From Altibacter lentus (lineage in GTDB: Bacteria; Bacteroidota; Bacteroidia; Flavobacteriales; Flavobacteriaceae): a stretch of DNA of 64,000 nucleotides. Positions 1-64,000 of this stretch are shown piece after piece (positions within the stretch are counted from its first letter, which is position 1; each line of letters begins with the position of its first letter). The notes below the pieces were generated by a model, which saw only the letters and a program-made list of their open reading frames with translations, was not told the origin of the DNA and did not search any database. The stretch lies in NCBI RefSeq assembly GCF_000746845.1, contig NZ_KN050846.1, positions 751,394-815,393 of the forward strand, in the 5' to 3' direction. Position numbers and translations under genes: made by a program.

Positions 1-1
1 C

Positions 2-244
2 AACCCTTTGTTCGAAGGATTCGTTGCGAATAAAGATGACCGATCGAAAATGAATGCAACCTTCAATCTAACCGACAGTGCCCAAAAAGACCGCTTCGAC
101 AACCTTTGGAAAGAGGCCGGCATCAATGGACTGAACGGGCATCGCAGTGTTGGGGGCTATCGCGCTTCTATGTACAACGCCTTACCTTTGGAAAGCGTGC
201 AGGTGTTGGTAGATGTAATGCAGGAATTAGAACGGACAAATTAA
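2..244 (+). CDS. serC: Phosphoserine aminotransferase, C-terminal part
   Basis: This is the last 80 codons of a gene that begins before the window; the reading frame starts at base 2. The end of the protein carries GHRSVGGYRASMYNALP, the characteristic C-terminal stretch of SerC, a PLP aminotransferase that turns 3-phosphohydroxypyruvate into O-phosphoserine. The next gene, 55 bases downstream on the same strand, is a 3-phosphoglycerate dehydrogenase, which makes its substrate, so the two form a serine-biosynthesis operon. The PLP lysine lies outside the window. The family call is firm; the N-terminus cannot be judged. Confidence 0.93.
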   Translation, partial: NPLFEGFVANKDDRSKMNATFNLTDSAQKDRFDNLWKEAGINGLNGHRSVGGYRASMYNALPLESVQVLVDVMQELERTN

Positions 245-299
245 AACTGTCTAAACGAAACAATAACACCAGAGAAAAAATTAAAAATTAACACGTATT

Positions 300-1262
300 A
301 TGAAAGTATTAGCGAACGACGGCATTTCAAAGTCCGGAATCGAAGCATTGGAAAAAGAAGGTTTTGAGGTGATCACCACCAAAGTCGCACAAGAACAACT
401 CATTAACTTTATAAACGAGCATTCCATTGACGTTATTCTGGTTCGCAGTGCCACTCAAGTTCGAAAAGACGTGATCGACGCTTGTCCTTCAATTAAAGTG
501 ATTGGCCGGGGTGGTGTTGGAATGGACAATATAGATGTGGCCTATGCCCGTGAGAAAGGAATAGAGGTGATCAATACCCCAGCTGCCTCTTCTTCGTCGG
601 TGGCGGAACTTGTCTTTGCCCATCTTTTTGGAGGCGTACGCTTCCTGCATGATGCAAACAGAAACATGCCTTTGGATGGAGACAGCCGTTTCAAAGACCT
701 TAAGAAGAGTTATGCCGGCGGAAGTGAATTGCGCGGAAAAACCATCGGTATCATTGGATTTGGTCGTATCGGACGTGAAGTAGCAAAAATTGCATTGGGC
801 TGCGGTATGAAGGTGATCGCCAGTGACAGTCATGTAGGAGAAGCAGATATAACATTAAAGTTTTACGACGGACAAGAAATTACATTAAAGATCAAGACAG
901 AACCGGTTTCAGAATTAATAAAACACAGTGATTTCATCACCCTTCATGTTCCTGCACAAAAAGACTATATAATTGGACGCAAGGAAATAGGTCAAATGAA
1001 GAAGGGAGCGGCCATAATAAACGCTGCCCGTGGCGGTGTTATCGATGAAGTAGCACTTATTGAAGCACTGGATAGCGGACAACTTTCTTTCGCCGGTCTG
1101 GACACCTTCGAACAGGAACCCACTCCTGCTATTAAAGTTCTTATGAATGAAAAGATCTCATTGAGCCCTCATATCGGGGCGGCTACAGACGAGGCTCAAG
1201 ACCGAATTGGCACCGAGTTGGCAGAACAGATCGTGGCAATCTTAAAGCCTGCCACCAGATAG
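300..1262 (+). CDS. serA: D-3-phosphoglycerate dehydrogenase
   Basis: 320-residue NAD-dependent dehydrogenase of the D-2-hydroxyacid family, predicted to oxidise 3-phosphoglycerate to 3-phosphohydroxypyruvate in the cytosol, the first step of serine synthesis. The Rossmann motif GFGRIG lies at residues 153-158. Catalytic landmarks visible are INAARGGVIDE (arginine), FEQEP (glutamate) and SPHIGAATDE (histidine). The protein ends after the catalytic fold, so it is the short form without the ACT regulatory domain that allows serine feedback in the E. coli enzyme. It follows serC directly, which fixes the likely substrate. Other hydroxyacid dehydrogenases look similar; the neighbour makes SerA the best choice. 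Confidence 0.9.
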   Translation: MKVLANDGISKSGIEALEKEGFEVITTKVAQEQLINFINEHSIDVILVRSATQVRKDVIDACPSIKVIGRGGVGMDNIDVAYAREKGIEVINTPAASSSSVAELVFAHLFGGVRFLHDANRNMPLDGDSRFKDLKKSYAGGSELRGKTIGIIGFGRIGREVAKIALGCGMKVIASDSHVGEADITLKFYDGQEITLKIKTEPVSELIKHSDFITLHVPAQKDYIIGRKEIGQMKKGAAIINAARGGVIDEVALIEALDSGQLSFAGLDTFEQEPTPAIKVLMNEKISLSPHIGAATDEAQDRIGTELAEQIVAILKPATR

Positions 1263-1298
1263 TTACATACTTTTATACTTTAACTAAAAACAAAATAT

Positions 1299-1937
1299 AT
1301 GGCAGGCCTAGTAGATTTAATCCAAAGTGATCTTGGAAGACAAATAATCAATGGGGTAAGTAACGAAACAAACCAGCCCGAAGATAAGACCGCAGCAGTC
1401 GTCTCCATGGCTCTCCCTTTATTAATGGGTGCCATGAAAAGAAATACCTCGAAATCAGAGGGTGCTTCCGGATTAATGAATGCCTTGAACGCAAAGCATG
1501 ACGGGAGTATATTAGATAACCTTGGAGGGCTTTTTGGTGGCGGTGTCGATGAAGAGGTAAAGATCGACGGACTCGGTATCTTAGGGCATGTATTGGGCGG
1601 TTCTCAAGATAATGTAGTAGGCGCTATTTCAAAAAAGTCGGGTGTAGACAGCAATTCTGTCATGCAAATCTTAGCTGTTCTTGCTCCTATTGTCTTAGGA
1701 TATCTGGGGAAAGAAAAGCGACAGCAAAACGTACAATCGGAGTCGGGATTAGACAGTTTACTCGGAGGCCTGTTAGGGGGCGGACGAAGGCAGCAAAAGA
1801 AGCAGCAGAGTCTTATTGAAACATTGTTAGATGGCGATGGCGACGGTAGCGTGGTCGATGATATTGCAGGTATGGTGCTTGGCGGCGGGAATAAATCTAA
1901 AAAGGGAGGGCTTCTTGGAGGTCTCTTCGGAAGATAA
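1299..1937 (+). CDS. DUF937 domain protein
   Basis: 212-residue protein of the DUF937 family. It opens with MAGLVDLIQSDLGRQII and has alternating helical and glycine-rich stretches (LGGLFGGG, LLGGLLGGG, GGLLGGLFGR), typical of the family. No signal peptide or catalytic motif is visible, so it is probably cytosolic. A segment around residues 150-185 is rich in Gln, Lys and Asp (GDGDGSVVDDI) and ends in the basic, glycine-rich tail. Function is unknown for the family. It lies 36 bases after serA and may share its transcript; a terminator follows immediately. Confidence 0.8.
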   Translation: MAGLVDLIQSDLGRQIINGVSNETNQPEDKTAAVVSMALPLLMGAMKRNTSKSEGASGLMNALNAKHDGSILDNLGGLFGGGVDEEVKIDGLGILGHVLGGSQDNVVGAISKKSGVDSNSVMQILAVLAPIVLGYLGKEKRQQNVQSESGLDSLLGGLLGGGRRQQKKQQSLIETLLDGDGDGSVVDDIAGMVLGGGNKSKKGGLLGGLFGR

Positions 1938-1958
1938 TAAATTCATAAAAAAACCTTT

Positions 1959-1984
1959 AACCACGCCTTGCGTGGTTTTTTTAT
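1959..1984 (+). terminator. Intrinsic terminator after the serC-serA-DUF937 unit
   Basis: Inverted repeat AACCACGC / GCGTGGTT with a 3-base loop, followed by a run of T. It lies 22 bases after the DUF937 stop codon. Confidence 0.85.
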
Positions 1985-2034
1985 GTTAAAGCCCGTTAAA
2001 ATCATTCACACGAACAAGAACCTTTTGTAATTTT

Positions 2035-2454
2035 ATGAAAATGTATACTATGAGATTCTTTTTAGTTTTATGTATCCTCGCTCTTGGTATTTACAGCTGC
2101 GATTCTAGCAAGTCTGCAATGAAGGGAGATACTTTAACGAGCGGCACATCAGATACCATTCGTATCGCTAATGACAGCTTAGAATATGAGATCCTAATCA
2201 TTGAGCCAGGTTTCGATGCTTGGTTGATCACACAACCCCCTCGATCTTATTATGAAACAAGCTATTTGGAAAACCGCAATTATTTCTACGTGCTGGAATA
2301 CAACAACCGCGTTCGCAATTTGTCATTTTCAAGAACACTGTACCCACAGGAGATCGAATATAGATCGAATATAGATTACGGTCATGAGGTAAATTACCTG
2401 CTCTATAATTATTTTCAATACTTCGAACAAAAATACAGGCAGCGGCTGCGATGA
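2035..2454 (+). CDS. DUF6146 family lipoprotein
   Basis: 139-residue protein with a signal sequence ending in a lipobox (LGIYSC, cysteine near residue 22), so probably a lipoprotein on the periplasmic side. The C-terminal half (DYGHEVNYLLYNYFQYFEQKYRQRLR) matches my memory of the DUF6146 family of flavobacteria. Function is unknown. The stop overlaps the start of the next gene by 4 bases (ATGA), and in other flavobacteria this gene is also followed by a DUF6787 gene, so the pair is a conserved unit. An internal ATG at 2050 would also leave an intact signal sequence. Confidence 0.72.
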   Translation: MKMYTMRFFLVLCILALGIYSCDSSKSAMKGDTLTSGTSDTIRIANDSLEYEILIIEPGFDAWLITQPPRSYYETSYLENRNYFYVLEYNNRVRNLSFSRTLYPQEIEYRSNIDYGHEVNYLLYNYFQYFEQKYRQRLR

Positions 2455-2756
2455 AGCATTTGAAAGAACGTTGGAACATCAACTCTAACTGGCAGCTTTT
2501 TGTTATTTTTGTGGTGTTCGCCATCACAGGTAGTACTGCTGCAAAATTTGCAGGACCCTTAACAAGCTGGGTAGGGATTACCAGAGAAATGGGCTGGGCA
2601 CTCTATTGGTCAGTTCGTATAGTGATCATTTTTCCGCTTTACCAAGTATTATTAGTACTATTTGGGTGGTTATTTGGTGAGTATACCTTCTTTTGGGAAT
2701 TTGAAAAGAAGATGTTGCGTAGTTTAAGATTAGGGTTTTTAATTAGGAACGAATAA
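2451..2756 (+). CDS. DUF6787 family membrane protein
   Basis: 101-residue protein with two hydrophobic segments, about residues 15-35 (LFVIFVVFAITGSTAAKFAG) and 48-75. The motif NWQLFVIF...AITGSTAA is the signature I associate with DUF6787, a short inner-membrane family restricted to Bacteroidota. No function is known. It overlaps the DUF6146 gene by 4 bases and the next gene by one base (TAATG), so all three should be translated from one message. Confidence 0.7.
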   Translation: MKHLKERWNINSNWQLFVIFVVFAITGSTAAKFAGPLTSWVGITREMGWALYWSVRIVIIFPLYQVLLVLFGWLFGEYTFFWEFEKKMLRSLRLGFLIRNE

Positions 2757-3085
2757 TGTTATTGAAGAACGAAATTAGCAAGCATTTTATAACGCCTTTC
2801 TTGGTGTTTGCCTTGCTGTTCCCTTCTGTTTTTCAGTTCTCTCATCTTTTTGAAGAGCACCAGCACACTGTTTGCAACGACTATTCAGTGCATTTTCATG
2901 AAACCGACACCGATTGCCCTATCTGTGACTTTCACCTTAGTAGTTTTAACTTTGAGCCTCGCTATAATCCTCCTATTGCCGTAGCGCTCCCCTATTCTAA
3001 AATTGATTCTTTTCAAGAAGGGCTTTTACAAACCATAGCTCTTCAACACCCCCACCTGCGTGGGCCTCCCCACTTTTCTTATTAG
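2756..3085 (+). CDS. Small secreted His/Cys-rich protein upstream of a TonB receptor
   Basis: 109-residue protein with an N-terminal hydrophobic segment (about residues 11-28) and then a region dense in metal-ligand residues: HLFEEHQHTVC, HFHETDTDCPIC, and near the C-terminus HPHLRGPPH. The CxxC and the many histidines suggest a metal-binding periplasmic peptide. I do not recognise a named family. It starts on the last base of the upstream stop codon and lies 34 bases before a TonB-dependent receptor; small His/Cys-rich proteins in this position usually accompany zinc or copper uptake receptors. Metal choice is inference. Confidence 0.6.
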   Translation: MLLKNEISKHFITPFLVFALLFPSVFQFSHLFEEHQHTVCNDYSVHFHETDTDCPICDFHLSSFNFEPRYNPPIAVALPYSKIDSFQEGLLQTIALQHPHLRGPPHFSY

Positions 3086-3119
3086 TTAATACCATTGTTT
3101 AATTATTAAGAAAAAAATT

Positions 3120-5351
3120 ATGAAATCCCTATATATATGGCTGGGAGCTGTCTTTGTTATAGCTTCAGCAAATTCTCAGAATTCCCTTTCGGGAACGGTC
3201 AATTCATTAGAAAATGAGCCGCTTTCCGCTACTATTTACCTACCACATCTTGAAAAAGGAACTATTGCCGGTTTGGATGGCACCTATACTATTTCCAATA
3301 TTCCAAATGGAACTTACAAAGTAATCTACTCGCTATTGGGGTATGCTACCGTGTCGCGTACCGTGCTCTTTTCAGAAGGAAAAGAAGAGATAGTATCTAT
3401 TACCCTTGAAGAAAGTGCGGTAGAGATCGAAGAAGTGATCATCTCGACCCCTTTTCACAAACTCCAGAGTGATAATGTAATGAAGGTAGAGCGCATTTCG
3501 ATGGACCAATTAAAGAAACAAGGTTCTACAACGCTTTCCGAAGGAATAACAAACATCCCCGGTGTAGCATCCATTAGCACAGGTACAAGTATTGGAAAAC
3601 CCGTGATACGCGGATTAAGTGCAAACAGAGTCCTTACCTATGCGCAGGGCGTACGGCTAGAGAACCAGCAGTTTGGAGATGAACACGGACTGGGTATTAA
3701 CGGCGCAGGTGTTGAAAGCGTAGAAGTTATAAAGGGGCCTGCTACCCTGCTTTATGGAAGTGACGCACTGGGAGGTGTCCTTTATCTTAATCCCGAGCGC
3801 TTCGCAACAGCCGATAGCCTACATGTGGATCTGGAGACCACTTATTTTACAAACACACTTGGAAGTGCTTCCAACATGGGTTTTAAAACTTCTTCGGAAA
3901 AGTTTCGCTTCTTGTTACGTGCTATGTACGGAACACATAGTGATTATAGAACAGGAAACGATCTGGATGTAATTAACTCGCGTTTCAATGAAACCGACAT
4001 CACTTCCGGAGTGCAATTTCAGAATACAAAACTAAAATCGACACTTCGTTATAATTACAATCGGTCAAACTTGGGACTGCCCGAAAGTCTTGGAGAAACC
4101 TCTTCATCAAGAGAACTATTAGCACCTTATCAGGAAGTTGATAATCATATCTTGAGTTGGGACAATGTTTTCTTTTTCAACAATTCCAGTCTTCACGCCA
4201 AAGTAGGTTATTTATTTAATGACAGACGGGAATTTGAAGAAGCCGAAGAGCCTAACACACCCGAAATGGATGAAGCTGCTCTTAGGTTAAAGCTTAATAC
4301 GCTAAACTACGACCTCGCTTACCACCTGCCGCTAATGGGCAAATTCGAAACCATTGTCGGCCTGCAAGGCATGTACCAGACCAACGAGAATTTTGGCGAA
4401 GAGATCCTCATCCCTGATGCTACGACCAAGGATATTGGAATATTGGCCACAACCCATTATCACTTAGAGAAATTAGATATTCAAGCGGGGTTGCGACTGG
4501 ATAACCGTGTTCTGGAAAGTGAAGCTTCAGGAACAGTAGATGACCCGGAATATATCCCTGCCTTGGATAGAAGTTTTAGCAGTCTTAATGCTGCCATTGG
4601 AGTTAAATGGGATGTCACGAAGCAATTGTTAGGCCGACTTAACCTTGCCAGTGGTTTTAGGGCGCCCAACCTGGCCGAACTTACTTCAAACGGGGTGCAT
4701 GAAGGCACCAATAGGTATGAAGTTGGTAATCCAAATCTTACAAACGAGCAGAACTTTCAAACAGATCTTTCACTAGAATTTAGAAACGATCATTTTGAAT
4801 TGATCGCCAACGGTTTTTACAACACCATCAACGATTATATCTTTATTACACCTACCGGAACATTTATTGACGAAAATCCGGTGTTCGATTATGTACAAAA
4901 CGATGCATATCTGTATGGTGGTGAATTTGGCTTGCATATACATCCGCATCCATTGGATTGGTTGCATGTGGAAAGCAGTTTTGAAACGGTTACGGGGAAA
5001 TTATCTTCGGAAGCGTTTTTACCGTTGATTCCGGCAAACGCACTTACAAATACTCTGCGAGTGGAATTCAATCCCGGGACAATTCGAAAGGACACCTATA
5101 CTTTTATCCGACTCAAAAATGTATTCGATCAATCTAATGTGAGTACTTTTGAAACTTCAACACCCGGGTACAGTTTGCTGAGCATAGGAGGCGGCAGCTC
5201 TTTTCAGTTCAAGGAAGTTTTGTTGGAAGGCTCATTGACTGTCAATAACCTTACCAACGAGACCTACATTTCACATCTGTCCAGACTTAAAAATGACGGT
5301 ATTCCTGATATTGGAAGAAATATATTGATACGATTAAAATTGTCGATCTAA
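3120..5351 (+). CDS. TonB-dependent receptor with carboxypeptidase-like domain
   Basis: 743-residue outer-membrane receptor. A signal peptide (residues 1-20, ending ANSQ) is followed by a CarboxypepD-regulatory-like beta domain (about 21-105), a plug (about 115-215, with GKPVIRGLSANRV and the box VEVIKGPATLLYGSDALGGV) and a 22-strand-type barrel to the end. Histidines in the barrel (GLHIHPHPLDWLH) and the preceding His/Cys-rich small protein point to uptake of a divalent metal or metal complex rather than a glycan; there is no SusD partner. TonB supplies energy across the periplasm. A strong terminator follows. Substrate remains inferred. Confidence 0.88.
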   Translation: MKSLYIWLGAVFVIASANSQNSLSGTVNSLENEPLSATIYLPHLEKGTIAGLDGTYTISNIPNGTYKVIYSLLGYATVSRTVLFSEGKEEIVSITLEESAVEIEEVIISTPFHKLQSDNVMKVERISMDQLKKQGSTTLSEGITNIPGVASISTGTSIGKPVIRGLSANRVLTYAQGVRLENQQFGDEHGLGINGAGVESVEVIKGPATLLYGSDALGGVLYLNPERFATADSLHVDLETTYFTNTLGSASNMGFKTSSEKFRFLLRAMYGTHSDYRTGNDLDVINSRFNETDITSGVQFQNTKLKSTLRYNYNRSNLGLPESLGETSSSRELLAPYQEVDNHILSWDNVFFFNNSSLHAKVGYLFNDRREFEEAEEPNTPEMDEAALRLKLNTLNYDLAYHLPLMGKFETIVGLQGMYQTNENFGEEILIPDATTKDIGILATTHYHLEKLDIQAGLRLDNRVLESEASGTVDDPEYIPALDRSFSSLNAAIGVKWDVTKQLLGRLNLASGFRAPNLAELTSNGVHEGTNRYEVGNPNLTNEQNFQTDLSLEFRNDHFELIANGFYNTINDYIFITPTGTFIDENPVFDYVQNDAYLYGGEFGLHIHPHPLDWLHVESSFETVTGKLSSEAFLPLIPANALTNTLRVEFNPGTIRKDTYTFIRLKNVFDQSNVSTFETSTPGYSLLSIGGGSSFQFKEVLLEGSLTVNNLTNETYISHLSRLKNDGIPDIGRNILIRLKLSI

Positions 5352-5352
5352 T

Positions 5353-5380
5353 AAAAAAGCCCCGTACGGGGCTTTTTTTA
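5353..5380. terminator. Bidirectional terminator between TonB receptor and membrane protein
   Basis: Near-perfect hairpin AAAAAAGCCCC / GGGGCTTTTTT around GTAC. With A runs on one side and T runs on the other it can end both the plus-strand receptor transcript and the minus-strand msrA-folE unit. Confidence 0.88.
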
Positions 5381-5686
5381 TTCGTTCACTTTAACTTCAA
5401 TTGGTTGCGGTTGAGGATGCTTTTGTGCTGAAAAAACATAGGTATACAACCACATGAGGGTGAAAGTTGGAATAAAGTCGCTTACGGGTAGAATTTCTTC
5501 TACGAACACTATCACCGAAGCTATTTTTCCGGATGTTCCGGAATACATATCATTCATCTTCTTTGCGGCATAAGGTGCCCAAAGAAGGTCTAAAAAGGGA
5601 CCAACGACCGGTATCGCCATGGTGATCATACCCACAGCATCAAAGAGTAACCCTTTCCGAAGTAATTTATATTTAGACTGTTGCAT
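5378..5686 (-). CDS. Small integral membrane protein, unknown
   Basis: 102 residues with two hydrophobic stretches (about 10-40, GLLFDAVGMITMAIPVVGPFLDLLWAP, and 55-88). The pattern of glycine and proline inside the first segment suggests a helical hairpin. The C-terminus is hydrophilic and proline-rich (KHPQPQPIEVKVNE). No catalytic motif is seen and I do not assign a family. It is the last gene of a minus-strand run msrA-folE-this gene, 47 bases after folE, and may be co-transcribed; nothing else links it to those enzymes. Confidence 0.6.
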   Translation of the reverse strand: MQQSKYKLLRKGLLFDAVGMITMAIPVVGPFLDLLWAPYAAKKMNDMYSGTSGKIASVIVFVEEILPVSDFIPTFTLMWLYTYVFSAQKHPQPQPIEVKVNE

Positions 5687-5733
5687 AGTTTTTTATTTAG
5701 TTCAATACATAGAACGCAATAAAGATGCCAAAA

Positions 5734-6333
5734 TTATGCAAGATCACTACTAATGAGCTTGAGGAATTCACTGCGTGTTTCTATCTTTTCAAATTGTCCT
5801 CTAAAACCCGATGTCGTGGTTACACTGTTCTGTTTTTGAACCCCCCGCATCATCATACACATGTGAGAAGCTTCAATGACCACAGCGACTCCTTTGGGTT
5901 TTAATGTTGTATTGATACACTCCAGAATATCATGGGTGAGGCGCTCCTGTACCTGGAGTCTGCGTGCAAAAATATCCACTACCCGCGGAATCTTACTTAG
6001 ACCAACAATATGGCCGTCGGGGATGTATGCGATGTGTGCTTTTCCGAAGAAAGGCAGCATGTGGTGCTCGCATAAAGAATATAACTCTATATCCTTGATG
6101 ATCACCATATCGTTATAGCCCTCTGCAAACATGGCGCTTCGCAGTACTTCCTCCGGATCCTGACAATGACCCGAAGTAAGGAATTGCATGGCTTTGGCGG
6201 CCCGTTCGGGGGTTTTTACGATCCCCTCTCGGGTAATATCCTCTCCAACACCTTTTAGTATTTCTGAAAAATTATTGCGAAGATCGTCGGTCACTTCGTG
6301 GTTGTATTCTTCAAAGAATTTGTAGGATCCCAT
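5734..6333 (-). CDS. folE: GTP cyclohydrolase I
   Basis: 199-residue enzyme that converts GTP to 7,8-dihydroneopterin triphosphate, the entry step to folate (and, in some bacteria, queuosine). The zinc ligands are all present: Cys88 and His91 in SLCEHH and Cys159 in [19 protein letters not shown] near the end is also family-typical. Length matches the type IA enzyme. The start codon follows the msrA stop with no intervening base (TAA then ATG), so translation is probably coupled. Confidence 0.95.
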
Positions 6334-6879
6334 TTATGTTGTCTTTAGTTTTTCTGAATAGAATTTCTTGACCTTATCTACCTTTGGCGTAATTACAAAT
6401 TGGCAATAGGGCTGTTGGGTATTGTCATTGTAATAGTTTTGATGATCCTCTTCAGCTTTATAAAAAACATCCAATGGACTCACTTCGGTCACAATAGGCC
6501 GATCGAACACCTTATGCTCCGTTAGTAACCGGATAAAGGCTTCCGCTTGCTCTTTCTGAGCTTCGTTTTCGTAGAAGATCGCACTGCGGTATTGCGTTCC
6601 TTTATCATTTCCTTGTCTGTTCAAGGTGGTAGGATCGTGGGTGGCAAAGAAAACCTCAAATAAAGTTTCCAGAGACACAGTGGCAGGATCGAAAGAAATT
6701 TTAATTGCCTCGGCATGTCCGGTTCTGCCTGTACATATTTCTCTGTACGCCGGATTCTTAATGGTTCCTCCGGTGTAGCCGGAGATCACCTGTTCAACAC
6801 CTTCAATGCGCTGGAAAACGGCTTCCGTACACCAAAAACAACCTCCTGCCAGTACTATTTGTTCTAAGTTTTTAGTCAT
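6334..6879 (-). CDS. msrA: Peptide methionine-S-sulfoxide reductase
   Basis: 181-residue MsrA, which reduces methionine-S-sulfoxide in oxidised proteins. The catalytic motif GCFWCTE (nucleophile Cys14, second Cys17) lies near the N-terminus, followed by GYTGG and GHAEAIKISFDP, both family hallmarks. No signal peptide is seen, so it acts in the cytosol. A third cysteine near the C-terminus (PYCQF) could serve as resolving residue. It is the first gene of a minus-strand unit with folE and a small membrane protein. Confidence 0.95.
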   Translation of the reverse strand: MTKNLEQIVLAGGCFWCTEAVFQRIEGVEQVISGYTGGTIKNPAYREICTGRTGHAEAIKISFDPATVSLETLFEVFFATHDPTTLNRQGNDKGTQYRSAIFYENEAQKEQAEAFIRLLTEHKVFDRPIVTEVSPLDVFYKAEEDHQNYYNDNTQQPYCQFVITPKVDKVKKFYSEKLKTT

Positions 6880-6941
6880 ATATTAAACAATATTACAATT
6901 TAAAAGCTGCGCTTTTCTTTCTATGTCGTCATTTTAACTTT

Positions 6942-6979
6942 TTGTTAATACTTCCGGCCAATGTAGTGCGTTAGCTTTG
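6942..6979 (+). promoter_or_regulatory. Promoter for the DUF5916 gene
   Basis: A TTTG at 6941-6944 and a perfect TAnnTTTG (TAGCTTTG) at 6972-6979, with a 27-base gap that is longer than the usual 17-23. The -7 box is 36 bases before the start codon. Confidence 0.5.
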
Positions 6980-7014
6980 TCGACGATCCCTTTGTCATCA
7001 ATCAAAATCACAAA

Positions 7015-9456
7015 ATGGGCAATATATCCAGAACCTTTTCTATTCTATTTTTTTGTTTTCTTTTTTTAAGTTTTCTGAAGAGTTTCTCTCAAGAACAAAA
7101 ATCCATTGAAGCAGTCCGAATTGAGGAACCGCCGCGTATCGACGGAATCTTAGACGATGCCGTATGGCAATCATTACCGGCTTACGGGAACTTTTTTATG
7201 TACGAGCCCGGAAATGAAGGCAGGATCCCCGAAGGGTATGCTTCCGAAGTGAAAATGGCATACGACGATAAAGCAGTGTATGTGGCTGCGTATCTATACG
7301 ATCCTCAACCCGACCGCATTTTAAGTCAGTTCTCACAACGGGACGAGGTTTTTGTTCAAGCCGATTATTTTTCGGTAGCCCTTAATACGTATAACGATGG
7401 TATTAACGAAACGCGGTTCTATGTTACAAGTGCAGGGACCATTGGCGATGCGATACGAGGGCAGAATAACTTCGATTTCAGCTACAATGTAGTCTTCGAG
7501 TGTAAGATCTCCAAGGATGACAAAGGATGGTATGCCGAATTTAAAATCCCCTATAACGCCCTTCGTTTTCCCGAAGTGACCGTGCAGGACTGGAGTGTAA
7601 ATTTCTATCGGCGTTTAATACGGGAAAACCAGACCCACACTTGGAATTTTATAAAGAACAGCGTAGGACAAGAAACACAATACAATGGCCTAGTTACAGG
7701 TGTAAGAGATATCAATCCGCCGGTTCGGCTTACTTTCTTTCCCTTCGGACAAGGCGTGGTCACTAATTTCGATGGTGAAACAGAAACAAACCTCTCTGCG
7801 GGAATGGATGTTAAATATGGGTTGAGCGACAGTTTTACACTGGATGCCACCCTCATCCCCGATTTTGGTCAGGCATCTTTCGATGAGGTGACATTAAACT
7901 TAGGCCCTTTTGAACAAACCTTTGGAGAGAACCGCCAGTTTTTCACAGAAGGAACCGACCTCTTCAATATTGGACGTATCTTTTTCTCAAGACGCGTGGG
8001 CAGTGGTCCTACAGGCGATGTGGGTGACCTTGAAGACACAGAGGTCATTGACAACTATCCCGCTAAAGTAAACTTGCTGAATGCACTCAAGATCTCCGGA
8101 AGGACAAAAGAAAAGTTAGGCGTTGGATTCTTTAATGCCATAACTGAAAAGACCTATGCCACCATTCGTGATACGGTGAACAACATCAACCGAAGCGTAC
8201 TTGTAGAACCGCTCTCCAATTATAATATTGTTGTATTAGACCAGCAGTTTAACGGTAATTCTTCAGTATCGCTAATCAACACCAATGTAACGCGCGAAGG
8301 GAGCTTTAGGGACGGAAATACGTCTGCTTTTGTTTTCGATGTGGCCGATAAAGGCAACAACTACCGAAGCTCCGGTAGAGCGATTGTAAGCAATGTGAAC
8401 AGTGTTGACGGCACAAAGACCGGGTTCCTTTCAGAATTGGATATCTTTAGGATAAAAGGGAAGTTTCGATATCGGGTAGGACACGATTTTGCCAATACCA
8501 CTTACGACATTAATGATCTGGGGTTGAATTTTGAGAATAATTTCAACAATTTTGTAGCGGGTGCCTCCTACCAAATATTCGAACCTACCCAGTGGTTCAA
8601 CAGCTATCGTTTTGAGCTTACAGCAAGACATCGCAGACGCTATAGCCCGGATGTGGAGATAGGTAACACCCTGAACTTAAATACGTTCTTCGTCTTAAAG
8701 AGCAGATTCGCCTTTGGAGGAAATATGAGCTATTTTTCGAAAGATGATGACTATTTTGAGCCAAGAGTCCCCGGGCGCTTCGTGGCGTTTGGTGCCAGCC
8801 TTGGTGGCAATGTGTTTGTTTCTTCAGATTATCGCAGGAAGTTTGCCTACGATATAAATTTTGGATACCGTACCTATTTCGATACCCAAAGCCGACAAAA
8901 CACGTTTTTCGATATTGAACCCCGCTATCGCTTTTCAGATAAATTTTTAATGATCCTTTCTTCTGAATTTTCGTTCCGGGAGAAAGATTTTGGATATGTT
9001 GACAATACAGAAACAGAAATTTTCTTTGGCCAGCGAGAGCGTATTAATATTGAAAACAGTATTCGGGCGAGTTATAATTTCGATCCTTATAAAGCAGTGG
9101 ATTTACGTTTCCGAAACTTTTGGAGTACCGCAGACTATTCGGAAGATGTATTTTTTACCTTAAACGAAGATGGCACGCTTACCGAGGCTGATTACGATTT
9201 TTCAGAAAATGATCCCAATGCCAATTTCAACATTTGGAACTTAGACCTCAGTTTTCGCTGGCGTTTTGCACCGGGAAGCGAGGCGACACTCCTGTATCGA
9301 AACAAGATCTTTAATTTCGATTCTCAATCGACCTTAGGGTATGGAGAAAGCCTTAAAAACCTTTTTGATCAACCCCAGCAAAATACCCTTTCTCTCCGAA
9401 TTACTTATTTTGTGGACTACAATAACATAAGGGGACTTTTAAACACAGACTCTTAG
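7015..9456 (+). CDS. DUF5916 / CBM9-like outer-membrane protein
   Basis: 813-residue protein with a signal peptide (residues 1-25, ending SFSQ). Residues about 30-220 form a CBM9-like carbohydrate-binding domain, recognised by PPRIDGILDDAVWQ and the later GWYAEFKIPYNALRFP. The remainder matches the DUF5916 region and has the alternating pattern of an outer-membrane beta barrel, ending in an aromatic-rich strand. This architecture is very common in marine Bacteroidota; the exact substrate is unknown. It stands alone with its own promoter and no SusD-like partner. Confidence 0.85.
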   Translation: MGNISRTFSILFFCFLFLSFLKSFSQEQKSIEAVRIEEPPRIDGILDDAVWQSLPAYGNFFMYEPGNEGRIPEGYASEVKMAYDDKAVYVAAYLYDPQPDRILSQFSQRDEVFVQADYFSVALNTYNDGINETRFYVTSAGTIGDAIRGQNNFDFSYNVVFECKISKDDKGWYAEFKIPYNALRFPEVTVQDWSVNFYRRLIRENQTHTWNFIKNSVGQETQYNGLVTGVRDINPPVRLTFFPFGQGVVTNFDGETETNLSAGMDVKYGLSDSFTLDATLIPDFGQASFDEVTLNLGPFEQTFGENRQFFTEGTDLFNIGRIFFSRRVGSGPTGDVGDLEDTEVIDNYPAKVNLLNALKISGRTKEKLGVGFFNAITEKTYATIRDTVNNINRSVLVEPLSNYNIVVLDQQFNGNSSVSLINTNVTREGSFRDGNTSAFVFDVADKGNNYRSSGRAIVSNVNSVDGTKTGFLSELDIFRIKGKFRYRVGHDFANTTYDINDLGLNFENNFNNFVAGASYQIFEPTQWFNSYRFELTARHRRRYSPDVEIGNTLNLNTFFVLKSRFAFGGNMSYFSKDDDYFEPRVPGRFVAFGASLGGNVFVSSDYRRKFAYDINFGYRTYFDTQSRQNTFFDIEPRYRFSDKFLMILSSEFSFREKDFGYVDNTETEIFFGQRERINIENSIRASYNFDPYKAVDLRFRNFWSTADYSEDVFFTLNEDGTLTEADYDFSENDPNANFNIWNLDLSFRWRFAPGSEATLLYRNKIFNFDSQSTLGYGESLKNLFDQPQQNTLSLRITYFVDYNNIRGLLNTDS

Positions 9457-9503
9457 TTCCAGTTTTATGAAATTGTAGTATTTTCATCCCAAACAAAAAA
9501 ATA

Positions 9504-10163
9504 ATGATCGAAGCCCGGAATATCCACAAATATTATGACGACCTCCATGTATTAAAAGGAGTAGATCTCCATATTTCGAAAGGTGAGATCGTTTCTATTG
9601 TAGGTGCTTCGGGGGCAGGAAAGACCACGCTCCTTCAAATTCTAGGGACCTTAGATGGCTATGAGACAGCTAAAGGATCCTTAGAAATCAATGCGACGGA
9701 CATCGCTACCCTTAAAGGAAAGCAGTTGGCTAAGTTCAGGAATGAAAATCTAGGCTTTATCTTTCAGTTTCATCAGTTATTACCCGAATTTACAGCACTT
9801 GAAAATGTTTGTATTCCGGCTTTCATTAAGAACACCACACGTTCGGAAGCAGAAAAGAAAGCCAAAGAATTGCTTCGTTTCTTAGGCCTCTCACATAGGG
9901 AAGGTCATAAACCCAACGAACTTTCGGGCGGGGAACAACAACGAGTCGCAGTGGCAAGGGCGCTGGTGAATGATCCGGCCATCATTCTGGCCGATGAGCC
10001 CAGCGGAAATCTAGACACCGAAAGTGCAGAGAATCTGCATCAACTGTTCTTTACCCTTCGCGATACTTTTGGACAAACTTTTGTCATCGTTACACACAAT
10101 GAGGAGTTGGCTAATATGGCCGATCGTAAATTGACCATGCAGGACGGAAAAATTTTAGTATAA
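9504..10163 (+). CDS. ABC transporter ATPase, LolD-like
   Basis: 219-residue ATP-binding protein. Walker [10 protein letters not shown] spans residues 34-42, the signature is [15 protein letters not shown], Walker B is [12 protein letters not shown], and the H-loop is VTHN. The length and the lack of extra domains fit the LolD/MacB/FtsE group that works with MacB-fold permeases, for example in lipoprotein release from the inner membrane. No permease gene is adjacent, so the partner lies elsewhere. LolD is the best single guess but not proven. The following gene starts 3 bases after the stop. Confidence 0.85.
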
Positions 10164-10166
10164 TCT

Positions 10167-10931
10167 ATGGACCGGAGTGAGCTAAAGGAGTTTCTGGACG
10201 AAAAAGCCGCCTTTTATAATCAGCCGAAGTTCATTGAGACCGATCCCATTCAAATTCCCCATCTTTTCACGAAAAAAGAGGATATTGAGATCGCAGCGTT
10301 TTTAATAGCCACTATTGCCTGGGGGAACAGAAAAAGCATTATCACAAATGGTACGAAGCTCATGGAGCTTATGGAATGGTCACCTTATGACTTCGTGATG
10401 CACTTTTCTGAAAAAGACACCCAACGATTTGCCGGTTTTGTACATCGTACTTTCAATGAAAAAGATCTTATTTATTTTCTGAAAGCCTTACAGAACATTT
10501 ACCAACATCATGGCGGACTGGAACAGGTGTTTGAAAATGCTTCGGAAGGAAAAACCCTGCAGCAAGGGATCCACCACGTGCGAAGCTTGTTCTTTGCATT
10601 ACCTCACCTCCCCCGAACCGAAAAACATTTCAGTGATCCTTTGAAGAATTCTGCGGCGAAACGTATCAATATGTTTTTACGATGGATGGTACGCCGGGAC
10701 GCTGCCGGGGTCGATTTTGGAATTTGGTCACGCCTCTCCCCTTCTCAATTGTCCTGCCCGTTGGACGTTCACAGCGGTAATGTGGCACGAAAGTTACAGT
10801 TGTTGAACCGGAGGCAAAATGATGCAAAGGCCTTAGTAGAATTAGACACTTCCCTGCGCCGTTTGGATGCAATTGATCCTGTTAAATATGATTTTGCGTT
10901 GTTTGGTTTGGGGGTCTTCGAAAATTTTTAA
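10167..10931 (+). CDS. TIGR02757 (DUF2400) family protein
   Basis: 254-residue protein of the TIGR02757 family. Characteristic stretches are DPIQIPHLFTKKEDIEIAAF, IATIAWGNRKSI and, near the end, LDVHSGNVARKL and DPVKYDFALFGLGV. The family is distantly related in fold to DNA-glycosylase HhH proteins (the C-terminal part has a similar LDVH arrangement), but no function is established that I know of. It is placed 3 bases after the LolD-like gene and should be co-transcribed with it. Confidence 0.85.
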   Translation: MDRSELKEFLDEKAAFYNQPKFIETDPIQIPHLFTKKEDIEIAAFLIATIAWGNRKSIITNGTKLMELMEWSPYDFVMHFSEKDTQRFAGFVHRTFNEKDLIYFLKALQNIYQHHGGLEQVFENASEGKTLQQGIHHVRSLFFALPHLPRTEKHFSDPLKNSAAKRINMFLRWMVRRDAAGVDFGIWSRLSPSQLSCPLDVHSGNVARKLQLLNRRQNDAKALVELDTSLRRLDAIDPVKYDFALFGLGVFENF

Positions 10932-10956
10932 CATAATAAATTTACATTACACTTTT

Positions 10957-11013
10957 ATCGATAAAACACACATTTTATCGTTTATATGTATTTTTTTTGT
11001 ATGTTTGGATACC
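10957..11013 (+). promoter_or_regulatory. Promoter block shared with the 52.6-kb LuxR-like gene
   Basis: Contains an ATCGAT palindrome (10957-10962, inside TTTTATCGATAAAA at 10953-10966), a TGTATTTTTT tract from 10987, and the -7 box TATGTTTG at 11000-11007 inside GTAT-N6-ATAC. The same elements occur at identical spacing at 52569-52625: the two blocks align without gaps, about 44 of 57 positions by hand count. There is no TTG at the -33 position, as expected for an activator-dependent promoter. Confidence 0.65.
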
Positions 11014-11034
11014 TAACAACTTAACCTACTTATT

Positions 11035-11568
11035 ATGAAAACTAAAATTACACTACTTGCGCTTTGTTCTTTAGTACTGCTTAGTTGCCAAAAAGAAGAT
11101 ACTTTACCCGTCAATGATTCTTCAAATCTTATCATTGAAATTGGTGACGGAACGGTGCCGGATCCCACTTCATCCATTTATACGACGGATCTCATGGCAG
11201 GACAAAATATGTATGCCGGTACCGTAAATGTGGAATATATAGACGGCACTATTGTAGTCACCTATGCTTCGGAAGGTGATTGGGGTATTGATGAGACACA
11301 CTTATTTGTGGGAGACTTGAGTAATTTGCCCGTTAACGGAGGAGGAAATCCTAAGATTGGAAAATTCCCATACAAAGGGACTCACCCTGCAGGAACTACT
11401 ACTGTAACGGTTATCACAATTCCTGCTGCATCGGGTGAATGTGTCACTGTGGCAGCACATGCCGTTGTAACCAATGCCGCTACCGGTCAATCGGAAACTG
11501 CTTGGGGAGATGGTGAATCAATTGGAGGGAACAACTGGTCTATGATGTTCGAAGTTTGCATACCATAA
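11035..11568 (+). CDS. Secreted lipoprotein, unknown
   Basis: 177 residues with a signal sequence and lipobox (VLLSCQKE, cysteine at about residue 18), so a lipoprotein. The mature part is rich in Thr, Gly and Val and low in charge, consistent with a beta-sandwich; it includes GDWGIDETHLFVGDL and ends EVCIP. Two cysteines near residues 142 and 175 could form a disulfide. I do not recognise a named family. It has its own promoter, which is nearly the same as that of the membrane LuxR-like gene at 52.6 kb, and its own terminator, so it is a single-gene unit. Confidence 0.8.
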   Translation: MKTKITLLALCSLVLLSCQKEDTLPVNDSSNLIIEIGDGTVPDPTSSIYTTDLMAGQNMYAGTVNVEYIDGTIVVTYASEGDWGIDETHLFVGDLSNLPVNGGGNPKIGKFPYKGTHPAGTTTVTVITIPAASGECVTVAAHAVVTNAATGQSETAWGDGESIGGNNWSMMFEVCIP

Positions 11569-11589
11569 CCAAAATGTATTAATACATAG

Positions 11590-11628
11590 AAGCTCCAAAA
11601 TCCTCATGGGATCTTTGGAGCTTTTTTT
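11590..11628 (+). terminator. Terminator of the lipoprotein gene
   Basis: Arms AAGCTCCAAA and TTTGGAGCTT around a 14-base loop, followed by seven T residues. Confidence 0.85.
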
Positions 11629-11636
11629 ATTAGCAA

Positions 11637-11721
11637 CCTCTTTGTTATTTGCATCAAAGAGGGATGACAGTCAAGAAGCAATGTTACGCGTTAACTTTTT
11701 TGTGTAAAATGTTAACGTAAC
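11637..11721. repeat. Two inverted repeats before the first histidine kinase
   Basis: First pair: CCTCTTTG (11637-11644) and CAAAGAGG (11655-11662), a perfect 8-base hairpin without a T run. Second pair: GTTACGCGTTAAC (11683-11695) and GTTAACGTAAC (11711-11721), inverted copies differing by two inserted bases. They sit in the only 205-base gap here and could be operators for the kinase gene. Confidence 0.45.
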
Positions 11722-11773
11722 ACTTTCGGTTTTACGATATTTGTAGGTCTATCAAATAAAACAGAATCTTACA

Positions 11774-12970
11774 TTGATCACACCTACGCTTCCGAAGAAT
11801 GAACAAGAGCGCCTTAACGCAGTAAAATCTTATAGCCTGTTAGACACGCTACCCGAAGAGGACTTCGATAATATTACTGCGCTGGTGGCAAGTATTTGTG
11901 ACGTTCCAATATCTTTGGTTACACTTCTGGATGCCGATCGTAATTTCTTAAAATCTCATTATGGTATTCCGTTTAATGAGTCGCCACGCGACATTTCATT
12001 TTGCGGACATGCCATTCTGGACGAATCCAACATCTTTATTGTTGAAGATGCCAGAAAGGACGATCGCTTTAAAAACAACCCTCTGGTAAGCGAGCAGGGT
12101 GCGATCTTCTATGCAGGGGTCCGACTTATAAATCCGGATGGATTTCCTCTTGGAACACTTTGCGTTTTCGATGTAAAGCCGCGTACGCTGGATGACAAAC
12201 AAAGAAAGACCTTACTTGCCCTAGCGCGTCAAGTGATGAACTTGTTTGAAGAACGAAAAAAGAACAAACAATTAGAACTGCTTCAAAAGGAGCTGCAGAA
12301 CAAAAACGATGAATTAAAGAACTTTGCAGGCGTGATCTCGCACGATATGAAAATGCCTTTAGCAAATATGATCCTGACAGCAGATATTCTCAAAGCAAAA
12401 TATTCAGAACAACTAGATACTCAGGCTCAGAAATACATATCGTACCTCAAGCAGTCATCCTTTACATTGAGCGATTATATTTCGGGGTTACTGGCGCATT
12501 ACGAGAGTGACAAACTAACCTCCGGCTCACATGAGACCTTCGACCTCAACCAACTTCTGGAAGAAATCGTGGACCTATTGAATATCGATATTGATTGTGA
12601 GATCAACTTTCCTGAAGAAAATCTCGAACTCTCCTGCAACAGGGCCGCCTTAGAGCAGATCCTTCTCAATTTAATAGGTAACAGCTTAAAGTATAACGAT
12701 AAGGAAAAGATCGTGATCGATATGACCTGTACCAAAACCGACGATATGTATCATTTTGTATTGTCCGATAACGGTATGGGAATCCCTAAAGACAAGCAAA
12801 ACGAGATCTTCGATCTGTTCACTACCGTGGGCAATTTAGACAGGAATGGCAAAAAAGGACACGGGATCGGTCTCTCTACCGTCCAAAAATTAGTCAATGG
12901 AATGGGTGGCAACATTAGTGTCAATTCAGAACTTGGAAAACGCACTACGTTCGAATTCACGTTTAAATAA
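11774..12970 (+). CDS. GAF-domain histidine kinase (copy 1)
   Basis: 398-residue cytosolic sensor kinase. Residues about 1-165 form a GAF domain (SICDVPISLVTLLD, SPRDISFCGHAIL). A HisKA domain follows with the phospho-acceptor His190 in VISHDMKMPLANM, then an HATPase domain with N-box LEQILLNLIGNSLKYND, G1 DNGMGIP and G2 GHGIGLSTV. There is no membrane segment, so the signal is intracellular. The start is TTG at 11774; it is supported because the next gene, an ATG-started paralogue, aligns from the first residue (MITPTLPKNE against MISPKAPYNE). No response regulator is adjacent. Confidence 0.9.
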   Translation: MITPTLPKNEQERLNAVKSYSLLDTLPEEDFDNITALVASICDVPISLVTLLDADRNFLKSHYGIPFNESPRDISFCGHAILDESNIFIVEDARKDDRFKNNPLVSEQGAIFYAGVRLINPDGFPLGTLCVFDVKPRTLDDKQRKTLLALARQVMNLFEERKKNKQLELLQKELQNKNDELKNFAGVISHDMKMPLANMILTADILKAKYSEQLDTQAQKYISYLKQSSFTLSDYISGLLAHYESDKLTSGSHETFDLNQLLEEIVDLLNIDIDCEINFPEENLELSCNRAALEQILLNLIGNSLKYNDKEKIVIDMTCTKTDDMYHFVLSDNGMGIPKDKQNEIFDLFTTVGNLDRNGKKGHGIGLSTVQKLVNGMGGNISVNSELGKRTTFEFTFK

Positions 12971-13055
12971 CTTGACAACCCTCATCAACTTTATCACTTT
13001 CTTAACATCCAGAGGTGTCCTTTCTTACGTATATTTCACCTGCTAACAGTAAACT

Positions 13056-14252
13056 ATGATTTCCCCAAAAGCCCCTTATAATGAGGCCGAACGTTTGGCC
13101 GAATTACATTCTTACAATTTATTAGATACGCTCCCCGAGGTTGATTACGACAACATCACTGCTTTGATCGCTTCCATTTGCGACGTGCCTATTTCGTTAG
13201 TGACCCTTTTGGATAAGGACCGTAATTTTTTGAAATCTCATTTTGGACTCGATATACAGGAATCGCCGCGTGATATTTCATTTTGCGGTCATGCCATTTT
13301 AAACGACAATGACCTGTTTATTGTAGAGGACGCTCGAAAGGACGAACGGTTTTACGACAATCCTATTATTGAAGAATACGGTACTGTTTTTTACGCCGGC
13401 GCCCCACTTCGCAATGAGAACGGTTATGCCCTGGGGACCCTATGTATCTATGATGTGAAGCCGAGAGCCCTTTCAGAAAAACAAAAAAATTCATTGAAAC
13501 TTCTTGCAAAACAGGTGGTAAACCTATTTGAACTACATAGAAAAAATGCACACCTGTTGGAATTGCAGGCAGAGCAAAAGCGGCGAAACGAACGTCTCCA
13601 CTCGTTCGCACATGTCGTTTCTCATGACCTTAAATCACCGTTGGCCAATATCACCAGTCTTACGCGTTTACTAAGAGAGGAGAATGCAACGACATTGAGC
13701 GAAACCTCATTACAATATCTCGAATATATGGAAGAATCTTCTTTAACACTAAAGGAGTATATCAACGGGATACTTAGGTTTTACAGGAATGACAGTCTTT
13801 CGGAATCACAAAAAGAAGATGTTAGTTATAGTGAATTCTTTGATGCCATTAGCGAAATGCTCATTTTAAAGGATTCTGAATTTTGCTACCCTACTAACGG
13901 TATATTTAGAAATATCAACAAGGCAGCGTTAACACAAATCGTGCTGAATTTGGTTGACAACGGCCTCAAATACAATCCGAAAGAACTGTGCACCGTTACA
14001 GCTGTGGTCTCAGAAAACGATAGTTATTATACCTTTCAAATAACCGATAACGGAAGAGGTATCGAACCTGAAAAACAGGAGGAGATCTTCCAACTGTTCA
14101 AGACAGCGGGGATCAAGGATCGCAGGGGTAAAGAAGGTACAGGAATTGGGTTGGCTACTGTAAAGAGCCTTGTGACCAAGTTGGGAGGTGACATACATCT
14201 CGATTCGGAAATGAGTGTTGGAAGTACTTTTACGTTTACCATTAAGAAATAG
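13056..14252 (+). CDS. GAF-domain histidine kinase (copy 2)
   Basis: 398-residue paralogue of the preceding gene, identical in length. The GAF domains align without gaps and the phospho-acceptor is again His190 (VVSHDLKSPLANI). N-box LTQIVLNLVDNGLKYNP, G1 DNGRGIEP and G2 GTGIGLATV are intact, so the kinase should be active. The GAF half is far more alike between the copies than the linker and dimerisation helices. The pair is a tandem duplication separated by 85 bases. No receiver-domain gene lies nearby, so the partner is unknown. Confidence 0.9.
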   Translation: MISPKAPYNEAERLAELHSYNLLDTLPEVDYDNITALIASICDVPISLVTLLDKDRNFLKSHFGLDIQESPRDISFCGHAILNDNDLFIVEDARKDERFYDNPIIEEYGTVFYAGAPLRNENGYALGTLCIYDVKPRALSEKQKNSLKLLAKQVVNLFELHRKNAHLLELQAEQKRRNERLHSFAHVVSHDLKSPLANITSLTRLLREENATTLSETSLQYLEYMEESSLTLKEYINGILRFYRNDSLSESQKEDVSYSEFFDAISEMLILKDSEFCYPTNGIFRNINKAALTQIVLNLVDNGLKYNPKELCTVTAVVSENDSYYTFQITDNGRGIEPEKQEEIFQLFKTAGIKDRRGKEGTGIGLATVKSLVTKLGGDIHLDSEMSVGSTFTFTIKK

Positions 14253-14273
14253 CTATAAATCGGATGCATTTTA

Positions 14274-14355
14274 TATCTTTGGCCCCAGCCGGATGCAGCG
14301 GATTTAACTTAGACGTGTAAAAGCTTGGATAAAATTTTCTGCGACCTATCCGGTT
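14274..14355 (+). promoter_or_regulatory. -7 box and structured leader before the BatA gene
   Basis: A TATCTTTG box (14274-14281) is followed at once by a possible RNA hairpin: AGCCGGAT (14287-14294) can pair with ATCCGGTT (14348-14355), and inside it GCAG with CTGC. The predicted transcript would begin at the foot of this stem, leaving a leader of about 90 bases. No known riboswitch consensus is recognised. Confidence 0.4.
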
Positions 14356-14377
14356 GAGATGACAAATTGTTCTTGGA

Positions 14378-16300
14378 ATGCAGTTTAAACACCCCGAAAT
14401 ACTTTATGCCCTTTTTCTACTGCTCATCCCAATTATTATTCATCTTTTTCAGCTTCGAAAATTCCAGCGGATAGACTTTACCAATGTGGCTTTCCTCCAA
14501 AAAGTCACCATCCAGACCAGAAAAAGTTCACAACTTAAAAAATGGCTAACGCTTCTTATGCGCCTGCTAGCATTGGCCTGTATTATCGTGGCTTTTGCTC
14601 AACCCTTTACGGCATCACGTTCTGCCCTGAACACAAATAAGGAAACGGTGGTATACGTGGATAACTCTTTTAGTATGCAGGCAAAAGGTCCGCAGGGTCC
14701 GTTATTACAACGAGCCCTACAAGATGTATTTGAGCAAACTGTGGGAAATGAACAAATTAGTTGGTTCACCAATAATCAAGACCGAAGGAATGTCACTGTA
14801 CAAGATTTCAAGAATGAATTATTGCGAGTGGATTATACCCAAAAGCAACTCACCCCGGCCGAAGTCGTTCTAAAGGCACAGCAATTGTTTTCTAACGCCC
14901 CCGATGCTTCAAAGCAGCTTATTTATATTTCCGATTTTCAACAAAAAGAAGCGTTTCCGGAGATTCCCGAAGAGCTGCGCATCGACGCTGTACCCCTTCG
15001 CCCTGTCGCTACCGGCCACATTGGTATCGACACCGCTTATATTGCTTCGAAGTCGGTGAATACTATACAGTTGAAGGTGGTCGTTTCTGCTTCGGAAACA
15101 TACACACAACCCATTTCGGTCTCACTCTACAAAGCGGCCAATCTCATCGCTAAATCGGCCGTTGATCTTTCTGAAAAAACTTCAGAAACCATTACATTCG
15201 ACTTAGAGAATACGGGTGCCATTGTAGGGTATGTGACATTGAACGATCCTAACATCGTGTACGATAACACACTTTTTTTTAGCAGTAATGCTCCTGAAAA
15301 GATAAAGGTTCTAAGCATTAATGAAGCAAATGCCAACTTCCTACAGCGTTTGTTCGATCAACCTGAATTTGAATACACACAACTGGCACATGATGCCGTA
15401 GATTACAATACAATTCCGAATCAGAATTTTATTATTCTGAACGAATTGGAAAAATTGCCTTCTTCCCTCGTCACCGCATTGCGATCGTTTGTGAATAATG
15501 GAGGTAGCCTCTTAATAATTCCTTCTGAAACCGGCGATCTAAGTTCTTATAATTCGGCCTTAGGTCTTTTTGGTCTGGGTAGTTTTGCTGTGGGAGTGGA
15601 TCAAGAACGTAAGATCACACAAATTGTTTTCGATCACCCACTCTATGAAAACGTATTTGAAAAGCGGGTCGTCAATTTCCAGTATCCAAAGGTGAATTCC
15701 TACTTCCCGCTTAGTACAAATGCCACTTCGGCCCTGGCCTTTGAAGACGGCAAACCATTCTTGATAGGAAATAAGGGAAGCTATCTCTTTGCAACCTCTA
15801 TCAATTCTGAAAATTCTAATTTTCAAAATTCTCCGCTTATTGTTCCTACATTGTACAATATGGCGCAACAGAGTTTACCGCTGCCTAAGTTGTACTACGA
15901 GATTGGTAAACAAAATCAGTTTTCGGTACCCGTAACGCTGCTTCAGGATGAGATCGTGAAGATAAGGGACAGTAGTTTACAGTTCATTCCGCTTCAGCAA
16001 ACAAAGGCAAATAAAGTAGATATCACTACACAGGACGAGCCTGCAACGGCAGGGACGTATCAAATTGAAAAGGGCACAGAATTTATTCAACACCTTAGTT
16101 TCAATTACGATCGGGATGAAAGCGTGTTACAATATGCAGATCCGGAGGATTGGGAAGGTGTCGAAATTCACAAATCGGTTGAAGCATTGTTTGAAACTAT
16201 AAGTGAAGCAAATTCTATTAACAGTTTTTGGAAATGGTTTGCTATTTTTGCCTTATTATTTCTTGTCATGGAAATGCTTATCTTAAAATTCTATAAATGA
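14378..16300 (+). CDS. BatA-type membrane protein with vWA-like domain
   Basis: 640 residues. The N-terminus (FKHPEILYALFLLLIPIIIHLF, then a second helix near 58-75) is the double-transmembrane BatA domain (TIGR02226). A von Willebrand A-like region begins at about residue 95 with a MIDAS-like DNSFS in VVYVDNSFSMQ. The rest is a large periplasmic part of glutamine-amidotransferase-like topology, closed by a third helix (residues about 615-635). Family members are linked to aerotolerance and membrane integrity, without a defined activity. The stop overlaps the next start (ATGA), so it is co-translated with the dihydroorotase homologue. Confidence 0.85.
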   Translation: MQFKHPEILYALFLLLIPIIIHLFQLRKFQRIDFTNVAFLQKVTIQTRKSSQLKKWLTLLMRLLALACIIVAFAQPFTASRSALNTNKETVVYVDNSFSMQAKGPQGPLLQRALQDVFEQTVGNEQISWFTNNQDRRNVTVQDFKNELLRVDYTQKQLTPAEVVLKAQQLFSNAPDASKQLIYISDFQQKEAFPEIPEELRIDAVPLRPVATGHIGIDTAYIASKSVNTIQLKVVVSASETYTQPISVSLYKAANLIAKSAVDLSEKTSETITFDLENTGAIVGYVTLNDPNIVYDNTLFFSSNAPEKIKVLSINEANANFLQRLFDQPEFEYTQLAHDAVDYNTIPNQNFIILNELEKLPSSLVTALRSFVNNGGSLLIIPSETGDLSSYNSALGLFGLGSFAVGVDQERKITQIVFDHPLYENVFEKRVVNFQYPKVNSYFPLSTNATSALAFEDGKPFLIGNKGSYLFATSINSENSNFQNSPLIVPTLYNMAQQSLPLPKLYYEIGKQNQFSVPVTLLQDEIVKIRDSSLQFIPLQQTKANKVDITTQDEPATAGTYQIEKGTEFIQHLSFNYDRDESVLQYADPEDWEGVEIHKSVEALFETISEANSINSFWKWFAIFALLFLVMEMLILKFYK

Positions 16301-17553
16301 ACGTACTACTAAAATCGGCCGTAATTGTTGACCCTACCAGTAAGCATCATTTAAAAAAGAGGGATGTACTTATCGAGAAAGGCAAGATCTCTAAAATAAG
16401 CACTTCTATAAGCAACCCAAAGAAGGTTAAAGAAATAAAACTCCCCAACCTACACATATCACAGGGTTGGTTTGATCCTAGTGTCTCCTTTGGAGAGCCG
16501 GGTTTTGAAGAACGGGAGACCTTAACCCATGGTCTAAAGACTGCTGCTCACAGCGGTTTCACACAGGTAGCTGTCAATGCCAATACCTACCCGGTAACCG
16601 ATAGTAAATCGAACATCAAGTTCCTTCGCTCCAAAGCTGAAGGGCAACCGGTTTCCCTTTATCCCATAGGTGCTTTAACATTGGGAAGTAAAGGAGTGGA
16701 TCTAGCAGAATTGTATGACATGAGCAACGAAGGAGCGGTGTCCTTCTACGATTACAAAAGGTCTATAGAAAATGCGAACCTTATAAAGATCGCACTACAA
16801 TATTCTCAAAATTTCGATGCGCTTGTACAATCGTTTCCATTCGATCCTTCCGTAGCGCGCAACGGTATGGTGAACGAGGAAGTGAATAGTACCAAACTTG
16901 GACTCAAGGGAATTCCTGCTCTCTCCGAAGAATTACAGATCACGCGAGACCTGTACCTCTTGGAGTATACCGGTGGTAAGCTCCACATTCCTACTGTTTC
17001 CACCAAAAAATCAGTAAACCTTATTAAAGAGGCAAAAAAGAATGGTTTGCAAATAAGTTGCAGCGTAGCCGTTGCCAATCTTTGTCTTACCGATGACCTG
17101 CTGGAGAGCTTTGATACCGATTACAAACTTATGCCGCCATTGCGAACCCTTACAGATATAAAAGCGTTGCAAAAGGGATTAAAAGAAGGCGTGATCGACG
17201 GAGTTACAAGCGATCACGACCCTATTGATATAGAACATAAGAAAACAGAGTTCGACCATGCCAGTTTTGGAAGTATCGGTCTGGAAAGCTGTTTCGGAGC
17301 CTTGCGAAGTGTTGTTGATACCGAAACTGCCATTGCAGCTCTTACTCGTTTAAAATCGGTTTTTAAAATTCCTGTCACTTCCGTTACTGAAGGTGCCGAG
17401 GCAACACTCACCCTTTTCGATCCTGATATTTCCTGGACCTTTTCAGAAAAAGATATTGTTTCCACCTCCAAGAACGCTGCGTTCAGAGGTAAAGAGTTGA
17501 AGGGCAAAGCCTACGGGATCTATGGCAATAAAAAATTAGTCCTCAACAGTTAA
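16297..17553 (+). CDS. Dihydroorotase-like protein without metal ligands
   Basis: 418-residue amidohydrolase of the dihydroorotase family (QGWFDPSVSFGEPGFEERET, TSDHDPID, GLESCFGALR). In active enzymes the first strand carries D-x-H-x-H-x-R-E-P-G; here it reads DPSVSFGEPG, so both zinc histidines are Ser62 and Ser64 and the substrate arginine is Gly66. The usual HxxHxST reads HIPTVST, losing a further histidine. It therefore looks catalytically inactive. Non-catalytic dihydroorotase homologues in other bacteria support assembly of aspartate transcarbamoylase; that role here is inference. It overlaps the BatA gene by 4 bases. Confidence 0.85.
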   Translation: MNVLLKSAVIVDPTSKHHLKKRDVLIEKGKISKISTSISNPKKVKEIKLPNLHISQGWFDPSVSFGEPGFEERETLTHGLKTAAHSGFTQVAVNANTYPVTDSKSNIKFLRSKAEGQPVSLYPIGALTLGSKGVDLAELYDMSNEGAVSFYDYKRSIENANLIKIALQYSQNFDALVQSFPFDPSVARNGMVNEEVNSTKLGLKGIPALSEELQITRDLYLLEYTGGKLHIPTVSTKKSVNLIKEAKKNGLQISCSVAVANLCLTDDLLESFDTDYKLMPPLRTLTDIKALQKGLKEGVIDGVTSDHDPIDIEHKKTEFDHASFGSIGLESCFGALRSVVDTETAIAALTRLKSVFKIPVTSVTEGAEATLTLFDPDISWTFSEKDIVSTSKNAAFRGKELKGKAYGIYGNKKLVLNS

Positions 17554-17557
17554 TCAC

Positions 17558-17866
17558 ATGAGCACTCCTCCCGGAAAGAACAAAGCCATTATTGCGTATA
17601 TCACTTTTATAGGCATGCTCATTGCGATTTCAATGAATCGAGATGAAAAGCACGAATTTGCTACTTGGCATATAAAAAATATGTTCGGGTTGGTCATTCT
17701 GTTGTTCGTGGCGGTAGCGTTACAGAATTATCCTATTGGAATCTACGTCTATTGGTTGAGTGTCGCGCTATGGCTGTTTTGCCTGGTTATGGCGCTGACT
17801 AACAGAAAGATGGGAATTCCTTGGTTAAGTGAGAAATTTCAGTCGTGGTTTACATTTTTAGATTAG
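17558..17866 (+). CDS. Small DUF4870-like membrane protein (copy 1)
   Basis: 102 residues with three hydrophobic segments (about 8-25, 42-60 and 66-85). The start KNKAIIAYITFIGMLIAISMNRDEKHEFATWHIKNM parallels the following gene, with a shared AYIT..G.IIA......K.....FHIR pattern, so the two are paralogues. This arrangement is typical of the DUF4870 family of small membrane proteins with no known role. It begins 4 bases after the dihydroorotase-like gene and should be part of the same operon. Confidence 0.7.
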   Translation: MSTPPGKNKAIIAYITFIGMLIAISMNRDEKHEFATWHIKNMFGLVILLFVAVALQNYPIGIYVYWLSVALWLFCLVMALTNRKMGIPWLSEKFQSWFTFLD

Positions 17867-17915
17867 TTATCCTATCTTTAAGGGATCTAACTAAATACTA
17901 ATCGAATCAAAACTC

Positions 17916-18245
17916 ATGACAAACACTTCAGTAGACAACGGAAAAACTGTAGCCATTCTGGCTTACATTACAATTATTGGATGGATCATCGCACTGGTGA
18001 TGCACAACGATAAAAAAACCGACTTCGGGGCTTTTCACATTAGGCAGACATTAGGGATTATGGTAGTGGCTGTGGTATTGAGCATTATAATTTCGGTTGT
18101 AGGTATTCCAATCTTGGGATGGATCCTGCAATTGGCGATCTTAGTATTCTGGATCCTAGGATTTATAGGAGCCATTCAAGGGGAAAAGAAGTTAGTTCCG
18201 CTTTTAGGAGAACAGTTTCAGGACTGGTTTAAGGGGATTGGATAA
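17916..18245 (+). CDS. Small DUF4870-like membrane protein (copy 2)
   Basis: 109 residues with three transmembrane segments (about 11-29, 47-68 and 70-88). It resembles copy 1 in its N-terminal AYITIIGWIIALVMHNDKK and in the final WF motif (FQDWFKGIG against FQSWFTFLD). Function unknown. It lies 49 bases after copy 1 and a strong terminator follows, so it ends the BatA operon. Confidence 0.72.
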   Translation: MTNTSVDNGKTVAILAYITIIGWIIALVMHNDKKTDFGAFHIRQTLGIMVVAVVLSIIISVVGIPILGWILQLAILVFWILGFIGAIQGEKKLVPLLGEQFQDWFKGIG

Positions 18246-18269
18246 AATTTTATAAAAATTTTAATGACT

Positions 18270-18304
18270 AAGATGTCACTTAGCAAGTGACATCTTTTTA
18301 TTTT
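18270..18304 (+). terminator. Terminator of the BatA operon
   Basis: Twelve-base arms AAGATGTCACTT and AAGTGACATCTT around a short loop, then a T run. The T run merges into the -7 box of the next gene. Confidence 0.85.
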
Positions 18305-18306
18305 TG
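18299..18306 (+). promoter_or_regulatory. -7 box abutting the esterase start codon
   Basis: TATTTTTG matches TAnnTTTG exactly and ends only 4 bases before the ATG at 18311, implying a leaderless or almost leaderless transcript. It overlaps the T run of the preceding terminator. Confidence 0.5.
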
Positions 18307-18310
18307 AACC

Positions 18311-18967
18311 ATGCTAAAGAAAGAACTGCCCTTACAACATAATTACAGAGCCCCTAAAGAGGGTGTCGACATGGCACCGGCCATCATTTTACTACACGGC
18401 TTTGGAAGCGACGAAAACGATCTTTTCTCATTTGCTTCAGAATTGCCCGAAACCCATCATATTATTTCCTTAAAGGCACCTATACCCATGCAACCGTATG
18501 GAAATGCATGGTATAATATCTATTTCGACAATTCCGACGGAAAATTTAGCGATACCGAACAAGCCATTGCATCAAGGGATCTTATTTCAAATTGTATCGA
18601 TGCCGTGGTAAATGTCTATAACGCAAATCCGAAGGAAATCACATTGTTGGGCTTTAGTCAAGGGACCATATTGAGCTTTGCCGTTGCCTTAAGCTATCCC
18701 GAAAAAGTTAAGAATGTGATAGGATTAAGTGGCTACATAAATGAAGATATCCTAAAAGAGGGCTACAGCGAAAATGATTTCTCTTCCTTAAACGTATACA
18801 CTTCGCACGGAAGTGTCGACCAGGTAATTCCGGTTCAATGGGCCCGAAAGACCCAGCCCTTCTTAAAAGCACTCAATATTCCTTGTGAATATTCCGAATT
18901 TCCGGTAGGTCATGGCGTAGCACCTCAAAATTTCGATGAGCTGAAAGAATGGCTTTTAAAACATTAG
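18311..18967 (+). CDS. Alpha/beta hydrolase (phospholipase/carboxylesterase family)
   Basis: 218-residue serine esterase. The oxyanion motif LLHGFGSDENDLF, the nucleophile GFSQG (serine at about residue 117), the acid in HGSVDQVIP and the histidine in VGHGVAP give a full catalytic triad. The size and order match the YpfH/carboxylesterase-2 group, which cleaves small acyl esters. No signal peptide is present, so it is cytosolic. Its stop codon TAG interlocks with the TAA of the convergent gene (TTAG, 4-base overlap). Confidence 0.88.
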   Translation: MLKKELPLQHNYRAPKEGVDMAPAIILLHGFGSDENDLFSFASELPETHHIISLKAPIPMQPYGNAWYNIYFDNSDGKFSDTEQAIASRDLISNCIDAVVNVYNANPKEITLLGFSQGTILSFAVALSYPEKVKNVIGLSGYINEDILKEGYSENDFSSLNVYTSHGSVDQVIPVQWARKTQPFLKALNIPCEYSEFPVGHGVAPQNFDELKEWLLKH

Positions 18968-19461
18968 GATTTTGGGTACAGCAATGATGCCAAGGTGTTA
19001 AATTCTAATTGCTGTTGCGCATTGAATGAATACTCCAGAATCATTTCCCCCCAATATGTACCGTCTGTAAAATCTGCCAATACCCATCGATGATTTAAGA
19101 AGCGAACCTTATTGATGCGCATGGGACCGTTCATACCCTCAAATGGCACTAGGGGATTTCCCTCTTTTACAAAGTTGTTCTCGTAGATGACATCACTCAC
19201 CAATGCCTCCACCGCGGCGGCTTCAAAACCCGATGTTTCCAGATAGACCATGGCGTTCTCATTTCCCTGAAGCGTAAAATAGTCGAGGTCCACTACGCGT
19301 TGGTTAAGAGAATCGATCACAGTCTCATTCGCTGCAACTTTTTCGGAAAGTACCGTGATCTTTTTCTCCTGAGCCTCAAAAATGGTTTTTTCGTTCATAT
19401 ATTGAAAAATAATAAACAGGACCGCAAAGAAGAACAAATACATAAAGATGCTTTTTCTCAT
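18964..19461 (-). CDS. Membrane-anchored protein with coiled coil, unknown
   Basis: 165 residues. One N-terminal transmembrane helix (about 5-20, MYLFFFAVLFIIFQYM) is followed by a short coiled coil (about 28-60, QEKKITVLSEKVAANETVIDSLNQRVVDL) and a globular domain with MNGPMRINKVRFLNHRWVLADFTDGTYWGEMIL. I recognise it as conserved in flavobacteria but know no function. It lies 2 bases downstream of the MBL-fold gene on the same strand, so both are likely co-transcribed. Confidence 0.72.
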   Translation of the reverse strand: MRKSIFMYLFFFAVLFIIFQYMNEKTIFEAQEKKITVLSEKVAANETVIDSLNQRVVDLDYFTLQGNENAMVYLETSGFEAAAVEALVSDVIYENNFVKEGNPLVPFEGMNGPMRINKVRFLNHRWVLADFTDGTYWGEMILEYSFNAQQQLEFNTLASLLYPKS

Positions 19462-19463
19462 AA

Positions 19464-20240
19464 CTATAAAGTGATTTTAAGGGTGTCGTAAGCAAGAAAC
19501 ACGTTAGGCGGCAACTGTTTTGACACCTCTTCGTGAAAGCCTAATAAGTGACTTATATGCGTTAAGTAAGCTTTTTTAGGCTGAACCTCTTCTATAAATG
19601 CTAAGGCTTCTGAAAGATTAAAATGCGAAGGATGTGCCTGTTCTCTAAGGGCATTTACCACAAGGACATCGGTCTTTCTTATTTTATCTATTTCTGAAGC
19701 TGCCATCGTTTTCACATCGGTAAGATAAGTGAACCCATCTATTTTAAAACCAAGAACAGGTAGCTTATGATGAAATGCTTCCACAGGGGTAACTCGTTTC
19801 CCATGAAGTTCGAACTCGGTATCCTTCTCTATGGCAATTTCAGTAATGGTAGGGGCTCCCGGATATTTGTTCTCTAATTCAAAAATATAAGCGAAGCGCT
19901 CATGGAGTTGCTGAAACACTCTTGGGTGTGCATAAAACGGGATATCTCCTTGCCGAAAGTAAAATGGTCTAATATCATCGATCCCTGCTGTGTGATCGCT
20001 GTGTTCGTGGGTTAGAAGAACACCATTGAGATGTTTACAATTTTCACGCAACATCTGTTGCCGAAAGTCGGGACCTATATCGATCACATACGAAAAAGTA
20101 TCCCACTGTAACAAGACCGAAACCCGTAGCCTTTTATCTTTAGGATCGGTACTTCTGCATACGGGATGATCACTGCCAATAACGGGGATTCCTTGCGAGG
20201 TTCCGGTACCTAAAAATGTAATCGTCAAGGGCTGTTTCAT
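19464..20240 (-). CDS. MBL-fold metallohydrolase (PhnP-like)
   Basis: 258-residue metallo-beta-lactamase-fold protein. The metal motif THEHSDH (His78, His80, Asp82, His83) is intact, with later ligands in AFHHKLP, YLTDV and LTHISH. LGTGTSQGIPVIGSDHPVC at the N-terminus is typical of the PhnP-like phosphodiesterase branch with its cysteine-bearing loop. Substrate unknown. I chose the ATG at 20240 rather than an in-frame GTG two codons upstream because a TATTTTTG -7 box overlaps that GTG. Confidence 0.87.
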   Translation of the reverse strand: MKQPLTITFLGTGTSQGIPVIGSDHPVCRSTDPKDKRLRVSVLLQWDTFSYVIDIGPDFRQQMLRENCKHLNGVLLTHEHSDHTAGIDDIRPFYFRQGDIPFYAHPRVFQQLHERFAYIFELENKYPGAPTITEIAIEKDTEFELHGKRVTPVEAFHHKLPVLGFKIDGFTYLTDVKTMAASEIDKIRKTDVLVVNALREQAHPSHFNLSEALAFIEEVQPKKAYLTHISHLLGFHEEVSKQLPPNVFLAYDTLKITL

Positions 20241-20245
20241 TGGCA

Positions 20246-20253
20246 CAAAAATA
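20246..20253 (-). promoter_or_regulatory. -7 box of the MBL-fold gene
   Basis: On the minus strand TATTTTTG ends 5 bases before the ATG at 20240, so the transcript would be nearly leaderless. Confidence 0.5.
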
Positions 20254-20265
20254 ACAGTATTTTTT

Positions 20266-20294
20266 TTGTTTACCTATGGTATTTGTTACCTTTG
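20266..20294 (+). promoter_or_regulatory. Consensus promoter of the 485-residue unknown gene
   Basis: TTG (20266-20268), an 18-base spacer and TACCTTTG (20287-20294): a full match to the Bacteroidota -33/-7 consensus. The start codon is 29 bases further on. Confidence 0.7.
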
Positions 20295-20323
20295 TAGGAA
20301 AGATGTCTTAATAGGAAATTGCT

Positions 20324-21781
20324 ATGCCCGAACATATTTTAGGTGACAAGGAATTTGAGAATATTCCGTCCATTAGAAGTAAGGCCCTCCGTATAAATCT
20401 CAATGAGAATATTTACGGAACTTTTGCAGAGATAGGTGCCGGGCAGGAAACCGTGCGTAATTTCTTTAGGGCAGGTGGCGCCTCAGGGACGATCGCTAAG
20501 ACCATGTCGGCCTATGATAAGGATTTCAGTGATGCGATCTACGGCATCGAAGAAGATGGCCGGTACGTGACCGAATCACGATTAATAAAAATGCTTTCCC
20601 ATGAAATGAACCTCATCGAGGAACGTATCATTAGAGAAAAGCATCCCAATAAATTGTTCTTCGCTTATGCCAATACCGTTGCAACCATTGATTTTGCTAA
20701 GAAATACAAAGGCCACGGTTGGGTAGGCATACGGTATCAAGTAGATCCAAAGGAGGGTTACAACGAGATCACGCTGCACATACGATTCCATGAGAACGAC
20801 GCCATGCTACAGCAGATCACGCTAGGGATCTTAGGTGTAAATTTAATTTATGGAGCATACTACAAGTACGACACGCCAAAAAAACTCCTTCGATATCTTT
20901 ACGATCATATAGACAAGGATAAGATCGAGATCGATACGATCAATTTCTCCGGCCCTAAATTTGAAAAGGTGGACAACCGCCTTATGAGTTTACAGCTTAT
21001 TAAAAATGGCATGACCGATGCCATCATGTTTGGTCCCGACGGTAACAATATCCTACCGGCAAGGATCCTTTACAAAAAGAATATTTTAGCCCTTCGGGGA
21101 AGTTTCAGACCGGTAACCAAGGTAAACATCGATATGTACGAAAAGTCGTGTGAGATGTTTCTGAAGGAAAACAAGGTAGAAAAGGAACGCACAGAGGTTA
21201 TTTTTGAGATCACCCTTTCAAACCTTCGGGCCGAAGGTGAGATCGATGAAGAAGATTTTATGGATCGCGCCAAACTCCTGTGTTCGCTGGGACATACGGT
21301 AATGATCTCCAATTTCCAGGAATATTATAAACTAGTAGAATATTTTAGTCGTTATACCAAAATGAGGGTTGGTTTGGCCATGGGTGTCAATAATCTGGTA
21401 GATATCTTTGATGAGAAATATTACCGCCATTTAAGTGGTGGTATCCTGGAAGCCTTCGGAAAGCTGTTCTTTAAAGATCTAAAGGTATATTTATACCCTA
21501 TGCGTGATCCTGAAACTGGCGAATACACCAATAGTGAGAACCTGAAAGTGCATCCGCGAATGAAGGAACTCTACAAATTCTTCAAGTATAACGGAAAAGT
21601 AGTGGACATCACAGATTTCAACCCCGATATCCTCGATATCTTCTCAAGAGAAGTACTTTCCATGATCGAAAACGGAGAAGAAGGCTGGGAAGAAATGCTT
21701 CCCAAAGGTGTCTCAGAGATCATTAAGGAGAAGTGTCTCTTTAGTTGTGCTGCCTTACCCGCAAAAGAAGCTACGAATTAA
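20324..21781 (+). CDS. Conserved cytosolic protein, unknown function
   Basis: 485 residues, no signal peptide or membrane segment. The N-terminal half has highly conserved-looking stretches such as YGTFAEIGAGQETVRNFFRA, GTIAKTMSAYDKDFSDAIYG and GHGWVGIRYQVDPKEGYNEI, and the middle has NFSGPKFEKVDNRLMSLQLI. I recall near-identical proteins across Bacteroidota and some other phyla, with inconsistent database names (including a receptor name that cannot be right for a soluble protein). No catalytic motif is obvious. It has its own consensus promoter, and its last 11 bases overlap the convergent peroxiredoxin gene. Confidence 0.8.
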   Translation: MPEHILGDKEFENIPSIRSKALRINLNENIYGTFAEIGAGQETVRNFFRAGGASGTIAKTMSAYDKDFSDAIYGIEEDGRYVTESRLIKMLSHEMNLIEERIIREKHPNKLFFAYANTVATIDFAKKYKGHGWVGIRYQVDPKEGYNEITLHIRFHENDAMLQQITLGILGVNLIYGAYYKYDTPKKLLRYLYDHIDKDKIEIDTINFSGPKFEKVDNRLMSLQLIKNGMTDAIMFGPDGNNILPARILYKKNILALRGSFRPVTKVNIDMYEKSCEMFLKENKVEKERTEVIFEITLSNLRAEGEIDEEDFMDRAKLLCSLGHTVMISNFQEYYKLVEYFSRYTKMRVGLAMGVNNLVDIFDEKYYRHLSGGILEAFGKLFFKDLKVYLYPMRDPETGEYTNSENLKVHPRMKELYKFFKYNGKVVDITDFNPDILDIFSREVLSMIENGEEGWEEMLPKGVSEIIKEKCLFSCAALPAKEATN

Positions 21782-22226
21782 GGATCTGAGCAGCGTGCTC
21801 CTTGCTTTTCACTTTATCAATAACACGTGATACAACTCCTTTTTCATCAATCACAAACGTTATACGGTGGATGCCATCAAAGCTGCGTCCCATAAACTTT
21901 TTAGGTCCCCAAACACCAAAGGCATTGATAACTTCCTTTTCGGTATCTGCGAGTAGCGGATATGGAAAATTGTATTTTTCTTTAAAATTCTTTTGCTTGC
22001 GTTGTGTGTCCTTACTCACGCCTAGTATCTCATACCCTGCTTTTTGTAATTCTTTGTAATGATCACTTAAATTGCAAGCCTCTACGGTGCAAGTTGGTGT
22101 ATTAGCCGCCGGATAAAAGAAAACGACGAGTTTCTTTCCCTTATAATCGGATAGTTTGATTGTATTGCCGTCCTGATCGACCGAGGTAAAATTTGGCACT
22201 GTATCGCCTGCTTGTAATGTCTTCAT
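21771..22226 (-). CDS. bcp: Peroxiredoxin, Bcp/PrxQ type
   Basis: 151-residue thiol peroxidase that reduces peroxides with thioredoxin. The peroxidatic Cys46 lies in TPTCTVEAC and the resolving Cys51 five residues later, the atypical 2-Cys arrangement of PrxQ. The usual YPKDNTPGCT is varied to YPAANTPTCT, but the Thr and Cys of the active site remain. The gene is divergent from nth, with only 29 bases between the start codons, and shares a palindromic promoter with it. Confidence 0.92.
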   Translation of the reverse strand: MKTLQAGDTVPNFTSVDQDGNTIKLSDYKGKKLVVFFYPAANTPTCTVEACNLSDHYKELQKAGYEILGVSKDTQRKQKNFKEKYNFPYPLLADTEKEVINAFGVWGPKKFMGRSFDGIHRITFVIDEKGVVSRVIDKVKSKEHAAQILNS

Positions 22227-22230
22227 TTCG

Positions 22231-22250
22231 CTATTTTTGTATAAAAATAG
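22231..22250. promoter_or_regulatory. Palindromic bidirectional promoter of bcp and nth
   Basis: CTATTTTT and AAAAATAG are perfect 8-base inverted arms around GTAT. On the plus strand the palindrome supplies TATTTTTG (22232-22239) 16 bases before nth; on the minus strand it supplies TATTTTTA before bcp. One element therefore appears to serve both genes. Confidence 0.6.
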
Positions 22251-22255
22251 GTAAA

Positions 22256-22924
22256 ATGACCAAGCAAGAAAAGGTAGATTTCGTTATTGAAACGTTAAAT
22301 GACATATATCCTCAAATTCCCATCCCATTAGACCACAAAGATCCCTATACGCTTTTGATCGCTGTATTACTTTCGGCACAGAGTACAGATGTACGGGTAA
22401 ACCAGATCACACCCATTCTATTTGAAGTGGCAGACAATCCGTACGATATGGTGAAACTTTCAGTAGAAGAGATTCGAGACATCATAAAACCGGTGGGCCT
22501 CTCCCCTATGAAGTCTAAAGGGATCCACGGACTTTCAGAAATACTGATTAATAAACACGACGGTAAGGTTCCGGCTGATTTTGAGGCATTGGAAGCGCTT
22601 CCTGCTGTGGGTCATAAGACGGCCAGTGTCGTGATGTCCCAAGCGTTTAATATCCCTGCATTTCCTGTTGATACACATATCCATCGTCTCATGTACCGCT
22701 GGGGCTTTTCCACCGGAAAAAATGTGGTCCAAACAGAAAAAGATGCCAAAAGGTTATTTCCGCAAGACCTTTGGAACAAATTACATTTGCAAATTATCTG
22801 GTATGGAAGGCAATATTCCCCGGCGCGTGGCTGGGACTTGGAAAAAGATATAATTACGAGAACGATAGGTAGAAAGTCAGTACTTTCAGAATACAACAAG
22901 AAGATCTCTCTAAAAAAGGCATAA
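22256..22924 (+). CDS. nth: Endonuclease III homologue lacking the iron-sulfur loop
   Basis: 222-residue HhH-GPD DNA glycosylase/AP lyase that removes oxidised pyrimidines. The helix-hairpin-helix LPAVGHKTA carries the catalytic Lys121 and the aspartate is Asp139 in PVDTHIHR, so the activity should be retained. The usual C-terminal four-cysteine cluster is absent: the segment reads YGRQYSPARGWDLEKDII and the whole protein has no cysteine. An open frame extends 21 codons further upstream, but it would overlap the promoter; the ATG at 22256 aligns with normal family starts. Confidence 0.88.
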   Translation: MTKQEKVDFVIETLNDIYPQIPIPLDHKDPYTLLIAVLLSAQSTDVRVNQITPILFEVADNPYDMVKLSVEEIRDIIKPVGLSPMKSKGIHGLSEILINKHDGKVPADFEALEALPAVGHKTASVVMSQAFNIPAFPVDTHIHRLMYRWGFSTGKNVVQTEKDAKRLFPQDLWNKLHLQIIWYGRQYSPARGWDLEKDIITRTIGRKSVLSEYNKKISLKKA

Positions 22925-22925
22925 A

Positions 22926-22957
22926 AAAACCCCCGAAACGCTGTTCGGGGGTTTTCC
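22926..22957 (+). terminator. Terminator of nth
   Basis: AAACCCCCGAA and TTCGGGGGTTTT around a 6-base loop; it also separates nth from the minus-strand sigma-factor unit. Confidence 0.85.
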
Positions 22958-22962
22958 AAAGT

Positions 22963-23115
22963 TTAGTTTAGAAGTGCTTCAAACTTCAATTTATTATAAT
23001 CTATAACACTTAAAGCCTTCGAATAATCCAGAAGAAATCGAATGGTTTCTTCTTTTGGAGCTAGTTCTTTATTCACGCGCTCCGTACGTGAAGTTTCAGA
23101 GTACATTTTTTGCAT
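22963..23115 (-). CDS. 50-residue protein downstream of the ECF sigma factor
   Basis: Complete small gene with ATG at 23115 and stop at 22963. The product begins MQKMYSETSRTERVNKEL and continues with a charged helix-forming stretch (APKEETIRFLLDYSKAL) to a C-terminal FEALLN. No membrane segment or cysteine is present. It lies 58 bases after the sigma-factor stop, on the same strand with no terminator between, so the two are probably one transcript. The position is one where sigma-factor regulators often lie, but it is far smaller than usual anti-sigma factors; function unknown. Codon usage and composition look like real coding sequence. Confidence 0.7.
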   Translation of the reverse strand: MQKMYSETSRTERVNKELAPKEETIRFLLDYSKALSVIDYNKLKFEALLN

Positions 23116-23173
23116 AGAACGTAATTTTGAGGTTAATGTTACCTAATAACGTCGCAAAAAATGCTTTATTGTA

Positions 23174-23758
23174 TTAGTTCGTCAATATAATATTATGTTT
23201 CTCAATGACCTTACGTAAGTTAATAAGTGCGTAGCGCATTCTTCCCAGAGCAGTATTGATACTCACCCCTGTTTGCTCACTAATTTCCTTAAAGCTCATA
23301 TCCTTATATATACGCATGACCAAGACCTGTTTTTGATCGTCCGGCAACTCTTCAATAAGCCGTCTTACATCACTCTCCACCTGCCCTTTTATGATTTGTT
23401 TCTCAATGTTCAAGGCTCCGTCTGACAGTACCGAAAAAATATTGAAATCGTCTTTGTTCTCGAACTTTGGCATTCGATTGTTCTTTCTGAAATGATCGAT
23501 CACCAAATTGTGTGCAATACGCATGACCCAAGGGAGAAATTTTCCTTCTTCGTTATAAGCACCTCGTTTTAAAGTCTTGATAACCTTTATAAAAGTGTCT
23601 TGAAAAATATCTTCCGCAACATCGCGGTCGAAGACTTTGGAATAGATAAAACTGTAGATTCTTTGTTTGTGACGGGTAATAAGTTCACAAAGAGCAGATT
23701 CATTGCCATTCATATATGCGCTCACAAGGAAGGCATCGGTTGTGGGACTTTGCTTCAT
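23174..23758 (-). CDS. ECF-type RNA polymerase sigma factor
   Basis: 194-residue sigma-70-family protein. Region 2 is seen in DVAEDIFQDTFIKVIKTL and FLPWVMRIAHNLVIDHFRKNNR, and region 4 in LPDDQKQVLVMRIYKDMSFKEISEQTGVSINTALGRMRYAL with its helix-turn-helix. There is no region 1.1 or 3, so it is an ECF factor. No anti-sigma gene with a membrane helix is next to it; instead a 50-residue gene follows. Upstream 270 bases are AT-rich and divergent from uvrA. Its regulon cannot be read from the sequence. Confidence 0.92.
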   Translation of the reverse strand: MKQSPTTDAFLVSAYMNGNESALCELITRHKQRIYSFIYSKVFDRDVAEDIFQDTFIKVIKTLKRGAYNEEGKFLPWVMRIAHNLVIDHFRKNNRMPKFENKDDFNIFSVLSDGALNIEKQIIKGQVESDVRRLIEELPDDQKQVLVMRIYKDMSFKEISEQTGVSINTALGRMRYALINLRKVIEKHNIILTN

Positions 23759-24028
23759 ACTAATACTTTTTTTTAAAAAATAAACAACTATTATATTGGT
23801 TGCTCAGCTGCTATGTTTTTTTATTGAAAGTAATAATATGCTATAGGCAATAATTTTAGAGAATGACGTTATGAGGGGTAAATATAACAACAAAGAAATC
23901 ACAATTGCAAAAAAAAGTGAGTTTTTTCTTAAAAAAAATATAATAAATGTTAACGTGCATTCCATAAATCTATATAGTATCTTTGCATTCCCAATCGCAA
24001 AAAGGATCGAAAAAAACCGCAAATTAGC
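23759..24028. other. AT-rich divergent intergenic region
   Basis: 270 bases between the sigma-factor gene and uvrA. Apart from a -7 box TATCTTTG at 23978-23985, 43 bases before the uvrA start, I see only A/T tracts and no gene or RNA structure. The minus-strand open frame here is composed of low-complexity codons and is not supported. Confidence 0.5.
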
Positions 24029-26806
24029 TTGATTACTGAACCGATAGATACTAAAAAGAATATCCTAATCCAAGGAGCAAAACTGCACAATCTCAAGGAT
24101 ATCTCTGTTGCTATTCCACGGAACAAATTAGTGGTTATAACAGGCCTTTCCGGCAGCGGAAAGTCAAGCTTGGCCTTCGATACCTTGTATGCTGAAGGGC
24201 AACGGCGATATGTAGAAAGTCTTTCCTCATATGCCAGACAATTCTTGGGACGTCTCAACAAGCCCAAAGTCGATTCGATCAAGGGAATCGCTCCTGCGAT
24301 TGCCATCGAGCAAAAAGTGAACTCCACCAACCCTAGATCGACCGTAGGCACTTCAACAGAAATATACGATTATTTGAAACTGCTCTATACCCGAATTGGA
24401 AGAACATATTCTCCCGTTTCAGGAAAAGAGGTGAAAAAAGATACTGTAAGCGACGTAATTGCATTTCTCAAGAAGTTTCCCGAAAACGAAAAGCTTCTCC
24501 TCCTTGCCCCTATTCATTTAGAAGAAGGCCGAACTTTGGAAAACAAGATACAAACCCTTGCCCAACAAGGATATGCACGAATTAAAGTAGGTGAAAACGT
24601 CGTGCGGATCGATGCGTGGGATGGTAATATCCCGAAAGAAAAGGTTCTGCTTGTGGTAGATCGCGTTATTACCAAAGAAGACGAAGATTTTTATCATCGT
24701 TTGGCAGATGCAGTACAAATTGCTTTTTTTGAAGGAAAGGGAGAATTATTTATTGAGAATCTTTCAAATAATAAGATTCAAGAGTTCAATAACCGATTTG
24801 AGGCCGACGGAATTATATTTACAGAGCCCAATGTGCATTTGTTCAGTTTTAATAATCCGTATGGGGCCTGTCCTACCTGTGAAGGATATGGCGATGTGAT
24901 AGGGATCGACGAGGACTTGGTGGTTCCCAACACTGCACTGTCCATCTACGAGAATGCGATCTTTCCTTGGCGCGGCGACAGTATGGGATGGTATCGTGAT
25001 CAACTGGTGCACAATGCTTATAAATTCGATTTCCCTATCCATAAACCTTGGTTCGAACTCACCGAAGCACAACAACAATTGGTCTGGGATGGCAATAAAT
25101 ACTTCGAAGGACTACATAGTTTTTTCAGTTTTCTTGAATCCAAAAGCTATAAGATCCAAAATAGGGTGATGCTTTCTCGCTATCGCGGTAAAACGAAGTG
25201 CAGCACATGTAAAGGAAAACGGCTACGCCCTGAAGCCGGGTACGTAAAAATTGAAGGCAAAGCGATACAAGAACTAGTTGAATTACCACTCCATAAGGTC
25301 GCAGACTTCTTCAAAACGCTTACCTTGAATGAATTCGACCAAAAAGTGGCAAAGCGCCTTTTATTGGAGATCAACAACCGTCTTTCGTTCTTAATGGACG
25401 TAGGCTTAAGCTACCTAACCCTAAACCGGAAATCTAACACGCTTTCAGGAGGGGAATCCCAACGAATTAATTTAGCCACTTCGTTGGGTAGTAGCTTGGT
25501 TGGTTCAATGTATATACTTGACGAACCCAGTATTGGTCTGCACCCCAAGGACACCGAACGTCTTATTGGCGTATTGAGGTCTCTGCGTGATCTCGGCAAT
25601 ACCGTGATCGTTGTGGAGCATGATGAGGATATCATGAAAGCAGCCGATGCGATTATCGATATCGGTCCGGAAGCAGGAACGTTTGGTGGTGAAGTAGTGG
25701 CTACAGGTACATTTAAGGAAATTCTTGCTTCAAACTCATTAACGGCAAAATATCTAAATGGGGCATTGGAAATTGAAGTACCTCAAAAAAGACGCGCATG
25801 GAAAAATGCTATCGAGATTAAAGGAGCACGACATAACAACTTAAAAAACATTGATGTTACCTTCCCGTTAGGTGTTTTTACGGCGGTGACAGGTGTTTCA
25901 GGAAGTGGAAAAAGTACACTTGTAAAGAAAATTCTCTACCCTGCCCTCTTACGTCATATTGGGGGTTATGGTGAGAAACCGGGACAGTTCTCTTCATTGG
26001 AAGGAAACTTCAGCAGTATAAAAAGTATTGAGTTCATAGATCAAAATCCAATTGGACGATCCAGTCGTTCCAATCCCGTGACCTATATCAAGGCATACGA
26101 TGACATCAGAAATCTCTACGCTTCTCAAAAACTATCGGATATTCGTGGGTATAAAGCGAAACATTTCAGTTTTAACGTGGACGGCGGACGTTGTGAAACC
26201 TGTAAAGGAGAAGGGGAAGTAACCATAGAAATGCAGTTCATGGCCGATGTACACTTAGAATGCGATACGTGCAACGGCAAGCGTTTTAAAAAAGAGATCC
26301 TGGAAGTGATGTTTGAAAAAAAGAACATCCATCACGTGCTTACTATGACCGTAGATGAAGCAATCGCTTTCTTCAATGAACATAAGCAGAAAAAGATCGT
26401 GTCAAAACTACAACCCTTACAAGACGTAGGATTGGGCTATGTACAATTAGGACAGAGTTCCTCTACCCTTTCGGGTGGTGAAGCACAACGAATTAAATTG
26501 GCATCTTTTCTGGTTAAGGGAACCTCGAGCGATAAAACCCTGTTCATTTTCGATGAACCTACCACAGGACTTCACTTTCACGATATTAAAAAATTATTGG
26601 CTTCTTTCTATGCGCTGCTGGATAAGGGCCATACTGTGATCGTGGTAGAACACAATCTGGATCTCATTAAATGCGCAGACCACATTATTGATCTGGGTCC
26701 AGAGGGAGGGGAACAAGGTGGCGAAGTAGTAGCCCAAGGTCCACCCGAGGAGATCACCAAAACATCAGCTTCATATACTGCCGACTATTTAAAAGACAAG
26801 ATCTAG
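24029..26806 (+). CDS. uvrA: Excinuclease ABC subunit A
   Basis: 925-residue damage-recognition ATPase of nucleotide excision repair, acting with UvrB on DNA. It has two ABC halves: Walker [10 protein letters not shown] at 39-47 and GVSGSGKST near 621, signatures LSGGESQR and LSGGEAQR, and Walker B LYILDEPS and LFIFDEPT. The C-terminal zinc module (CETCKGEGE ... CDTCNGKRF) is complete. In the first module only CPTC and CSTC remain; the CxxC usually found ahead of LFSFN is replaced by FEADG, a pattern I recall from other Bacteroidota. The start is TTG; no better start lies upstream. Confidence 0.93.
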
Positions 26807-26846
26807 AACGATCCGTATCTATCCTATTTATTGTTTCTCCCTGCGA

Positions 26847-26869
26847 ATCAAATACTTACATTTTTGGCA
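26847..26869 (+). promoter_or_regulatory. Upstream box of the first secreted paralogue
   Basis: ATCAA (26847-26851) and TACATTTTTGGCA (26857-26869), 88 bases before the ATG. The same box occurs at 27671-27693, 87 bases before the second paralogue. It resembles a -7 region (TACATTTT/G), implying a long leader of roughly 75 bases. Confidence 0.5.
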
Positions 26870-26944
26870 TGGCTATTGGTTCTTTCCAATGAAATAGCGT
26901 ACGTTACACAGCTAATGTGTGACATAACCCAAAAACAAAGTATT

Positions 26945-27559
26945 ATGAGAAAAGCAGTCTTTTTAGTAGCTGTATTCCTCGTGGGAAGCACTACACAGAT
27001 CTTTGCACAAAAGAACCATCGATACGAGGTTCAAAAGGGTAAGAAACATCGCTATTACAACGCGCAGGAAATTCGTTTTGTAGAAAATGGTGTTCTTTTT
27101 ACTATTGCCACCGATGGAACTTTTTATTATGATTTTACAGGTGAAACTCCGGTATCGAACCGTCCACGCAGAGGACATCAAGTAGTGTACTACAATGGAG
27201 CTCCCGGAGCAGTTCATTATAGAACAGGTCGCTACCACTATAAGAACGCAATTACTACAGACCGTTTTGGACGTGTACGAAGTATAGGGGATTCCTATAT
27301 TACATATCAACGAAACGGGAAAGTGAAATCGATTGGTAGTATCTACCTTAGATATCATCGAGGCCGATTAGTACAAGTAGGTGAAATGACCCTTGTCTAT
27401 GATCGCTTCGGAAGAATTCGTGATATAATCGGATATGTAAATCGATACAATAAAAAATTGTGGCACGAAGGTTGGTATAATTATAATGACCACGGTTATG
27501 AATGTGATGATGAATATGAAGACTGGAATGACCGTGAACGAAAAAGAAAGAAAAATTAG
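26945..27559 (+). CDS. Secreted basic protein, paralogue 1
   Basis: 204 residues with a signal peptide (MRKAVFLVAVFLVGSTTQIFAQ). The mature protein is rich in Tyr, Arg and Gly and has repeating short strands such as FGRVRSIGDSYITYQ, GKVKSIGSIYLRYH and FGRIRDIIGYVNRY, suggesting a repeated beta fold. It ends in a highly charged tail (DWNDRERKRKKN). I recognise no named family beyond its neighbour, with which it shares FVENGVLFTIATDG/FVEGGVEFSVFPDG. The open frame extends 38 codons upstream, but the ATG at 26945 gives a proper signal peptide. Confidence 0.75.
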   Translation: MRKAVFLVAVFLVGSTTQIFAQKNHRYEVQKGKKHRYYNAQEIRFVENGVLFTIATDGTFYYDFTGETPVSNRPRRGHQVVYYNGAPGAVHYRTGRYHYKNAITTDRFGRVRSIGDSYITYQRNGKVKSIGSIYLRYHRGRLVQVGEMTLVYDRFGRIRDIIGYVNRYNKKLWHEGWYNYNDHGYECDDEYEDWNDRERKRKKN

Positions 27560-27566
27560 TTTATAG

Positions 27567-27630
27567 TTTTTTTGGTTGGTTAGTTAGAAATCCGTCGAAT
27601 CTGTTAAAAGACTCGGCGGATTTCGTTTTT
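27567..27630 (+). terminator. Repeated 24-base element and terminator after paralogue 1
   Basis: The element spans 27567-27590 (seven T, then GGTTGGTTAGTTAG and AAA), starts 8 bases after the stop codon and is identical to 29120-29143. It runs into a hairpin with arms GAAATCCGTCGA and TCGGCGGATTTC (27587-27624), followed by GTTTTT. Confidence 0.7.
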
Positions 27631-27670
27631 ATACGAAACACTGTTAGGAAAATCTCAATAACCCCTGTAG

Positions 27671-27693
27671 ATCAATATTTTACATTTTTGGCA
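27671..27693 (+). promoter_or_regulatory. Upstream box of the second secreted paralogue
   Basis: ATCAA and TACATTTTTGGCA as before paralogue 1, with identical internal spacing; about 26 of the 35 bases starting at ATCAA match between the two sites by hand count. Confidence 0.5.
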
Positions 27694-27767
27694 CGGTCGT
27701 TGTTTATTTACAGAGTGTACAAGCTGACCAAAAAAATTAAAGCAAGTACAACCTTAATCTTAACAGT

Positions 27768-29117
27768 ATGAAAAAGACAGTAGCATTAGTATTTGCCTTC
27801 TTTATGATAGGCATTACCAGCAAAGCGGAATCTGCACCGGAGAGTGCTCCCGCCAATTATTCTTACGATGGCTCTGCCTACATCTTTGTAGAAGGAGGCG
27901 TAGAGTTTTCAGTTTTTCCCGATGGTCAGTTTGACTTTGTTTACCTGGGTCGTGATCGTGGCGGAAACGTAAATGTAAATATCAACACCCAGAATGTGAA
28001 TATTAACTTCAATTCCGGGTACGACTATGATGCATATATACAATACGACGATTATGGCGCAGTGATCCAAATTGAGGATGTTCCCATTTATTACGATGAA
28101 TACGGACGCATCGTACAGGCTGGTTCTACAGAAATTCGCTATAACGATAGACGCATCGTTCGTGTAGGTGGATTACATGTATATTATAATCCTTATGGCT
28201 ACTTTTCACACTGTACAGGTTATATAAATCTATGGACCCCAAGATATATTTATCGCCCTTGGCATGTGTATTACGCCCGCCCGTTCTATTCTACGTGTAT
28301 CGTATACGATTATCCATACAGAAGATATTATAATCCGCACCGTTACAGCTGGCATCACCATAGACAGTATTACAACAACAGACATAGAGTGGCGTACCAC
28401 AACGGAAGAAGAGATTTTCACAGACCCGGGAGTCGTGTACATTATAAAGACGGCCGTGTAGCCAAACGCCGCGATTACGATGCCAACCGAAGAAATTCTA
28501 TGGCGCAGAACAATCCGAGACGGGAGAATGTAACGTCCAGAAACAATAATAATGCTAGAGGAATTGCTGGTAAGGAGAATCGATATGGAACTAACGATCG
28601 TGGCAGCAACAGTAGAGGTAATGTTTCAAAGGATGATCGCAATAAGATCAATAATGCCCGTAATACCAATTCAAGAGGTATTGCGAACAAAGACGACCGC
28701 TTTTCTAACAATAAAAGCCGAAGCAACTCGAATGTGAATCGGGTCGACAACAGCAGTTCGCGCGGCATCGCTAAGCGAGAGAATACGACAAGAAATACAC
28801 GAAGCACTGTTTCTAAAGGCAACTCAAAGCGAGAGAATTCGGTTTCAAAAGGCCGGCCTCAGGTGAACAATAGAAATGCCGTTAACAAATCACGCTCCAA
28901 GGTATCATCCACAGGACGTGTTTCAAAGCGTAGTTCGGCGATAAAACGATCAGACGCTCGTAAGAGTTCGGTGAACACAAGAAGTAATTCTGTTTCCAGA
29001 AAACAATCCAATGTTCGGAAACAAACAAATACTAGAAAACAAGTTTCCAAATCCTCGACCGGAGCTCGAAAGAGTTCAGGTTCAAAAAATACCTCAAGAA
29101 GAGGCCGAGGACAGTAA
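27768..29117 (+). CDS. Secreted protein with long basic repeat tail, paralogue 2
   Basis: 449 residues with a signal peptide (about residues 1-20, ending TSKA). Residues about 30-160 resemble paralogue 1 (FVEGGVEFSVFPDGQFDF, YNPYGYFSHCTGYIN). A Tyr/His/Arg-rich stretch follows (about 165-225, with YSWHHHRQYYNNRHR). From about 235 to the end the protein is low complexity, mostly Arg, Asn, Ser and Lys. Four copies of an SRGIAxKDDR-like unit start at residues 264, 283, 303 and 332. The tail is extremely basic and likely disordered; binding to nucleic acid or polyanions at the cell surface is conceivable but unproven. Confidence 0.75.
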   Translation: MKKTVALVFAFFMIGITSKAESAPESAPANYSYDGSAYIFVEGGVEFSVFPDGQFDFVYLGRDRGGNVNVNINTQNVNINFNSGYDYDAYIQYDDYGAVIQIEDVPIYYDEYGRIVQAGSTEIRYNDRRIVRVGGLHVYYNPYGYFSHCTGYINLWTPRYIYRPWHVYYARPFYSTCIVYDYPYRRYYNPHRYSWHHHRQYYNNRHRVAYHNGRRDFHRPGSRVHYKDGRVAKRRDYDANRRNSMAQNNPRRENVTSRNNNNARGIAGKENRYGTNDRGSNSRGNVSKDDRNKINNARNTNSRGIANKDDRFSNNKSRSNSNVNRVDNSSSRGIAKRENTTRNTRSTVSKGNSKRENSVSKGRPQVNNRNAVNKSRSKVSSTGRVSKRSSAIKRSDARKSSVNTRSNSVSRKQSNVRKQTNTRKQVSKSSTGARKSSGSKNTSRRGRGQ

Positions 29118-29119
29118 GA

Positions 29120-29183
29120 TTTTTTTGGTTGGTTAGTTAGAAACCCTCAGGCGGCATTTGCCAAATGGGGGTTTCGCCTTTTA
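29120..29183 (+). terminator. Repeated 24-base element and terminator after paralogue 2
   Basis: The element at 29120-29143, identical to the copy at 27567, begins 2 bases after the stop codon. It leads into a nested hairpin: GAAACCC with GGGTTTC outside and CATTT with AAATG inside, then CGCCTTTTA. Confidence 0.6.
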
Positions 29184-30470
29184 CTGCGTTATTTCTTTCA
29201 GTAAGGAAGCTAATCGCCTGGTCAAAGCAGGTCTACTGTATTGTTCCACAGCATCGGTAGTAGTAGTCGACTCCCCGTTTTTAAAAGCTTTGTATTGTTC
29301 GAGGATATGTGACTTTAAGCGTTCCTCGTCGTGATAGGTAAAATAATGACCGCTTTTAGTTTCTGAAAGGATCACCTCTACATCACTGCCTTCGGGTCCA
29401 ATGGCAATAATAGGCCGTTTGGCTGCCAGATACTCGAAGAGTTTTCCCGGAATGATAGCACGGGTCTCGGGACGATCGATCTCGACTAACAGTAATACGT
29501 GAGCATTATGCTGAAGCTGTAATGCTTCCGAATGGGAAACATATCCCAGGTTTTCTACATTTCTCTCAAGTCCGAAAGCCGTAATACTCGCCATCGCTGT
29601 GTCGCTTACTACACCGGCAAATTTCAATACCAGATCCTTCTTGAATTCTTTTTCTTCCGAAGCTATTTCAGAAAGAATCCTCCACAATACTTTTGGATTG
29701 CGTTCACTCAACAAAGAACCGATGTGCGCTATGGAAAATGCTGTATCCGGTCTACGAACGATGTCATTAGCGATCTCAAAACCGTTCGTTATCACCGAAA
29801 TTGGCGTTTCTGTCATCATCTCGAATTCTTTTTTGGTCGTCGGACTCGTTACAAGAATATGATCGGCTAGACGTAATACCCGCGCCTCAAGTCGCTTGTG
29901 TTTTCGTGCCGATGCCTTGGTGAGTTGTAAAGATTTATGATAATGAATTGTTGTCCAGGGATCCCTAAAATCTGCCAGCCAGGGGATCGACATTTGCTGC
30001 TGTAAGCCCAGGCCGATCAAATGCAAACTATGGGGTGGTCCGGTTGTTATAATTAAATCCACCGGATTTTTATCCAGGTACGCACTCAAATAACGAACGG
30101 AAGGTGCTACCCAGCCTATTCGTGCGTCTGGAATAAAGAAATTTCCCCGAATATAAAGTAAAAAACGCTCCAAGAGTCCGGGATTCTTGGCAGGAACCAT
30201 TCCGCTGCTCAATTTCTTTGTCTTTCCCTTAGAGAACCAACGCGCAAATCGATACGGTTCTTTGATAGAACTTTTTAGAATAGTGATGTCCTGTGGTACT
30301 TCATCTTCCAAATTTCGGTCGATGATAGGGTAACTTGGATTTTCGGGTACATATACAATAGGCTCGACATCGAACTGTGGAAGATATTTTACAAATTTTA
30401 ACCATCGTTGCACCCCGGGACCTCCTGCCGGCGGCCAGTAATAGGCTATAATGAGTACTCGTTTGGTCAA
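29181..30470 (-). CDS. Glycosyltransferase, GT-B fold
   Basis: 429-residue glycosyltransferase, probably GT4-like. The N-terminal YYWPPAGGPGVQRWLKFVKYLP and ITTGPPHSLHLIGLGL are typical of this group, and the C-terminal half has the donor-site pattern PGKLFEYLAAKRPIIAIGPEGSDVE. No membrane helix is predicted, so it should act on the cytosolic face, for example in polysaccharide or glycolipid synthesis. Its start overlaps the end of the YfhO gene by 4 bases, and the two with DUF4834 form one operon. Sugar donor and acceptor are unknown. Confidence 0.87.
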   Translation of the reverse strand: MTKRVLIIAYYWPPAGGPGVQRWLKFVKYLPQFDVEPIVYVPENPSYPIIDRNLEDEVPQDITILKSSIKEPYRFARWFSKGKTKKLSSGMVPAKNPGLLERFLLYIRGNFFIPDARIGWVAPSVRYLSAYLDKNPVDLIITTGPPHSLHLIGLGLQQQMSIPWLADFRDPWTTIHYHKSLQLTKASARKHKRLEARVLRLADHILVTSPTTKKEFEMMTETPISVITNGFEIANDIVRRPDTAFSIAHIGSLLSERNPKVLWRILSEIASEEKEFKKDLVLKFAGVVSDTAMASITAFGLERNVENLGYVSHSEALQLQHNAHVLLLVEIDRPETRAIIPGKLFEYLAAKRPIIAIGPEGSDVEVILSETKSGHYFTYHDEERLKSHILEQYKAFKNGESTTTTDAVEQYSRPALTRRLASLLKEITQ

Positions 30471-32914
30471 GAATCTTTATGTTTTACAGACGTTTGCTTG
30501 CGGTAGTTATAAAAGAGTGCGCCAAAAATTAGTAGTACCAACAGCACACTACTTCCAAGACTAATCATACTGCCGGTCTGGATCACTTTAGGCTCGAACT
30601 TGAATTCTATCTTGTGATTCCCTTCCGGTATCGTCATGGCCCTCAGTACATAGTTTGCACGAAAATATGAAGCAGGTTTATTGTTGATATACACATTCCA
30701 TCCCTTTGGATAGTATACTTCTGAAAAAAGTGCCAATTGAGCCGAAGAGGACGATGTTTCATAGACCAGGTGGTCCGGTTGGTGACGTACTAGTTCAATG
30801 GTTGCCGTAGAATCCCGCTGAATATCTTTTAGGGGTAATTCTGAAGCAAAATCGGCATGAACAATTGCTGTTTCTTTGGTGTTTAAACTGTCTAACAGAC
30901 GTATCTCCTGGTCGGCATTTTCGGCGATCATTACGTTCTCCACGAACCATGCGCTTCCATTCGCATACGGGTTGCGTTGTGCCACAGCCCCACCATTTCT
31001 TCCCTGCGTAATAATGTAACGCACATTCATCATGTTCAAAATACCAATATCCCCTTTTGAAAGATAATAGGTATCTATGTCCTGCATACGTCCGGGTTTC
31101 GCCGCATGGTAGCCGCCTAAAGCATTATGATAATAACTGGCACGACCGCTGTTAAAGGGATTGGTTGTAGCATCAAAAACCCTGTAGTAACCGTCGTCTT
31201 CCAATATTTGAAGATCGGCTCCATTTTTCTGAAAAGGTTCATCAACCACGCGTGCTGCAACAAAGTTTTCAGAATTGACATAACGCTTTCCAACCCCAAC
31301 GAGGTCGATAAGCAACAAGGCAGCAAGGATTACCAATGTCGTCATCGATTTCAGTTTCGATTTCATGAAAAGCCAAAGCACCGAAGAAGTAAGAAGTACA
31401 AAAATAAGCGAGCGAAGCGTATCTAAGGTCATAATAGACATGCGATCCCCCCGAACAGCTTCTATAAAAGGCATGCCCAGTTCTTCAATAAAAAATTTAT
31501 CGTAGGGACTCGTAAAATCGAACAACGTAGATTTTAACAACAAGAATAGTATTGCGATGCCTCCGGCAATTCCTGTTGCATACAGCAAGGCCTTCTTTTT
31601 TATTTCCTCACGTTCAAAAGATGAAAAGAACTGATGCAAGCCAACAATCGCCAATATAGGAAGTACCAATTCGATAATCACCTGTATGGAAGACACAGCC
31701 CTGAACTTATTGTATAAGGGAACGTAATCTATGAACAAATTGGTTAAAAAGGCAAAGTTGTCTCCCCACGACAAGAATAAGCTAAGCAGAAATGCAACGC
31801 TGATCCACCATTTTAAACGACCCTTCACTAAGAAAAGAGCTAGAAGAGCCAAAAAAATAACAACGGCGCCTATATAGGCTGGTCCTGCAACTATGGGTTG
31901 TTTTCCCCAATATACCGGTACCTGATTCAATATTTGATTGACATCTTGGGGAGAAGCGCCCATGCGCAGAAGATGTTCTCGTGTTTCAGAGTCATCGGGT
32001 AAGGCATCACCCGAACCACCTCCCATAAACCCGGGAATGAAGAGATTAAAACTCTCTAACCGTCCGTAACTGTATTCGGTAATATACTCGTAATCAAGCC
32101 CGGAGGATTCCACCTTGGGTGAGCCGTCCGGTTGTAATGTAAGATCACTTTTACCCCGTGTGGAGGTATCGGCATATTCTTTGGTCGCCATAATGTTGGT
32201 CGCATTTAGACCTACGGCGATAAGGGCGCCCACGGCCATGATCGCTACCGACTTAAAATAATGAGGGATCATTTTCTTTCTGAATGCATCCACCAGATAT
32301 ACTGCTCCAATGATCAACACCAAAAGTAACAGGTAATAGGTCATTTGAAAGTGATTGGCTGCCAATTCCAAAGCCAAAGCAATGGTGGTTAGAATAAAAC
32401 CCCAGACATACTTCCCGCGAAACGTAAGAATGATACCACTCAACACCAGAGGCATATATGCAATGGCGTGTGCTTTTGCATTATGTCCCACACCCAGGAT
32501 AATAATAAGATAGGTTGAAAATCCAAATGCCAATGCCCCCAGAAATGCCAGCTTGTAGTCTACTTTCAGTATTAAAAAAAGAATGTACATCCCTATAAAA
32601 TACAGGAAGAGATAATCGGCAGGACGCGGTAAGAACCGTAGCGTCAGGTCCAGTTGTTTAATGTAATTATGGGGATACTTAGCGCCTAACTGATAGGTAG
32701 GCATGCCACCAAACGCTGCATTGGTCCAGTAGGTTTCCTTCCCTGTAGACTCCCTGTAATCATTGTGCTGTTTCGCCATGCCCGTATATTGGACAATATC
32801 ACTTTGAAAGATTTTTTTTCCTTGTAATACCGGACTGAAATACGCCAGCGAAGCAATAATGAATAATAAAAGGATAACAATATGAGGAAGAAAATTCTTG
32901 AAAAATCGCTGCAT
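30467..32914 (-). CDS. YfhO family membrane protein
   Basis: 815-residue polytopic protein with at least 11 hydrophobic segments in the N-terminal 550 residues, a C-terminal extracytoplasmic domain (about 570-780) and a final helix (residues about 785-805). FSTYLIIILGVGHNAKAHAIAYMPLVL and GDNFAFLTNLFIDYVPLYNKFRAVSSIQV match the YfhO family, which includes GT-C-fold enzymes that attach sugars to lipid-linked polymers. Being followed directly by a glycosyltransferase supports a role in cell-surface glycosylation. A two-gene coupling is shown by the ATGA overlap. Confidence 0.87.
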   Translation of the reverse strand: MQRFFKNFLPHIVILLLFIIASLAYFSPVLQGKKIFQSDIVQYTGMAKQHNDYRESTGKETYWTNAAFGGMPTYQLGAKYPHNYIKQLDLTLRFLPRPADYLFLYFIGMYILFLILKVDYKLAFLGALAFGFSTYLIIILGVGHNAKAHAIAYMPLVLSGIILTFRGKYVWGFILTTIALALELAANHFQMTYYLLLLVLIIGAVYLVDAFRKKMIPHYFKSVAIMAVGALIAVGLNATNIMATKEYADTSTRGKSDLTLQPDGSPKVESSGLDYEYITEYSYGRLESFNLFIPGFMGGGSGDALPDDSETREHLLRMGASPQDVNQILNQVPVYWGKQPIVAGPAYIGAVVIFLALLALFLVKGRLKWWISVAFLLSLFLSWGDNFAFLTNLFIDYVPLYNKFRAVSSIQVIIELVLPILAIVGLHQFFSSFEREEIKKKALLYATGIAGGIAILFLLLKSTLFDFTSPYDKFFIEELGMPFIEAVRGDRMSIMTLDTLRSLIFVLLTSSVLWLFMKSKLKSMTTLVILAALLLIDLVGVGKRYVNSENFVAARVVDEPFQKNGADLQILEDDGYYRVFDATTNPFNSGRASYYHNALGGYHAAKPGRMQDIDTYYLSKGDIGILNMMNVRYIITQGRNGGAVAQRNPYANGSAWFVENVMIAENADQEIRLLDSLNTKETAIVHADFASELPLKDIQRDSTATIELVRHQPDHLVYETSSSSAQLALFSEVYYPKGWNVYINNKPASYFRANYVLRAMTIPEGNHKIEFKFEPKVIQTGSMISLGSSVLLVLLIFGALFYNYRKQTSVKHKDS

Positions 32915-32944
32915 AGCTTACGAATGAATTATGAAGGCTGAAAA

Positions 32945-33208
32945 TTAATCAATTTCTTCGTAATCTACGTACTCACCAACGGTAGACTTGGATTTATTGC
33001 GAGAGGATGGCATTTTATCGATGGTAATACTGCCATCTTTTTTCTTTTCTTGAGCATCAAAGGGATTATTCCCAAATGCTTGTTCAAATCGTTGCCCTGC
33101 CTTTTTAGCTATATACCGCATGATATAAGGGGTTAGCAGTCGGATTAAAAACTTTAACCCGAAGTATACCAGAAGAATGATTAAAACCGTTTTTAAAAAA
33201 GTTATCAT
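32945..33208 (-). CDS. DUF4834 family protein
   Basis: 87 residues. An N-terminal transmembrane helix (about 5-28, LKTVLIILLVYFGLKFLIRLL) is followed by a basic cytosolic tail ending GEYVDYEEID. This is the pattern of DUF4834, a small Bacteroidota family without known function. It is the first gene of the minus-strand unit and lies 30 bases before YfhO, a conserved neighbourhood in my memory of other flavobacteria. Confidence 0.75.
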   Translation of the reverse strand: MITFLKTVLIILLVYFGLKFLIRLLTPYIMRYIAKKAGQRFEQAFGNNPFDAQEKKKDGSITIDKMPSSRNKSKSTVGEYVDYEEID

Positions 33209-33227
33209 AAGGAATACAAATCTTCTT

Positions 33228-33235
33228 CAAAAGTA
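33228..33235 (-). promoter_or_regulatory. -7 box of the DUF4834-YfhO-glycosyltransferase operon
   Basis: Minus-strand TACTTTTG, an exact TAnnTTTG, 19 bases before the DUF4834 start. No TTG at the expected -33 distance. Confidence 0.45.
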
Positions 33236-33290
33236 CGGATTGACACAGAAAAAGACGAAATTCTACTATTAAATAAATGATAAAATCTTA

Positions 33291-33298
33291 TATCTTTG
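33291..33298 (+). promoter_or_regulatory. -7 box of the outer-membrane protein gene
   Basis: TATCTTTG, exact consensus, 18 bases before the ATG at 33317. Confidence 0.5.
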
Positions 33299-33316
33299 AA
33301 CTAAACCGAACATTGT

Positions 33317-34351
33317 ATGCGAACCCAAAATCTCACAATACTTTTCCTCATTCTGTTTCCTTTTATTCATGTTTCGGGTCAATATACAGACGAACTTAAT
33401 TCCAATCGCCCCGGGGCTTCGCAAGGTGCCTTTTCGGTAGGAAAGCGAGTGCTTCAGTTTGAGAGCGGTTTCAGTTTGGGAAAAGAGGAACATCGCTTGT
33501 TAGAAACCGAGACCAGTGCCTTTGCTTTGGATTACAGTGTGCGCTATGGTTTTTTTAAAGAAGAACTTGAAGTGAGTTTAATGGGTGAATTCCAGTCCAA
33601 TACCTATTCGTACCCTACGCTTGCGGGCCGGCCGGATTTTAAAGTGAGTAATTTCCGAAGCAATACCATAGGTGCAAAATATTTAGTGTACGATCCTTAT
33701 CGGAAAATGGATCAGGAAGGCCCTAATCTCTATAGCTGGAAAGCCAATAACCGTTTTCAGTGGAAAGATCTTGTTCCCGCAGTTTCAGTATATGCCGGAG
33801 CAAATATCGATTTTACCGAAAATGCCGTGGATAAACTTACCAATCCGTTTTCTACTTCAATGGACGATCTTACCATAAGTCCTAAATTCGTTTTAGCCAC
33901 ACAAAATAACTGGATAGGTGGATTTGTTTTCGTGACCAATATTATCGTCGACAGGGTAACTACCGAAGAACCTGTATATTCCTACATCCTAACGCTTACA
34001 CATACCCCTACCGATTGGTTTTCTGTTTTTGTCGAGAATCAAGGCATTAAAAGTGATTTCTATGCCGACCAGCTTTTTCGCGGCGGTGTGGCCGTCCTTA
34101 TAAACGAGAATTTTCATGTGGACGGATCTGTGATACTTAATTTCAAGGATACACCCTCGCGCACCTATGGGCGCATTGGAATGGCATATCGGTTTGACAT
34201 GCATGACTCCGATGAGTATATCGAAGAAAAGGGCAAAGCAGGCAGAGCCAGCCGAAAAGAACGTAAGGCCAAGAACAAAAAAGAAAAGAAAAAGAATAAA
34301 CGAATGGACGCCGTGGAAGACGATGGTGATGGCGGCGATGGTGGAATCTAG
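33317..34351 (+). CDS. Outer-membrane protein, transporter (MetA-like) family
   Basis: 344 residues. Signal peptide (about 1-21, ending VSGQ), then NSNRPGASQGAFSVGKRVLQFESGF, which marks the family annotated as transporter or MetA-pathway of phenol degradation. Alternating strands fill residues 40-300 and end in TYGRIGMAYRF. Past the final strand is an odd tail of about 50 residues: a Lys/Arg-rich block (KERKAKNKKEKKKNKR) followed by an acidic-glycine end (DDGDGGDGGI). Substrate unknown. The next gene starts 12 bases later. Confidence 0.8.
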   Translation: MRTQNLTILFLILFPFIHVSGQYTDELNSNRPGASQGAFSVGKRVLQFESGFSLGKEEHRLLETETSAFALDYSVRYGFFKEELEVSLMGEFQSNTYSYPTLAGRPDFKVSNFRSNTIGAKYLVYDPYRKMDQEGPNLYSWKANNRFQWKDLVPAVSVYAGANIDFTENAVDKLTNPFSTSMDDLTISPKFVLATQNNWIGGFVFVTNIIVDRVTTEEPVYSYILTLTHTPTDWFSVFVENQGIKSDFYADQLFRGGVAVLINENFHVDGSVILNFKDTPSRTYGRIGMAYRFDMHDSDEYIEEKGKAGRASRKERKAKNKKEKKKNKRMDAVEDDGDGGDGGI

Positions 34352-34363
34352 CACACTGATTAT

Positions 34364-35482
34364 ATGATAGAAGTTTTACAAGTAACCAATAAAAAGCAAC
34401 TAAAAGAGTTTGTTACTTTTCCTTTTCAGCTCTATGCAAACTGCAAGTATTGGGTCCCTCCCTTGATCAAAGACGAGATGAATACACTCGATTCTGAAAA
34501 GAATCCTGTTTTTAAAAATGCTGAAGCTACCTATTATTTAGCAAAGAAGGATGGAAAGACGGCAGGAAGGATTGCCGTGATCATCAACAGATTAGAGATC
34601 GACGAAATAGGCAAGAAAAAAGTACGGTTTGGGTGGTTGGATATGATCGATGACCTGGACATCACTAAGGCATTGATGGAGAAGGTATATGAGGTGGGGC
34701 GAGAGAACAAGCTCGAATACGCCGAAGGGCCGGTAGGCTTTTCCAATATGGAAAAGGCCGGAATTCTCACAAAAGGCTTCGAAGAATTAAATACCATGAT
34801 CACATGGTATCACTTTCCATACTATGCAAAACACATGGAAGCGCTGGGATTCGAAAAGCAAGCCACCTGGGTGGAATACACCATGAAGATTCCGGATACT
34901 ATTTACGAAAAGGTACAAAAGTTCAGTAAGATCATTCGGGAGCGTTACGGACTTAGCGTAATTCGGTTTAAGAACAAGAAAGAGATCCTTCCTTATGTGG
35001 ATGCCATGTTCGGTTTACTGAATAAAACCTACAATACCTTACAGACCTTCGTCCCCATTCAGCAGTACCAAATTGATTATTACAAGGAAAAATATTTCAG
35101 TTTTATCCACCCGGATTATATTACGTGTATCAAGGACCAACAAGGAAAGCTAATTGCATTCTCCATTGTGATGCCCTCTTTTTCCGAAGCTTTAAAAAAG
35201 GCAAATGGAAAGTTAATGCCGCTGGGTTGGTATCACATATTACAGGCTCAAAAGAAGAACGACAAAGCCGCCTTTTACCTTATTGGTATCGATCCGGAGT
35301 ATCAGGGAAAAGGAGTGACTGCAATTATTTTTGAAGAAATGCAGCATTTGTTCAATGCCAAGGGCATACAAACGGTAGAAACCAATCCGGAGCTTATTGA
35401 GAATACTGCTGTACAGTTGCTTTGGAAAGATTATAATCCGGTACAGCACAAAGAGCGGAGTACCTTTAGAAAGTCATTATAG
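34364..35482 (+). CDS. GNAT-fold protein, unknown
   Basis: 372 residues. The C-terminal part contains FYLIGIDPEYQGKGVTAIIFEEM, a GNAT acetyl-CoA-binding pattern (Q/R-x-x-G-x-G/A), and the N-terminal part WVPPLIKDE and GRIAVIINR typical of a family often mislabelled as GTP cyclohydrolase. It has none of the residues of that enzyme. There is no signal peptide. It may acetylate or acylate a small molecule or peptide. It follows the outer-membrane gene closely and could share its promoter. Confidence 0.75.
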   Translation: MIEVLQVTNKKQLKEFVTFPFQLYANCKYWVPPLIKDEMNTLDSEKNPVFKNAEATYYLAKKDGKTAGRIAVIINRLEIDEIGKKKVRFGWLDMIDDLDITKALMEKVYEVGRENKLEYAEGPVGFSNMEKAGILTKGFEELNTMITWYHFPYYAKHMEALGFEKQATWVEYTMKIPDTIYEKVQKFSKIIRERYGLSVIRFKNKKEILPYVDAMFGLLNKTYNTLQTFVPIQQYQIDYYKEKYFSFIHPDYITCIKDQQGKLIAFSIVMPSFSEALKKANGKLMPLGWYHILQAQKKNDKAAFYLIGIDPEYQGKGVTAIIFEEMQHLFNAKGIQTVETNPELIENTAVQLLWKDYNPVQHKERSTFRKSL

Positions 35483-35513
35483 CAGGCGTTACGTGTAAAA
35501 AAAAACGAAAATT

Positions 35514-36014
35514 ATGGTAAAATTGAGCTCAATATTTATCCTTCTTTTAATGACGCCGCTTTTGGTGTTTAGTCAAGAGGTCAATAATTTCACAACGGTG
35601 ATGACCAACACTACTGAAGTTAGAATTCCTGGTGCGTGGACGCAGCTAAATTCGATCGATGACTCTGGACAAACCTACTTGAAAAATGAAGAAAATGTAA
35701 TAATAGCTGTTGCTAAAAATCCTAAGAAGGCTTATCCTTTTTACAAGAGTTTAGCGTCGGACTTTGAAAATGTACAAGAATTTTACAAATGGGATTCAGA
35801 TTACAGAATAGAACTGAAGCAAAAAACTGATAAACTCAAAGAAAATTCTAAATTGGAATATATAATTTGGAAATTCAATGATGGAAAAATGGATAATATT
35901 TTTCTATTTGGGTCTGTAAATGGCAATTTCTTAAGTCTACTTGTATTTACAGATAAATGGAATGAAGAAGAAAAAGTTAAATTCTTGGAAAACCTCTATA
36001 AATTGAATAGATAA
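35514..36014 (+). CDS. Small secreted protein, unknown
   Basis: 166 residues with a signal peptide (about 1-20, LLLMTPLLVFSQ). The mature protein is hydrophilic, with IPGAWTQLNSIDDSGQTYL near its start and FGSVNGNFLSLLVFTDKW later. I recognise no family. The gene is visibly richer in A and T than its neighbours (many AAA, AAT and GAA codons), which may mean relaxed selection or a more recent arrival. It has its own terminator 3 bases after the stop. Confidence 0.65.
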   Translation: MVKLSSIFILLLMTPLLVFSQEVNNFTTVMTNTTEVRIPGAWTQLNSIDDSGQTYLKNEENVIIAVAKNPKKAYPFYKSLASDFENVQEFYKWDSDYRIELKQKTDKLKENSKLEYIIWKFNDGKMDNIFLFGSVNGNFLSLLVFTDKWNEEEKVKFLENLYKLNR

Positions 36015-36016
36015 CT

Positions 36017-36046
36017 AAAAAACCTTCCACAACGAGAAGGTTTTTT
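36017..36046. terminator. Bidirectional terminator
   Basis: AAAAAACCTTC and GAAGGTTTTTT around an 8-base loop, between the secreted-protein gene and the convergent alpha-oxoamine synthase gene. Confidence 0.85.
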
Positions 36047-36074
36047 AATATAAATACAAAATCTTATCTACTAT

Positions 36075-37334
36075 TTACTCTCCCATAGCAGCTGCTACAG
36101 CAGCTGAAAGACGCTTATAGGTACCATTCTCCAATCGCTCTCGTATCGCCGAGAATGCTTCAAGAGTTTCGTTGATATCCTCCATGGTATGCGAAGCAGT
36201 TGGTATCATACGTAAAAGGATCAAGCCTTTAGGGATCACGGGATACACTACAATAGAACAGAAAATACCATGATTCTCACGCAGGTCTTTTACCAGAGCC
36301 ATTGCTTCAGGAATACTTCCTTTCAAATACACAGGTGTCACACAACTTTGTGTGGTACCAATATCGAAACCACGTTCTTTAAGCCCGTTTTGTAAGGCAT
36401 TTACGTTATCCCAAAGTTTGTCTTTCAATTCCGGCATGGTGCGTAACATGTCCAGGCGCTTCAGTGCACCTTCTACGAGTTGCATTTGCAGCGATTTAGC
36501 AAACATTTGTGAGCGCAAGTTGTATTTTAGGTAGTTAATGATCTCTTCATCGGCTGCGATGAATGCTCCTGTACTGGCCATAGACTTCGCAAATGTTGCG
36601 AAATAGACATCGATCTCTTCTTGTACGCCTTGCTCCTCTCCTGCTCCGGCACCTGTTTTTCCGAGGGTTCCAAAACCATGTGCATCGTCCACGAACAAAC
36701 GAAAGTTATATTTTTTCTTTAAGGCAACAATCTCCTTCAATTTACCTTGTTCCCCTCTCATTCCGAAGACACCTTCAGAAATTAAAAGAATACCGCCTCC
36801 GGTCTTTTCGGCAACTTTCTCGGCACGTTTCAAATTCTTTTCGATACTTTCCATATCGTTGTGCTTATAGGTAAATCGTTGTCCTAAATGCAGGCGAACG
36901 CCATCGATGATACACGCATGGGCATCCACATCATAAACGATCACATCGTCTTTTGAGACCAAGGCATCGATGGTAGAGACCATTCCTTGGTACCCGAAAT
37001 TTAACAGATATGCAGCTTCTTTCTTTACAAAGGCTGCTAATTCACGTTGCAATTGTTCATGAAGATCCGTGTGACCACTCATCATTCTAGCACCCATTGG
37101 ATATGCCGAGCCATATTTTGCACCGGCTTCCGCATCTACCCTACGAACTTCGGGATGATTGGCCAATCCAAGGTAGTCATTGATACTCCATGTGATTACC
37201 TCTTTTCCTTTAAAACGCATTCGGTTGGAAATAGGTCCTTCCAGTTTTGGAAATACGAAATAGCCTTCTGCTTGTTCCGCCCACTTTCCAAGAGGCCCTT
37301 TATCCTTATAAATCTTATCGAATAAATCTTTCAT
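36075..37334 (-). CDS. Alpha-oxoamine synthase (serine palmitoyl / cysteate acyl transferase-like)
   Basis: 419-residue PLP enzyme that joins an amino acid and an acyl-CoA with loss of CO2. PLP Lys250 is in FATFAKSMAST, the KS form seen in serine palmitoyltransferases; the Asp-His pair is DDAHG at 216-220; and SINDYLGLANHPEV and SAYPMGARMMSGHTDLH are typical. In flavobacteria members of this group make sphingolipids from serine or sulfonolipids (capnine) from cysteate. 2-amino-3-ketobutyrate ligase is less likely. An upstream PLP enzyme gene supports a lipid role. It has its own -7 box. Confidence 0.85.
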   Translation of the reverse strand: MKDLFDKIYKDKGPLGKWAEQAEGYFVFPKLEGPISNRMRFKGKEVITWSINDYLGLANHPEVRRVDAEAGAKYGSAYPMGARMMSGHTDLHEQLQRELAAFVKKEAAYLLNFGYQGMVSTIDALVSKDDVIVYDVDAHACIIDGVRLHLGQRFTYKHNDMESIEKNLKRAEKVAEKTGGGILLISEGVFGMRGEQGKLKEIVALKKKYNFRLFVDDAHGFGTLGKTGAGAGEEQGVQEEIDVYFATFAKSMASTGAFIAADEEIINYLKYNLRSQMFAKSLQMQLVEGALKRLDMLRTMPELKDKLWDNVNALQNGLKERGFDIGTTQSCVTPVYLKGSIPEAMALVKDLRENHGIFCSIVVYPVIPKGLILLRMIPTASHTMEDINETLEAFSAIRERLENGTYKRLSAAVAAAMGE

Positions 37335-37361
37335 CTATACAGCTTGTTTCTTTGTATGGCG

Positions 37362-37369
37362 CAAAAATA
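37362..37369 (-). promoter_or_regulatory. -7 box of the alpha-oxoamine synthase gene
   Basis: Minus-strand TATTTTTG, exact TAnnTTTG, 27 bases before the ATG at 37334. Confidence 0.5.
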
Positions 37370-37413
37370 CTTAAATTTAGTATTATAACACATTTATTTT
37401 TAAGAAGCATCCA

Positions 37414-37443
37414 TAAAAAAAGCCGCTACTTTCGCAACGGCTT
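37414..37443 (-). terminator. Terminator of the fold-II PLP enzyme gene
   Basis: On the minus strand AAGCCG and CGGCTT around a 12-base loop, then seven T residues. It lies about 20 bases after the stop of the upstream gene and separates it from the synthase transcript. Confidence 0.75.
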
Positions 37444-37462
37444 CTAATGGGAATATTTGGTT

Positions 37463-38500
37463 TTATTTTATGTATTCAATACTTACGTGCGATTCTGATT
37501 TTGCATCGAAGAAGCCCTGCTGGCTCATCCAGTCATCACTATAGATTTTGCTCATATAGCGTGAACCGTGATCCGGGAATATCACAACTACGTTGCTTTC
37601 TTCAGTAAAAATGCCTTCTTCGTCCAGTTGTTTTAGACCTTGCATGGCCGCACCGCTGGTATACCCAACAAACAGGCCTTCGGTCTTGGCGAGCTCTCGC
37701 GCAGTATGTGCGCTTGTTTCGTCTGTAACTTTTATAAATGAATCAATGGTATCAAAATCGGTCGCAGTAGGGATCAAATTCTTGCCTAATCCTTCAATTC
37801 TATATGGATAGATCTCATTTGCATCGAATTCACGGGTCTCGTGATATTTTTGCAAAACTGAACCAAATGCGTCGATCCCAATAACTTTGATATCCGGATT
37901 TTGTTCCTTTAAATAACGCGCTGTACCGGAGATCGTTCCTCCGGTTCCACTACAGGCTACAAGATGTGTAATCTTTCCGTTGGTTTGGTTCCAGATTTCT
38001 GGACCTGTGGTGTAATAATGAGCATCTATGTTCAATTCGTTGAAATACTGATTGATATATACTGAACCTTTGATCTCATTATGAAGGCGTTTTGCCACCT
38101 CATAGTAGGATCGCGGGTCATCGGCGCTCACATGGGCGGGACATACATATACCTTGGCTCCCATAGTCTTCAGCATATCGATCTTGTCCTTGGAGGATTT
38201 CGAACTTACGGCAAGGATGCATTCATATCCTTTTATGATACTCACCATCGCTATACTGAAACCGGTATTACCACTCGTAGTTTCAATAATGGTATCACCA
38301 GGCTTTAGAATGCCTTTCTTTTCGGCTTGTTCGATGATGTAAAGTGCAATACGATCTTTTGTAGAGTGTCCCGGATTAAAAGCTTCCACTTTTGCGAAGT
38401 AGTTGCCTTTCATTTTTGAAGTAATAGTGTTGAGCTTGATAAGAGGTGTGTTACCTATAAGTTCTAACACATTACTGTGGGCTTGAATTGCTTCTTTCAT
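37463..38500 (-). CDS. Fold-type II PLP enzyme (cysteine/cysteate synthase-like)
   Basis: 345-residue beta-family PLP enzyme. The PLP lysine is Lys48 in [12 protein letters not shown] (active cysteine synthases read NPGGSVKDR), the phosphate loop is ETTSGNTG, and [15 protein letters not shown] is intact. Overall it resembles the catalytic core of cystathionine beta-synthase but lacks CBS domains. Reaction is either cysteine synthesis or, given the adjacent alpha-oxoamine synthase, cysteate formation for sulfonolipids. The start is ATG at 38500; a longer open frame adds ten unlikely residues. Confidence 0.78.
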
Positions 38501-38554
38501 ATAGGGAGTTTTTTTACAAAACTTAGACAATCCTTCCTAAGTTTAAAAACCGTA

Positions 38555-38562
38555 CAAAGGTA
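38555..38562 (-). promoter_or_regulatory. -7 box of the fold-II PLP enzyme gene
   Basis: Minus-strand TACCTTTG, exact consensus, 54 bases before the start codon, so a leader of about 50 bases is implied. Confidence 0.5.
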
Positions 38563-38577
38563 CATTAAAATTTTTAA

Positions 38578-40713
38578 TTACTCTTTTATATCCTCCAAAT
38601 CGAGTAAAAATGCATAATCCATGGCTACTTCTTTCAGGGCCTCAAATCGACCTGAAGCCCCTCCATGGCCCGCGTCCATGTTGGTATGAAAATAGATTTT
38701 ACTATCGCCTGTGTTGTATTCACGAAGTTTCGCAACCCATTTTGCCGGTTCCCAGTACTGCACTTGCGAATCGTGATAACCCGTCGTTACCAAAATATTG
38801 GGATATGCCTGTTTTGTAACATTATCGTAGGGTGAGTAGGATTTCATATAATTATAATACTCCAATTCATTTGGATTACCCCATTCGTCATATTCTCCCG
38901 TTGTTAAAGGGATACTGTCGTCCAACATCGTTGTTACTACATCTACAAATGGCACCGATGCAATTACCCCGTTATAGATATCGGGTGCCATATTCACTAC
39001 TGCACCCATTAAAAGCCCTCCTGCAGAACCTCCCGAAGCATATAAGTGCTCCTTGGATGTATAGCCTTCTGCGATTAAAAATTTTGACGCATCAACGAAA
39101 TCGGTGAAGGTGTTTTTCTTTTTTAATAACTTCCCGTCCTCATACCATTTACGCCCCAGATACTCCCCTCCTCGCACATGGGCAATGGCAAAAATAAAGC
39201 CTCTGTCTAAAAGACTTAACCGCGAAGATGAAAAATAGGGATCGATGGTAGCTCCATAAGATCCGTAACCATACAATAGCAGCGGGTTACTACCATCTTT
39301 CTTAATGCCTTTGCGATACACCAGGGAAACGGGCACTTTGGTACCATCGGTTGCAGTAGCCCATACACGCTTGGACTCGTAATTATTCTTATCGAATTTA
39401 CCCCCTAAAACCTCAACTTCCTTTTTAACTGTTTTTTCGCGAGTCTCCATATTAAAATCGATCACAGAGGCCGGAGTGGTTAAGGAATTATACCCATAGC
39501 GAAGTACTTTAGTATCAAATTCGGGGTTTTGGGTGGTATAAGCAGTGTAGGTTTCATTATCGAATGGCAAGTAGTAATCCTCCTGATTATTCCAACTCAT
39601 AATCCTGATCTTGTTCAACCCATTGCTTCGTTCACTAACTACCAAGAAGTCCTTAAATATATCGATGTCCTCTAAAAGCACATCGTCACGATGCGGGATC
39701 ACATCGACCCAGTTTTCCTTTGAGGTTTTATTTTCTGAAGTCTTCATAAGACGAAAATTGGTGGAAGCATCTTTATTTGTCAATACATAGAAGTGATCTC
39801 CAAAATGCGAGATGTTATATTCGAGTCCGCGCTCTCTTGGCTGTAAGACCTTGAATGTTCCGTTGGGGGTATTGGCGTCCAATGTGCGAAATTCGGAGGT
39901 CAATGTACTGTAACTGCCAATGACGAGGTATTTATCAGATTTAGTTTTATAGACGTAAGTGTTGAACGTTTCATCTTCTTCTGTATAAATCAATTGATCG
40001 TTTGCCGGGTCGGTGCCCCGTACATGCCTGAATATCTGGTTGGAGCGCAGTGTTTGCTCATCCTTTCTAGTGTAAAAAAGTGTTTTATTGTCGTTCGCCC
40101 AAGTAGAACCACTGGTGGTAAGCGGGATCGATTGAGGCTGTATCTCACCGGTTTCAAGATTCTTAATATGTAGGGTATATTTTCTTCGGCTTAAAGTATC
40201 GACACCAAAAGCAACCCATTTGTTGTCGGGACTCACGTTGATACCTCTTAGGTCGTAAAAGGAGTGCCCTTTGGCCATTTCATTCACATTGAACATTATT
40301 TCCTCTTCTGCATCCAATGAACCCTTCTTTCGTGTGTAAACAGGATAATCTTTTCCCGTTTCAAATTTGGTGATGTAATAGTATCCATTATAAAAATAAG
40401 GTACCGAAGCATCGTCTTCTTTGATCCTGCTCTTCATTTCCTCAAAAAGATCCTCCTTTAGCTTCTTGGTATGCGAAGTCATCTTTTCGTAATAATCATT
40501 TTCTCGTTCCAGGTAATCGATCACTTCGGCATCATCCTTTTGGTTGAGCCAATAATAGTTGTCGATCCTCACGTCTCCGTGCTTTTCAAGGTTCTTGGCG
40601 ATTTTTTCGGCAGTAGGTGGCGTACTATCCATAGTTTGTTCTGAAGATTCTTTATTGCTGCATGAAACGGCAAAAGTAAGGGTTACTGCGCACATAGCGA
40701 TCAGATATTTCAT
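38578..40713 (-). CDS. Prolyl oligopeptidase, S9A family, lipoprotein
   Basis: 711-residue serine peptidase. A signal sequence ends in a lipobox (FAVSCSNKE, Cys at about residue 18), so the enzyme is anchored outside the cytoplasm, unlike cytosolic oligopeptidase B. Residues about 60-420 form the beta-propeller; the alpha/beta hydrolase domain carries Ser563 in GGSAGG, Asp648 in GYHDSQVQY and His683 in DAGHGG. The sequence GDVRIDNYYWL near the start and GYGSYGATIDPYF are typical of the PtrB branch. It degrades short peptides, probably in the periplasm for nutrition. Confidence 0.93.
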   Translation of the reverse strand: MKYLIAMCAVTLTFAVSCSNKESSEQTMDSTPPTAEKIAKNLEKHGDVRIDNYYWLNQKDDAEVIDYLERENDYYEKMTSHTKKLKEDLFEEMKSRIKEDDASVPYFYNGYYYITKFETGKDYPVYTRKKGSLDAEEEIMFNVNEMAKGHSFYDLRGINVSPDNKWVAFGVDTLSRRKYTLHIKNLETGEIQPQSIPLTTSGSTWANDNKTLFYTRKDEQTLRSNQIFRHVRGTDPANDQLIYTEEDETFNTYVYKTKSDKYLVIGSYSTLTSEFRTLDANTPNGTFKVLQPRERGLEYNISHFGDHFYVLTNKDASTNFRLMKTSENKTSKENWVDVIPHRDDVLLEDIDIFKDFLVVSERSNGLNKIRIMSWNNQEDYYLPFDNETYTAYTTQNPEFDTKVLRYGYNSLTTPASVIDFNMETREKTVKKEVEVLGGKFDKNNYESKRVWATATDGTKVPVSLVYRKGIKKDGSNPLLLYGYGSYGATIDPYFSSSRLSLLDRGFIFAIAHVRGGEYLGRKWYEDGKLLKKKNTFTDFVDASKFLIAEGYTSKEHLYASGGSAGGLLMGAVVNMAPDIYNGVIASVPFVDVVTTMLDDSIPLTTGEYDEWGNPNELEYYNYMKSYSPYDNVTKQAYPNILVTTGYHDSQVQYWEPAKWVAKLREYNTGDSKIYFHTNMDAGHGGASGRFEALKEVAMDYAFLLDLEDIKE

Positions 40714-40747
40714 AAAGGAAATGTTGAATATTAGAAATGCAAAGTAG

Positions 40748-40755
40748 TAAATTTG
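40748..40755 (+). promoter_or_regulatory. -7 box of the ybaB gene
   Basis: TAAATTTG, exact TAnnTTTG, 22 bases before the ATG, in the short divergent gap with the prolyl oligopeptidase gene. Confidence 0.5.
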
Positions 40756-40777
40756 CCTGAATTAAAATGATAAAATT

Positions 40778-41101
40778 ATGTTTGGAGATATTATGGGTAT
40801 GATGGGTAAACTCAAAGAAACCCAAGAAAAAGTTGAAGCGACAAAAAAAAGGCTGGATAGCGTACTGGTAGACGAGCAAAGTTCAGACGGATTATTGAAA
40901 ATTACCATCACTGCCAACCGTAAATTGAAGAATATTGAAATTGCGGATAGCCTGCTGGAAGACAAAGAACAGCTTGAAGATTATTTGGTGTTGACCCTCA
41001 ATAAGGCGATTGATAAAGCAACGCAGATCCATGAAGCCGAGATCGCTGCGGTTGCCAAGGAGGGCATGCCTAATATTCCGGGATTGGATATGTTCAAATA
41101 A
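40778..41101 (+). CDS. YbaB/EbfC nucleoid-associated protein
   Basis: 107-residue DNA-binding protein of the YbaB/EbfC family. The N-terminal helix ([26 protein letters not shown]) and C-terminal [16 protein letters not shown]...[17 protein letters not shown] are diagnostic. Members form tweezer-shaped dimers that bind DNA without strong sequence preference. In many bacteria the gene accompanies dnaX and recR; here it stands alone, divergent from a peptidase gene. A 25-codon open frame overlaps its stop codon but has no support. Confidence 0.93.
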
Positions 41102-41308
41102 TGATCAATCCGCTTTCGAGCCTCTATATATATTTTAGAATGACTCTTTTTCAACAGGGGTTCTATAAGCTTGAATAGACTGTTTTTGAGGTAAGGAAAT
41201 AATTGACAAGAGCTTCTGTAGAAATCCTATGACGTTTTCGTTTTAAAACTTGATTTTTTTTGCGATATTGAAGAACATTTTCAAGTCTAATTTTAAAATC
41301 AAAAAAAA
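41102..41308. other. Intergenic region between ybaB and the YegP gene
   Basis: 207 bases, AT-rich. No terminator, -7 consensus or RNA fold stands out, so I see nothing supportable in it. Confidence 0.4.
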
Positions 41309-41629
41309 ATGTTTGAACTAAAGAAAAGTGGTGACAAATTTCACTTTGTCCTAAAAGCCGGAAATGGTCAGGTAATTCTATCGAGCCAAATGTATGCTTC
41401 CAAAGCATCTGCAATGAATGGTATCGAATCGGTAAAAAAGAATTGCGGTGATGAAAATTCTTTCGAAATGAAGACCGCCAAGAACGGAAAGGTCCACTTC
41501 AACATAAAGTCAAGTAATGGCCAAATAATTGGCAGTAGCCAAATGTATGCAGGTGAATCTGGCGCAAAGAACGGTATGGCTTCGGTTGCGAAGAATGCTC
41601 CCGGTGCCGATGTGAAATTGGTAGAATAA
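41309..41629 (+). CDS. YegP-type protein with two DUF1508 repeats
   Basis: 106 residues built of two tandem DUF1508 repeats: residues about 1-50 (FELKKSGDKFHFVLKAGNGQ, SSQMYASKASAMNGIESVKKN) and 52-103 (FEMKTAKNGKVHFNIKSSNGQ, SSQMYAGESGAKNGMASVAKN). Each repeat is a small beta-rich unit. No signal peptide is visible. Some members are stress-induced, but no mechanism is established. It is a single-gene unit closed by a terminator shared with the convergent aldolase gene. Confidence 0.88.
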   Translation: MFELKKSGDKFHFVLKAGNGQVILSSQMYASKASAMNGIESVKKNCGDENSFEMKTAKNGKVHFNIKSSNGQIIGSSQMYAGESGAKNGMASVAKNAPGADVKLVE

Positions 41630-41654
41630 CCAGAGTTTACTTAGTAACAGCTAT

Positions 41655-41683
41655 AAAAAAACCTCACGCCAGAGGTTTTTTTT
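41655..41683. terminator. Bidirectional terminator
   Basis: AAAAAAACCTC and GAGGTTTTTTTT around a 6-base loop; its 3' end reaches the stop codon of the convergent threonine aldolase gene. Confidence 0.85.
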
Positions 41684-42704
41684 AATTGTAATTGCTTAGT
41701 ACATTCAGAAATCGGTCATGCATGGCATCGTTATAGTCCAGATGGGTTACCACACGCAGCTTCCCCTGCCCCATATTACTTATCCTAATTTGTAACTGCG
41801 AAAGATCTTCCATGAATTTAATTTCGGACATCCCTTCGGAAAGGTAAAATATTACAATGTTGGTCTCGGTAGGTTCAACCTTTCGAACATAATTTTGTGC
41901 TTCTAAGGCTTTGGCGATCTCTCCGGCCTTCTTGTGATCTTCGGCCAGGCGCTCTACATGATGATCCAGCGCATATAACCCTGCTGCGGCCATATAGCCT
42001 ATTTGACGCATACCACCTCCCAGCACCTTACGCACCCGCATTGCCTTTTGCATGATTTCCTTATTTCCTATCAATACCGTCCCCAACGGAGTACCAAGGC
42101 CTTTACTGAGACAGATGGAGATGGTATCGAAGATCTTACCGTATTGTTCAGGTGCCTCTTTCTTTGCAACAATCGCATTCATTAACCGTGCACCGTCCAA
42201 ATGCAGACCTAAGCCGTGTTCTTTGGCTACCTGGTGAATTCGCAACATCTCTTCAAAATCGTAGCAGGCTCCTCCCCCCTTGTTCGTGGTATTCTCTAAA
42301 CAAACCAAAGAGGTAAGCGGACTGTGATAAAAGTCCGGGGGATTAATAGCCTCCTTCACTTGATGGGCAGTGATCATTCCTCGGTCGCCATCGACTAGTT
42401 TGCAGGATACACCGCTGTTAAAGGAAACACCTCCGCCTTCATAATTATATACATGCGCCCACTTGTCACAAATCAATTGTTCTCCGGGCTGTGTATGCAT
42501 TTTAATGGCCGCTTGATTCGCCATGCTTCCGGTTGGAAAGAACAAACCCGCATCCATTTTAAAAAGTGCTGCCAATCTTGCTTCCAGCTCATTAACTGTT
42601 GGATCTTCCTTATATACGTCATCTCCTGTTTCGGCATTGAGAATGGCTTCCATCATGCCCTTGGTGGGCTTGGTCACCGTATCACTTCGTAGGTCAATAA
42701 GCAT
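41682..42704 (-). CDS. ltaE: Threonine aldolase
   Basis: 340-residue PLP enzyme that splits threonine or allo-threonine into glycine and acetaldehyde. The start LIDLRSDTVTKPTKGM is the family hallmark; the PLP lysine is Lys201 in SICLSKGLGTPLGTVL, and LGLHLDGARLMNA holds the aspartate that contacts PLP. No signal peptide, cytosolic. It is separated from the gene upstream of it by 3 bases and is the last of a three-gene minus-strand unit with a zinc metalloprotease; a metabolic link to the protease is not evident. Confidence 0.92.
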   Translation of the reverse strand: MLIDLRSDTVTKPTKGMMEAILNAETGDDVYKEDPTVNELEARLAALFKMDAGLFFPTGSMANQAAIKMHTQPGEQLICDKWAHVYNYEGGGVSFNSGVSCKLVDGDRGMITAHQVKEAINPPDFYHSPLTSLVCLENTTNKGGGACYDFEEMLRIHQVAKEHGLGLHLDGARLMNAIVAKKEAPEQYGKIFDTISICLSKGLGTPLGTVLIGNKEIMQKAMRVRKVLGGGMRQIGYMAAAGLYALDHHVERLAEDHKKAGEIAKALEAQNYVRKVEPTETNIVIFYLSEGMSEIKFMEDLSQLQIRISNMGQGKLRVVTHLDYNDAMHDRFLNVLSNYN

Positions 42705-42707
42705 GTG

Positions 42708-43331
42708 TTATATTTTTTGTCTTCGGAAATTTGGTTGAGCTTTTTCAATAATAGGATCTAAAAGGGTATCCAGTGCAACTACTTTAAGTCTCTGGTTGTA
42801 ATCGTAGTTCATATTGGGAGCATCTCGGTTCGTTTTTAAATAAAGTAGATTGTATTCATGACTGCTTATACTATCTGCACTGTAAAAATCAAAGCCTCTA
42901 TGGCAATTGTTCACTTCGGTGCGAAGCAGCGGACCGGTTCGCATAGGTCCTGCATCGTACCTTTTTACCTTATTGGTCTGTAAATCCATGGTATGTTCCT
43001 TGTAAAAATCAATAGCTTCATTGGTTTCCAAAGGAAGACTATAGAACCAACCGCAATTGTCAAATTTCTTGATCATAGGCGCTCCCTCTTCTTCCCAAAA
43101 TACAAAGCTCTCAAGATAAGTACCTTGTGTGATACATCGGGAGCCATCATCAAGTGTAAACATTTCTACAGTTCCTGTGCAGAACCGTTCGTTCACAAAA
43201 AAAGTATCAATCCCCCGCTCCTGCAAACTTTTAGCGAATTTCGAGACCTCATTACGGACATAGACCTCATCGCGCTGTGCCATACTTAAGGAGACTGTAC
43301 AAATGATCAATAAAATGGTTAGTTTTTTCAT
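42708..43331 (-). CDS. Secreted protein, unknown
   Basis: 207 residues with a signal peptide (MKKLTILLIICTVSLSMAQ). The mature part contains several cysteines (RFCTGT, SRCIT, NNCHRG, DNCGWF) that could form disulfides. I do not recognise a family. It lies 11 bases after the zinc metalloprotease gene and 3 bases before the aldolase gene. The open frame extends 11 codons upstream, but the ATG at 43331 starts the signal peptide. Confidence 0.7.
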   Translation of the reverse strand: MKKLTILLIICTVSLSMAQRDEVYVRNEVSKFAKSLQERGIDTFFVNERFCTGTVEMFTLDDGSRCITQGTYLESFVFWEEEGAPMIKKFDNCGWFYSLPLETNEAIDFYKEHTMDLQTNKVKRYDAGPMRTGPLLRTEVNNCHRGFDFYSADSISSHEYNLLYLKTNRDAPNMNYDYNQRLKVVALDTLLDPIIEKAQPNFRRQKI

Positions 43332-43342
43332 GATTATCAATT

Positions 43343-45751
43343 TTATGGATGAATAGCAAAGCATTGAAAACTCCCAATAGGACTGCCATCCGGAATATCG
43401 GGCGGTGCCACCACTTTGAAGTTTTCAGGCTTGACCCTAAATGTAGCAATTTCCCGGTTCAATTGTTTACTAAAGGCATCTTCCTTTTTAGATAGCTCCT
43501 TGGCCAGTTGGTCAATAGTCTCGTTCACAAGGCCTTTGGTTTGTGCGATTGCTCCATTATGAAGCGACAGCTGCATTAAAGCTTGTAATGTGGTATACTG
43601 GATGGTTTGTTGTACTTCTTTTCTGTAGGCGGTGTTTTCAGAGGGTGAAAAAACTGCTTTCACCAATTGATTTAACACGTCTTCCAATCCCAGGTTATTC
43701 GGGTCGAGGGCATATTGCTGTACCAATCTGTTGGCACGTTCGTAGTGTAATAACAACCCAAGGGTCATATTACTGGAGGTGGCAGCAGCTCCCAGGGCAT
43801 CAAAAGCCACGCCCATCTCACTTTTAAACGATTCTCTAGTGCGTCCATATCCGTATGTTCGTGGAGGAAACAGCCTTAATTTGACCTCGGGTATGGCCAA
43901 GGTTTCGGTGCTTAGGGTGCTTAGCACCGCATTAAGTGCCCGTTGCTGTTGTTTCTTCGGAAGGGTGGTGACGATCGTTCCTGCTTCGCCCTTAAGAGCA
44001 TAATTGTAGTCTAACCCGCCTATGAGCTTTACCGCAGCTTCAGTTTGGAACCGATGGTAGAAATAGAGTGGTACGAAGACATCCTCCAAGAGGGAATAAG
44101 GCTCTCCGGTTCGGATATTATCTTCGGAAAAATTTGAGATCGCCTTCTTCCGAAGGGCTAATACGGCTTCCAGTTCTTCTGAAGCATTCGTTCCGTTATC
44201 CCATAAATGGGCACCAACATGTGCGCCCCCGCGCGCTCGTGCATCGCTGTCTGTGATGTAGCGCAAGCCATTCTCAAATGCTGTACGTAACAGCGAATTT
44301 AAATATTGTTCTTCATCGATCCCCTCGGGCACATCGCTATAGCTGTAGGCTACGGTCACTTTGTCCCACGCTCCTATTCCTGTAGCGTACGCATCACTAA
44401 AATCTACGATTCCATTTGTTAACCGAAGCGTGGGATGCGGATAATCCATAACACTGGCACGTCCGTTGGTACTTGCTGCAAAATTATGTGCAAAGCCAAT
44501 GGTGTGACCAACCTCATGTGCAGAGAGTTGTCGAATTCGCGCCAGAGCCATATCCAGCATTTGCCGGTAGTTGGTATCGCTCTGTGCAAAAGGTTGATTG
44601 GCCAAGGCTTGTGCGATCATGAAATCCTGTCGAATGCGAAGACTTCCCAAGCTTACGTGTCCTTTAATGATCTCTCCGGTACGGGGATCGGAAATGGTCG
44701 ATCCATAGCTCCACCCGCGTGTGGAACGATGTACCCATTGGATTACATTATAACGTACATCCATTGGGTCTGCATCTTCGGGCAGCATATGCACCTGAAA
44801 GGCATTGGTATACCCAATAGCTTCAAAAGCTTCATTCCACCAACGAGCCCCTTCCAACAACGCCGACCGAATGGGCTCGGGTGTTCCCGGATCAAGATAA
44901 TAGACAATAGGCTCTTTTGCCTCACTACGCAACGCGTTAGGATCTTTTTTCTCAAGATGATGCCGCATGATAAACCGTTTGGTGATAGGTTCCCAAATAG
45001 GCGTGCTGTAGTCCATATAGCTCATAGGGTACGAACCGCTACGCGGGTCGAATACCCTGGGCTTATAAGTGTTCTTGGGCAGTTCCACGAAACTATGATG
45101 CTGAATTACGGAAACAGCGTTCGCATTGGGGGCAACCGTACGAAGATTGCGTCCCGAAGGTTCGCCTGTAAAAGTAAGGAGCGCCTCAAACTCTACATTC
45201 TTTGGAAAAGCTTTGGTGCGTTCCATCCAAAGAACGTTTCGATCCTTATCTAGCTTGTAGGTGCCTTCCTTATTGTTCTTCAAGGTTTGGGCTACTTGGT
45301 GAGCGTCTTGCAGGAGAAAGGGAGTTAGATCAATGATGTACTTTGTTCCTTGGGTCTCTTTAATTTCGAAACCGAATAATACCGAGCGAGCAAAGGCTTC
45401 GGTAATGGAGCGTTTTTCAAGTTCGTTATCGGTATCGGCACGGTATTGAAGGTTGGATTGTATCAATAAAAGTTTATTGCCGGCCTTTACGAACTTTACA
45501 ACCTCACCGCCTCCCAATTGGCCTCGGTCCAGACCAATATCGTTCGAGCCCAGCCCGGTACGCAGAGAATGGACGTATAAGAATTCGGTATCCAGTTGAT
45601 CGACCTCAAGATAGATGTTTCCTTCTGCTTCAGAATAGTAGAAATTGAAATAGCCTTCAAACTTTTGCAAATGCTCTTTTTTTGATAAAAACTGCCCGGT
45701 AACGGTAGACATTCCGAAGCACAAAGCGATACAACACATCACATATTTCAT
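43343..45751 (-). CDS. Zinc-dependent metalloprotease (DUF5117 type)
   Basis: 802-residue exported enzyme. A signal peptide (about 1-19, STVTGQ) is followed by a DUF5117-like beta region, then a metzincin site HEVGHTIGFAH near residues 411-421 giving the HExxHxxGxxH zinc motif with Glu as base. The family is annotated as zinc-dependent metalloprotease with DUF5117 in many Bacteroidota; natural substrates are unknown. It heads the three-gene unit and lies 155 bases from prfB, divergently. Confidence 0.87.
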   Translation of the reverse strand: MKYVMCCIALCFGMSTVTGQFLSKKEHLQKFEGYFNFYYSEAEGNIYLEVDQLDTEFLYVHSLRTGLGSNDIGLDRGQLGGGEVVKFVKAGNKLLLIQSNLQYRADTDNELEKRSITEAFARSVLFGFEIKETQGTKYIIDLTPFLLQDAHQVAQTLKNNKEGTYKLDKDRNVLWMERTKAFPKNVEFEALLTFTGEPSGRNLRTVAPNANAVSVIQHHSFVELPKNTYKPRVFDPRSGSYPMSYMDYSTPIWEPITKRFIMRHHLEKKDPNALRSEAKEPIVYYLDPGTPEPIRSALLEGARWWNEAFEAIGYTNAFQVHMLPEDADPMDVRYNVIQWVHRSTRGWSYGSTISDPRTGEIIKGHVSLGSLRIRQDFMIAQALANQPFAQSDTNYRQMLDMALARIRQLSAHEVGHTIGFAHNFAASTNGRASVMDYPHPTLRLTNGIVDFSDAYATGIGAWDKVTVAYSYSDVPEGIDEEQYLNSLLRTAFENGLRYITDSDARARGGAHVGAHLWDNGTNASEELEAVLALRKKAISNFSEDNIRTGEPYSLLEDVFVPLYFYHRFQTEAAVKLIGGLDYNYALKGEAGTIVTTLPKKQQQRALNAVLSTLSTETLAIPEVKLRLFPPRTYGYGRTRESFKSEMGVAFDALGAAATSSNMTLGLLLHYERANRLVQQYALDPNNLGLEDVLNQLVKAVFSPSENTAYRKEVQQTIQYTTLQALMQLSLHNGAIAQTKGLVNETIDQLAKELSKKEDAFSKQLNREIATFRVKPENFKVVAPPDIPDGSPIGSFQCFAIHP

Positions 45752-45884
45752 AGAATTTGATTTCCGACAGCAATTCTCCCCCTAATGCTCCTTGAAAAGG
45801 TCGCTTTTAGAACTACTACACAATTAGTTAGCCCTAAAACTATAAAATTCAGATAAAATAGTTTCGGTTTGACGGGGGTATTTC

Positions 45885-45892
45885 TATTTTTG
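45885..45892 (+). promoter_or_regulatory. -7 box of prfB
   Basis: TATTTTTG, exact consensus, 14 bases before the ATG. A TTG at 45869-45871 is only 13 bases away, closer than the normal -33 spacing. Confidence 0.5.
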
Positions 45893-45906
45893 TTGAAAAC
45901 TTAGCT

Positions 45907-47014
45907 ATGATTACATACGATCAGCTTAAAGATCTTAGAGATCGCCTGGATGCGTTAAGGAGGTATCTTTGACGTTGCCGGAAAGCGAATAGAAATTACC
46001 AACGACGAAGAGAAAACCTTCGATCCCAACTTTTGGAATAACCCACAGGAAGCCGAAGCTTTTATGAAAATCCTTCGGAATAAAAAGAAATGGGTCACCG
46101 ATTATGAAACGGCTGTCACACTCACCGACGATGCCGAGGTGATCTTTGAATTCTTTAAAGAAGGAGAAGGAACTGCCGAAAACGTGGAGACCCGCTACGA
46201 GGAGGCCCTCGAAGCGATTGAAGCATTGGAGTTTAGGAACATGCTGAGTGAAGAAGGGGACGATCTAAGTGCGGTACTTCAGATCACGGCAGGCGCCGGA
46301 GGCACCGAAAGTTGCGATTGGGCCGGCATGCTCATGCGTATGTATCTCATGTGGGCCGAAAAAAACGGTTTTAAGGTAAAAGAACTCAACTTTCAAGCAG
46401 GAGACGTTGCCGGTGTTAAGACGGTCACCCTTGAAATTGAGGGCGATTATGGCTTTGGTTGGTTGAAGAGCGAGAATGGGGTGCATCGATTGGTACGGAT
46501 CTCTCCTTTCGACAGTAATGCGAAGCGGCACACAAGCTTTGCAAGCGTGTACGTATATCCGCTTGCCGATGATTCGATCGAGATCGACATCAATCCTGCC
46601 GATATTTCCTGGGATTTTGCTCGAAGCAGTGGCGCTGGGGGCCAAAATGTGAATAAAGTTGAAACAAAGGCCATACTCACCCATCATCCCAGTGGTATTG
46701 TGATCCATAACAGTGAAACGCGATCGCAGTTGGAAAATCGTGAGAAAGCAATGCAAATGTTAAAATCGCAACTGTATGAGATCGAACTTCGGAAACAACA
46801 GGCGCAACGTGCAGAGATCGAGAACAGCAAGATGGCGATCGAGTGGGGTTCACAAATACGGAACTATGTCCTGCACCCCTACAAACTGGTAAAAGATGTG
46901 CGAACCGGTCATGAAAGCGGTAACACAGATGCGATTCTGGACGGACAGATCGACGGTTTTTTAAAAGCGTATTTGATGATGACCGGGCAAGGAGAAAAAA
47001 GCGAGGAATTATAA
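45907..47014 (+). CDS. prfB: Peptide chain release factor 2, programmed +1 frameshift
   Basis: 368-residue release factor made from two frames. The first 21 codons (from ATG at 45907) run to an in-frame TGA at 45970-45972; reading resumes in the +1 frame at GAC 45971. This is the classical RF2 autoregulation site, in which low RF2 lets the ribosome shift. The class II stop-reading motif SPF is at residues 199-201 and the peptidyl-hydrolysis GGQ at 244-246. A frame opening only at 46064 would lack the N-terminal domain and is not the real gene. No usable T-run terminator follows on this strand. Confidence 0.95.
45957..45973 (+). promoter_or_regulatory. RF2 recoding site
   Basis: AAGGAGG (45957-45963), a 3-base spacer and CTT TGA C (45967-45973). 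Order and spacing equal those of E. coli prfB, where the internal Shine-Dalgarno sequence and the slow TGA drive the +1 shift. Confidence 0.93.
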
Positions 47015-47058
47015 AAAAACAAAGGGAACTTGATTTAAAAACACCAACGTTCCCTTTG
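47012..47058 (-). terminator. Expression-platform terminator of the TPP-like riboswitch
   Basis: Minus-strand arms CAAAGGGAAC (47058-47049) and GTTCCCTTTG (47029-47020), extended inside by UUGGU/AUCAA, followed by seven T residues that end at the prfB stop codon. On the plus strand no T run follows, so it works only for minus-strand transcripts. Confidence 0.8.
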
Positions 47059-47061
47059 CAA

Positions 47062-47140
47062 ATCATATTCCTTCAGTTGGCATTACCCGACGAAGTTCTA
47101 TGGGTATATTCTCAGCTATAAATTAGCACCCCAATATGAT
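47062..47140 (-). ncRNA. TPP riboswitch-like aptamer, orphan
   Basis: Read on the minus strand, the RNA shows a perfect 8-base P1 (AUCAUAUU 47140-47133 with AAUAUGAU 47069-47062), GGGGUGC (47132-47126), GCUGAGA (around 47116-47110), UACCC (47106-47102), then GAAC, UAAUGCC and GAAGGAA. These are the THI-box hallmarks in the right order. The P4/P5 arm departs from consensus: CCUGAUC and GCGUAGGG read CUUCGUC and ACUGAAGG. A terminator follows 3 bases after P1. No thiamine gene lies downstream: the RNA runs into the 3' end of prfB, antisense. TPP aptamer identity is firm; function is open. Confidence 0.85.
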
Positions 47141-47144
47141 AGAC

Positions 47145-47152
47145 TAAATATA
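47145..47152 (-). promoter_or_regulatory. -7-like box for the riboswitch RNA
   Basis: Minus-strand TATATTTA, one mismatch to TAnnTTTG. It ends 4 bases before P1 of the aptamer, so a transcript started here would begin at the aptamer. No TTG at the right distance. Confidence 0.35.
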
Positions 47153-47222
47153 CAACAAAATATTTATTTACTATTCTCTTTATCAAATATTTAACATCAA
47201 AAAAAAGATAACGATTATTTAG

Positions 47223-47255
47223 TTGAAAGCGATTCGAGATGAATGGCTATCTTTG
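47223..47255 (+). promoter_or_regulatory. Promoter of the 158-residue gene
   Basis: TTG (47223-47225), a 22-base spacer and TATCTTTG (47248-47255), close to the consensus. The TTG start codon is 27 bases further. Confidence 0.6.
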
Positions 47256-47282
47256 GTGTGAACCTAAAAGAACTATCAATAT

Positions 47283-47759
47283 TTGAAACCCGCCAGCCTT
47301 GCACAACTAAAGAAAGAACTGAAACACAAATCGGTTGACGAACTGCAAGCGCTTGTCATTCGATTGACAAAACACAAGACAGAAAACAAAGAGCTCCTCA
47401 CCTATTTACTGTTTGATGTAGAAGATGAAGCGGGTTTTATTCAAAATACCAAGGAAGAACTGGATCGTTATTTTTCAGAAATACATCACACCAATTTTTA
47501 CTATATCAAAAAAAGCTTGCGAAAGATCCTTCGCATTCTAAAGCGGTACATTCGGTATTCTCAAAACAAGGAGACTGAGGTAGAGTTATTACTCTATTTT
47601 TGTGAGAAGATGTCAGCTTTCAGCCCTTCTATTCAAAAGAACAAGGCTATGTTGTATGTCTACGATAAGCAGAAGGAATTGATCGAGCGAAAGATCAAGG
47701 CACTTCATGAAGACCTGCAATTTGATTATACCGCCGAACTTAAATCGCTACCCTTTTAA
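47283..47759 (+). CDS. Conserved alpha-helical protein, unknown
   Basis: 158 residues, basic, predicted almost wholly alpha-helical, no signal peptide or cysteine cluster. It begins MKPASLAQLKKELKHKSVDELQAL, and the middle IKKSLRKILRILKRYIRYSQNKETEVELLLYFC is a long amphipathic helix pair. I recall similar sequences in other flavobacteria that start at the same MKPA, so the TTG at 47283 is taken as start codon; the nearest ATGs upstream are out of frame. Function unknown. An ArsC-like gene follows after 42 bases. Confidence 0.7.
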   Translation: MKPASLAQLKKELKHKSVDELQALVIRLTKHKTENKELLTYLLFDVEDEAGFIQNTKEELDRYFSEIHHTNFYYIKKSLRKILRILKRYIRYSQNKETEVELLLYFCEKMSAFSPSIQKNKAMLYVYDKQKELIERKIKALHEDLQFDYTAELKSLPF

Positions 47760-47801
47760 GAAACTCACAAAACACTAATAATCTAAAATTTCCAACTTAA
47801 A

Positions 47802-48143
47802 ATGATCACGCTATACCACAATCCCCGTTGCAGCAAATCCCGAGAATGTAACACACACCTTACTTCCTTAACGGAAGAAGTACAGGTCATCAATTACATG
47901 GAAACACCGTTCACCAAAACACAACTTAAGGAACTGCTTAAAAAATTAGGGATCTCTCCTATAGAACTTGTTCGTACCAATGAAGCGATCTGGAAATCCG
48001 ATTACAAAGGAAAAGAATTGACCGACGCCCAGATCATTACAGCCATGGTAACGCATCCACGGTTAATACAACGCCCTATTGTAGTAAAAGGAGCTAAGGC
48101 AGTGATCGGCAGACCCTTGGAAGCGGTAGATTCAATTTTATAA
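47802..48143 (+). CDS. ArsC-like (Spx/arsenate reductase) protein
   Basis: 113-residue thioredoxin-fold protein of the ArsC/YffB family. The N-terminal HNPRCSKSRE carries the single redox cysteine Cys10, and LIQRPIVVKGAKAVIGRP supplies the arginine that binds the oxyanion in ArsC. It uses glutathione or glutaredoxin in arsenate reduction, or may act as a more general thiol protein; no arsenic pump or regulator lies nearby, which makes arsenic resistance uncertain. It is co-oriented with the preceding helical protein. Confidence 0.83.
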   Translation: MITLYHNPRCSKSRECNTHLTSLTEEVQVINYMETPFTKTQLKELLKKLGISPIELVRTNEAIWKSDYKGKELTDAQIITAMVTHPRLIQRPIVVKGAKAVIGRPLEAVDSIL

Positions 48144-48169
48144 TTAGCCTTTACTTATTTAACAAAAAT

Positions 48170-48204
48170 TTGGCATAAGCGGCTTAAACCTGCCTGTATT
48201 TTCG
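48170..48204 (+). promoter_or_regulatory. Promoter of the outer-membrane receptor gene
   Basis: TTG (48170-48172), 24-base spacer, TATTTTCG (48197-48204, one mismatch to TAnnTTTG). Start codon 25 bases further. Confidence 0.4.
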
Positions 48205-48228
48205 CAGTCGAAAGAAGTAAAACCGACA

Positions 48229-50703
48229 ATGAAAAAAATTTTTGCCCTGCTACTTTTAGTAGCCACAGCCACCGTTTTTTCGCAACGTGCTGAAAACAAC
48301 GGCCCTGTTACCGTTTCAGGAAAGATTATAGAAGATGGAACGAATATTCCCTTAGAATATGCAACTGTTGCCTTTATCGACCAAAATAAGAATATTGTAA
48401 CCGGCGGAATTACGGACATAGATGGTAACTACGCCATCGATGTAGCTCCCGGAGTTTATACCGTTCAATTTGAATTTATTTCCTACAAGACCAAACAACT
48501 TCCCAATCAGCGGTTATTTGAGGATACCACTCTCCCCACCATGACCTTAGCAGTAGATGCCGCCAGTCTTGACGAAGTTGTGATTAGGGCAGAGACCACT
48601 GAGGTGCAGGTGCGATTGGACAAGAAGATATACAACATTGGAAAAGACCTCACTACCAGTGGAGCCACGGTAAGTGATGCGCTTAACAATGTTCCTTCGG
48701 TGAATGTGGATGTGGAAGGAGCCATTAGTTTGCGCGGGAATGAGAATGTACGTATTCTCATCAACGGAAAACCATCTGCCATTGCAGGATTTGGTTCAAC
48801 CGATGCCTTGCGACAATTGCCGGCCGAATCCATTGAACGCGTAGAGGTGATCACTTCTCCTTCTGCGCGATATGATGCCGAAGGTACGGCAGGTATTATT
48901 AATATTATCCTTCGGAAAGAAAAGACCTTAGGATTAAACGGTTCTATCCAAACCAATCTGGGAATCCCAATAAGCAGCGGTATCACCGGTAACATCAATT
49001 TGCGTACGGACAAATTCAATATTTTTAACACCACCGGAATTCGCTACAGTGATGCTCCCGGAAATGCTTATTTTGAAAATTTATACTTTTCAGATACTCG
49101 TGAGAATCCATTGGTGATCGAAGATCGCGATTACGATCGTTTACGTAAAGGATTCAATACCAACTTGGGGTTTGAATATTTCCTTACGGACAATTCCTCA
49201 ATTACGGCAACCGGATTTCTAAGAACGGGAGACAACGAAGATGTCACTACCAATATTACCAATGAATTTAACCGAAGTAATGCACTTGCGGTAAGCAGAA
49301 CACGAATTGAAACTGAAACCGAAGAAGATGAAAGCTATCAATTCTCGCTTAATTACGTAAATAATTTTAGTGAGGACGGTCATAAACTTACCGCCGATTT
49401 CCAGTATGAGAATGATACAGAGACCGAAAAATCCTTTATTGAGGAGCGAAATACCTTTCCGGTTTCCCAAGAACTCTCTGCCGAAGACATTACAACTGTA
49501 GAAGATCAGCAAGAATATTTGGCACAAATCGATTATGTTTTGCCTATTGGCGAAAATGCCCAGTTTGAAGCCGGATATCGTGGAAATTTTGAAGAAACTG
49601 TTACCGACTATCTCCTATTGGAAGAAGTGGGAACAAGCGGAAGCTTTGTAAGAAACGACAGCTTGTCCAATATCTTTACTTACAATGAAAATGTACATGC
49701 ATTATACTCGCAATACGGAAATAAGTTCGGGAAGTTCTCCTTTTTACTTGGGTTGCGAATGGAGAACACACAATTAAAAGGAAAGGTAGACGCCGAAGAT
49801 GTGGGTGGTTCGGGCAATGACGACCTCAATATCAATTTTGATAAGAACTATACGGGCTTATTTCCTACAGTAAATTTAATTTACGAATTAGGAGAAAGCG
49901 AGAACGTAACCCTAGGTTACAATAGACGTATCAACAGACCTCGCAGCTGGTTTATAAACCCCTTTCCATCGCGGTCCAGCGAAGCGAATGTGTTTCAAGG
50001 GAATCCGAATTTAGATCCTGCTTATGCAAGCGCATTCGATCTTGGATATTTAAAGCGATGGGGGAAATTCACACTAACGTCCTCTATTTATTATCAATAC
50101 GAAACCGATTCTTTTGAACGTATTCAGGAAGACACCGGAGAATTGACCCCTAATGGAATTCCCATCATTCGAACCATTCCAATTAACTTGTCCACCAATC
50201 AACGTTATGGTTTTGAAGCCGGAGCACTCTACAATCCGTTAAAATGGCTACGTCTTAATGGTAGTTTCAATTTCTTTAAGTTCGTGACCGACGGAGCGTT
50301 CAACGGTGTGGATTACGGTGCTGAAAATACAAGTTGGTTCGCTCGTGGAAGTGCCAAAGTGACCCTACCTGCGAAGATCGATTGGCAAACAAATGCCTTT
50401 TATCGGGGACCGAGCAATAATGCACAAACAGAAACAGAAGGGCTCTTATCTGTAGATCTTGCTCTAAGTAAAGATATCATCAATGACAATGCGACTTTGG
50501 CCTTCAATGTAAGTGATCTGTTCAACACAAGAAAGCGACAGTCACTTACTGAAACTGAAACGTTTAGAAGTTACAGCGAATTTCAATGGAGACAACGTCA
50601 ATTCACATTCTCTTTTACGTATCGATTCAACGAACAGAAAAAGCGTCAGCGGGGCCGTGGAGATGGCAACGGTGGAGATGACGACTTCGATTTCGAGGGT
50701 TAG
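48229..50703 (+). CDS. Outer-membrane beta-barrel protein with CarboxypepD-like domain
   Basis: 824 residues. Signal peptide (about 1-18, ATVFSQ), CarboxypepD-regulatory-like domain (about 28-110), plug-like region (about 120-225; SLRGNENVRILINGKPSA and ITSPSARYDAEGTAGIINI) and a barrel ending FTFSFTYRF near residue 802. This is the OMP_b-brl_3 family, relatives of TonB receptors common in Bacteroidota; the ligand is unknown. About 20 residues follow the final strand: a basic block (EQKKRQRGRG) and then an acidic glycine-rich end. A terminator follows. Confidence 0.85.
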   Translation: MKKIFALLLLVATATVFSQRAENNGPVTVSGKIIEDGTNIPLEYATVAFIDQNKNIVTGGITDIDGNYAIDVAPGVYTVQFEFISYKTKQLPNQRLFEDTTLPTMTLAVDAASLDEVVIRAETTEVQVRLDKKIYNIGKDLTTSGATVSDALNNVPSVNVDVEGAISLRGNENVRILINGKPSAIAGFGSTDALRQLPAESIERVEVITSPSARYDAEGTAGIINIILRKEKTLGLNGSIQTNLGIPISSGITGNINLRTDKFNIFNTTGIRYSDAPGNAYFENLYFSDTRENPLVIEDRDYDRLRKGFNTNLGFEYFLTDNSSITATGFLRTGDNEDVTTNITNEFNRSNALAVSRTRIETETEEDESYQFSLNYVNNFSEDGHKLTADFQYENDTETEKSFIEERNTFPVSQELSAEDITTVEDQQEYLAQIDYVLPIGENAQFEAGYRGNFEETVTDYLLLEEVGTSGSFVRNDSLSNIFTYNENVHALYSQYGNKFGKFSFLLGLRMENTQLKGKVDAEDVGGSGNDDLNINFDKNYTGLFPTVNLIYELGESENVTLGYNRRINRPRSWFINPFPSRSSEANVFQGNPNLDPAYASAFDLGYLKRWGKFTLTSSIYYQYETDSFERIQEDTGELTPNGIPIIRTIPINLSTNQRYGFEAGALYNPLKWLRLNGSFNFFKFVTDGAFNGVDYGAENTSWFARGSAKVTLPAKIDWQTNAFYRGPSNNAQTETEGLLSVDLALSKDIINDNATLAFNVSDLFNTRKRQSLTETETFRSYSEFQWRQRQFTFSFTYRFNEQKKRQRGRGDGNGGDDDFDFEG

Positions 50704-50726
50704 GATTCAAAGGTAATTTGCCACAT

Positions 50727-50760
50727 AAAAAAAGGAGCTACTGTGTAGCTCCTTTTTTTA
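50727..50760. terminator. Bidirectional terminator
   Basis: AAAAAAAGGAGCTA and TAGCTCCTTTTTTT, nearly perfect arms, serving the receptor gene and the convergent 56-residue gene. Confidence 0.88.
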
Positions 50761-50779
50761 TATAATTTAAATGCAGTTA

Positions 50780-50950
50780 TTACGCTTCTCTTTCTTTTCT
50801 TTTTGCTTCACGTTTCAATTTCCAATTCTCGTACAACGCTCCTCCTATCCAATAAGGAATAAAAGAAATTAAAAAGATCATCAACCAAAAGCCAATGGTC
50901 AAGATGGTCAAGAATGCTAAAAATCCTAAGTATTGATCAAATTCGAACAT
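50780..50950 (-). CDS. Small membrane protein, 56 residues
   Basis: Starts MFEFDQYLGFLAF at the ATG at 50950; the open frame extends 27 codons upstream without a family reason to use them. One long hydrophobic segment (about 8-38, LGFLAFLTILTIGFWLMIFLISFIP) precedes a basic cytosolic tail (KLKREAKRKEREA). Function unknown. It is divergent from fumC and ends close to a shared terminator. Confidence 0.6.
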   Translation of the reverse strand: MFEFDQYLGFLAFLTILTIGFWLMIFLISFIPYWIGGALYENWKLKREAKRKEREA

Positions 50951-51052
50951 AATAAAACGTGTTTTTCTAAGACGTTTCAAAGATAGTGGGATTTTTTCAG
51001 AAAAAACAATAAAAAATTCTGAATTATTCACCGGAAATTAACCGTTCTCTGG

Positions 51053-51083
51053 TTGAGTACCTTTACCTATTTCAGTACCTTTG
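51053..51083 (+). promoter_or_regulatory. Consensus promoter of fumC
   Basis: TTG (51053-51055), 20-base spacer, TACCTTTG (51076-51083), full match to the Bacteroidota consensus. ATG 24 bases further. The spacer contains a further AGTACCTTT copy, so the region is a short direct repeat. Confidence 0.7.
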
Positions 51084-51106
51084 TACTGCTTTTTGAAACG
51101 TATATT

Positions 51107-52501
51107 ATGGACTATAGAATTGAAAAAGATACCATGGGTGAGGTAAAAGTACCTGCCAATAAATTATGGGGCGCTCAAACCGAACGCTCCCGAAATAACT
51201 TTAAAATAGGAACCCCGGCTTCCATGCCTTTGGAAATCGTCTATGGTTTCGCCTATTTAAAAAAAGCTGCCGCGTACACCAATTGCGAACTAGGAGTCCT
51301 TTCTGAAGAAAAACGCGATCTTATCGCCCAGGTATGTGATGAGATCTTGACCGGTAAGCACGACGAACAGTTTCCTTTGGTGATTTGGCAAACCGGAAGC
51401 GGGACTCAGAGCAATATGAATGTGAATGAGGTGATCGCCAACCGAGCACATCAATTGGCGGGTAAAAAGATTGGTGAGGGTGATAAAACATTGCAACCTA
51501 ATGACGATGTGAATAAATCGCAGTCCTCTAACGACACCTTTCCTACAGGGATGCATATTGCGGCATATAAGAAGCTTATCGAGAATACTATTCCGGGCGT
51601 ACAGCAACTTCACAAGACCTTGCTTCAAAAATCCGAAGATTTTAAAAAAGTGGTAAAAATTGGACGTACTCATTTAATGGATGCCACGCCCTTAACGTTG
51701 GGACAAGAGTTTAGCGGTTATGCCTCACAACTGGAACACGGTTTGATCGCATTACAGAACACGCTGCCCCATCTTGCACAATTGGCCTTGGGAGGAACTG
51801 CCGTGGGTACGGGAATCAATACTCCTGAAGGGTATTCTGAAAACGTTGCCTCGTTTATTGCAAAATTTACAGACCTTCCCTTTATCACGGCAAAAAATAA
51901 ATTTGAAGCTCTTGCAGCACATGATGCTATTGTAGAGTCGCACGGCGCTTTAAAACAATTGGCCGTAGCGCTCAACAAGATCGCAAATGACATTAGAATG
52001 CTGGCCAGTGGCCCTCGAAGCGGAATTGGAGAGATCATCATACCTGCAAACGAACCCGGTTCTTCCATCATGCCCGGAAAGGTGAATCCTACGCAATGTG
52101 AAGCACTCACCATGGTATGCGCACAAGTTGTAGGAAATGATATGGCCATAGCTGTGGGAGGAATGCAAGGTCACTACGAATTGAATGTATTCAAGCCCGT
52201 CATGGCTGCTAATTTCCTGCAATCTGCACAACTGATAGGCGATGCTTGCGTATCTTTCGATGTACATTGTGCGCAGGGAATCGAACCAAATTACGATGTG
52301 ATCAAGAAACAATTGAACAATTCTCTTATGCTGGTCACAGCTCTTAACCCTAAAATCGGGTATTACAAAGCTGCTGAAATAGCCAATACGGCCCATAAAA
52401 ACGGTACTACCTTAAAAGAAGAAGCGGTGAATCTTGGTTATCTTACTGCCGAAGAATTTGACGCCTGGGTAAAACCCGAGGATATGGTTGGGAAGCTGTA
52501 A
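51107..52501 (+). CDS. fumC: Fumarate hydratase, class II
   Basis: 464-residue tetrameric enzyme, reversible hydration of fumarate to malate in the citric-acid cycle. The signature [16 protein letters not shown] lies near residue 318, and [19 protein letters not shown] and [14 protein letters not shown] hold the substrate-binding residues. It has no iron-sulfur cysteines, so it tolerates oxygen. The ATG at 51107 follows the consensus promoter; the open frame extends upstream across the promoter and is not coding there. It is a single-gene unit. Confidence 0.96.
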
Positions 52502-52528
52502 AAACCAATACCTGCAAATAAATCGTAC

Positions 52529-52559
52529 ATAGCCGGGAATACATCTCGGCTATTTTTTG
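52529..52559 (+). terminator. Terminator of fumC
   Basis: ATAGCCGGGA and TCTCGGCTAT (one G-U pair) around a 5-base loop, then six T residues. Confidence 0.8.
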
Positions 52560-52568
52560 TGTTAAAAT

Positions 52569-52625
52569 ATCGATTAAACGCAAATTTATTAGGTGAAATG
52601 TATTTTTTGTGTATATTCGAATACC
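52569..52625 (+). promoter_or_regulatory. Promoter block shared with the 11.0-kb lipoprotein gene
   Basis: ATCGAT (52569-52574), TGTATTTTTT from 52599, and TATATTCG (52612-52619) within GTAT-N6-ATAC. Aligns gaplessly with 10957-11013. Both genes also share CCTACTTAT just before the start codon. Confidence 0.65.
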
Positions 52626-52647
52626 CAAATTATTAAAACCTACTTAT

Positions 52648-53961
52648 ATGAGGCTACGATTTTTACCCCTCGCGTTGTGTCTTGTATTTGCCTTTTTTGT
52701 GAGTCCGCTTACAGTATTTTCGGCAAATAACACATCCATGAATCGCTCGGAACTCCTTGCTTTTAAAGCGACTTCAAAAAAATTAATTGAGTTAAAAACA
52801 CCGGACACCCCGGTGGGCACACTCCCCAAAACAAATACATATAAATCCCCGAAAAGCAGTTTGGCGTATCACAATACGATCAACGCAACGAGCCTTCAAT
52901 ATTCATTGATTGAGGAAAATTCCTACAATAATGCAGTAATTTCTACAGGAAGTTTGGAAAATGCTTCCGAAGTTATGATGGCAACTACGCCGCTTGCTGC
53001 ACAAAAATTAGCCGTCTCCTTTAAAAATGGAATGTACTACGGTTTTGCAATCATGGTGATACTATTGAACCTTGTTTGCTTTTTCCTTTTTGATGAGAAG
53101 TTATTCTTACATTATTCTCTGGCACTAACGGGCTTTATAAGCGCGTTCTTCTTTAATGACGGATTGTTTGCCTTTTTCGGACTTGATATAATTTCAAATA
53201 CCGCGGCCTTGCAATCGACCTTACTGCTATTCGCAGTAGGATTTGCTGCTTCATTTGCCTCAAAATACCTGAGTTTAAGTGAGCATTTTCCCAAATTGCG
53301 ATGGGTGACCATGGCACTGTTGGGAATAACTGCTGTAACAGCTACGGTGGCATGGATTTCGGAAACCACAATTTTGGCGACGATTACCAATGCCGTTCTC
53401 ATGAGTATCATGATTACCTATTTTGTAGTAGGTGCACTGTTGTTCAGCAGGAAGAATTATCCTAAATTTTACGTGATCGCTACCTGCATACCCTTATTGT
53501 TTGCAATCGATTTCTTTGTATTAAAGAATATAGGAAGCGACTTTCTAATGACGCAAACGTACCATTTAAAAGCTGCTCTTCTGGTAGAAATGCTGGTTAT
53601 TAGCTATGCAATTGTATATCGCATGCGTGCTATCAAGGAAGAAAATCAGTTGCGTCAAACAGAGCTTCGCATCTTTCTAAAGCGTCAAGAGGTAATGAAC
53701 CGTAAGAATGCAGCAAAGCTTATGGAGGATGTTTATTTAGAAAATTTGATCATGCATTACGATCTCGACGGATTGGAAATCAAGCTTCTTCAATATATTT
53801 CAGAAGGAAAAGATAATGCGAAAATAGCTCGAAAACTTAAAACTACCGAAAACGATATCGAATTTCTAACCAAAGAACTATATCACAAATTGGAGATCAG
53901 CGAACAGATTCAAGAGGATTACCGCATGGTCGACAATCAGCCGGACTATATCTATAACTAG
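52648..53961 (+). CDS. Membrane protein with 7TM-DISM-like segment and LuxR-like HTH
   Basis: 437 residues. Signal peptide (about 1-25, TVFSA), an extracytoplasmic region to about 125, then about seven hydrophobic segments (130-335) and a cytosolic helical linker (about 335-375). The C-terminal part LDGLEIKLLQYISEGKDNAKIARKLKTTEN resembles a LuxR-type helix-turn-helix, whose usual pattern is ExxVLxxxAxGxxNxxIAxxLxxS. The last helix is acidic and less typical, so the domain is degenerate. The ATG at 52648 is the start, since it begins the signal peptide. A membrane-tethered regulator is the natural reading, and its promoter twin at 11.0 kb hints at a regulon. Confidence 0.75.
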   Translation: MRLRFLPLALCLVFAFFVSPLTVFSANNTSMNRSELLAFKATSKKLIELKTPDTPVGTLPKTNTYKSPKSSLAYHNTINATSLQYSLIEENSYNNAVISTGSLENASEVMMATTPLAAQKLAVSFKNGMYYGFAIMVILLNLVCFFLFDEKLFLHYSLALTGFISAFFFNDGLFAFFGLDIISNTAALQSTLLLFAVGFAASFASKYLSLSEHFPKLRWVTMALLGITAVTATVAWISETTILATITNAVLMSIMITYFVVGALLFSRKNYPKFYVIATCIPLLFAIDFFVLKNIGSDFLMTQTYHLKAALLVEMLVISYAIVYRMRAIKEENQLRQTELRIFLKRQEVMNRKNAAKLMEDVYLENLIMHYDLDGLEIKLLQYISEGKDNAKIARKLKTTENDIEFLTKELYHKLEISEQIQEDYRMVDNQPDYIYN

Positions 53962-54000
53962 CCCCCCAATATATCCCCGACCAAATACCAACTAATGGCG

Positions 54001-54034
54001 AAAAGGATAAGCTTTAAAAAGCTTATCCTTTTTT
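54001..54034. terminator. Bidirectional terminator overlapping the ccsBA stop
   Basis: AAGGATAAGCTTT and AAAGCTTATCCTT with a 2-base loop and T runs on both sides. The stop codon of the minus-strand ccsBA gene lies within the hairpin. Confidence 0.88.
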
Positions 54035-57000
54035 ATTATAGAATTTTTTATACCTAAAATAGGCTGCAGTACTAAGTATCAAGGCGAACGCTACAATGTA
54101 ATAAACAAAAGTAGGAGTTGCAGGAGCATCTCCGCTCGCGTATGAATGCAATCCGCTTAAATAGAAATTCACTCCAAAATAGGTCATCATGATGGAGGCA
54201 TAGGCAAAAACAGCCATAACATTAAAGAACCATCTCCCGCGCAATCCGGGAACCAAACGCATATGAATTACGAAGGCATAGATCATAATACTTATAAGGG
54301 CCCATGTTTCTTTAGGGTCCCAGCCCCAGTAACGCCCCCAACTTTCGTTGGCCCATTGACCGCCAAGAAAATTTCCAATGGTCAGCATAACAAGTCCAAC
54401 AGTTAGCGACATCTCTGTAATGACCGTCAACTCTTTTATATTGAGATCCATTCGCAGCACATTCTTTTTAGTTGTGAGCAGCATAAGCAGTAAAGAAGTC
54501 ATCCCTAAGATCATTCCCAGCGTAAATGGTCCATAGCTGGCTACGATCACTGCCACGTGGATCATTAGCCAATAACTATCTAATACAGGTTGTAAATTTG
54601 CTATTGCGGGGTCCAACCAGTTTAAATGTGCGGCCCAGAGAATTATAGCAGCAACGAAAGCAGTTGATGCCACAGTTAGATCACTTTTTCTGCCAAAAGC
54701 GAGTCCAAAGAAGACCGTGGCCCAGCCTACATATATAACCGACTCGTATGCGTCACTCCAAGGTGCGTGACCACTAATATACCATCGCGCGGCCAAGCCC
54801 ACCGTCATAAGAATGAACGAGATCCAAATGATCACTTTAAAGGTCTTTATAATTCCTGTAACCACTTTGGCTTGAGTGAAGATCTGAAGGATGATAAAAA
54901 GAAACATCAATGCACCTAAAACTGCATAATACTTATACAGGCGGTTGAACAGATCCACTTTGTTGTATAGAATCTCTGCCTTTATTTTTTCTTCGGAAGG
55001 CATTACCTCGCTACCGTATTTTTTCTGAAATTGCGTGAGACCATCCAGGATCTGTTCTGCTTCGGAATAATCTCCTGTTTGTCGTGCCTGACGAAGCGTT
55101 TGGAAATAGATAGGCAGAATGGTGCGGGTCACGGTAGAATCCATACCCTTAAAGTTTGCTTCATTCAATTCGGGATAGGAAACCCATTTATTGTTCTCGT
55201 CGTCGGGTAGCGGAAATATCTTCAGAATGCTTCCGCTCAACGCTTGGTTCAGTACATAGAAATTTTCATACGCCTTTACCAGATCCTTTTCAAACTGATT
55301 GGGATTCGCCTTGCTTGTCGCTGCTTCAAGATACGGTTGTAGTTTGAAATTAGCCTCGTCATCAAAAAGATCTAAAAGTGCAATGTTTTGAGTGTCTTCC
55401 GCCATACCCAACACATTCCGAATACTGTCGTTCCCACGTTTTAAGGCGATAATGGGTGTTTGAGACCAAAGTGCCGGGAATTCGGTCATAGATAAGAACA
55501 CCTGATCCGGATTGAGTCCTTCGTAACTGTTCTTTTTACTCACTTTCCGAAGCAATTCGCTTGCAAATGTATTTACCGGTTTCATCCGTCCGTTGTCCTG
55601 GATGATCAACTGGCCAAATTTAGCAGCATGTTCCTTGGAGACGGCATTGGCTTGAATCATAGAATCGATCTGTGTCTTCGTAGCCTTAGTATGTTTAGGG
55701 TTTACCGCGGGCTGTTGAGCATATCCAACCAGGGTAAAGAACAGCAAAAAGATCATTGCCATTTTAGATTTTTTCTTCTTGATCTTATTAAGCATATTCT
55801 TTAAAGAGGCAAAACGAGTATTCCTGTCGAAAAGGATTGCCATCAAACCTAGATAAAGGAGAAAATACCCTATATATGTGATCCAGGTGCCCCACCAGTC
55901 GTGATTGATAGAAAGTATGGTCCCTTTCTCATCGGGATCGAAACCAGACTGAAAAAAGCGATACCCTTTGTGGTCCAAAACATGATTCATATAGATCTCA
56001 TAATCAAAGAAATCCGATTCAGAATCATTTACCGTGACCTTACTCTTAAAAGCTGAATACCCCTTTTCGGTCCCCGGATATTTATCGGCAATAAAATCGT
56101 TTAACGTTATACTAAAAGGCAATTCGCGTGTTTTGCTTCCATACGCCAGATATACATCCAGTCCGCCTACCTCTACTTTGGTAGGATCCGGAACGCTCCC
56201 CCTCCCTCCTAGCAGTTCGGCAGTTTTTGTTTCACCGGCGGCAGTAACTTCTACGATCAAAGCATCTTTATTGGTCTTTTCAGTCTTGGGCACGCGCACA
56301 ATGCCGTATGCTCCCTTGGTTACCGGTTCCGGTATCACAAAGGCCATACCCGCCAATTGATATAGCGACCGTAGCATGAGGGGTTGTGTGCTATCTTGCA
56401 CCACCCGACCTTGCATTTGGTCTGCCATGCGCATAAAACTTCCTTCAAACGGAGTTTCCAGCGTATAACTGCCATCTGTATGATAGGTGATATTTATAGC
56501 GCCTTCGGTAGGATTGTTTACAGCAAAAAGCACGTTGTGGATATTACTTACGCCACCCACTTTTACCCAGTGATCATGACGGTTTCCGTCTCCTGCTTCT
56601 ACGATCTTGAGATATTCTTCACCATCTTCGGAAGGAACGAGTCCTTCTTTGGCATTTTTAATAAATTCTTTAAAAGTGATTGTAACCGGGGTTTGGTTAT
56701 AGTCGGTGGTAATACTGAAATCATTGTCCAACCGCTCCGAAAGATTCAACCGTTTGGGTGGCACCTTACGACGTTGTGGGACGCCATCCACCACATAATC
56801 ACCGTCGATAAAGGTTGTAAGGTAGGTATGCTCCGAAAGCATGGTATTCTCGGTAGCTCCCTCCCGAATGCTAATTACTCCTTCATAGCCTATATAACGT
56901 GTAACAAAAGCTCCAACTAAGATCAATATAAAAGCTAAATGTAAAGTGAGGGTTGCCCACTTTTCTTTCCGTAGCAGATTGTATTTGAATATATTCCCAA

Positions 57001-57196
57001 CAAAGTTGATCACAAAGATCACCATGATGGCTTCGAACCACCAGGCGTTATAAATCAATTCTCGTGTATAAGGAGTTGGCGAGGTTTCTTCAAAGCGATC
57101 CAGCCATGTACCAAGTGCCATGGCAGCAGCAAAAACAAGGAATAAAACAGCAGTTAAACGTGTGGAAAAGAGGACGGCAGCTATTTTCTTTTGCAT
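54023..57196 (-). CDS. ccsBA: Cytochrome c biogenesis protein, CcsB-CcsA fusion
   Basis: 1057-residue fusion of the two subunits of system II cytochrome c synthase. The N-terminal ResB/CcsB part (about 1-480) has helices at 10-30, 45-70, 80-105 and around 440, with a large periplasmic domain between. From about 490 a second periplasmic portion precedes the CcsA domain (about 760-1050), whose WWD-type haem-handling motif is WGRYWGWDPKETWALIS; histidines before it (LAAHL-like and HMRL) may hold haem. Such fusions occur in Bacteroidota. It attaches haem to apocytochromes c outside the membrane. Confidence 0.92.
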   Translation of the reverse strand: MQKKIAAVLFSTRLTAVLFLVFAAAMALGTWLDRFEETSPTPYTRELIYNAWWFEAIMVIFVINFVGNIFKYNLLRKEKWATLTLHLAFILILVGAFVTRYIGYEGVISIREGATENTMLSEHTYLTTFIDGDYVVDGVPQRRKVPPKRLNLSERLDNDFSITTDYNQTPVTITFKEFIKNAKEGLVPSEDGEEYLKIVEAGDGNRHDHWVKVGGVSNIHNVLFAVNNPTEGAINITYHTDGSYTLETPFEGSFMRMADQMQGRVVQDSTQPLMLRSLYQLAGMAFVIPEPVTKGAYGIVRVPKTEKTNKDALIVEVTAAGETKTAELLGGRGSVPDPTKVEVGGLDVYLAYGSKTRELPFSITLNDFIADKYPGTEKGYSAFKSKVTVNDSESDFFDYEIYMNHVLDHKGYRFFQSGFDPDEKGTILSINHDWWGTWITYIGYFLLYLGLMAILFDRNTRFASLKNMLNKIKKKKSKMAMIFLLFFTLVGYAQQPAVNPKHTKATKTQIDSMIQANAVSKEHAAKFGQLIIQDNGRMKPVNTFASELLRKVSKKNSYEGLNPDQVFLSMTEFPALWSQTPIIALKRGNDSIRNVLGMAEDTQNIALLDLFDDEANFKLQPYLEAATSKANPNQFEKDLVKAYENFYVLNQALSGSILKIFPLPDDENNKWVSYPELNEANFKGMDSTVTRTILPIYFQTLRQARQTGDYSEAEQILDGLTQFQKKYGSEVMPSEEKIKAEILYNKVDLFNRLYKYYAVLGALMFLFIILQIFTQAKVVTGIIKTFKVIIWISFILMTVGLAARWYISGHAPWSDAYESVIYVGWATVFFGLAFGRKSDLTVASTAFVAAIILWAAHLNWLDPAIANLQPVLDSYWLMIHVAVIVASYGPFTLGMILGMTSLLLMLLTTKKNVLRMDLNIKELTVITEMSLTVGLVMLTIGNFLGGQWANESWGRYWGWDPKETWALISIMIYAFVIHMRLVPGLRGRWFFNVMAVFAYASIMMTYFGVNFYLSGLHSYASGDAPATPTFVYYIVAFALILSTAAYFRYKKFYNKKG

Positions 57197-57213
57197 GAGG
57201 CGAATTTTGGTGC

Positions 57214-57221
57214 AAATTTAT
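57214..57221 (-). promoter_or_regulatory. -7 box of ccsBA
   Basis: Minus-strand TAAATTTG, exact TAnnTTTG, 17 bases before the ATG at 57196. Confidence 0.5.
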
Positions 57222-57278
57222 GAAATTGCAAGCATTTTAACCTCTTAATTTGAAGACGAAATGTGCGTTTTAACGTTA

Positions 57279-57665
57279 TTATTTTTTACGAGCTTCAAAC
57301 ATTCGTAAATGTATGAAGGTAGCCATGTTTCTAGCTCGGTTCTTGGCAATTTGTGCTGTCTCTCCCTCAAACAAATCGTTTATCGTTTGATGCCAAAGAT
57401 TGATCCACGTTCCAAAATGGACCTCGTTTATACCGCCATGAAAGGCCTCATCGACTTTAATATGTGCCGTAATGGGATTTCCTTTGTACGATTTTTTAAA
57501 GAACAAATTGGTTTCCCAGAAATCTGTGAGCAGCTCGAAGTGCGATTCCCAGTTCGAGATGGTGGTGTTAAAGACAGGACCTAGCAACGCATCTTTTTGT
57601 ACACGACCGTAAAAGGTCCGTACTAAAAGTGAGATGTCTTCCCTATTGGTGATATCTGTTCTCAT
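57279..57665 (-). CDS. Group III truncated haemoglobin
   Basis: 128-residue globin. The conserved pattern LVRTFYGRV...DALLGPVF, HFELLTDFWETNLF and, in the proximal region, PITAHIKVDEAFHGGINEVHFGTWINLW is that of group III truncated haemoglobins; the haem-binding His is in AHIKVDE. It would bind oxygen or nitric oxide in the cytosol. It lies upstream of ccsBA on the same strand, but ccsBA has its own -7 box, so co-regulation is uncertain. Confidence 0.9.
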   Translation of the reverse strand: MRTDITNREDISLLVRTFYGRVQKDALLGPVFNTTISNWESHFELLTDFWETNLFFKKSYKGNPITAHIKVDEAFHGGINEVHFGTWINLWHQTINDLFEGETAQIAKNRARNMATFIHLRMFEARKK

Positions 57666-57672
57666 GGTGTTA

Positions 57673-57680
57673 CAAAGTTA
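57673..57680 (-). promoter_or_regulatory. -7 box of the truncated haemoglobin gene
   Basis: Minus-strand TAACTTTG, exact consensus, 7 bases before the ATG at 57665, implying a very short leader. Confidence 0.5.
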
Positions 57681-57715
57681 TTGGATAATTTGAAAACAGA
57701 CTCATTAAAAAGTTT

Positions 57716-57723
57716 TTACTTTG
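57716..57723 (+). promoter_or_regulatory. -7-like box abutting the DUF2520 start codon
   Basis: TTACTTTG, one or two mismatches to TAnnTTTG, ends 4 bases before the ATG at 57728; a TTTG lies at 57688-57691. If used, the transcript is leaderless. Confidence 0.35.
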
Positions 57724-57727
57724 TGGT

Positions 57728-58492
57728 ATGATCACAGTGACTTTTTTAGGTTTCGGGAATGTCAACCATCATTTATGTACTGCTTTACATAAAAAACAAC
57801 AAGTATCTGTTAAACAGATATATAGCCGAAATAATATTCGTTTATCTTCGGAAATAGATAGCATACCATTCACCCGGCAGCTTTCGCAACTGCAACCCGC
57901 AGACGTTTATATTATCGGGATTCCCGATGATGCCATTGCTTCGTTCTCTGAAGCACTGCCGTTTCGCGATAAACTGGTGGTTCACACCTCCGGCGGAGTG
58001 ACCATGGAAACACTTTCAGAAAAAAACCGAAAAGGGGTGTTTTACCCTCTTCAAACCTTTTCGAAAGAACGGGCTGTAAATCTCAAAACGACACCTATTT
58101 GCATAGAAGCGGGAAATGAGAAGGATCGCAATCTGCTTCAAAAACTGGGGGTCGTACTATCGCATCAGGTAGTATCAATTTCTTCCGAAGAACGCGCCAA
58201 ATTACATCTGGCAGCCGTGTTCGTGAACAACTTTGTGAACCATCTTTACGCAATTGGGGCAGATATCACGTCTCAATCGGGTGTACCTTTCGAGCTCTTA
58301 AAACCTCTCATTGCTGAAACTGCCCGGAAGATCGAGGATTTATCCCCTTCCGAAGCACAAACCGGTCCCGCTAGGCGCAAGGATCTAAATACTATTGAAA
58401 AACATGTACATTTGCTTCACGACAGCAGGTATAAGGAACTGTACAAATTGCTAACGGAATCCATTCAGAAATCCTATGGAAAAAAGCTATAA
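57728..58492 (+). CDS. Rossmann-fold protein with DUF2520 domain
   Basis: 254 residues. The N-terminal Rossmann part starts VTFLGFGNVNHHL (GxGxxx pattern) and the C-terminal half has the DUF2520 helices (HLAAVFVNNFVNHLYAIGADI, AETARKIEDLSPSEAQTGPARRKD). The fold resembles pyrroline-5-carboxylate reductase and ketopantoate reductase, so an NAD(P)-dependent reaction is likely, but the substrate is unknown. Its last 17 bases overlap the KdsC-like gene, so it heads a tightly packed cluster. Confidence 0.83.
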   Translation: MITVTFLGFGNVNHHLCTALHKKQQVSVKQIYSRNNIRLSSEIDSIPFTRQLSQLQPADVYIIGIPDDAIASFSEALPFRDKLVVHTSGGVTMETLSEKNRKGVFYPLQTFSKERAVNLKTTPICIEAGNEKDRNLLQKLGVVLSHQVVSISSEERAKLHLAAVFVNNFVNHLYAIGADITSQSGVPFELLKPLIAETARKIEDLSPSEAQTGPARRKDLNTIEKHVHLLHDSRYKELYKLLTESIQKSYGKKL

Positions 58493-59009
58493 AGAATACC
58501 TTCAGCACATCACTACCTTTGTTTTTGACGTGGATGGAGTACTTACCGACGGAAATATACTCGTTACAACTTCCGGTGAAATGTACCGCAGCATGAATAC
58601 CAAGGATGGTTATGCCTTGAAAACTGCCCTCGAAAACGGGTTTAAGGTGTGTGTCATTTCGGGAGGAACCAACGAAGGCGTTCGGAAAAGACTTGAGGGA
58701 CTTGGCGTGACCGATATCTTTTTAGGGACCCATCACAAAACCGAAGCACTGCAAACCTATTTGGAGTCGCACCGTTTAAATCGTGAGAACGTACTTTTTA
58801 TGGGTGATGACCTGCCGGATCTGGAGGTCATGCAATATGTGGGCCTGCCTTGCTGTCCGCAGGATTCGGTCCAGGAGATCAAACAGATCTCCAAATATGT
58901 TTCGCATAAAAAAGGAGGAAAAGGTTGCGTTCGTGATATCATTGAACAGGTACTAAAAGTTCAAGGAAAATGGATAAGCAACGGTCCTGCCAGTGCTAAA
59001 TACGATTAA
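58476..59009 (+). CDS. HAD phosphatase, KdsC-like
   Basis: 177-residue HAD hydrolase. The nucleophile aspartate is in FVFDVDGVLTDG, motif II is VISGG, and motif IV is GDDLPDLEVM. The size and capless fold match 3-deoxy-D-manno-octulosonate 8-phosphate phosphatase, which supplies KDO for lipopolysaccharide. It is also similar to other YrbI-type phosphatases. It overlaps the DUF2520 gene by 17 bases; a UbiA-family gene follows after 19 bases. Confidence 0.87.
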   Translation: MEKSYKEYLQHITTFVFDVDGVLTDGNILVTTSGEMYRSMNTKDGYALKTALENGFKVCVISGGTNEGVRKRLEGLGVTDIFLGTHHKTEALQTYLESHRLNRENVLFMGDDLPDLEVMQYVGLPCCPQDSVQEIKQISKYVSHKKGGKGCVRDIIEQVLKVQGKWISNGPASAKYD

Positions 59010-59028
59010 CAGTTCATGCCTTCGCTTC

Positions 59029-59928
59029 ATGAATTTTCTTAGACTCATCCGCCCTGTAAATCTCCTGCTTATAGCATTGGTGCAGCTATTGACAAAATAC
59101 GGACTCTTTCAAAATCTGGAAGCATCCACTGCTCTGGATGGGATTCAGTTTACAATTCTTCTGCTGGCCACTATCTTTATTGCTGCGGGAGGATATATCA
59201 TCAATGATATCTACGACGTAGAGATCGACAGGATCAATAAGCCAAAATCACGGCTCATTGGAAAGACGATCTCAGAAAAATTCGCTTTGAGAGTGTATTT
59301 TATATGTACCATCACAGGTGTTGTATTAGGTTTCTATCTTTCCAACAGTATACACCGACCGGGGTTTGCGGCCTTGTTTATTGTGATCGCGGCACTGCTG
59401 TACCTATATGCTTCCTATGTAAAGGGTGTCTTGTTGATTGGCAATTTTTTAATTGCCGGACTCGTAGCCATAAGTCTGTTGATCGTAGGACTTTTTGATT
59501 TGCTTCCGGCCATTACCGTCGATAACCGTGAAACACAAGCCGGCGTTTTTCAAATTTTACTGCACTACGGTCTTTTTGCGTTGCTATTGAATTTCATCAG
59601 GGAGTTGGTGAAGGATATCGTTGACATCAACGGCGATAAGAACGGTGGTCTAACCACATTACCCATAGCCATTGGACGTAAAAGAACGATTACCGTTGTG
59701 TTCCTGCTTGGTCTGTTGCTTACATTACTTGTAGTCCTTTATATGTACAGGTATCTATATCATGATAGGTTAACGGTATTGTACTTTTTGTTTCTTATTG
59801 TAGCCCCCATGCTCTATTTTTGTGTACGTTCCTGGAACGCAGAACAACCCAAGGATTACCTCATTTTATCACGTTTACTGAAAGCTATAATGTTCTTCGG
59901 AATTTGCTCCATGGCCATCTACCCTTAA
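59029..59928 (+). CDS. UbiA-family prenyltransferase (GGGP synthase-like)
   Basis: About 299 residues with eight or nine transmembrane segments. The first Asp-rich motif NDIYDVEIDRINKP and the second RELVKDIVDINGDKNGG bind prenyl diphosphate with Mg2+. Bacteroidota members are named geranylgeranylglycerol-phosphate geranylgeranyltransferase, but the acceptor is not established. I start at ATG 59029; a GTG at 58993 is in frame and would overlap the KdsC-like gene. The maf gene follows after 41 bases. Confidence 0.83.
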   Translation: MNFLRLIRPVNLLLIALVQLLTKYGLFQNLEASTALDGIQFTILLLATIFIAAGGYIINDIYDVEIDRINKPKSRLIGKTISEKFALRVYFICTITGVVLGFYLSNSIHRPGFAALFIVIAALLYLYASYVKGVLLIGNFLIAGLVAISLLIVGLFDLLPAITVDNRETQAGVFQILLHYGLFALLLNFIRELVKDIVDINGDKNGGLTTLPIAIGRKRTITVVFLLGLLLTLLVVLYMYRYLYHDRLTVLYFLFLIVAPMLYFCVRSWNAEQPKDYLILSRLLKAIMFFGICSMAIYP

Positions 59929-59969
59929 CTATTTATATTCGTAATGAGCTGTATTTTAACTGAAACGCT

Positions 59970-60554
59970 ATGCTAAAACAATATCTAAAAGATTATAAAA
60001 TCATTCTCGCATCGGGATCCCCTCGGCGACAACATTTCTTTAAGGAGCTGGATTTAGATTTTACCACAGACGTTCGCCCGGTAGATGAAACCTTTCCCGA
60101 AGGATTAAGAGGTGCCGCTATTACAGATTATCTGTCACAACTAAAGGCTGCTGCCTTTCAAAATATTTCAGAAAAAGAACTGGTGATCACCAGCGATACC
60201 ATTGTCTGGAAAGATGGAGCTATTGAAAAGCCCAAGGATCGTGAAGATGCCAAACGTATGCTAAAGCTTTTAAGCAATGATATGCATGAGGTGATTACTT
60301 CTGTATGTTTTTCAGGAAAAGATTTCCGAAAAACCATTCACGATACTACCAAAGTTTGGTTTAAATCTCTTTCGGAAGAAGAGATCGATTATTATCTGGA
60401 TACCTATAAACCCTACGACAAGGCAGGAAGTTATGGAATACAGGAATGGATAGGCTACATTGGGATCGAACGAATTGAAGGCTGCTATTTCAATGTCATG
60501 GGGTTACCTACCCGACTTGTTTACAAAACGTTAATGGAACTGGGAAAACGTTAG
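59970..60554 (+). CDS. maf: Maf-like nucleotide pyrophosphatase
   Basis: 194-residue protein of the Maf/HAM1 superfamily. LASGSPRRQHFFKELDLDF and ITSDTIVWKDGAIEKPKDREDA are diagnostic, as is the C-terminal YDKAGSYGIQEW. Members hydrolyse nucleotide triphosphates, particularly dTTP, UTP and modified nucleotides, to monophosphates, and have been linked to septum control. Cytosolic. It lies between the UbiA and lipoprotein genes in the same orientation. Confidence 0.92.
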   Translation: MLKQYLKDYKIILASGSPRRQHFFKELDLDFTTDVRPVDETFPEGLRGAAITDYLSQLKAAAFQNISEKELVITSDTIVWKDGAIEKPKDREDAKRMLKLLSNDMHEVITSVCFSGKDFRKTIHDTTKVWFKSLSEEEIDYYLDTYKPYDKAGSYGIQEWIGYIGIERIEGCYFNVMGLPTRLVYKTLMELGKR

Positions 60555-60586
60555 ATTTCCTTTATTTTTGCTGAAAATTCCAGCAC

Positions 60587-61528
60587 ATGAAATACCCCTT
60601 TTTTGTTGTTTTACTTACCTTAGTAACCCTTTCCTTGTTGTTAGGATGTAAGAATAAGGAAAATGATTCCTCACTATCCGGCAGCACGACCCACAAAACT
60701 GAAGAGCAGCAGGAAAAGCGCCGGACGCTTACTGACGCGTTTAAGGAATACTGGTTCTCGGGTGTGGCTGAAATCACCTCGTACCAGTTGTCGCAAGAAC
60801 GTTACGGAGAGCTTAGGGAGGGAACAGCGGTAAACATCTTTGTCACCGAGGATTTTTTACCCAAGGCGCAGGTTAAGGCCAATTCACCGTCCGAAGAAAC
60901 ACTTGCCGTTTTAAAATTGAACAGTACAAAAAACTTTGTGACCGGCATCTATCCCTACGCTATTATGACAAGTGTTTTTAGTCCTATCGAAACGCAAGGG
61001 CACGCTCAAAAAATAAGTCACTCGGTACAAGAATGGTGCGGTCAAGTTTATATGCAACTCAATAACCAAAAGAACTTTGAAATAATCTCGCATTCATATT
61101 TTGAAGGTGAAGCCGATCAAGAGTTTACACTGGAGCGCACATGGTTGGAAAATGAACTGTGGAATATTATTCGTATCAACCCGGAAGAACTACCCACCGG
61201 TGATGTATCTGTAATACCGGCTTTTGAATATTTACGTCTGCGTCATAAAGAAGCCGCAGCCCACCCGGCATTTGCGAGTTTAAAACAAGGAGATTCTCTT
61301 ACTTCTTACACTGTGAATTATCCAAACCTCCAACGACAGATCACCTGGTATTTTACAAGTAGGTTCCCCTACGAGATCGAGAAGTGGGAAGAAACCAATG
61401 CTACCGATCCTAATGACACACTCCGACTTAAAACCACGGCGGTAAAAATGAAACGTATTAGGACGCCCTATTGGACACAAAACCGAAATAAAGACCAAGT
61501 ATTAAGGGATTCCTTAGGCTTAAGATAA
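60587..61528 (+). CDS. Lipoprotein, unknown
   Basis: 313 residues with a lipobox (SLLLGCKNKE, Cys at about residue 21). A Glu/Gln-rich linker follows (KTEEQQEKRRTL). The mature domain has YWFSGVAEITSYQLSQERYGELREG and ends with RTPYWTQNRNKDQVLRDSLGLR. I recall it as a conserved flavobacterial neighbour of maf, where it is sometimes given the Maf name in error; it shows none of the Maf motifs. Function unknown. The mscS gene follows after 5 bases. Confidence 0.75.
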   Translation: MKYPFFVVLLTLVTLSLLLGCKNKENDSSLSGSTTHKTEEQQEKRRTLTDAFKEYWFSGVAEITSYQLSQERYGELREGTAVNIFVTEDFLPKAQVKANSPSEETLAVLKLNSTKNFVTGIYPYAIMTSVFSPIETQGHAQKISHSVQEWCGQVYMQLNNQKNFEIISHSYFEGEADQEFTLERTWLENELWNIIRINPEELPTGDVSVIPAFEYLRLRHKEAAAHPAFASLKQGDSLTSYTVNYPNLQRQITWYFTSRFPYEIEKWEETNATDPNDTLRLKTTAVKMKRIRTPYWTQNRNKDQVLRDSLGLR

Positions 61529-61533
61529 ACACA

Positions 61534-62094
61534 ATGATCTTAGAAAACTATTTTACCCAACTTATTCAAACCGGAGCCCATCTGGTCATTTTCCTTATTG
61601 TACGTCTCATTCTAGTGCGGCTTGTAAAACGATTTGCCAGAAAATCGGAACGGGTAGAACATCGAACGGGTTTGATCATAAAATATATAGATTTTGCAAC
61701 GATCTTCCTCATAATCCTAGGCTTGATCCTAATATGGGGTGTGGAATTCAAGGATCTTGGTTGGGTTATGTCCTCTGTTTTTGCAGTGATCGGGATAGGG
61801 TTTTTCGCTCAATGGTCCATCTTAAGCAATATTACAAGCGGTGTGATCATGTTCTTTACGTTTCCCTACAAGATTGGTGATTATATCAAGATACACGATA
61901 AGGAGTACGATTATGGCGGGATAATTGAAGACATTAAAGCATTTCATCTCATTATACGTACCACGCAAGGCGAAATTGTCACCTATCCTAATTCACTTTT
62001 ATTGCAAAAAGGCGTAAGTGTTATTAAACCTGATGAATTGGATGAATTTTTACTTGAAGAAGACAAAAATGTTAAAGAACAGCCAATAGATTAA
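61534..62094 (+). CDS. Small MscS-type mechanosensitive channel
   Basis: 186 residues, short for the family. Three hydrophobic segments (about 8-28, 47-70 and 75-105) lead into the pore-lining helix and the beta domain (FAQWSILSNITSGVIMFFTFPYKIGDYIKI), the MscS signature. The cytoplasmic C-terminal domain is largely missing; an acidic tail (EEDKNVKEQP) closes the protein. It should release solutes on hypo-osmotic shock. It is the last gene of the cluster. Confidence 0.87.
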   Translation: MILENYFTQLIQTGAHLVIFLIVRLILVRLVKRFARKSERVEHRTGLIIKYIDFATIFLIILGLILIWGVEFKDLGWVMSSVFAVIGIGFFAQWSILSNITSGVIMFFTFPYKIGDYIKIHDKEYDYGGIIEDIKAFHLIIRTTQGEIVTYPNSLLLQKGVSVIKPDELDEFLLEEDKNVKEQPID

Positions 62095-62113
62095 TGCCTT
62101 TTTCTAATTTGGG

Positions 62114-62121
62114 TATCTTTG
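62114..62121 (+). promoter_or_regulatory. -7 box of the PIG-L deacetylase gene
   Basis: TATCTTTG, exact TAnnTTTG, 29 bases before the ATG at 62151. Confidence 0.5.
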
Positions 62122-62150
62122 GAAACCTTGTTCATCTCAAAGAAGTTTCC

Positions 62151-64000
62151 ATGCGTACACTACTTGCGATCCTATTTGTTTATACCTTTTCAACCTCTTA
62201 TTTACATTCACAACAACCTCAAAAGCCAACGGCTTCAGAAATTTTTCAGAATATTCAGAAGCTTAACTTTCTAGGTTCAGCACTTTACATTGCCGCACAT
62301 CCCGATGATGAGAATACCAGACTTATTTCGTTCTTGTCCAATGACGTGAAAGCCAGAACCGCTTACCTCTCCCTCACACGTGGTGATGGCGGACAAAATC
62401 TTATTGGACCCGAGATCAGAGAGTTGCTGGGTGTGATCCGTACCCAAGAATTATTGGCCGCCAGACGAACGGACGGAGGCCTACAGTATTTTACCCGGGC
62501 CAATGATTTCGGGTATTCAAAACACCCCGATGAGACACTCGCCATCTGGAATAAGAATGAAGTACTGGCCGATGTTGTACGGGCCATTAGAAAATTTAAA
62601 CCCGATGTGATCGTAAATCGATTCGACCATAGAAATCCGGGGTCGACCCACGGCCACCACACTTCCTCGGCCATGTTGAGTTTTGAAGCTTTTGATCTTG
62701 TAAATGATCCAACCCAATATCCCGAGATCGCAAAAGAATACGGAACATGGCAGCCCAAGCGCTTATTTTTTAATACCTCCTGGTGGTTCTACGGAAGCCG
62801 GGAGAATTTTGATAAAGCCGATAAGACCAACCTGGTAGAAGTGGAGACCGGCAATTTTTATCCATCCTTGGGACTTTCCAATGGAGAGATCGCTTCCTTA
62901 AGTCGGAGCATGCACAAGTCGCAGGGGTTTGGAAGTACCGGCTCCAGAGGGAGTGAAACAGAATATCTGGAATTTTTAAAAGGCGATTTCCCCAAGGACA
63001 GAACCAATCTTTTCGATGGAATCGACACGTCGTGGTCACGCCTGGAGGGAGGAGCTGCCATTGGTGCGATATTAGAAAAAGTCGAAAAGAATTTCAATTT
63101 CAAGGATCCTTCAGAAAGTGTTCCACAACTGGTGCAAGCGTACCAATTACTTCAAAAGCTACCCGAGAGTCATTGGAAAACAATAAAGACAGAAGAACTG
63201 AAAGCCGTGATTGCAGACTGCTCGGGACTTTTTTTGGAAGCGGTTGCTAATCAGGCTTCAGTAGCTCCTAAAGGTGCTGTTGTGGTGACCGTGGAAGCTG
63301 TGAACCGCTCCAGCGCCAATATCGCACTTAATGCGGTGACGTCTCCAATTATTGCTTTTCCGGCTACCTTTGTTCCAACACCCTTAAAGAAGAACGAACG
63401 CTATACTTTAGAAAGCAGTGAATATTCTTTTTCAGCCACCTCCTACAGTTCTCCCTATTGGCTCAAAGAAAAAGGGACTTTGGGAATGTACCGTGTAGAA
63501 GATCCGACCCTGATCGGTCTTCCGGAGCAGGTAAATCAATTTCCTGTAAAGTTTTTGCTAACTATTAACGGTGTAGAGATTCCAATGGTTCGGAACATTG
63601 TTTATAAATACAACGACCCCGTGGATGGGGAGGTATATCAGCCTTTTGAGGTGCTTCCTGAGGTGACCTCGAGCCTCCCGGAAAAGGTTCTTATCTTCGC
63701 TTCTCAAGAAGAAAGAGAGGTTCCCGTCATTGTTCGTGCCGGTCGCGATAATGTAAGCGGCACGGCGATCTTGCAACATCCGGAAGGATGGACCGTGACG
63801 CCAAAGCAGCAATTCTTCGAGATCACCAATAAGGGGCAAGAACAAACCTTACTATTTACTGTAACACCTCCCAAACAGCAGAGTGAGGGCACATTACGGC
63901 CACTGCTTCAGGTAGGGGATACTTTCCATGACTCCGAATTGATCACCATAGACTATGACCATATCCCGGTACAGAGTGTTTTGGTCCCTTCGGAAGCGAA
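62151..64000 (+). CDS. PIG-L family deacetylase, incomplete at window end
   Basis: An open frame from ATG 62151 runs off the window (616 codons seen). Signal peptide (about 1-22, TSYLHSQ), then a PIG-L/LmbE domain (about 30-330) with zinc motif AAHPDDEN near residues 50-57 and a later GHHTSSA. The domain removes acetyl groups from N-acetylglucosamine-type substrates. After about 340 comes a beta-rich region (VVVTVEAVNRSSANIALNAV) typical of the long exported Bacteroidota members. The missing end lies in the next sequence. Confidence 0.87.
   Translation, partial: MRTLLAILFVYTFSTSYLHSQQPQKPTASEIFQNIQKLNFLGSALYIAAHPDDENTRLISFLSNDVKARTAYLSLTRGDGGQNLIGPEIRELLGVIRTQELLAARRTDGGLQYFTRANDFGYSKHPDETLAIWNKNEVLADVVRAIRKFKPDVIVNRFDHRNPGSTHGHHTSSAMLSFEAFDLVNDPTQYPEIAKEYGTWQPKRLFFNTSWWFYGSRENFDKADKTNLVEVETGNFYPSLGLSNGEIASLSRSMHKSQGFGSTGSRGSETEYLEFLKGDFPKDRTNLFDGIDTSWSRLEGGAAIGAILEKVEKNFNFKDPSESVPQLVQAYQLLQKLPESHWKTIKTEELKAVIADCSGLFLEAVANQASVAPKGAVVVTVEAVNRSSANIALNAVTSPIIAFPATFVPTPLKKNERYTLESSEYSFSATSYSSPYWLKEKGTLGMYRVEDPTLIGLPEQVNQFPVKFLLTINGVEIPMVRNIVYKYNDPVDGEVYQPFEVLPEVTSSLPEKVLIFASQEEREVPVIVRAGRDNVSGTAILQHPEGWTVTPKQQFFEITNKGQEQTLLFTVTPPKQQSEGTLRPLLQVGDTFHDSELITIDYDHIPVQSVLVPSEA

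Follow-up and report, generated by a model that had tools for sequence, protein, structure and literature searches.

In TPP riboswitches (RF00059), the aminopyrimidine of the ligand is bound by the CUGAGA T-loop (residues 39-43), and the pyrophosphate or its metal ions are contacted by G60, C77, and G78 in J4-5/J5-4 (accessible text of PMC3764141 and PMC7824784). Riboswitches acting in trans are known and are called rare in the available part of PMC7266159. According to the accessible text of PMC8079631, SreA and SreB of Listeria are SAM riboswitches that act in trans as terminated aptamer RNAs, and SreA is at the same time the leader of a transporter operon and a cis switch. The same source describes Rli55 and AspocR, both controlled by B12 riboswitches, in which the aptamer is tied to a noncoding RNA instead of an mRNA and controls elongation into a longer functional RNA. 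The antisense SAM-I riboswitch consists of an aptamer and a terminator opposite a convergent gene, and its target lies within the pathway of the ligand (PMC2258182, accessible text). A further sensor of the thiamine pathway with a terminator, the HMP-PP riboswitch (thiS motif), is a cis regulator whose aptamer lies inside the terminator (PMC6478431, accessible text). Barrick and Breaker pointed to a small number of aptamers that score high yet lie apart from genes that would fit them, for which the text available to us leaves trans-acting RNAs or recent orphaning open (PMC2258182).

An element comparable to these systems is located on the minus strand beside prfB in the window, i.e., the whole stretch of 64,000 nucleotides of Altibacter lentus DNA that was analyzed. 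It is referred to as TPP-type sRNA, which denotes a predicted unit of about 130 nt with an aptamer and an intrinsic terminator. Its features and the surrounding genes are as follows.

47013..47141 (-): predicted TPP-type sRNA of about 130 nt, comprising the aptamer and an intrinsic terminator, with a predicted start near 47139-47141
47052..47143 (-): aptamer of TPP type, matched by RF00059 with 58.6 bits (gathering score 54.3)
47133..47140 (-): P1 5' strand, ATCATATT, pairs with 47062-47069
47062..47069 (-): P1 3' strand, AATATGAT, pairs with 47133-47140
47110..47115 (-): CTGAGA T-loop, pyrimidine sensor, kept (sequence reading)
47071..47095 (-): P4/P5 arm, almost one continuous helix, lacking the TGA...CG pyrophosphate-pocket motif (motif test)
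47020..47058 (-): hairpin of the intrinsic terminator, CAAAGGGAAC...GTTCCCTTTG; across 73 sequences, 99.7% of its cells are paired
47013..47019 (-): terminator T run, 7 T, overlapping the prfB TAA at 47012-47014 (+)
47145..47152 (-): promoter-like -7 box, TATATTTA; TATNTTTA exact in 23 of 31 loci
47190..47196 (-): TGTTAAA, an upstream element whose start lies 44 nt ahead of that of the -7 box
46064..47014 (+): prfB, release factor 2 (PF03462, PF00472; PCRF and RF-1 domains), convergent neighbor, outside the conserved unit
47283..47759 (+): divergent conserved ORF without Pfam match, adjoining the TPP-type sRNA in the Altibacter lentus lineage only
45751-43343 (-): DUF5117/DUF4953 'Met-zincin' ORF, next sizeable minus-strand gene, beyond prfB

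The Rfam covariance model matched the minus strand at 47143-47052 with an E-value of 6.2e-9; it is the sole match at or above any gathering score in the whole window. The THI-box aptamer with perfect P1 that had been read from the sequence alone was thereby confirmed, P1 comprising 8 perfect pairs (47140-47133 with 47069-47062). The terminator, correctly placed 3 nt past P1 in the original prediction, has arms of 10 pairs (47058-47049 with 47029-47020) with 19 nt between them, and was not listed by a simple pattern scanner because the loop limit of the latter is 8 nt. The 146-nt strand had a folding z of -3.4, with none of 200 shuffles equally stable; its unconstrained minimum-energy fold contained the terminator and lacked the textbook aptamer. 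Among the ORFs of the window, no thi gene was found adjoining the TPP-type sRNA, as had been stated, and its upstream neighbor lies on the opposite strand.

The TPP-type sRNA resembles the TPP riboswitch in the P1-P5 fold, the T-loop, and the TAAT sequence of L5. Unlike RF00059 riboswitches, it lacks a thi gene in cis, a switchable expression platform was not found, and the pocket motif is absent from all 73 distinct sequences collected. When 20 other copies of the TPP-type sRNA were scanned with RF00059, 6 reached the gathering score and 14 stayed below it; routine annotation would therefore miss the latter. With SreA and SreB it shares the form of a terminated aptamer RNA, but trans action was shown there and is proposed here, and in contrast to SreA, most carriers of the TPP-type sRNA have no cis gene (PMC8079631). 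The conserved unit does not continue past the terminator, which distinguishes it from Rli55 and AspocR (PMC8079631), and the neighboring gene varies, whereas the antisense SAM-I riboswitch is directed at the pathway of its ligand (PMC2258182). The HMP-PP riboswitch is a different motif (PMC6478431).

A covariance model (R1) was built from four sequences, those of the window genome (G000), the congeners G001 and G002, and G081, which belongs to another genus. In this alignment, the invariant stretches lie in the aptamer and the terminator, and the terminator loop is variable. Scanning 397 sampled genomes of the family with R1 yielded 33 matches above 63 bits in 31 genomes, the next scores being 58 bits or less; as R1 scored only 8 candidates per genome, absences from family genomes are not proven. 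A single match above 63 bits was found in 29 of the 31 carriers and two each in G211 and G268. The locus was inspected in 30 carriers (G381 left out), which represent 21 of 237 genera. From a pattern scan of named genomes with 90 stretches, 80 loci were listed, and a refined covariance model (R2) detected 56 elements of at least 80 bits in 54 of them. The named carriers include Altibacter, Aequorivita, Gelidibacter, Gramella/Christiangramia, Winogradskyella, Formosa, Zunongwangia, and Arenibacter, as well as Lacinutrix, Hanstruepera, Marixanthomonas, Marinirhabdus, Luteirhabdus, Robertkochia, and Pukyongia; the remaining ones are other Flavobacteriaceae or unclassified records. The 26 listed loci without such an element stem mostly from Bacilli, Clostridia, and other distant groups; it was also absent at a Lutibacter, a Chryseobacterium, and an Aequorivita MAG locus (L200, 57.8 bits). 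The two sets overlap in 13 RNA sequences. At class level, R2 gave matches in 22 of 395 genomes, of which only G000 and G156, both known carriers, exceeded 100 bits. The other 20 scored 53-66 bits, 19 of them outside the family and one (L116) inside, and these loci mostly have a receptor-like or thi-like gene next on the same strand (named by eye; exceptions are L114 and L117, with no downstream ORF listed, and L118, whose downstream ORF matched neither type by eye). In these 395 genomes, no further strong member was found.

Both sets together provided 86 model matches from 84 loci (L144, a copy of L003, was left out) and 73 distinct sequences with pairwise identities of 0.50-0.99. Standard pairs made up 94.0% of the pair cells. 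Double changes, found in every one of the 7 helices, affected 25 of 33 pairs, compared to 5-11 in slid controls; the alignments were fitted to the structure, which favors it. All 7 modelled pairs of P1 showed double changes, and P3 and P5 were less well kept (79.5% and 84.4% of cells paired). A first set of 31 sequences agreed with this result (24 of 33 pairs, slid controls 5-9). The window genome and congener G001 share 126 of 128 positions of the RNA (98%), whereas fourfold degenerate sites are identical at only 55 of 117 in prfB and 20 of 40 in the divergent ORF (47-50%); in the adjoining intergenic stretch, 94 of 125 aligned positions are identical, with 19 gap positions. The corresponding values are 104 of 127 (RNA) versus 16 of 37 (fourfold sites) for G002 and 103 of 124 versus 7 of 23 for G081. 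Judged by these substitution patterns, the TPP-type sRNA is under selection as RNA, in line with the earlier argument against simple decay.

The gene order around the element is variable (neighboring genes were mostly named by eye). In congener G001, the TPP-type sRNA lies at the same place beside prfB. In G002, the same divergent ORF adjoins it and the convergent gene is quinone-oxidoreductase-like, and in G081 a GNAT-like gene is inserted between the TPP-type sRNA and prfB (both by eye). The single RF00059 match of congener G003 is a receptor leader, the TPP-type sRNA being absent; near relative G093 has an amidohydrolase-like gene and no TPP-type sRNA in the same slot. When ORFs of at least 100 amino acids are counted, 23 of the 30 family loci have the next ORF on the opposite strand, 19 of them at most 40 nt away, and 7 have it on the same strand, 162-637 nt further on. 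The named-record elements gave a similar picture (opposite strand 42 of 56, same strand 13, and no next ORF in the record for one). The convergent neighbor is prfB in 12 of these 56; hisI-, murI-, and chloride-channel-like genes were seen elsewhere (by eye). Antisense action on prfB as a conserved function was rejected, since the convergent gene differs in G002, G081, and other lineages. In none of the 30 family and 56 named-record loci was a thi-like gene the nearest one, by eye. By contrast, the best 30 RF00059 loci of the family nearly all precede thiS/thiC-, thiM-, or thiD-like genes or similar ones (by eye). Upstream, a gene on the same strand is present in 20 of the 30 family loci and 40 of the 56 named records (13 of these 40 only 55-61 nt away), so that some TPP-type sRNAs could be processed 3' ends; the upstream neighbor is on the opposite strand in 10 and 13 loci, respectively, and 3 more records have no upstream ORF.

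The thiC gene had no match in any of the 10 genomes around the window, the window genome itself included, regardless of whether they carry the element. Among the 397 sampled family genomes, 315 lack a thiC match and 82 have one. An exclusive tie of the TPP-type sRNA to the loss of thiC was rejected, as 3 of the 31 carriers (including G381) possess thiC, compared to 82 of 397 overall.

Ahead of the RNA, the motif TATNTTTA begins 8-14 nt before the start of the RNA model, exact in the 23 loci mentioned and inexact in the other 8. We take it to be close to the flavobacterial -7 box TAnnTTTG. The element TGTTAAA is exact in 18 of the 31 loci and not exact in 13; 17 of the exact copies lie 43-45 nt ahead of the best -7 match. 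In random stretches and shuffles, exact motifs occurred at a rate of 1-4%. TGTTAAA is also found ahead of a single thi leader among 28 (L034, at 57 nt) and of none among 5 receptor leaders, and a loose pair (TGTTAAN, 35-39 nt, TANNTTT) is found three times in the window, namely here and on the plus strand at 1984 and 62070; the motif is therefore enriched rather than exclusive, and the notion of an upstream element unique to the TPP-type sRNA could not be fully upheld. TGTTAAA might serve as an UP-type element or be bound by an activator. The -7-like box, often accompanied by TGTTAAA, suggests that the TPP-type sRNA has a promoter of its own; promoter-like and terminator sequences are conserved apart from the neighboring genes. 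The mean pair probability of the terminator was 0.87-1.00 in all 31 sequences when folded without ligand or co-transcriptional kinetics. In transcripts folded up to the 3' arm of the terminator, no shared antiterminator was seen and the 5' arm had no consistent partner. A covarying antiterminator was likewise not detected in the 73 sequences, where covariation was strongest within the structure and the strongest off-structure pairs were mostly neighbors of P1 (or P5) pairs. The terminator is thus predicted to be constitutive and to form always.

Regarding the ligand, the T-loop reads CTGAGA in 65 and CTGAAA in 8 of the 73 sequences, and the L5 TAAT loop is kept. A crude test for the two-sided pyrophosphate-pocket motif was negative for all 73; one-sided matches occurred in 4 (left) and 12 (right), some of them outside the pocket, and the aligned J5-4 columns read CG in 3. 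P4 and P5 are stacked nearly end to end (CTTC-GTCGG...CCAAC-T-GAAG). The two-sided motif was found in 29 of 30 thi-type leaders, which are the best-scoring RF00059 loci and thus favor an intact pocket, and in 15 of 19 leaders outside the family (L116, as an in-family leader, was left out). Since the pocket motif is lost and the T-loop kept, the usual recognition of TPP is doubtful, and it seems fair to infer a ligand bound by its pyrimidine end. TPP itself appears a doubtful ligand, and we consider the chances even that the true ligand is another compound.

The TonB receptor leaders of the family display a similar trait, as the two-sided motif was present in 1 of 25 (L002, L005, L006, L007, L069, and L120-L139), 20 of which had been chosen from middling RF00059 scores. 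These leaders may sense thiamine rather than TPP, judging from their sequence. The window genome has two RF00059 matches, the TPP-type sRNA and a weaker one (36.1 bits, C1:2251055), whose aptamer precedes a gene encoding a TonB-receptor plug domain. Inspection by eye also revealed this receptor leader in G081 and in congeners G001, G002, and G003. We call the product a thiamine receptor because of its leader, the name stating a putative substrate. In Bacteroides thetaiotaomicron, riboswitch-linked transport operons were unresponsive to thiamine and the biosynthesis operon was responsive (PMC5613172, accessible text). In Flavobacterium psychrophilum, expression of a thiamine leader, one of five Rfam predictions, was coherent with that of the genes it belongs to (PMC9723704, accessible text).

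The element is very probably a small RNA gene and not the leader of another gene. The full reading that we prefer, with a probability of roughly 0.6, is a free-standing sRNA gene that senses a ligand carrying the HMP/thiamine pyrimidine and acts in trans. Such a gene would consist of a promoter of its own, an aptamer of the thiamine family that begins almost where transcription starts, and a terminator that acts constitutively. The putative ligand would most likely be thiamine itself, and its binding would change the stability, the folding, or the partners of the free RNA, which would then act in trans. The computations show that the unit and its structure are conserved, that promoter-like motifs precede it, that it mostly stands without a cis gene, that no conserved switch involves the terminator, and that the pocket motif is gone. 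Transcription, ligand, and trans action are what we infer; for the last of these, taken alone, the balance tilts toward its occurrence. The upkeep of the element in many marine bacteria without a cis gene suggests sensing of a B1-type compound combined with action elsewhere in the cell. In the 73 sequences, no conserved single-stranded seed was seen outside the aptamer, where near-invariance is confined to the first residues of the T run and the CAAAG/CTTTG base of the terminator. When tested for duplex formation with the receptor aptamer or leader of 4 genomes, the TPP-type sRNA gave 1 of 8 comparisons at 1/100 shuffles and the rest at 26-99/100, with no consistent signal. Only tentatively do we extend the reading to a gene-less family of metabolite-sensing sRNAs of marine Flavobacteriaceae that dropped the pocket, as most receptor leaders did, and that conveys a thiamine-type ligand, not TPP, as a signal in trans.

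The lack of a conserved seed would also suit a passive role, in which the free-standing RNA buffers its ligand or, as a sponge, takes up a protein or an RNA polymerase partner, and does not regulate through base pairing. This is improbable, as 29 of the 31 carriers have a single match above 63 bits, which would contribute little to buffering unless expression is very high, and no partner is known. A small chance is left for an ordinary TPP riboswitch whose readthrough at low ligand yields a transcript antisense to the convergent gene (prfB in the window). The overlap of the T run with the prfB stop and the convergent gene next in 23 of 30 and 42 of 56 loci, mostly very close, fit such a function, and precedents exist in the SAM-I riboswitch controlling an antisense RNA (PMC2258182) and the B12-riboswitch antisense RNA AspocR (PMC8079631), both as far as the accessible texts go. 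However, the convergent gene varies by lineage, all 31 sequences are predicted to form the terminator, a covarying antiterminator was not detected, and the pocket motif is lost. Of the original suggestion of a short RNA with readthrough into antisense prfB, the short RNA therefore survives and the antisense part does not. Unlikely as well in our view is a ligand-controlled 3' end of the upstream gene, where aptamer and terminator in the 3' UTR tune termination or mRNA stability. The frequent upstream genes on the same strand, 13 of them at 55-61 nt, would agree with it, but in the window and the other loci with an upstream neighbor on the opposite strand no such gene is available, and promoter-like motifs directly precede the RNA.

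A decaying remnant of a thi operon or receptor gene that has been lost, the other option of the original prediction, is very improbable. It could draw on the missing thiC matches in the 10 genomes around the window, on the absence of the element from G003, and on recent orphaning being one option named for such matches (PMC2258182, accessible text). Against it stand the near-identity of the RNA beside silent sites that are near 50% identical, the intact terminator with covariation across 73 sequences from many genera, the 3 carriers that still have thiC, and the separate aptamer of the receptor gene. A recent deletion was likewise rejected on the basis of recurrence, covariation, and the 126 of 128 identical positions.

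The TPP-type sRNA offers enough sequences to decide against orphaning, the option that the accessible text of PMC2258182 leaves open. Among the results listed by the literature searches, which did not cover preprints or most subscription journals, neither a free-standing TPP-type RNA of Flavobacteriaceae nor the pocket loss was described. Should the ligand have changed as well, thiamine sensing would be set apart from TPP sensing in a family in which 315 of 397 sampled genomes lack a thiC match, and a free-standing natural aptamer RNA would become testable in cultured strains.

Cis effects are possible in the loci with a next ORF on the same strand (7 of 30 and 13 of 56). In both sets together, these ORFs follow at 79-684 nt and include NAPRTase and glutaminase genes. 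In L155, L176 (glutaminase), L197, and L198 (NAPRTase), the same-strand gene starts 79-119 nt past the terminator; because of this close distance, a cis role may exist there. The divergent ORF at 47283-47759, to which Pfam assigns no function (no match), has relatives in 89 of 149 family genomes, and its listed start is not the same in the window and in congener G001. Two copies of the TPP-type sRNA, about 3 kb apart and in the same orientation, are present in L162 (935-1063 and 3890-4017) and L176 (883-1013 and 3865-3994).
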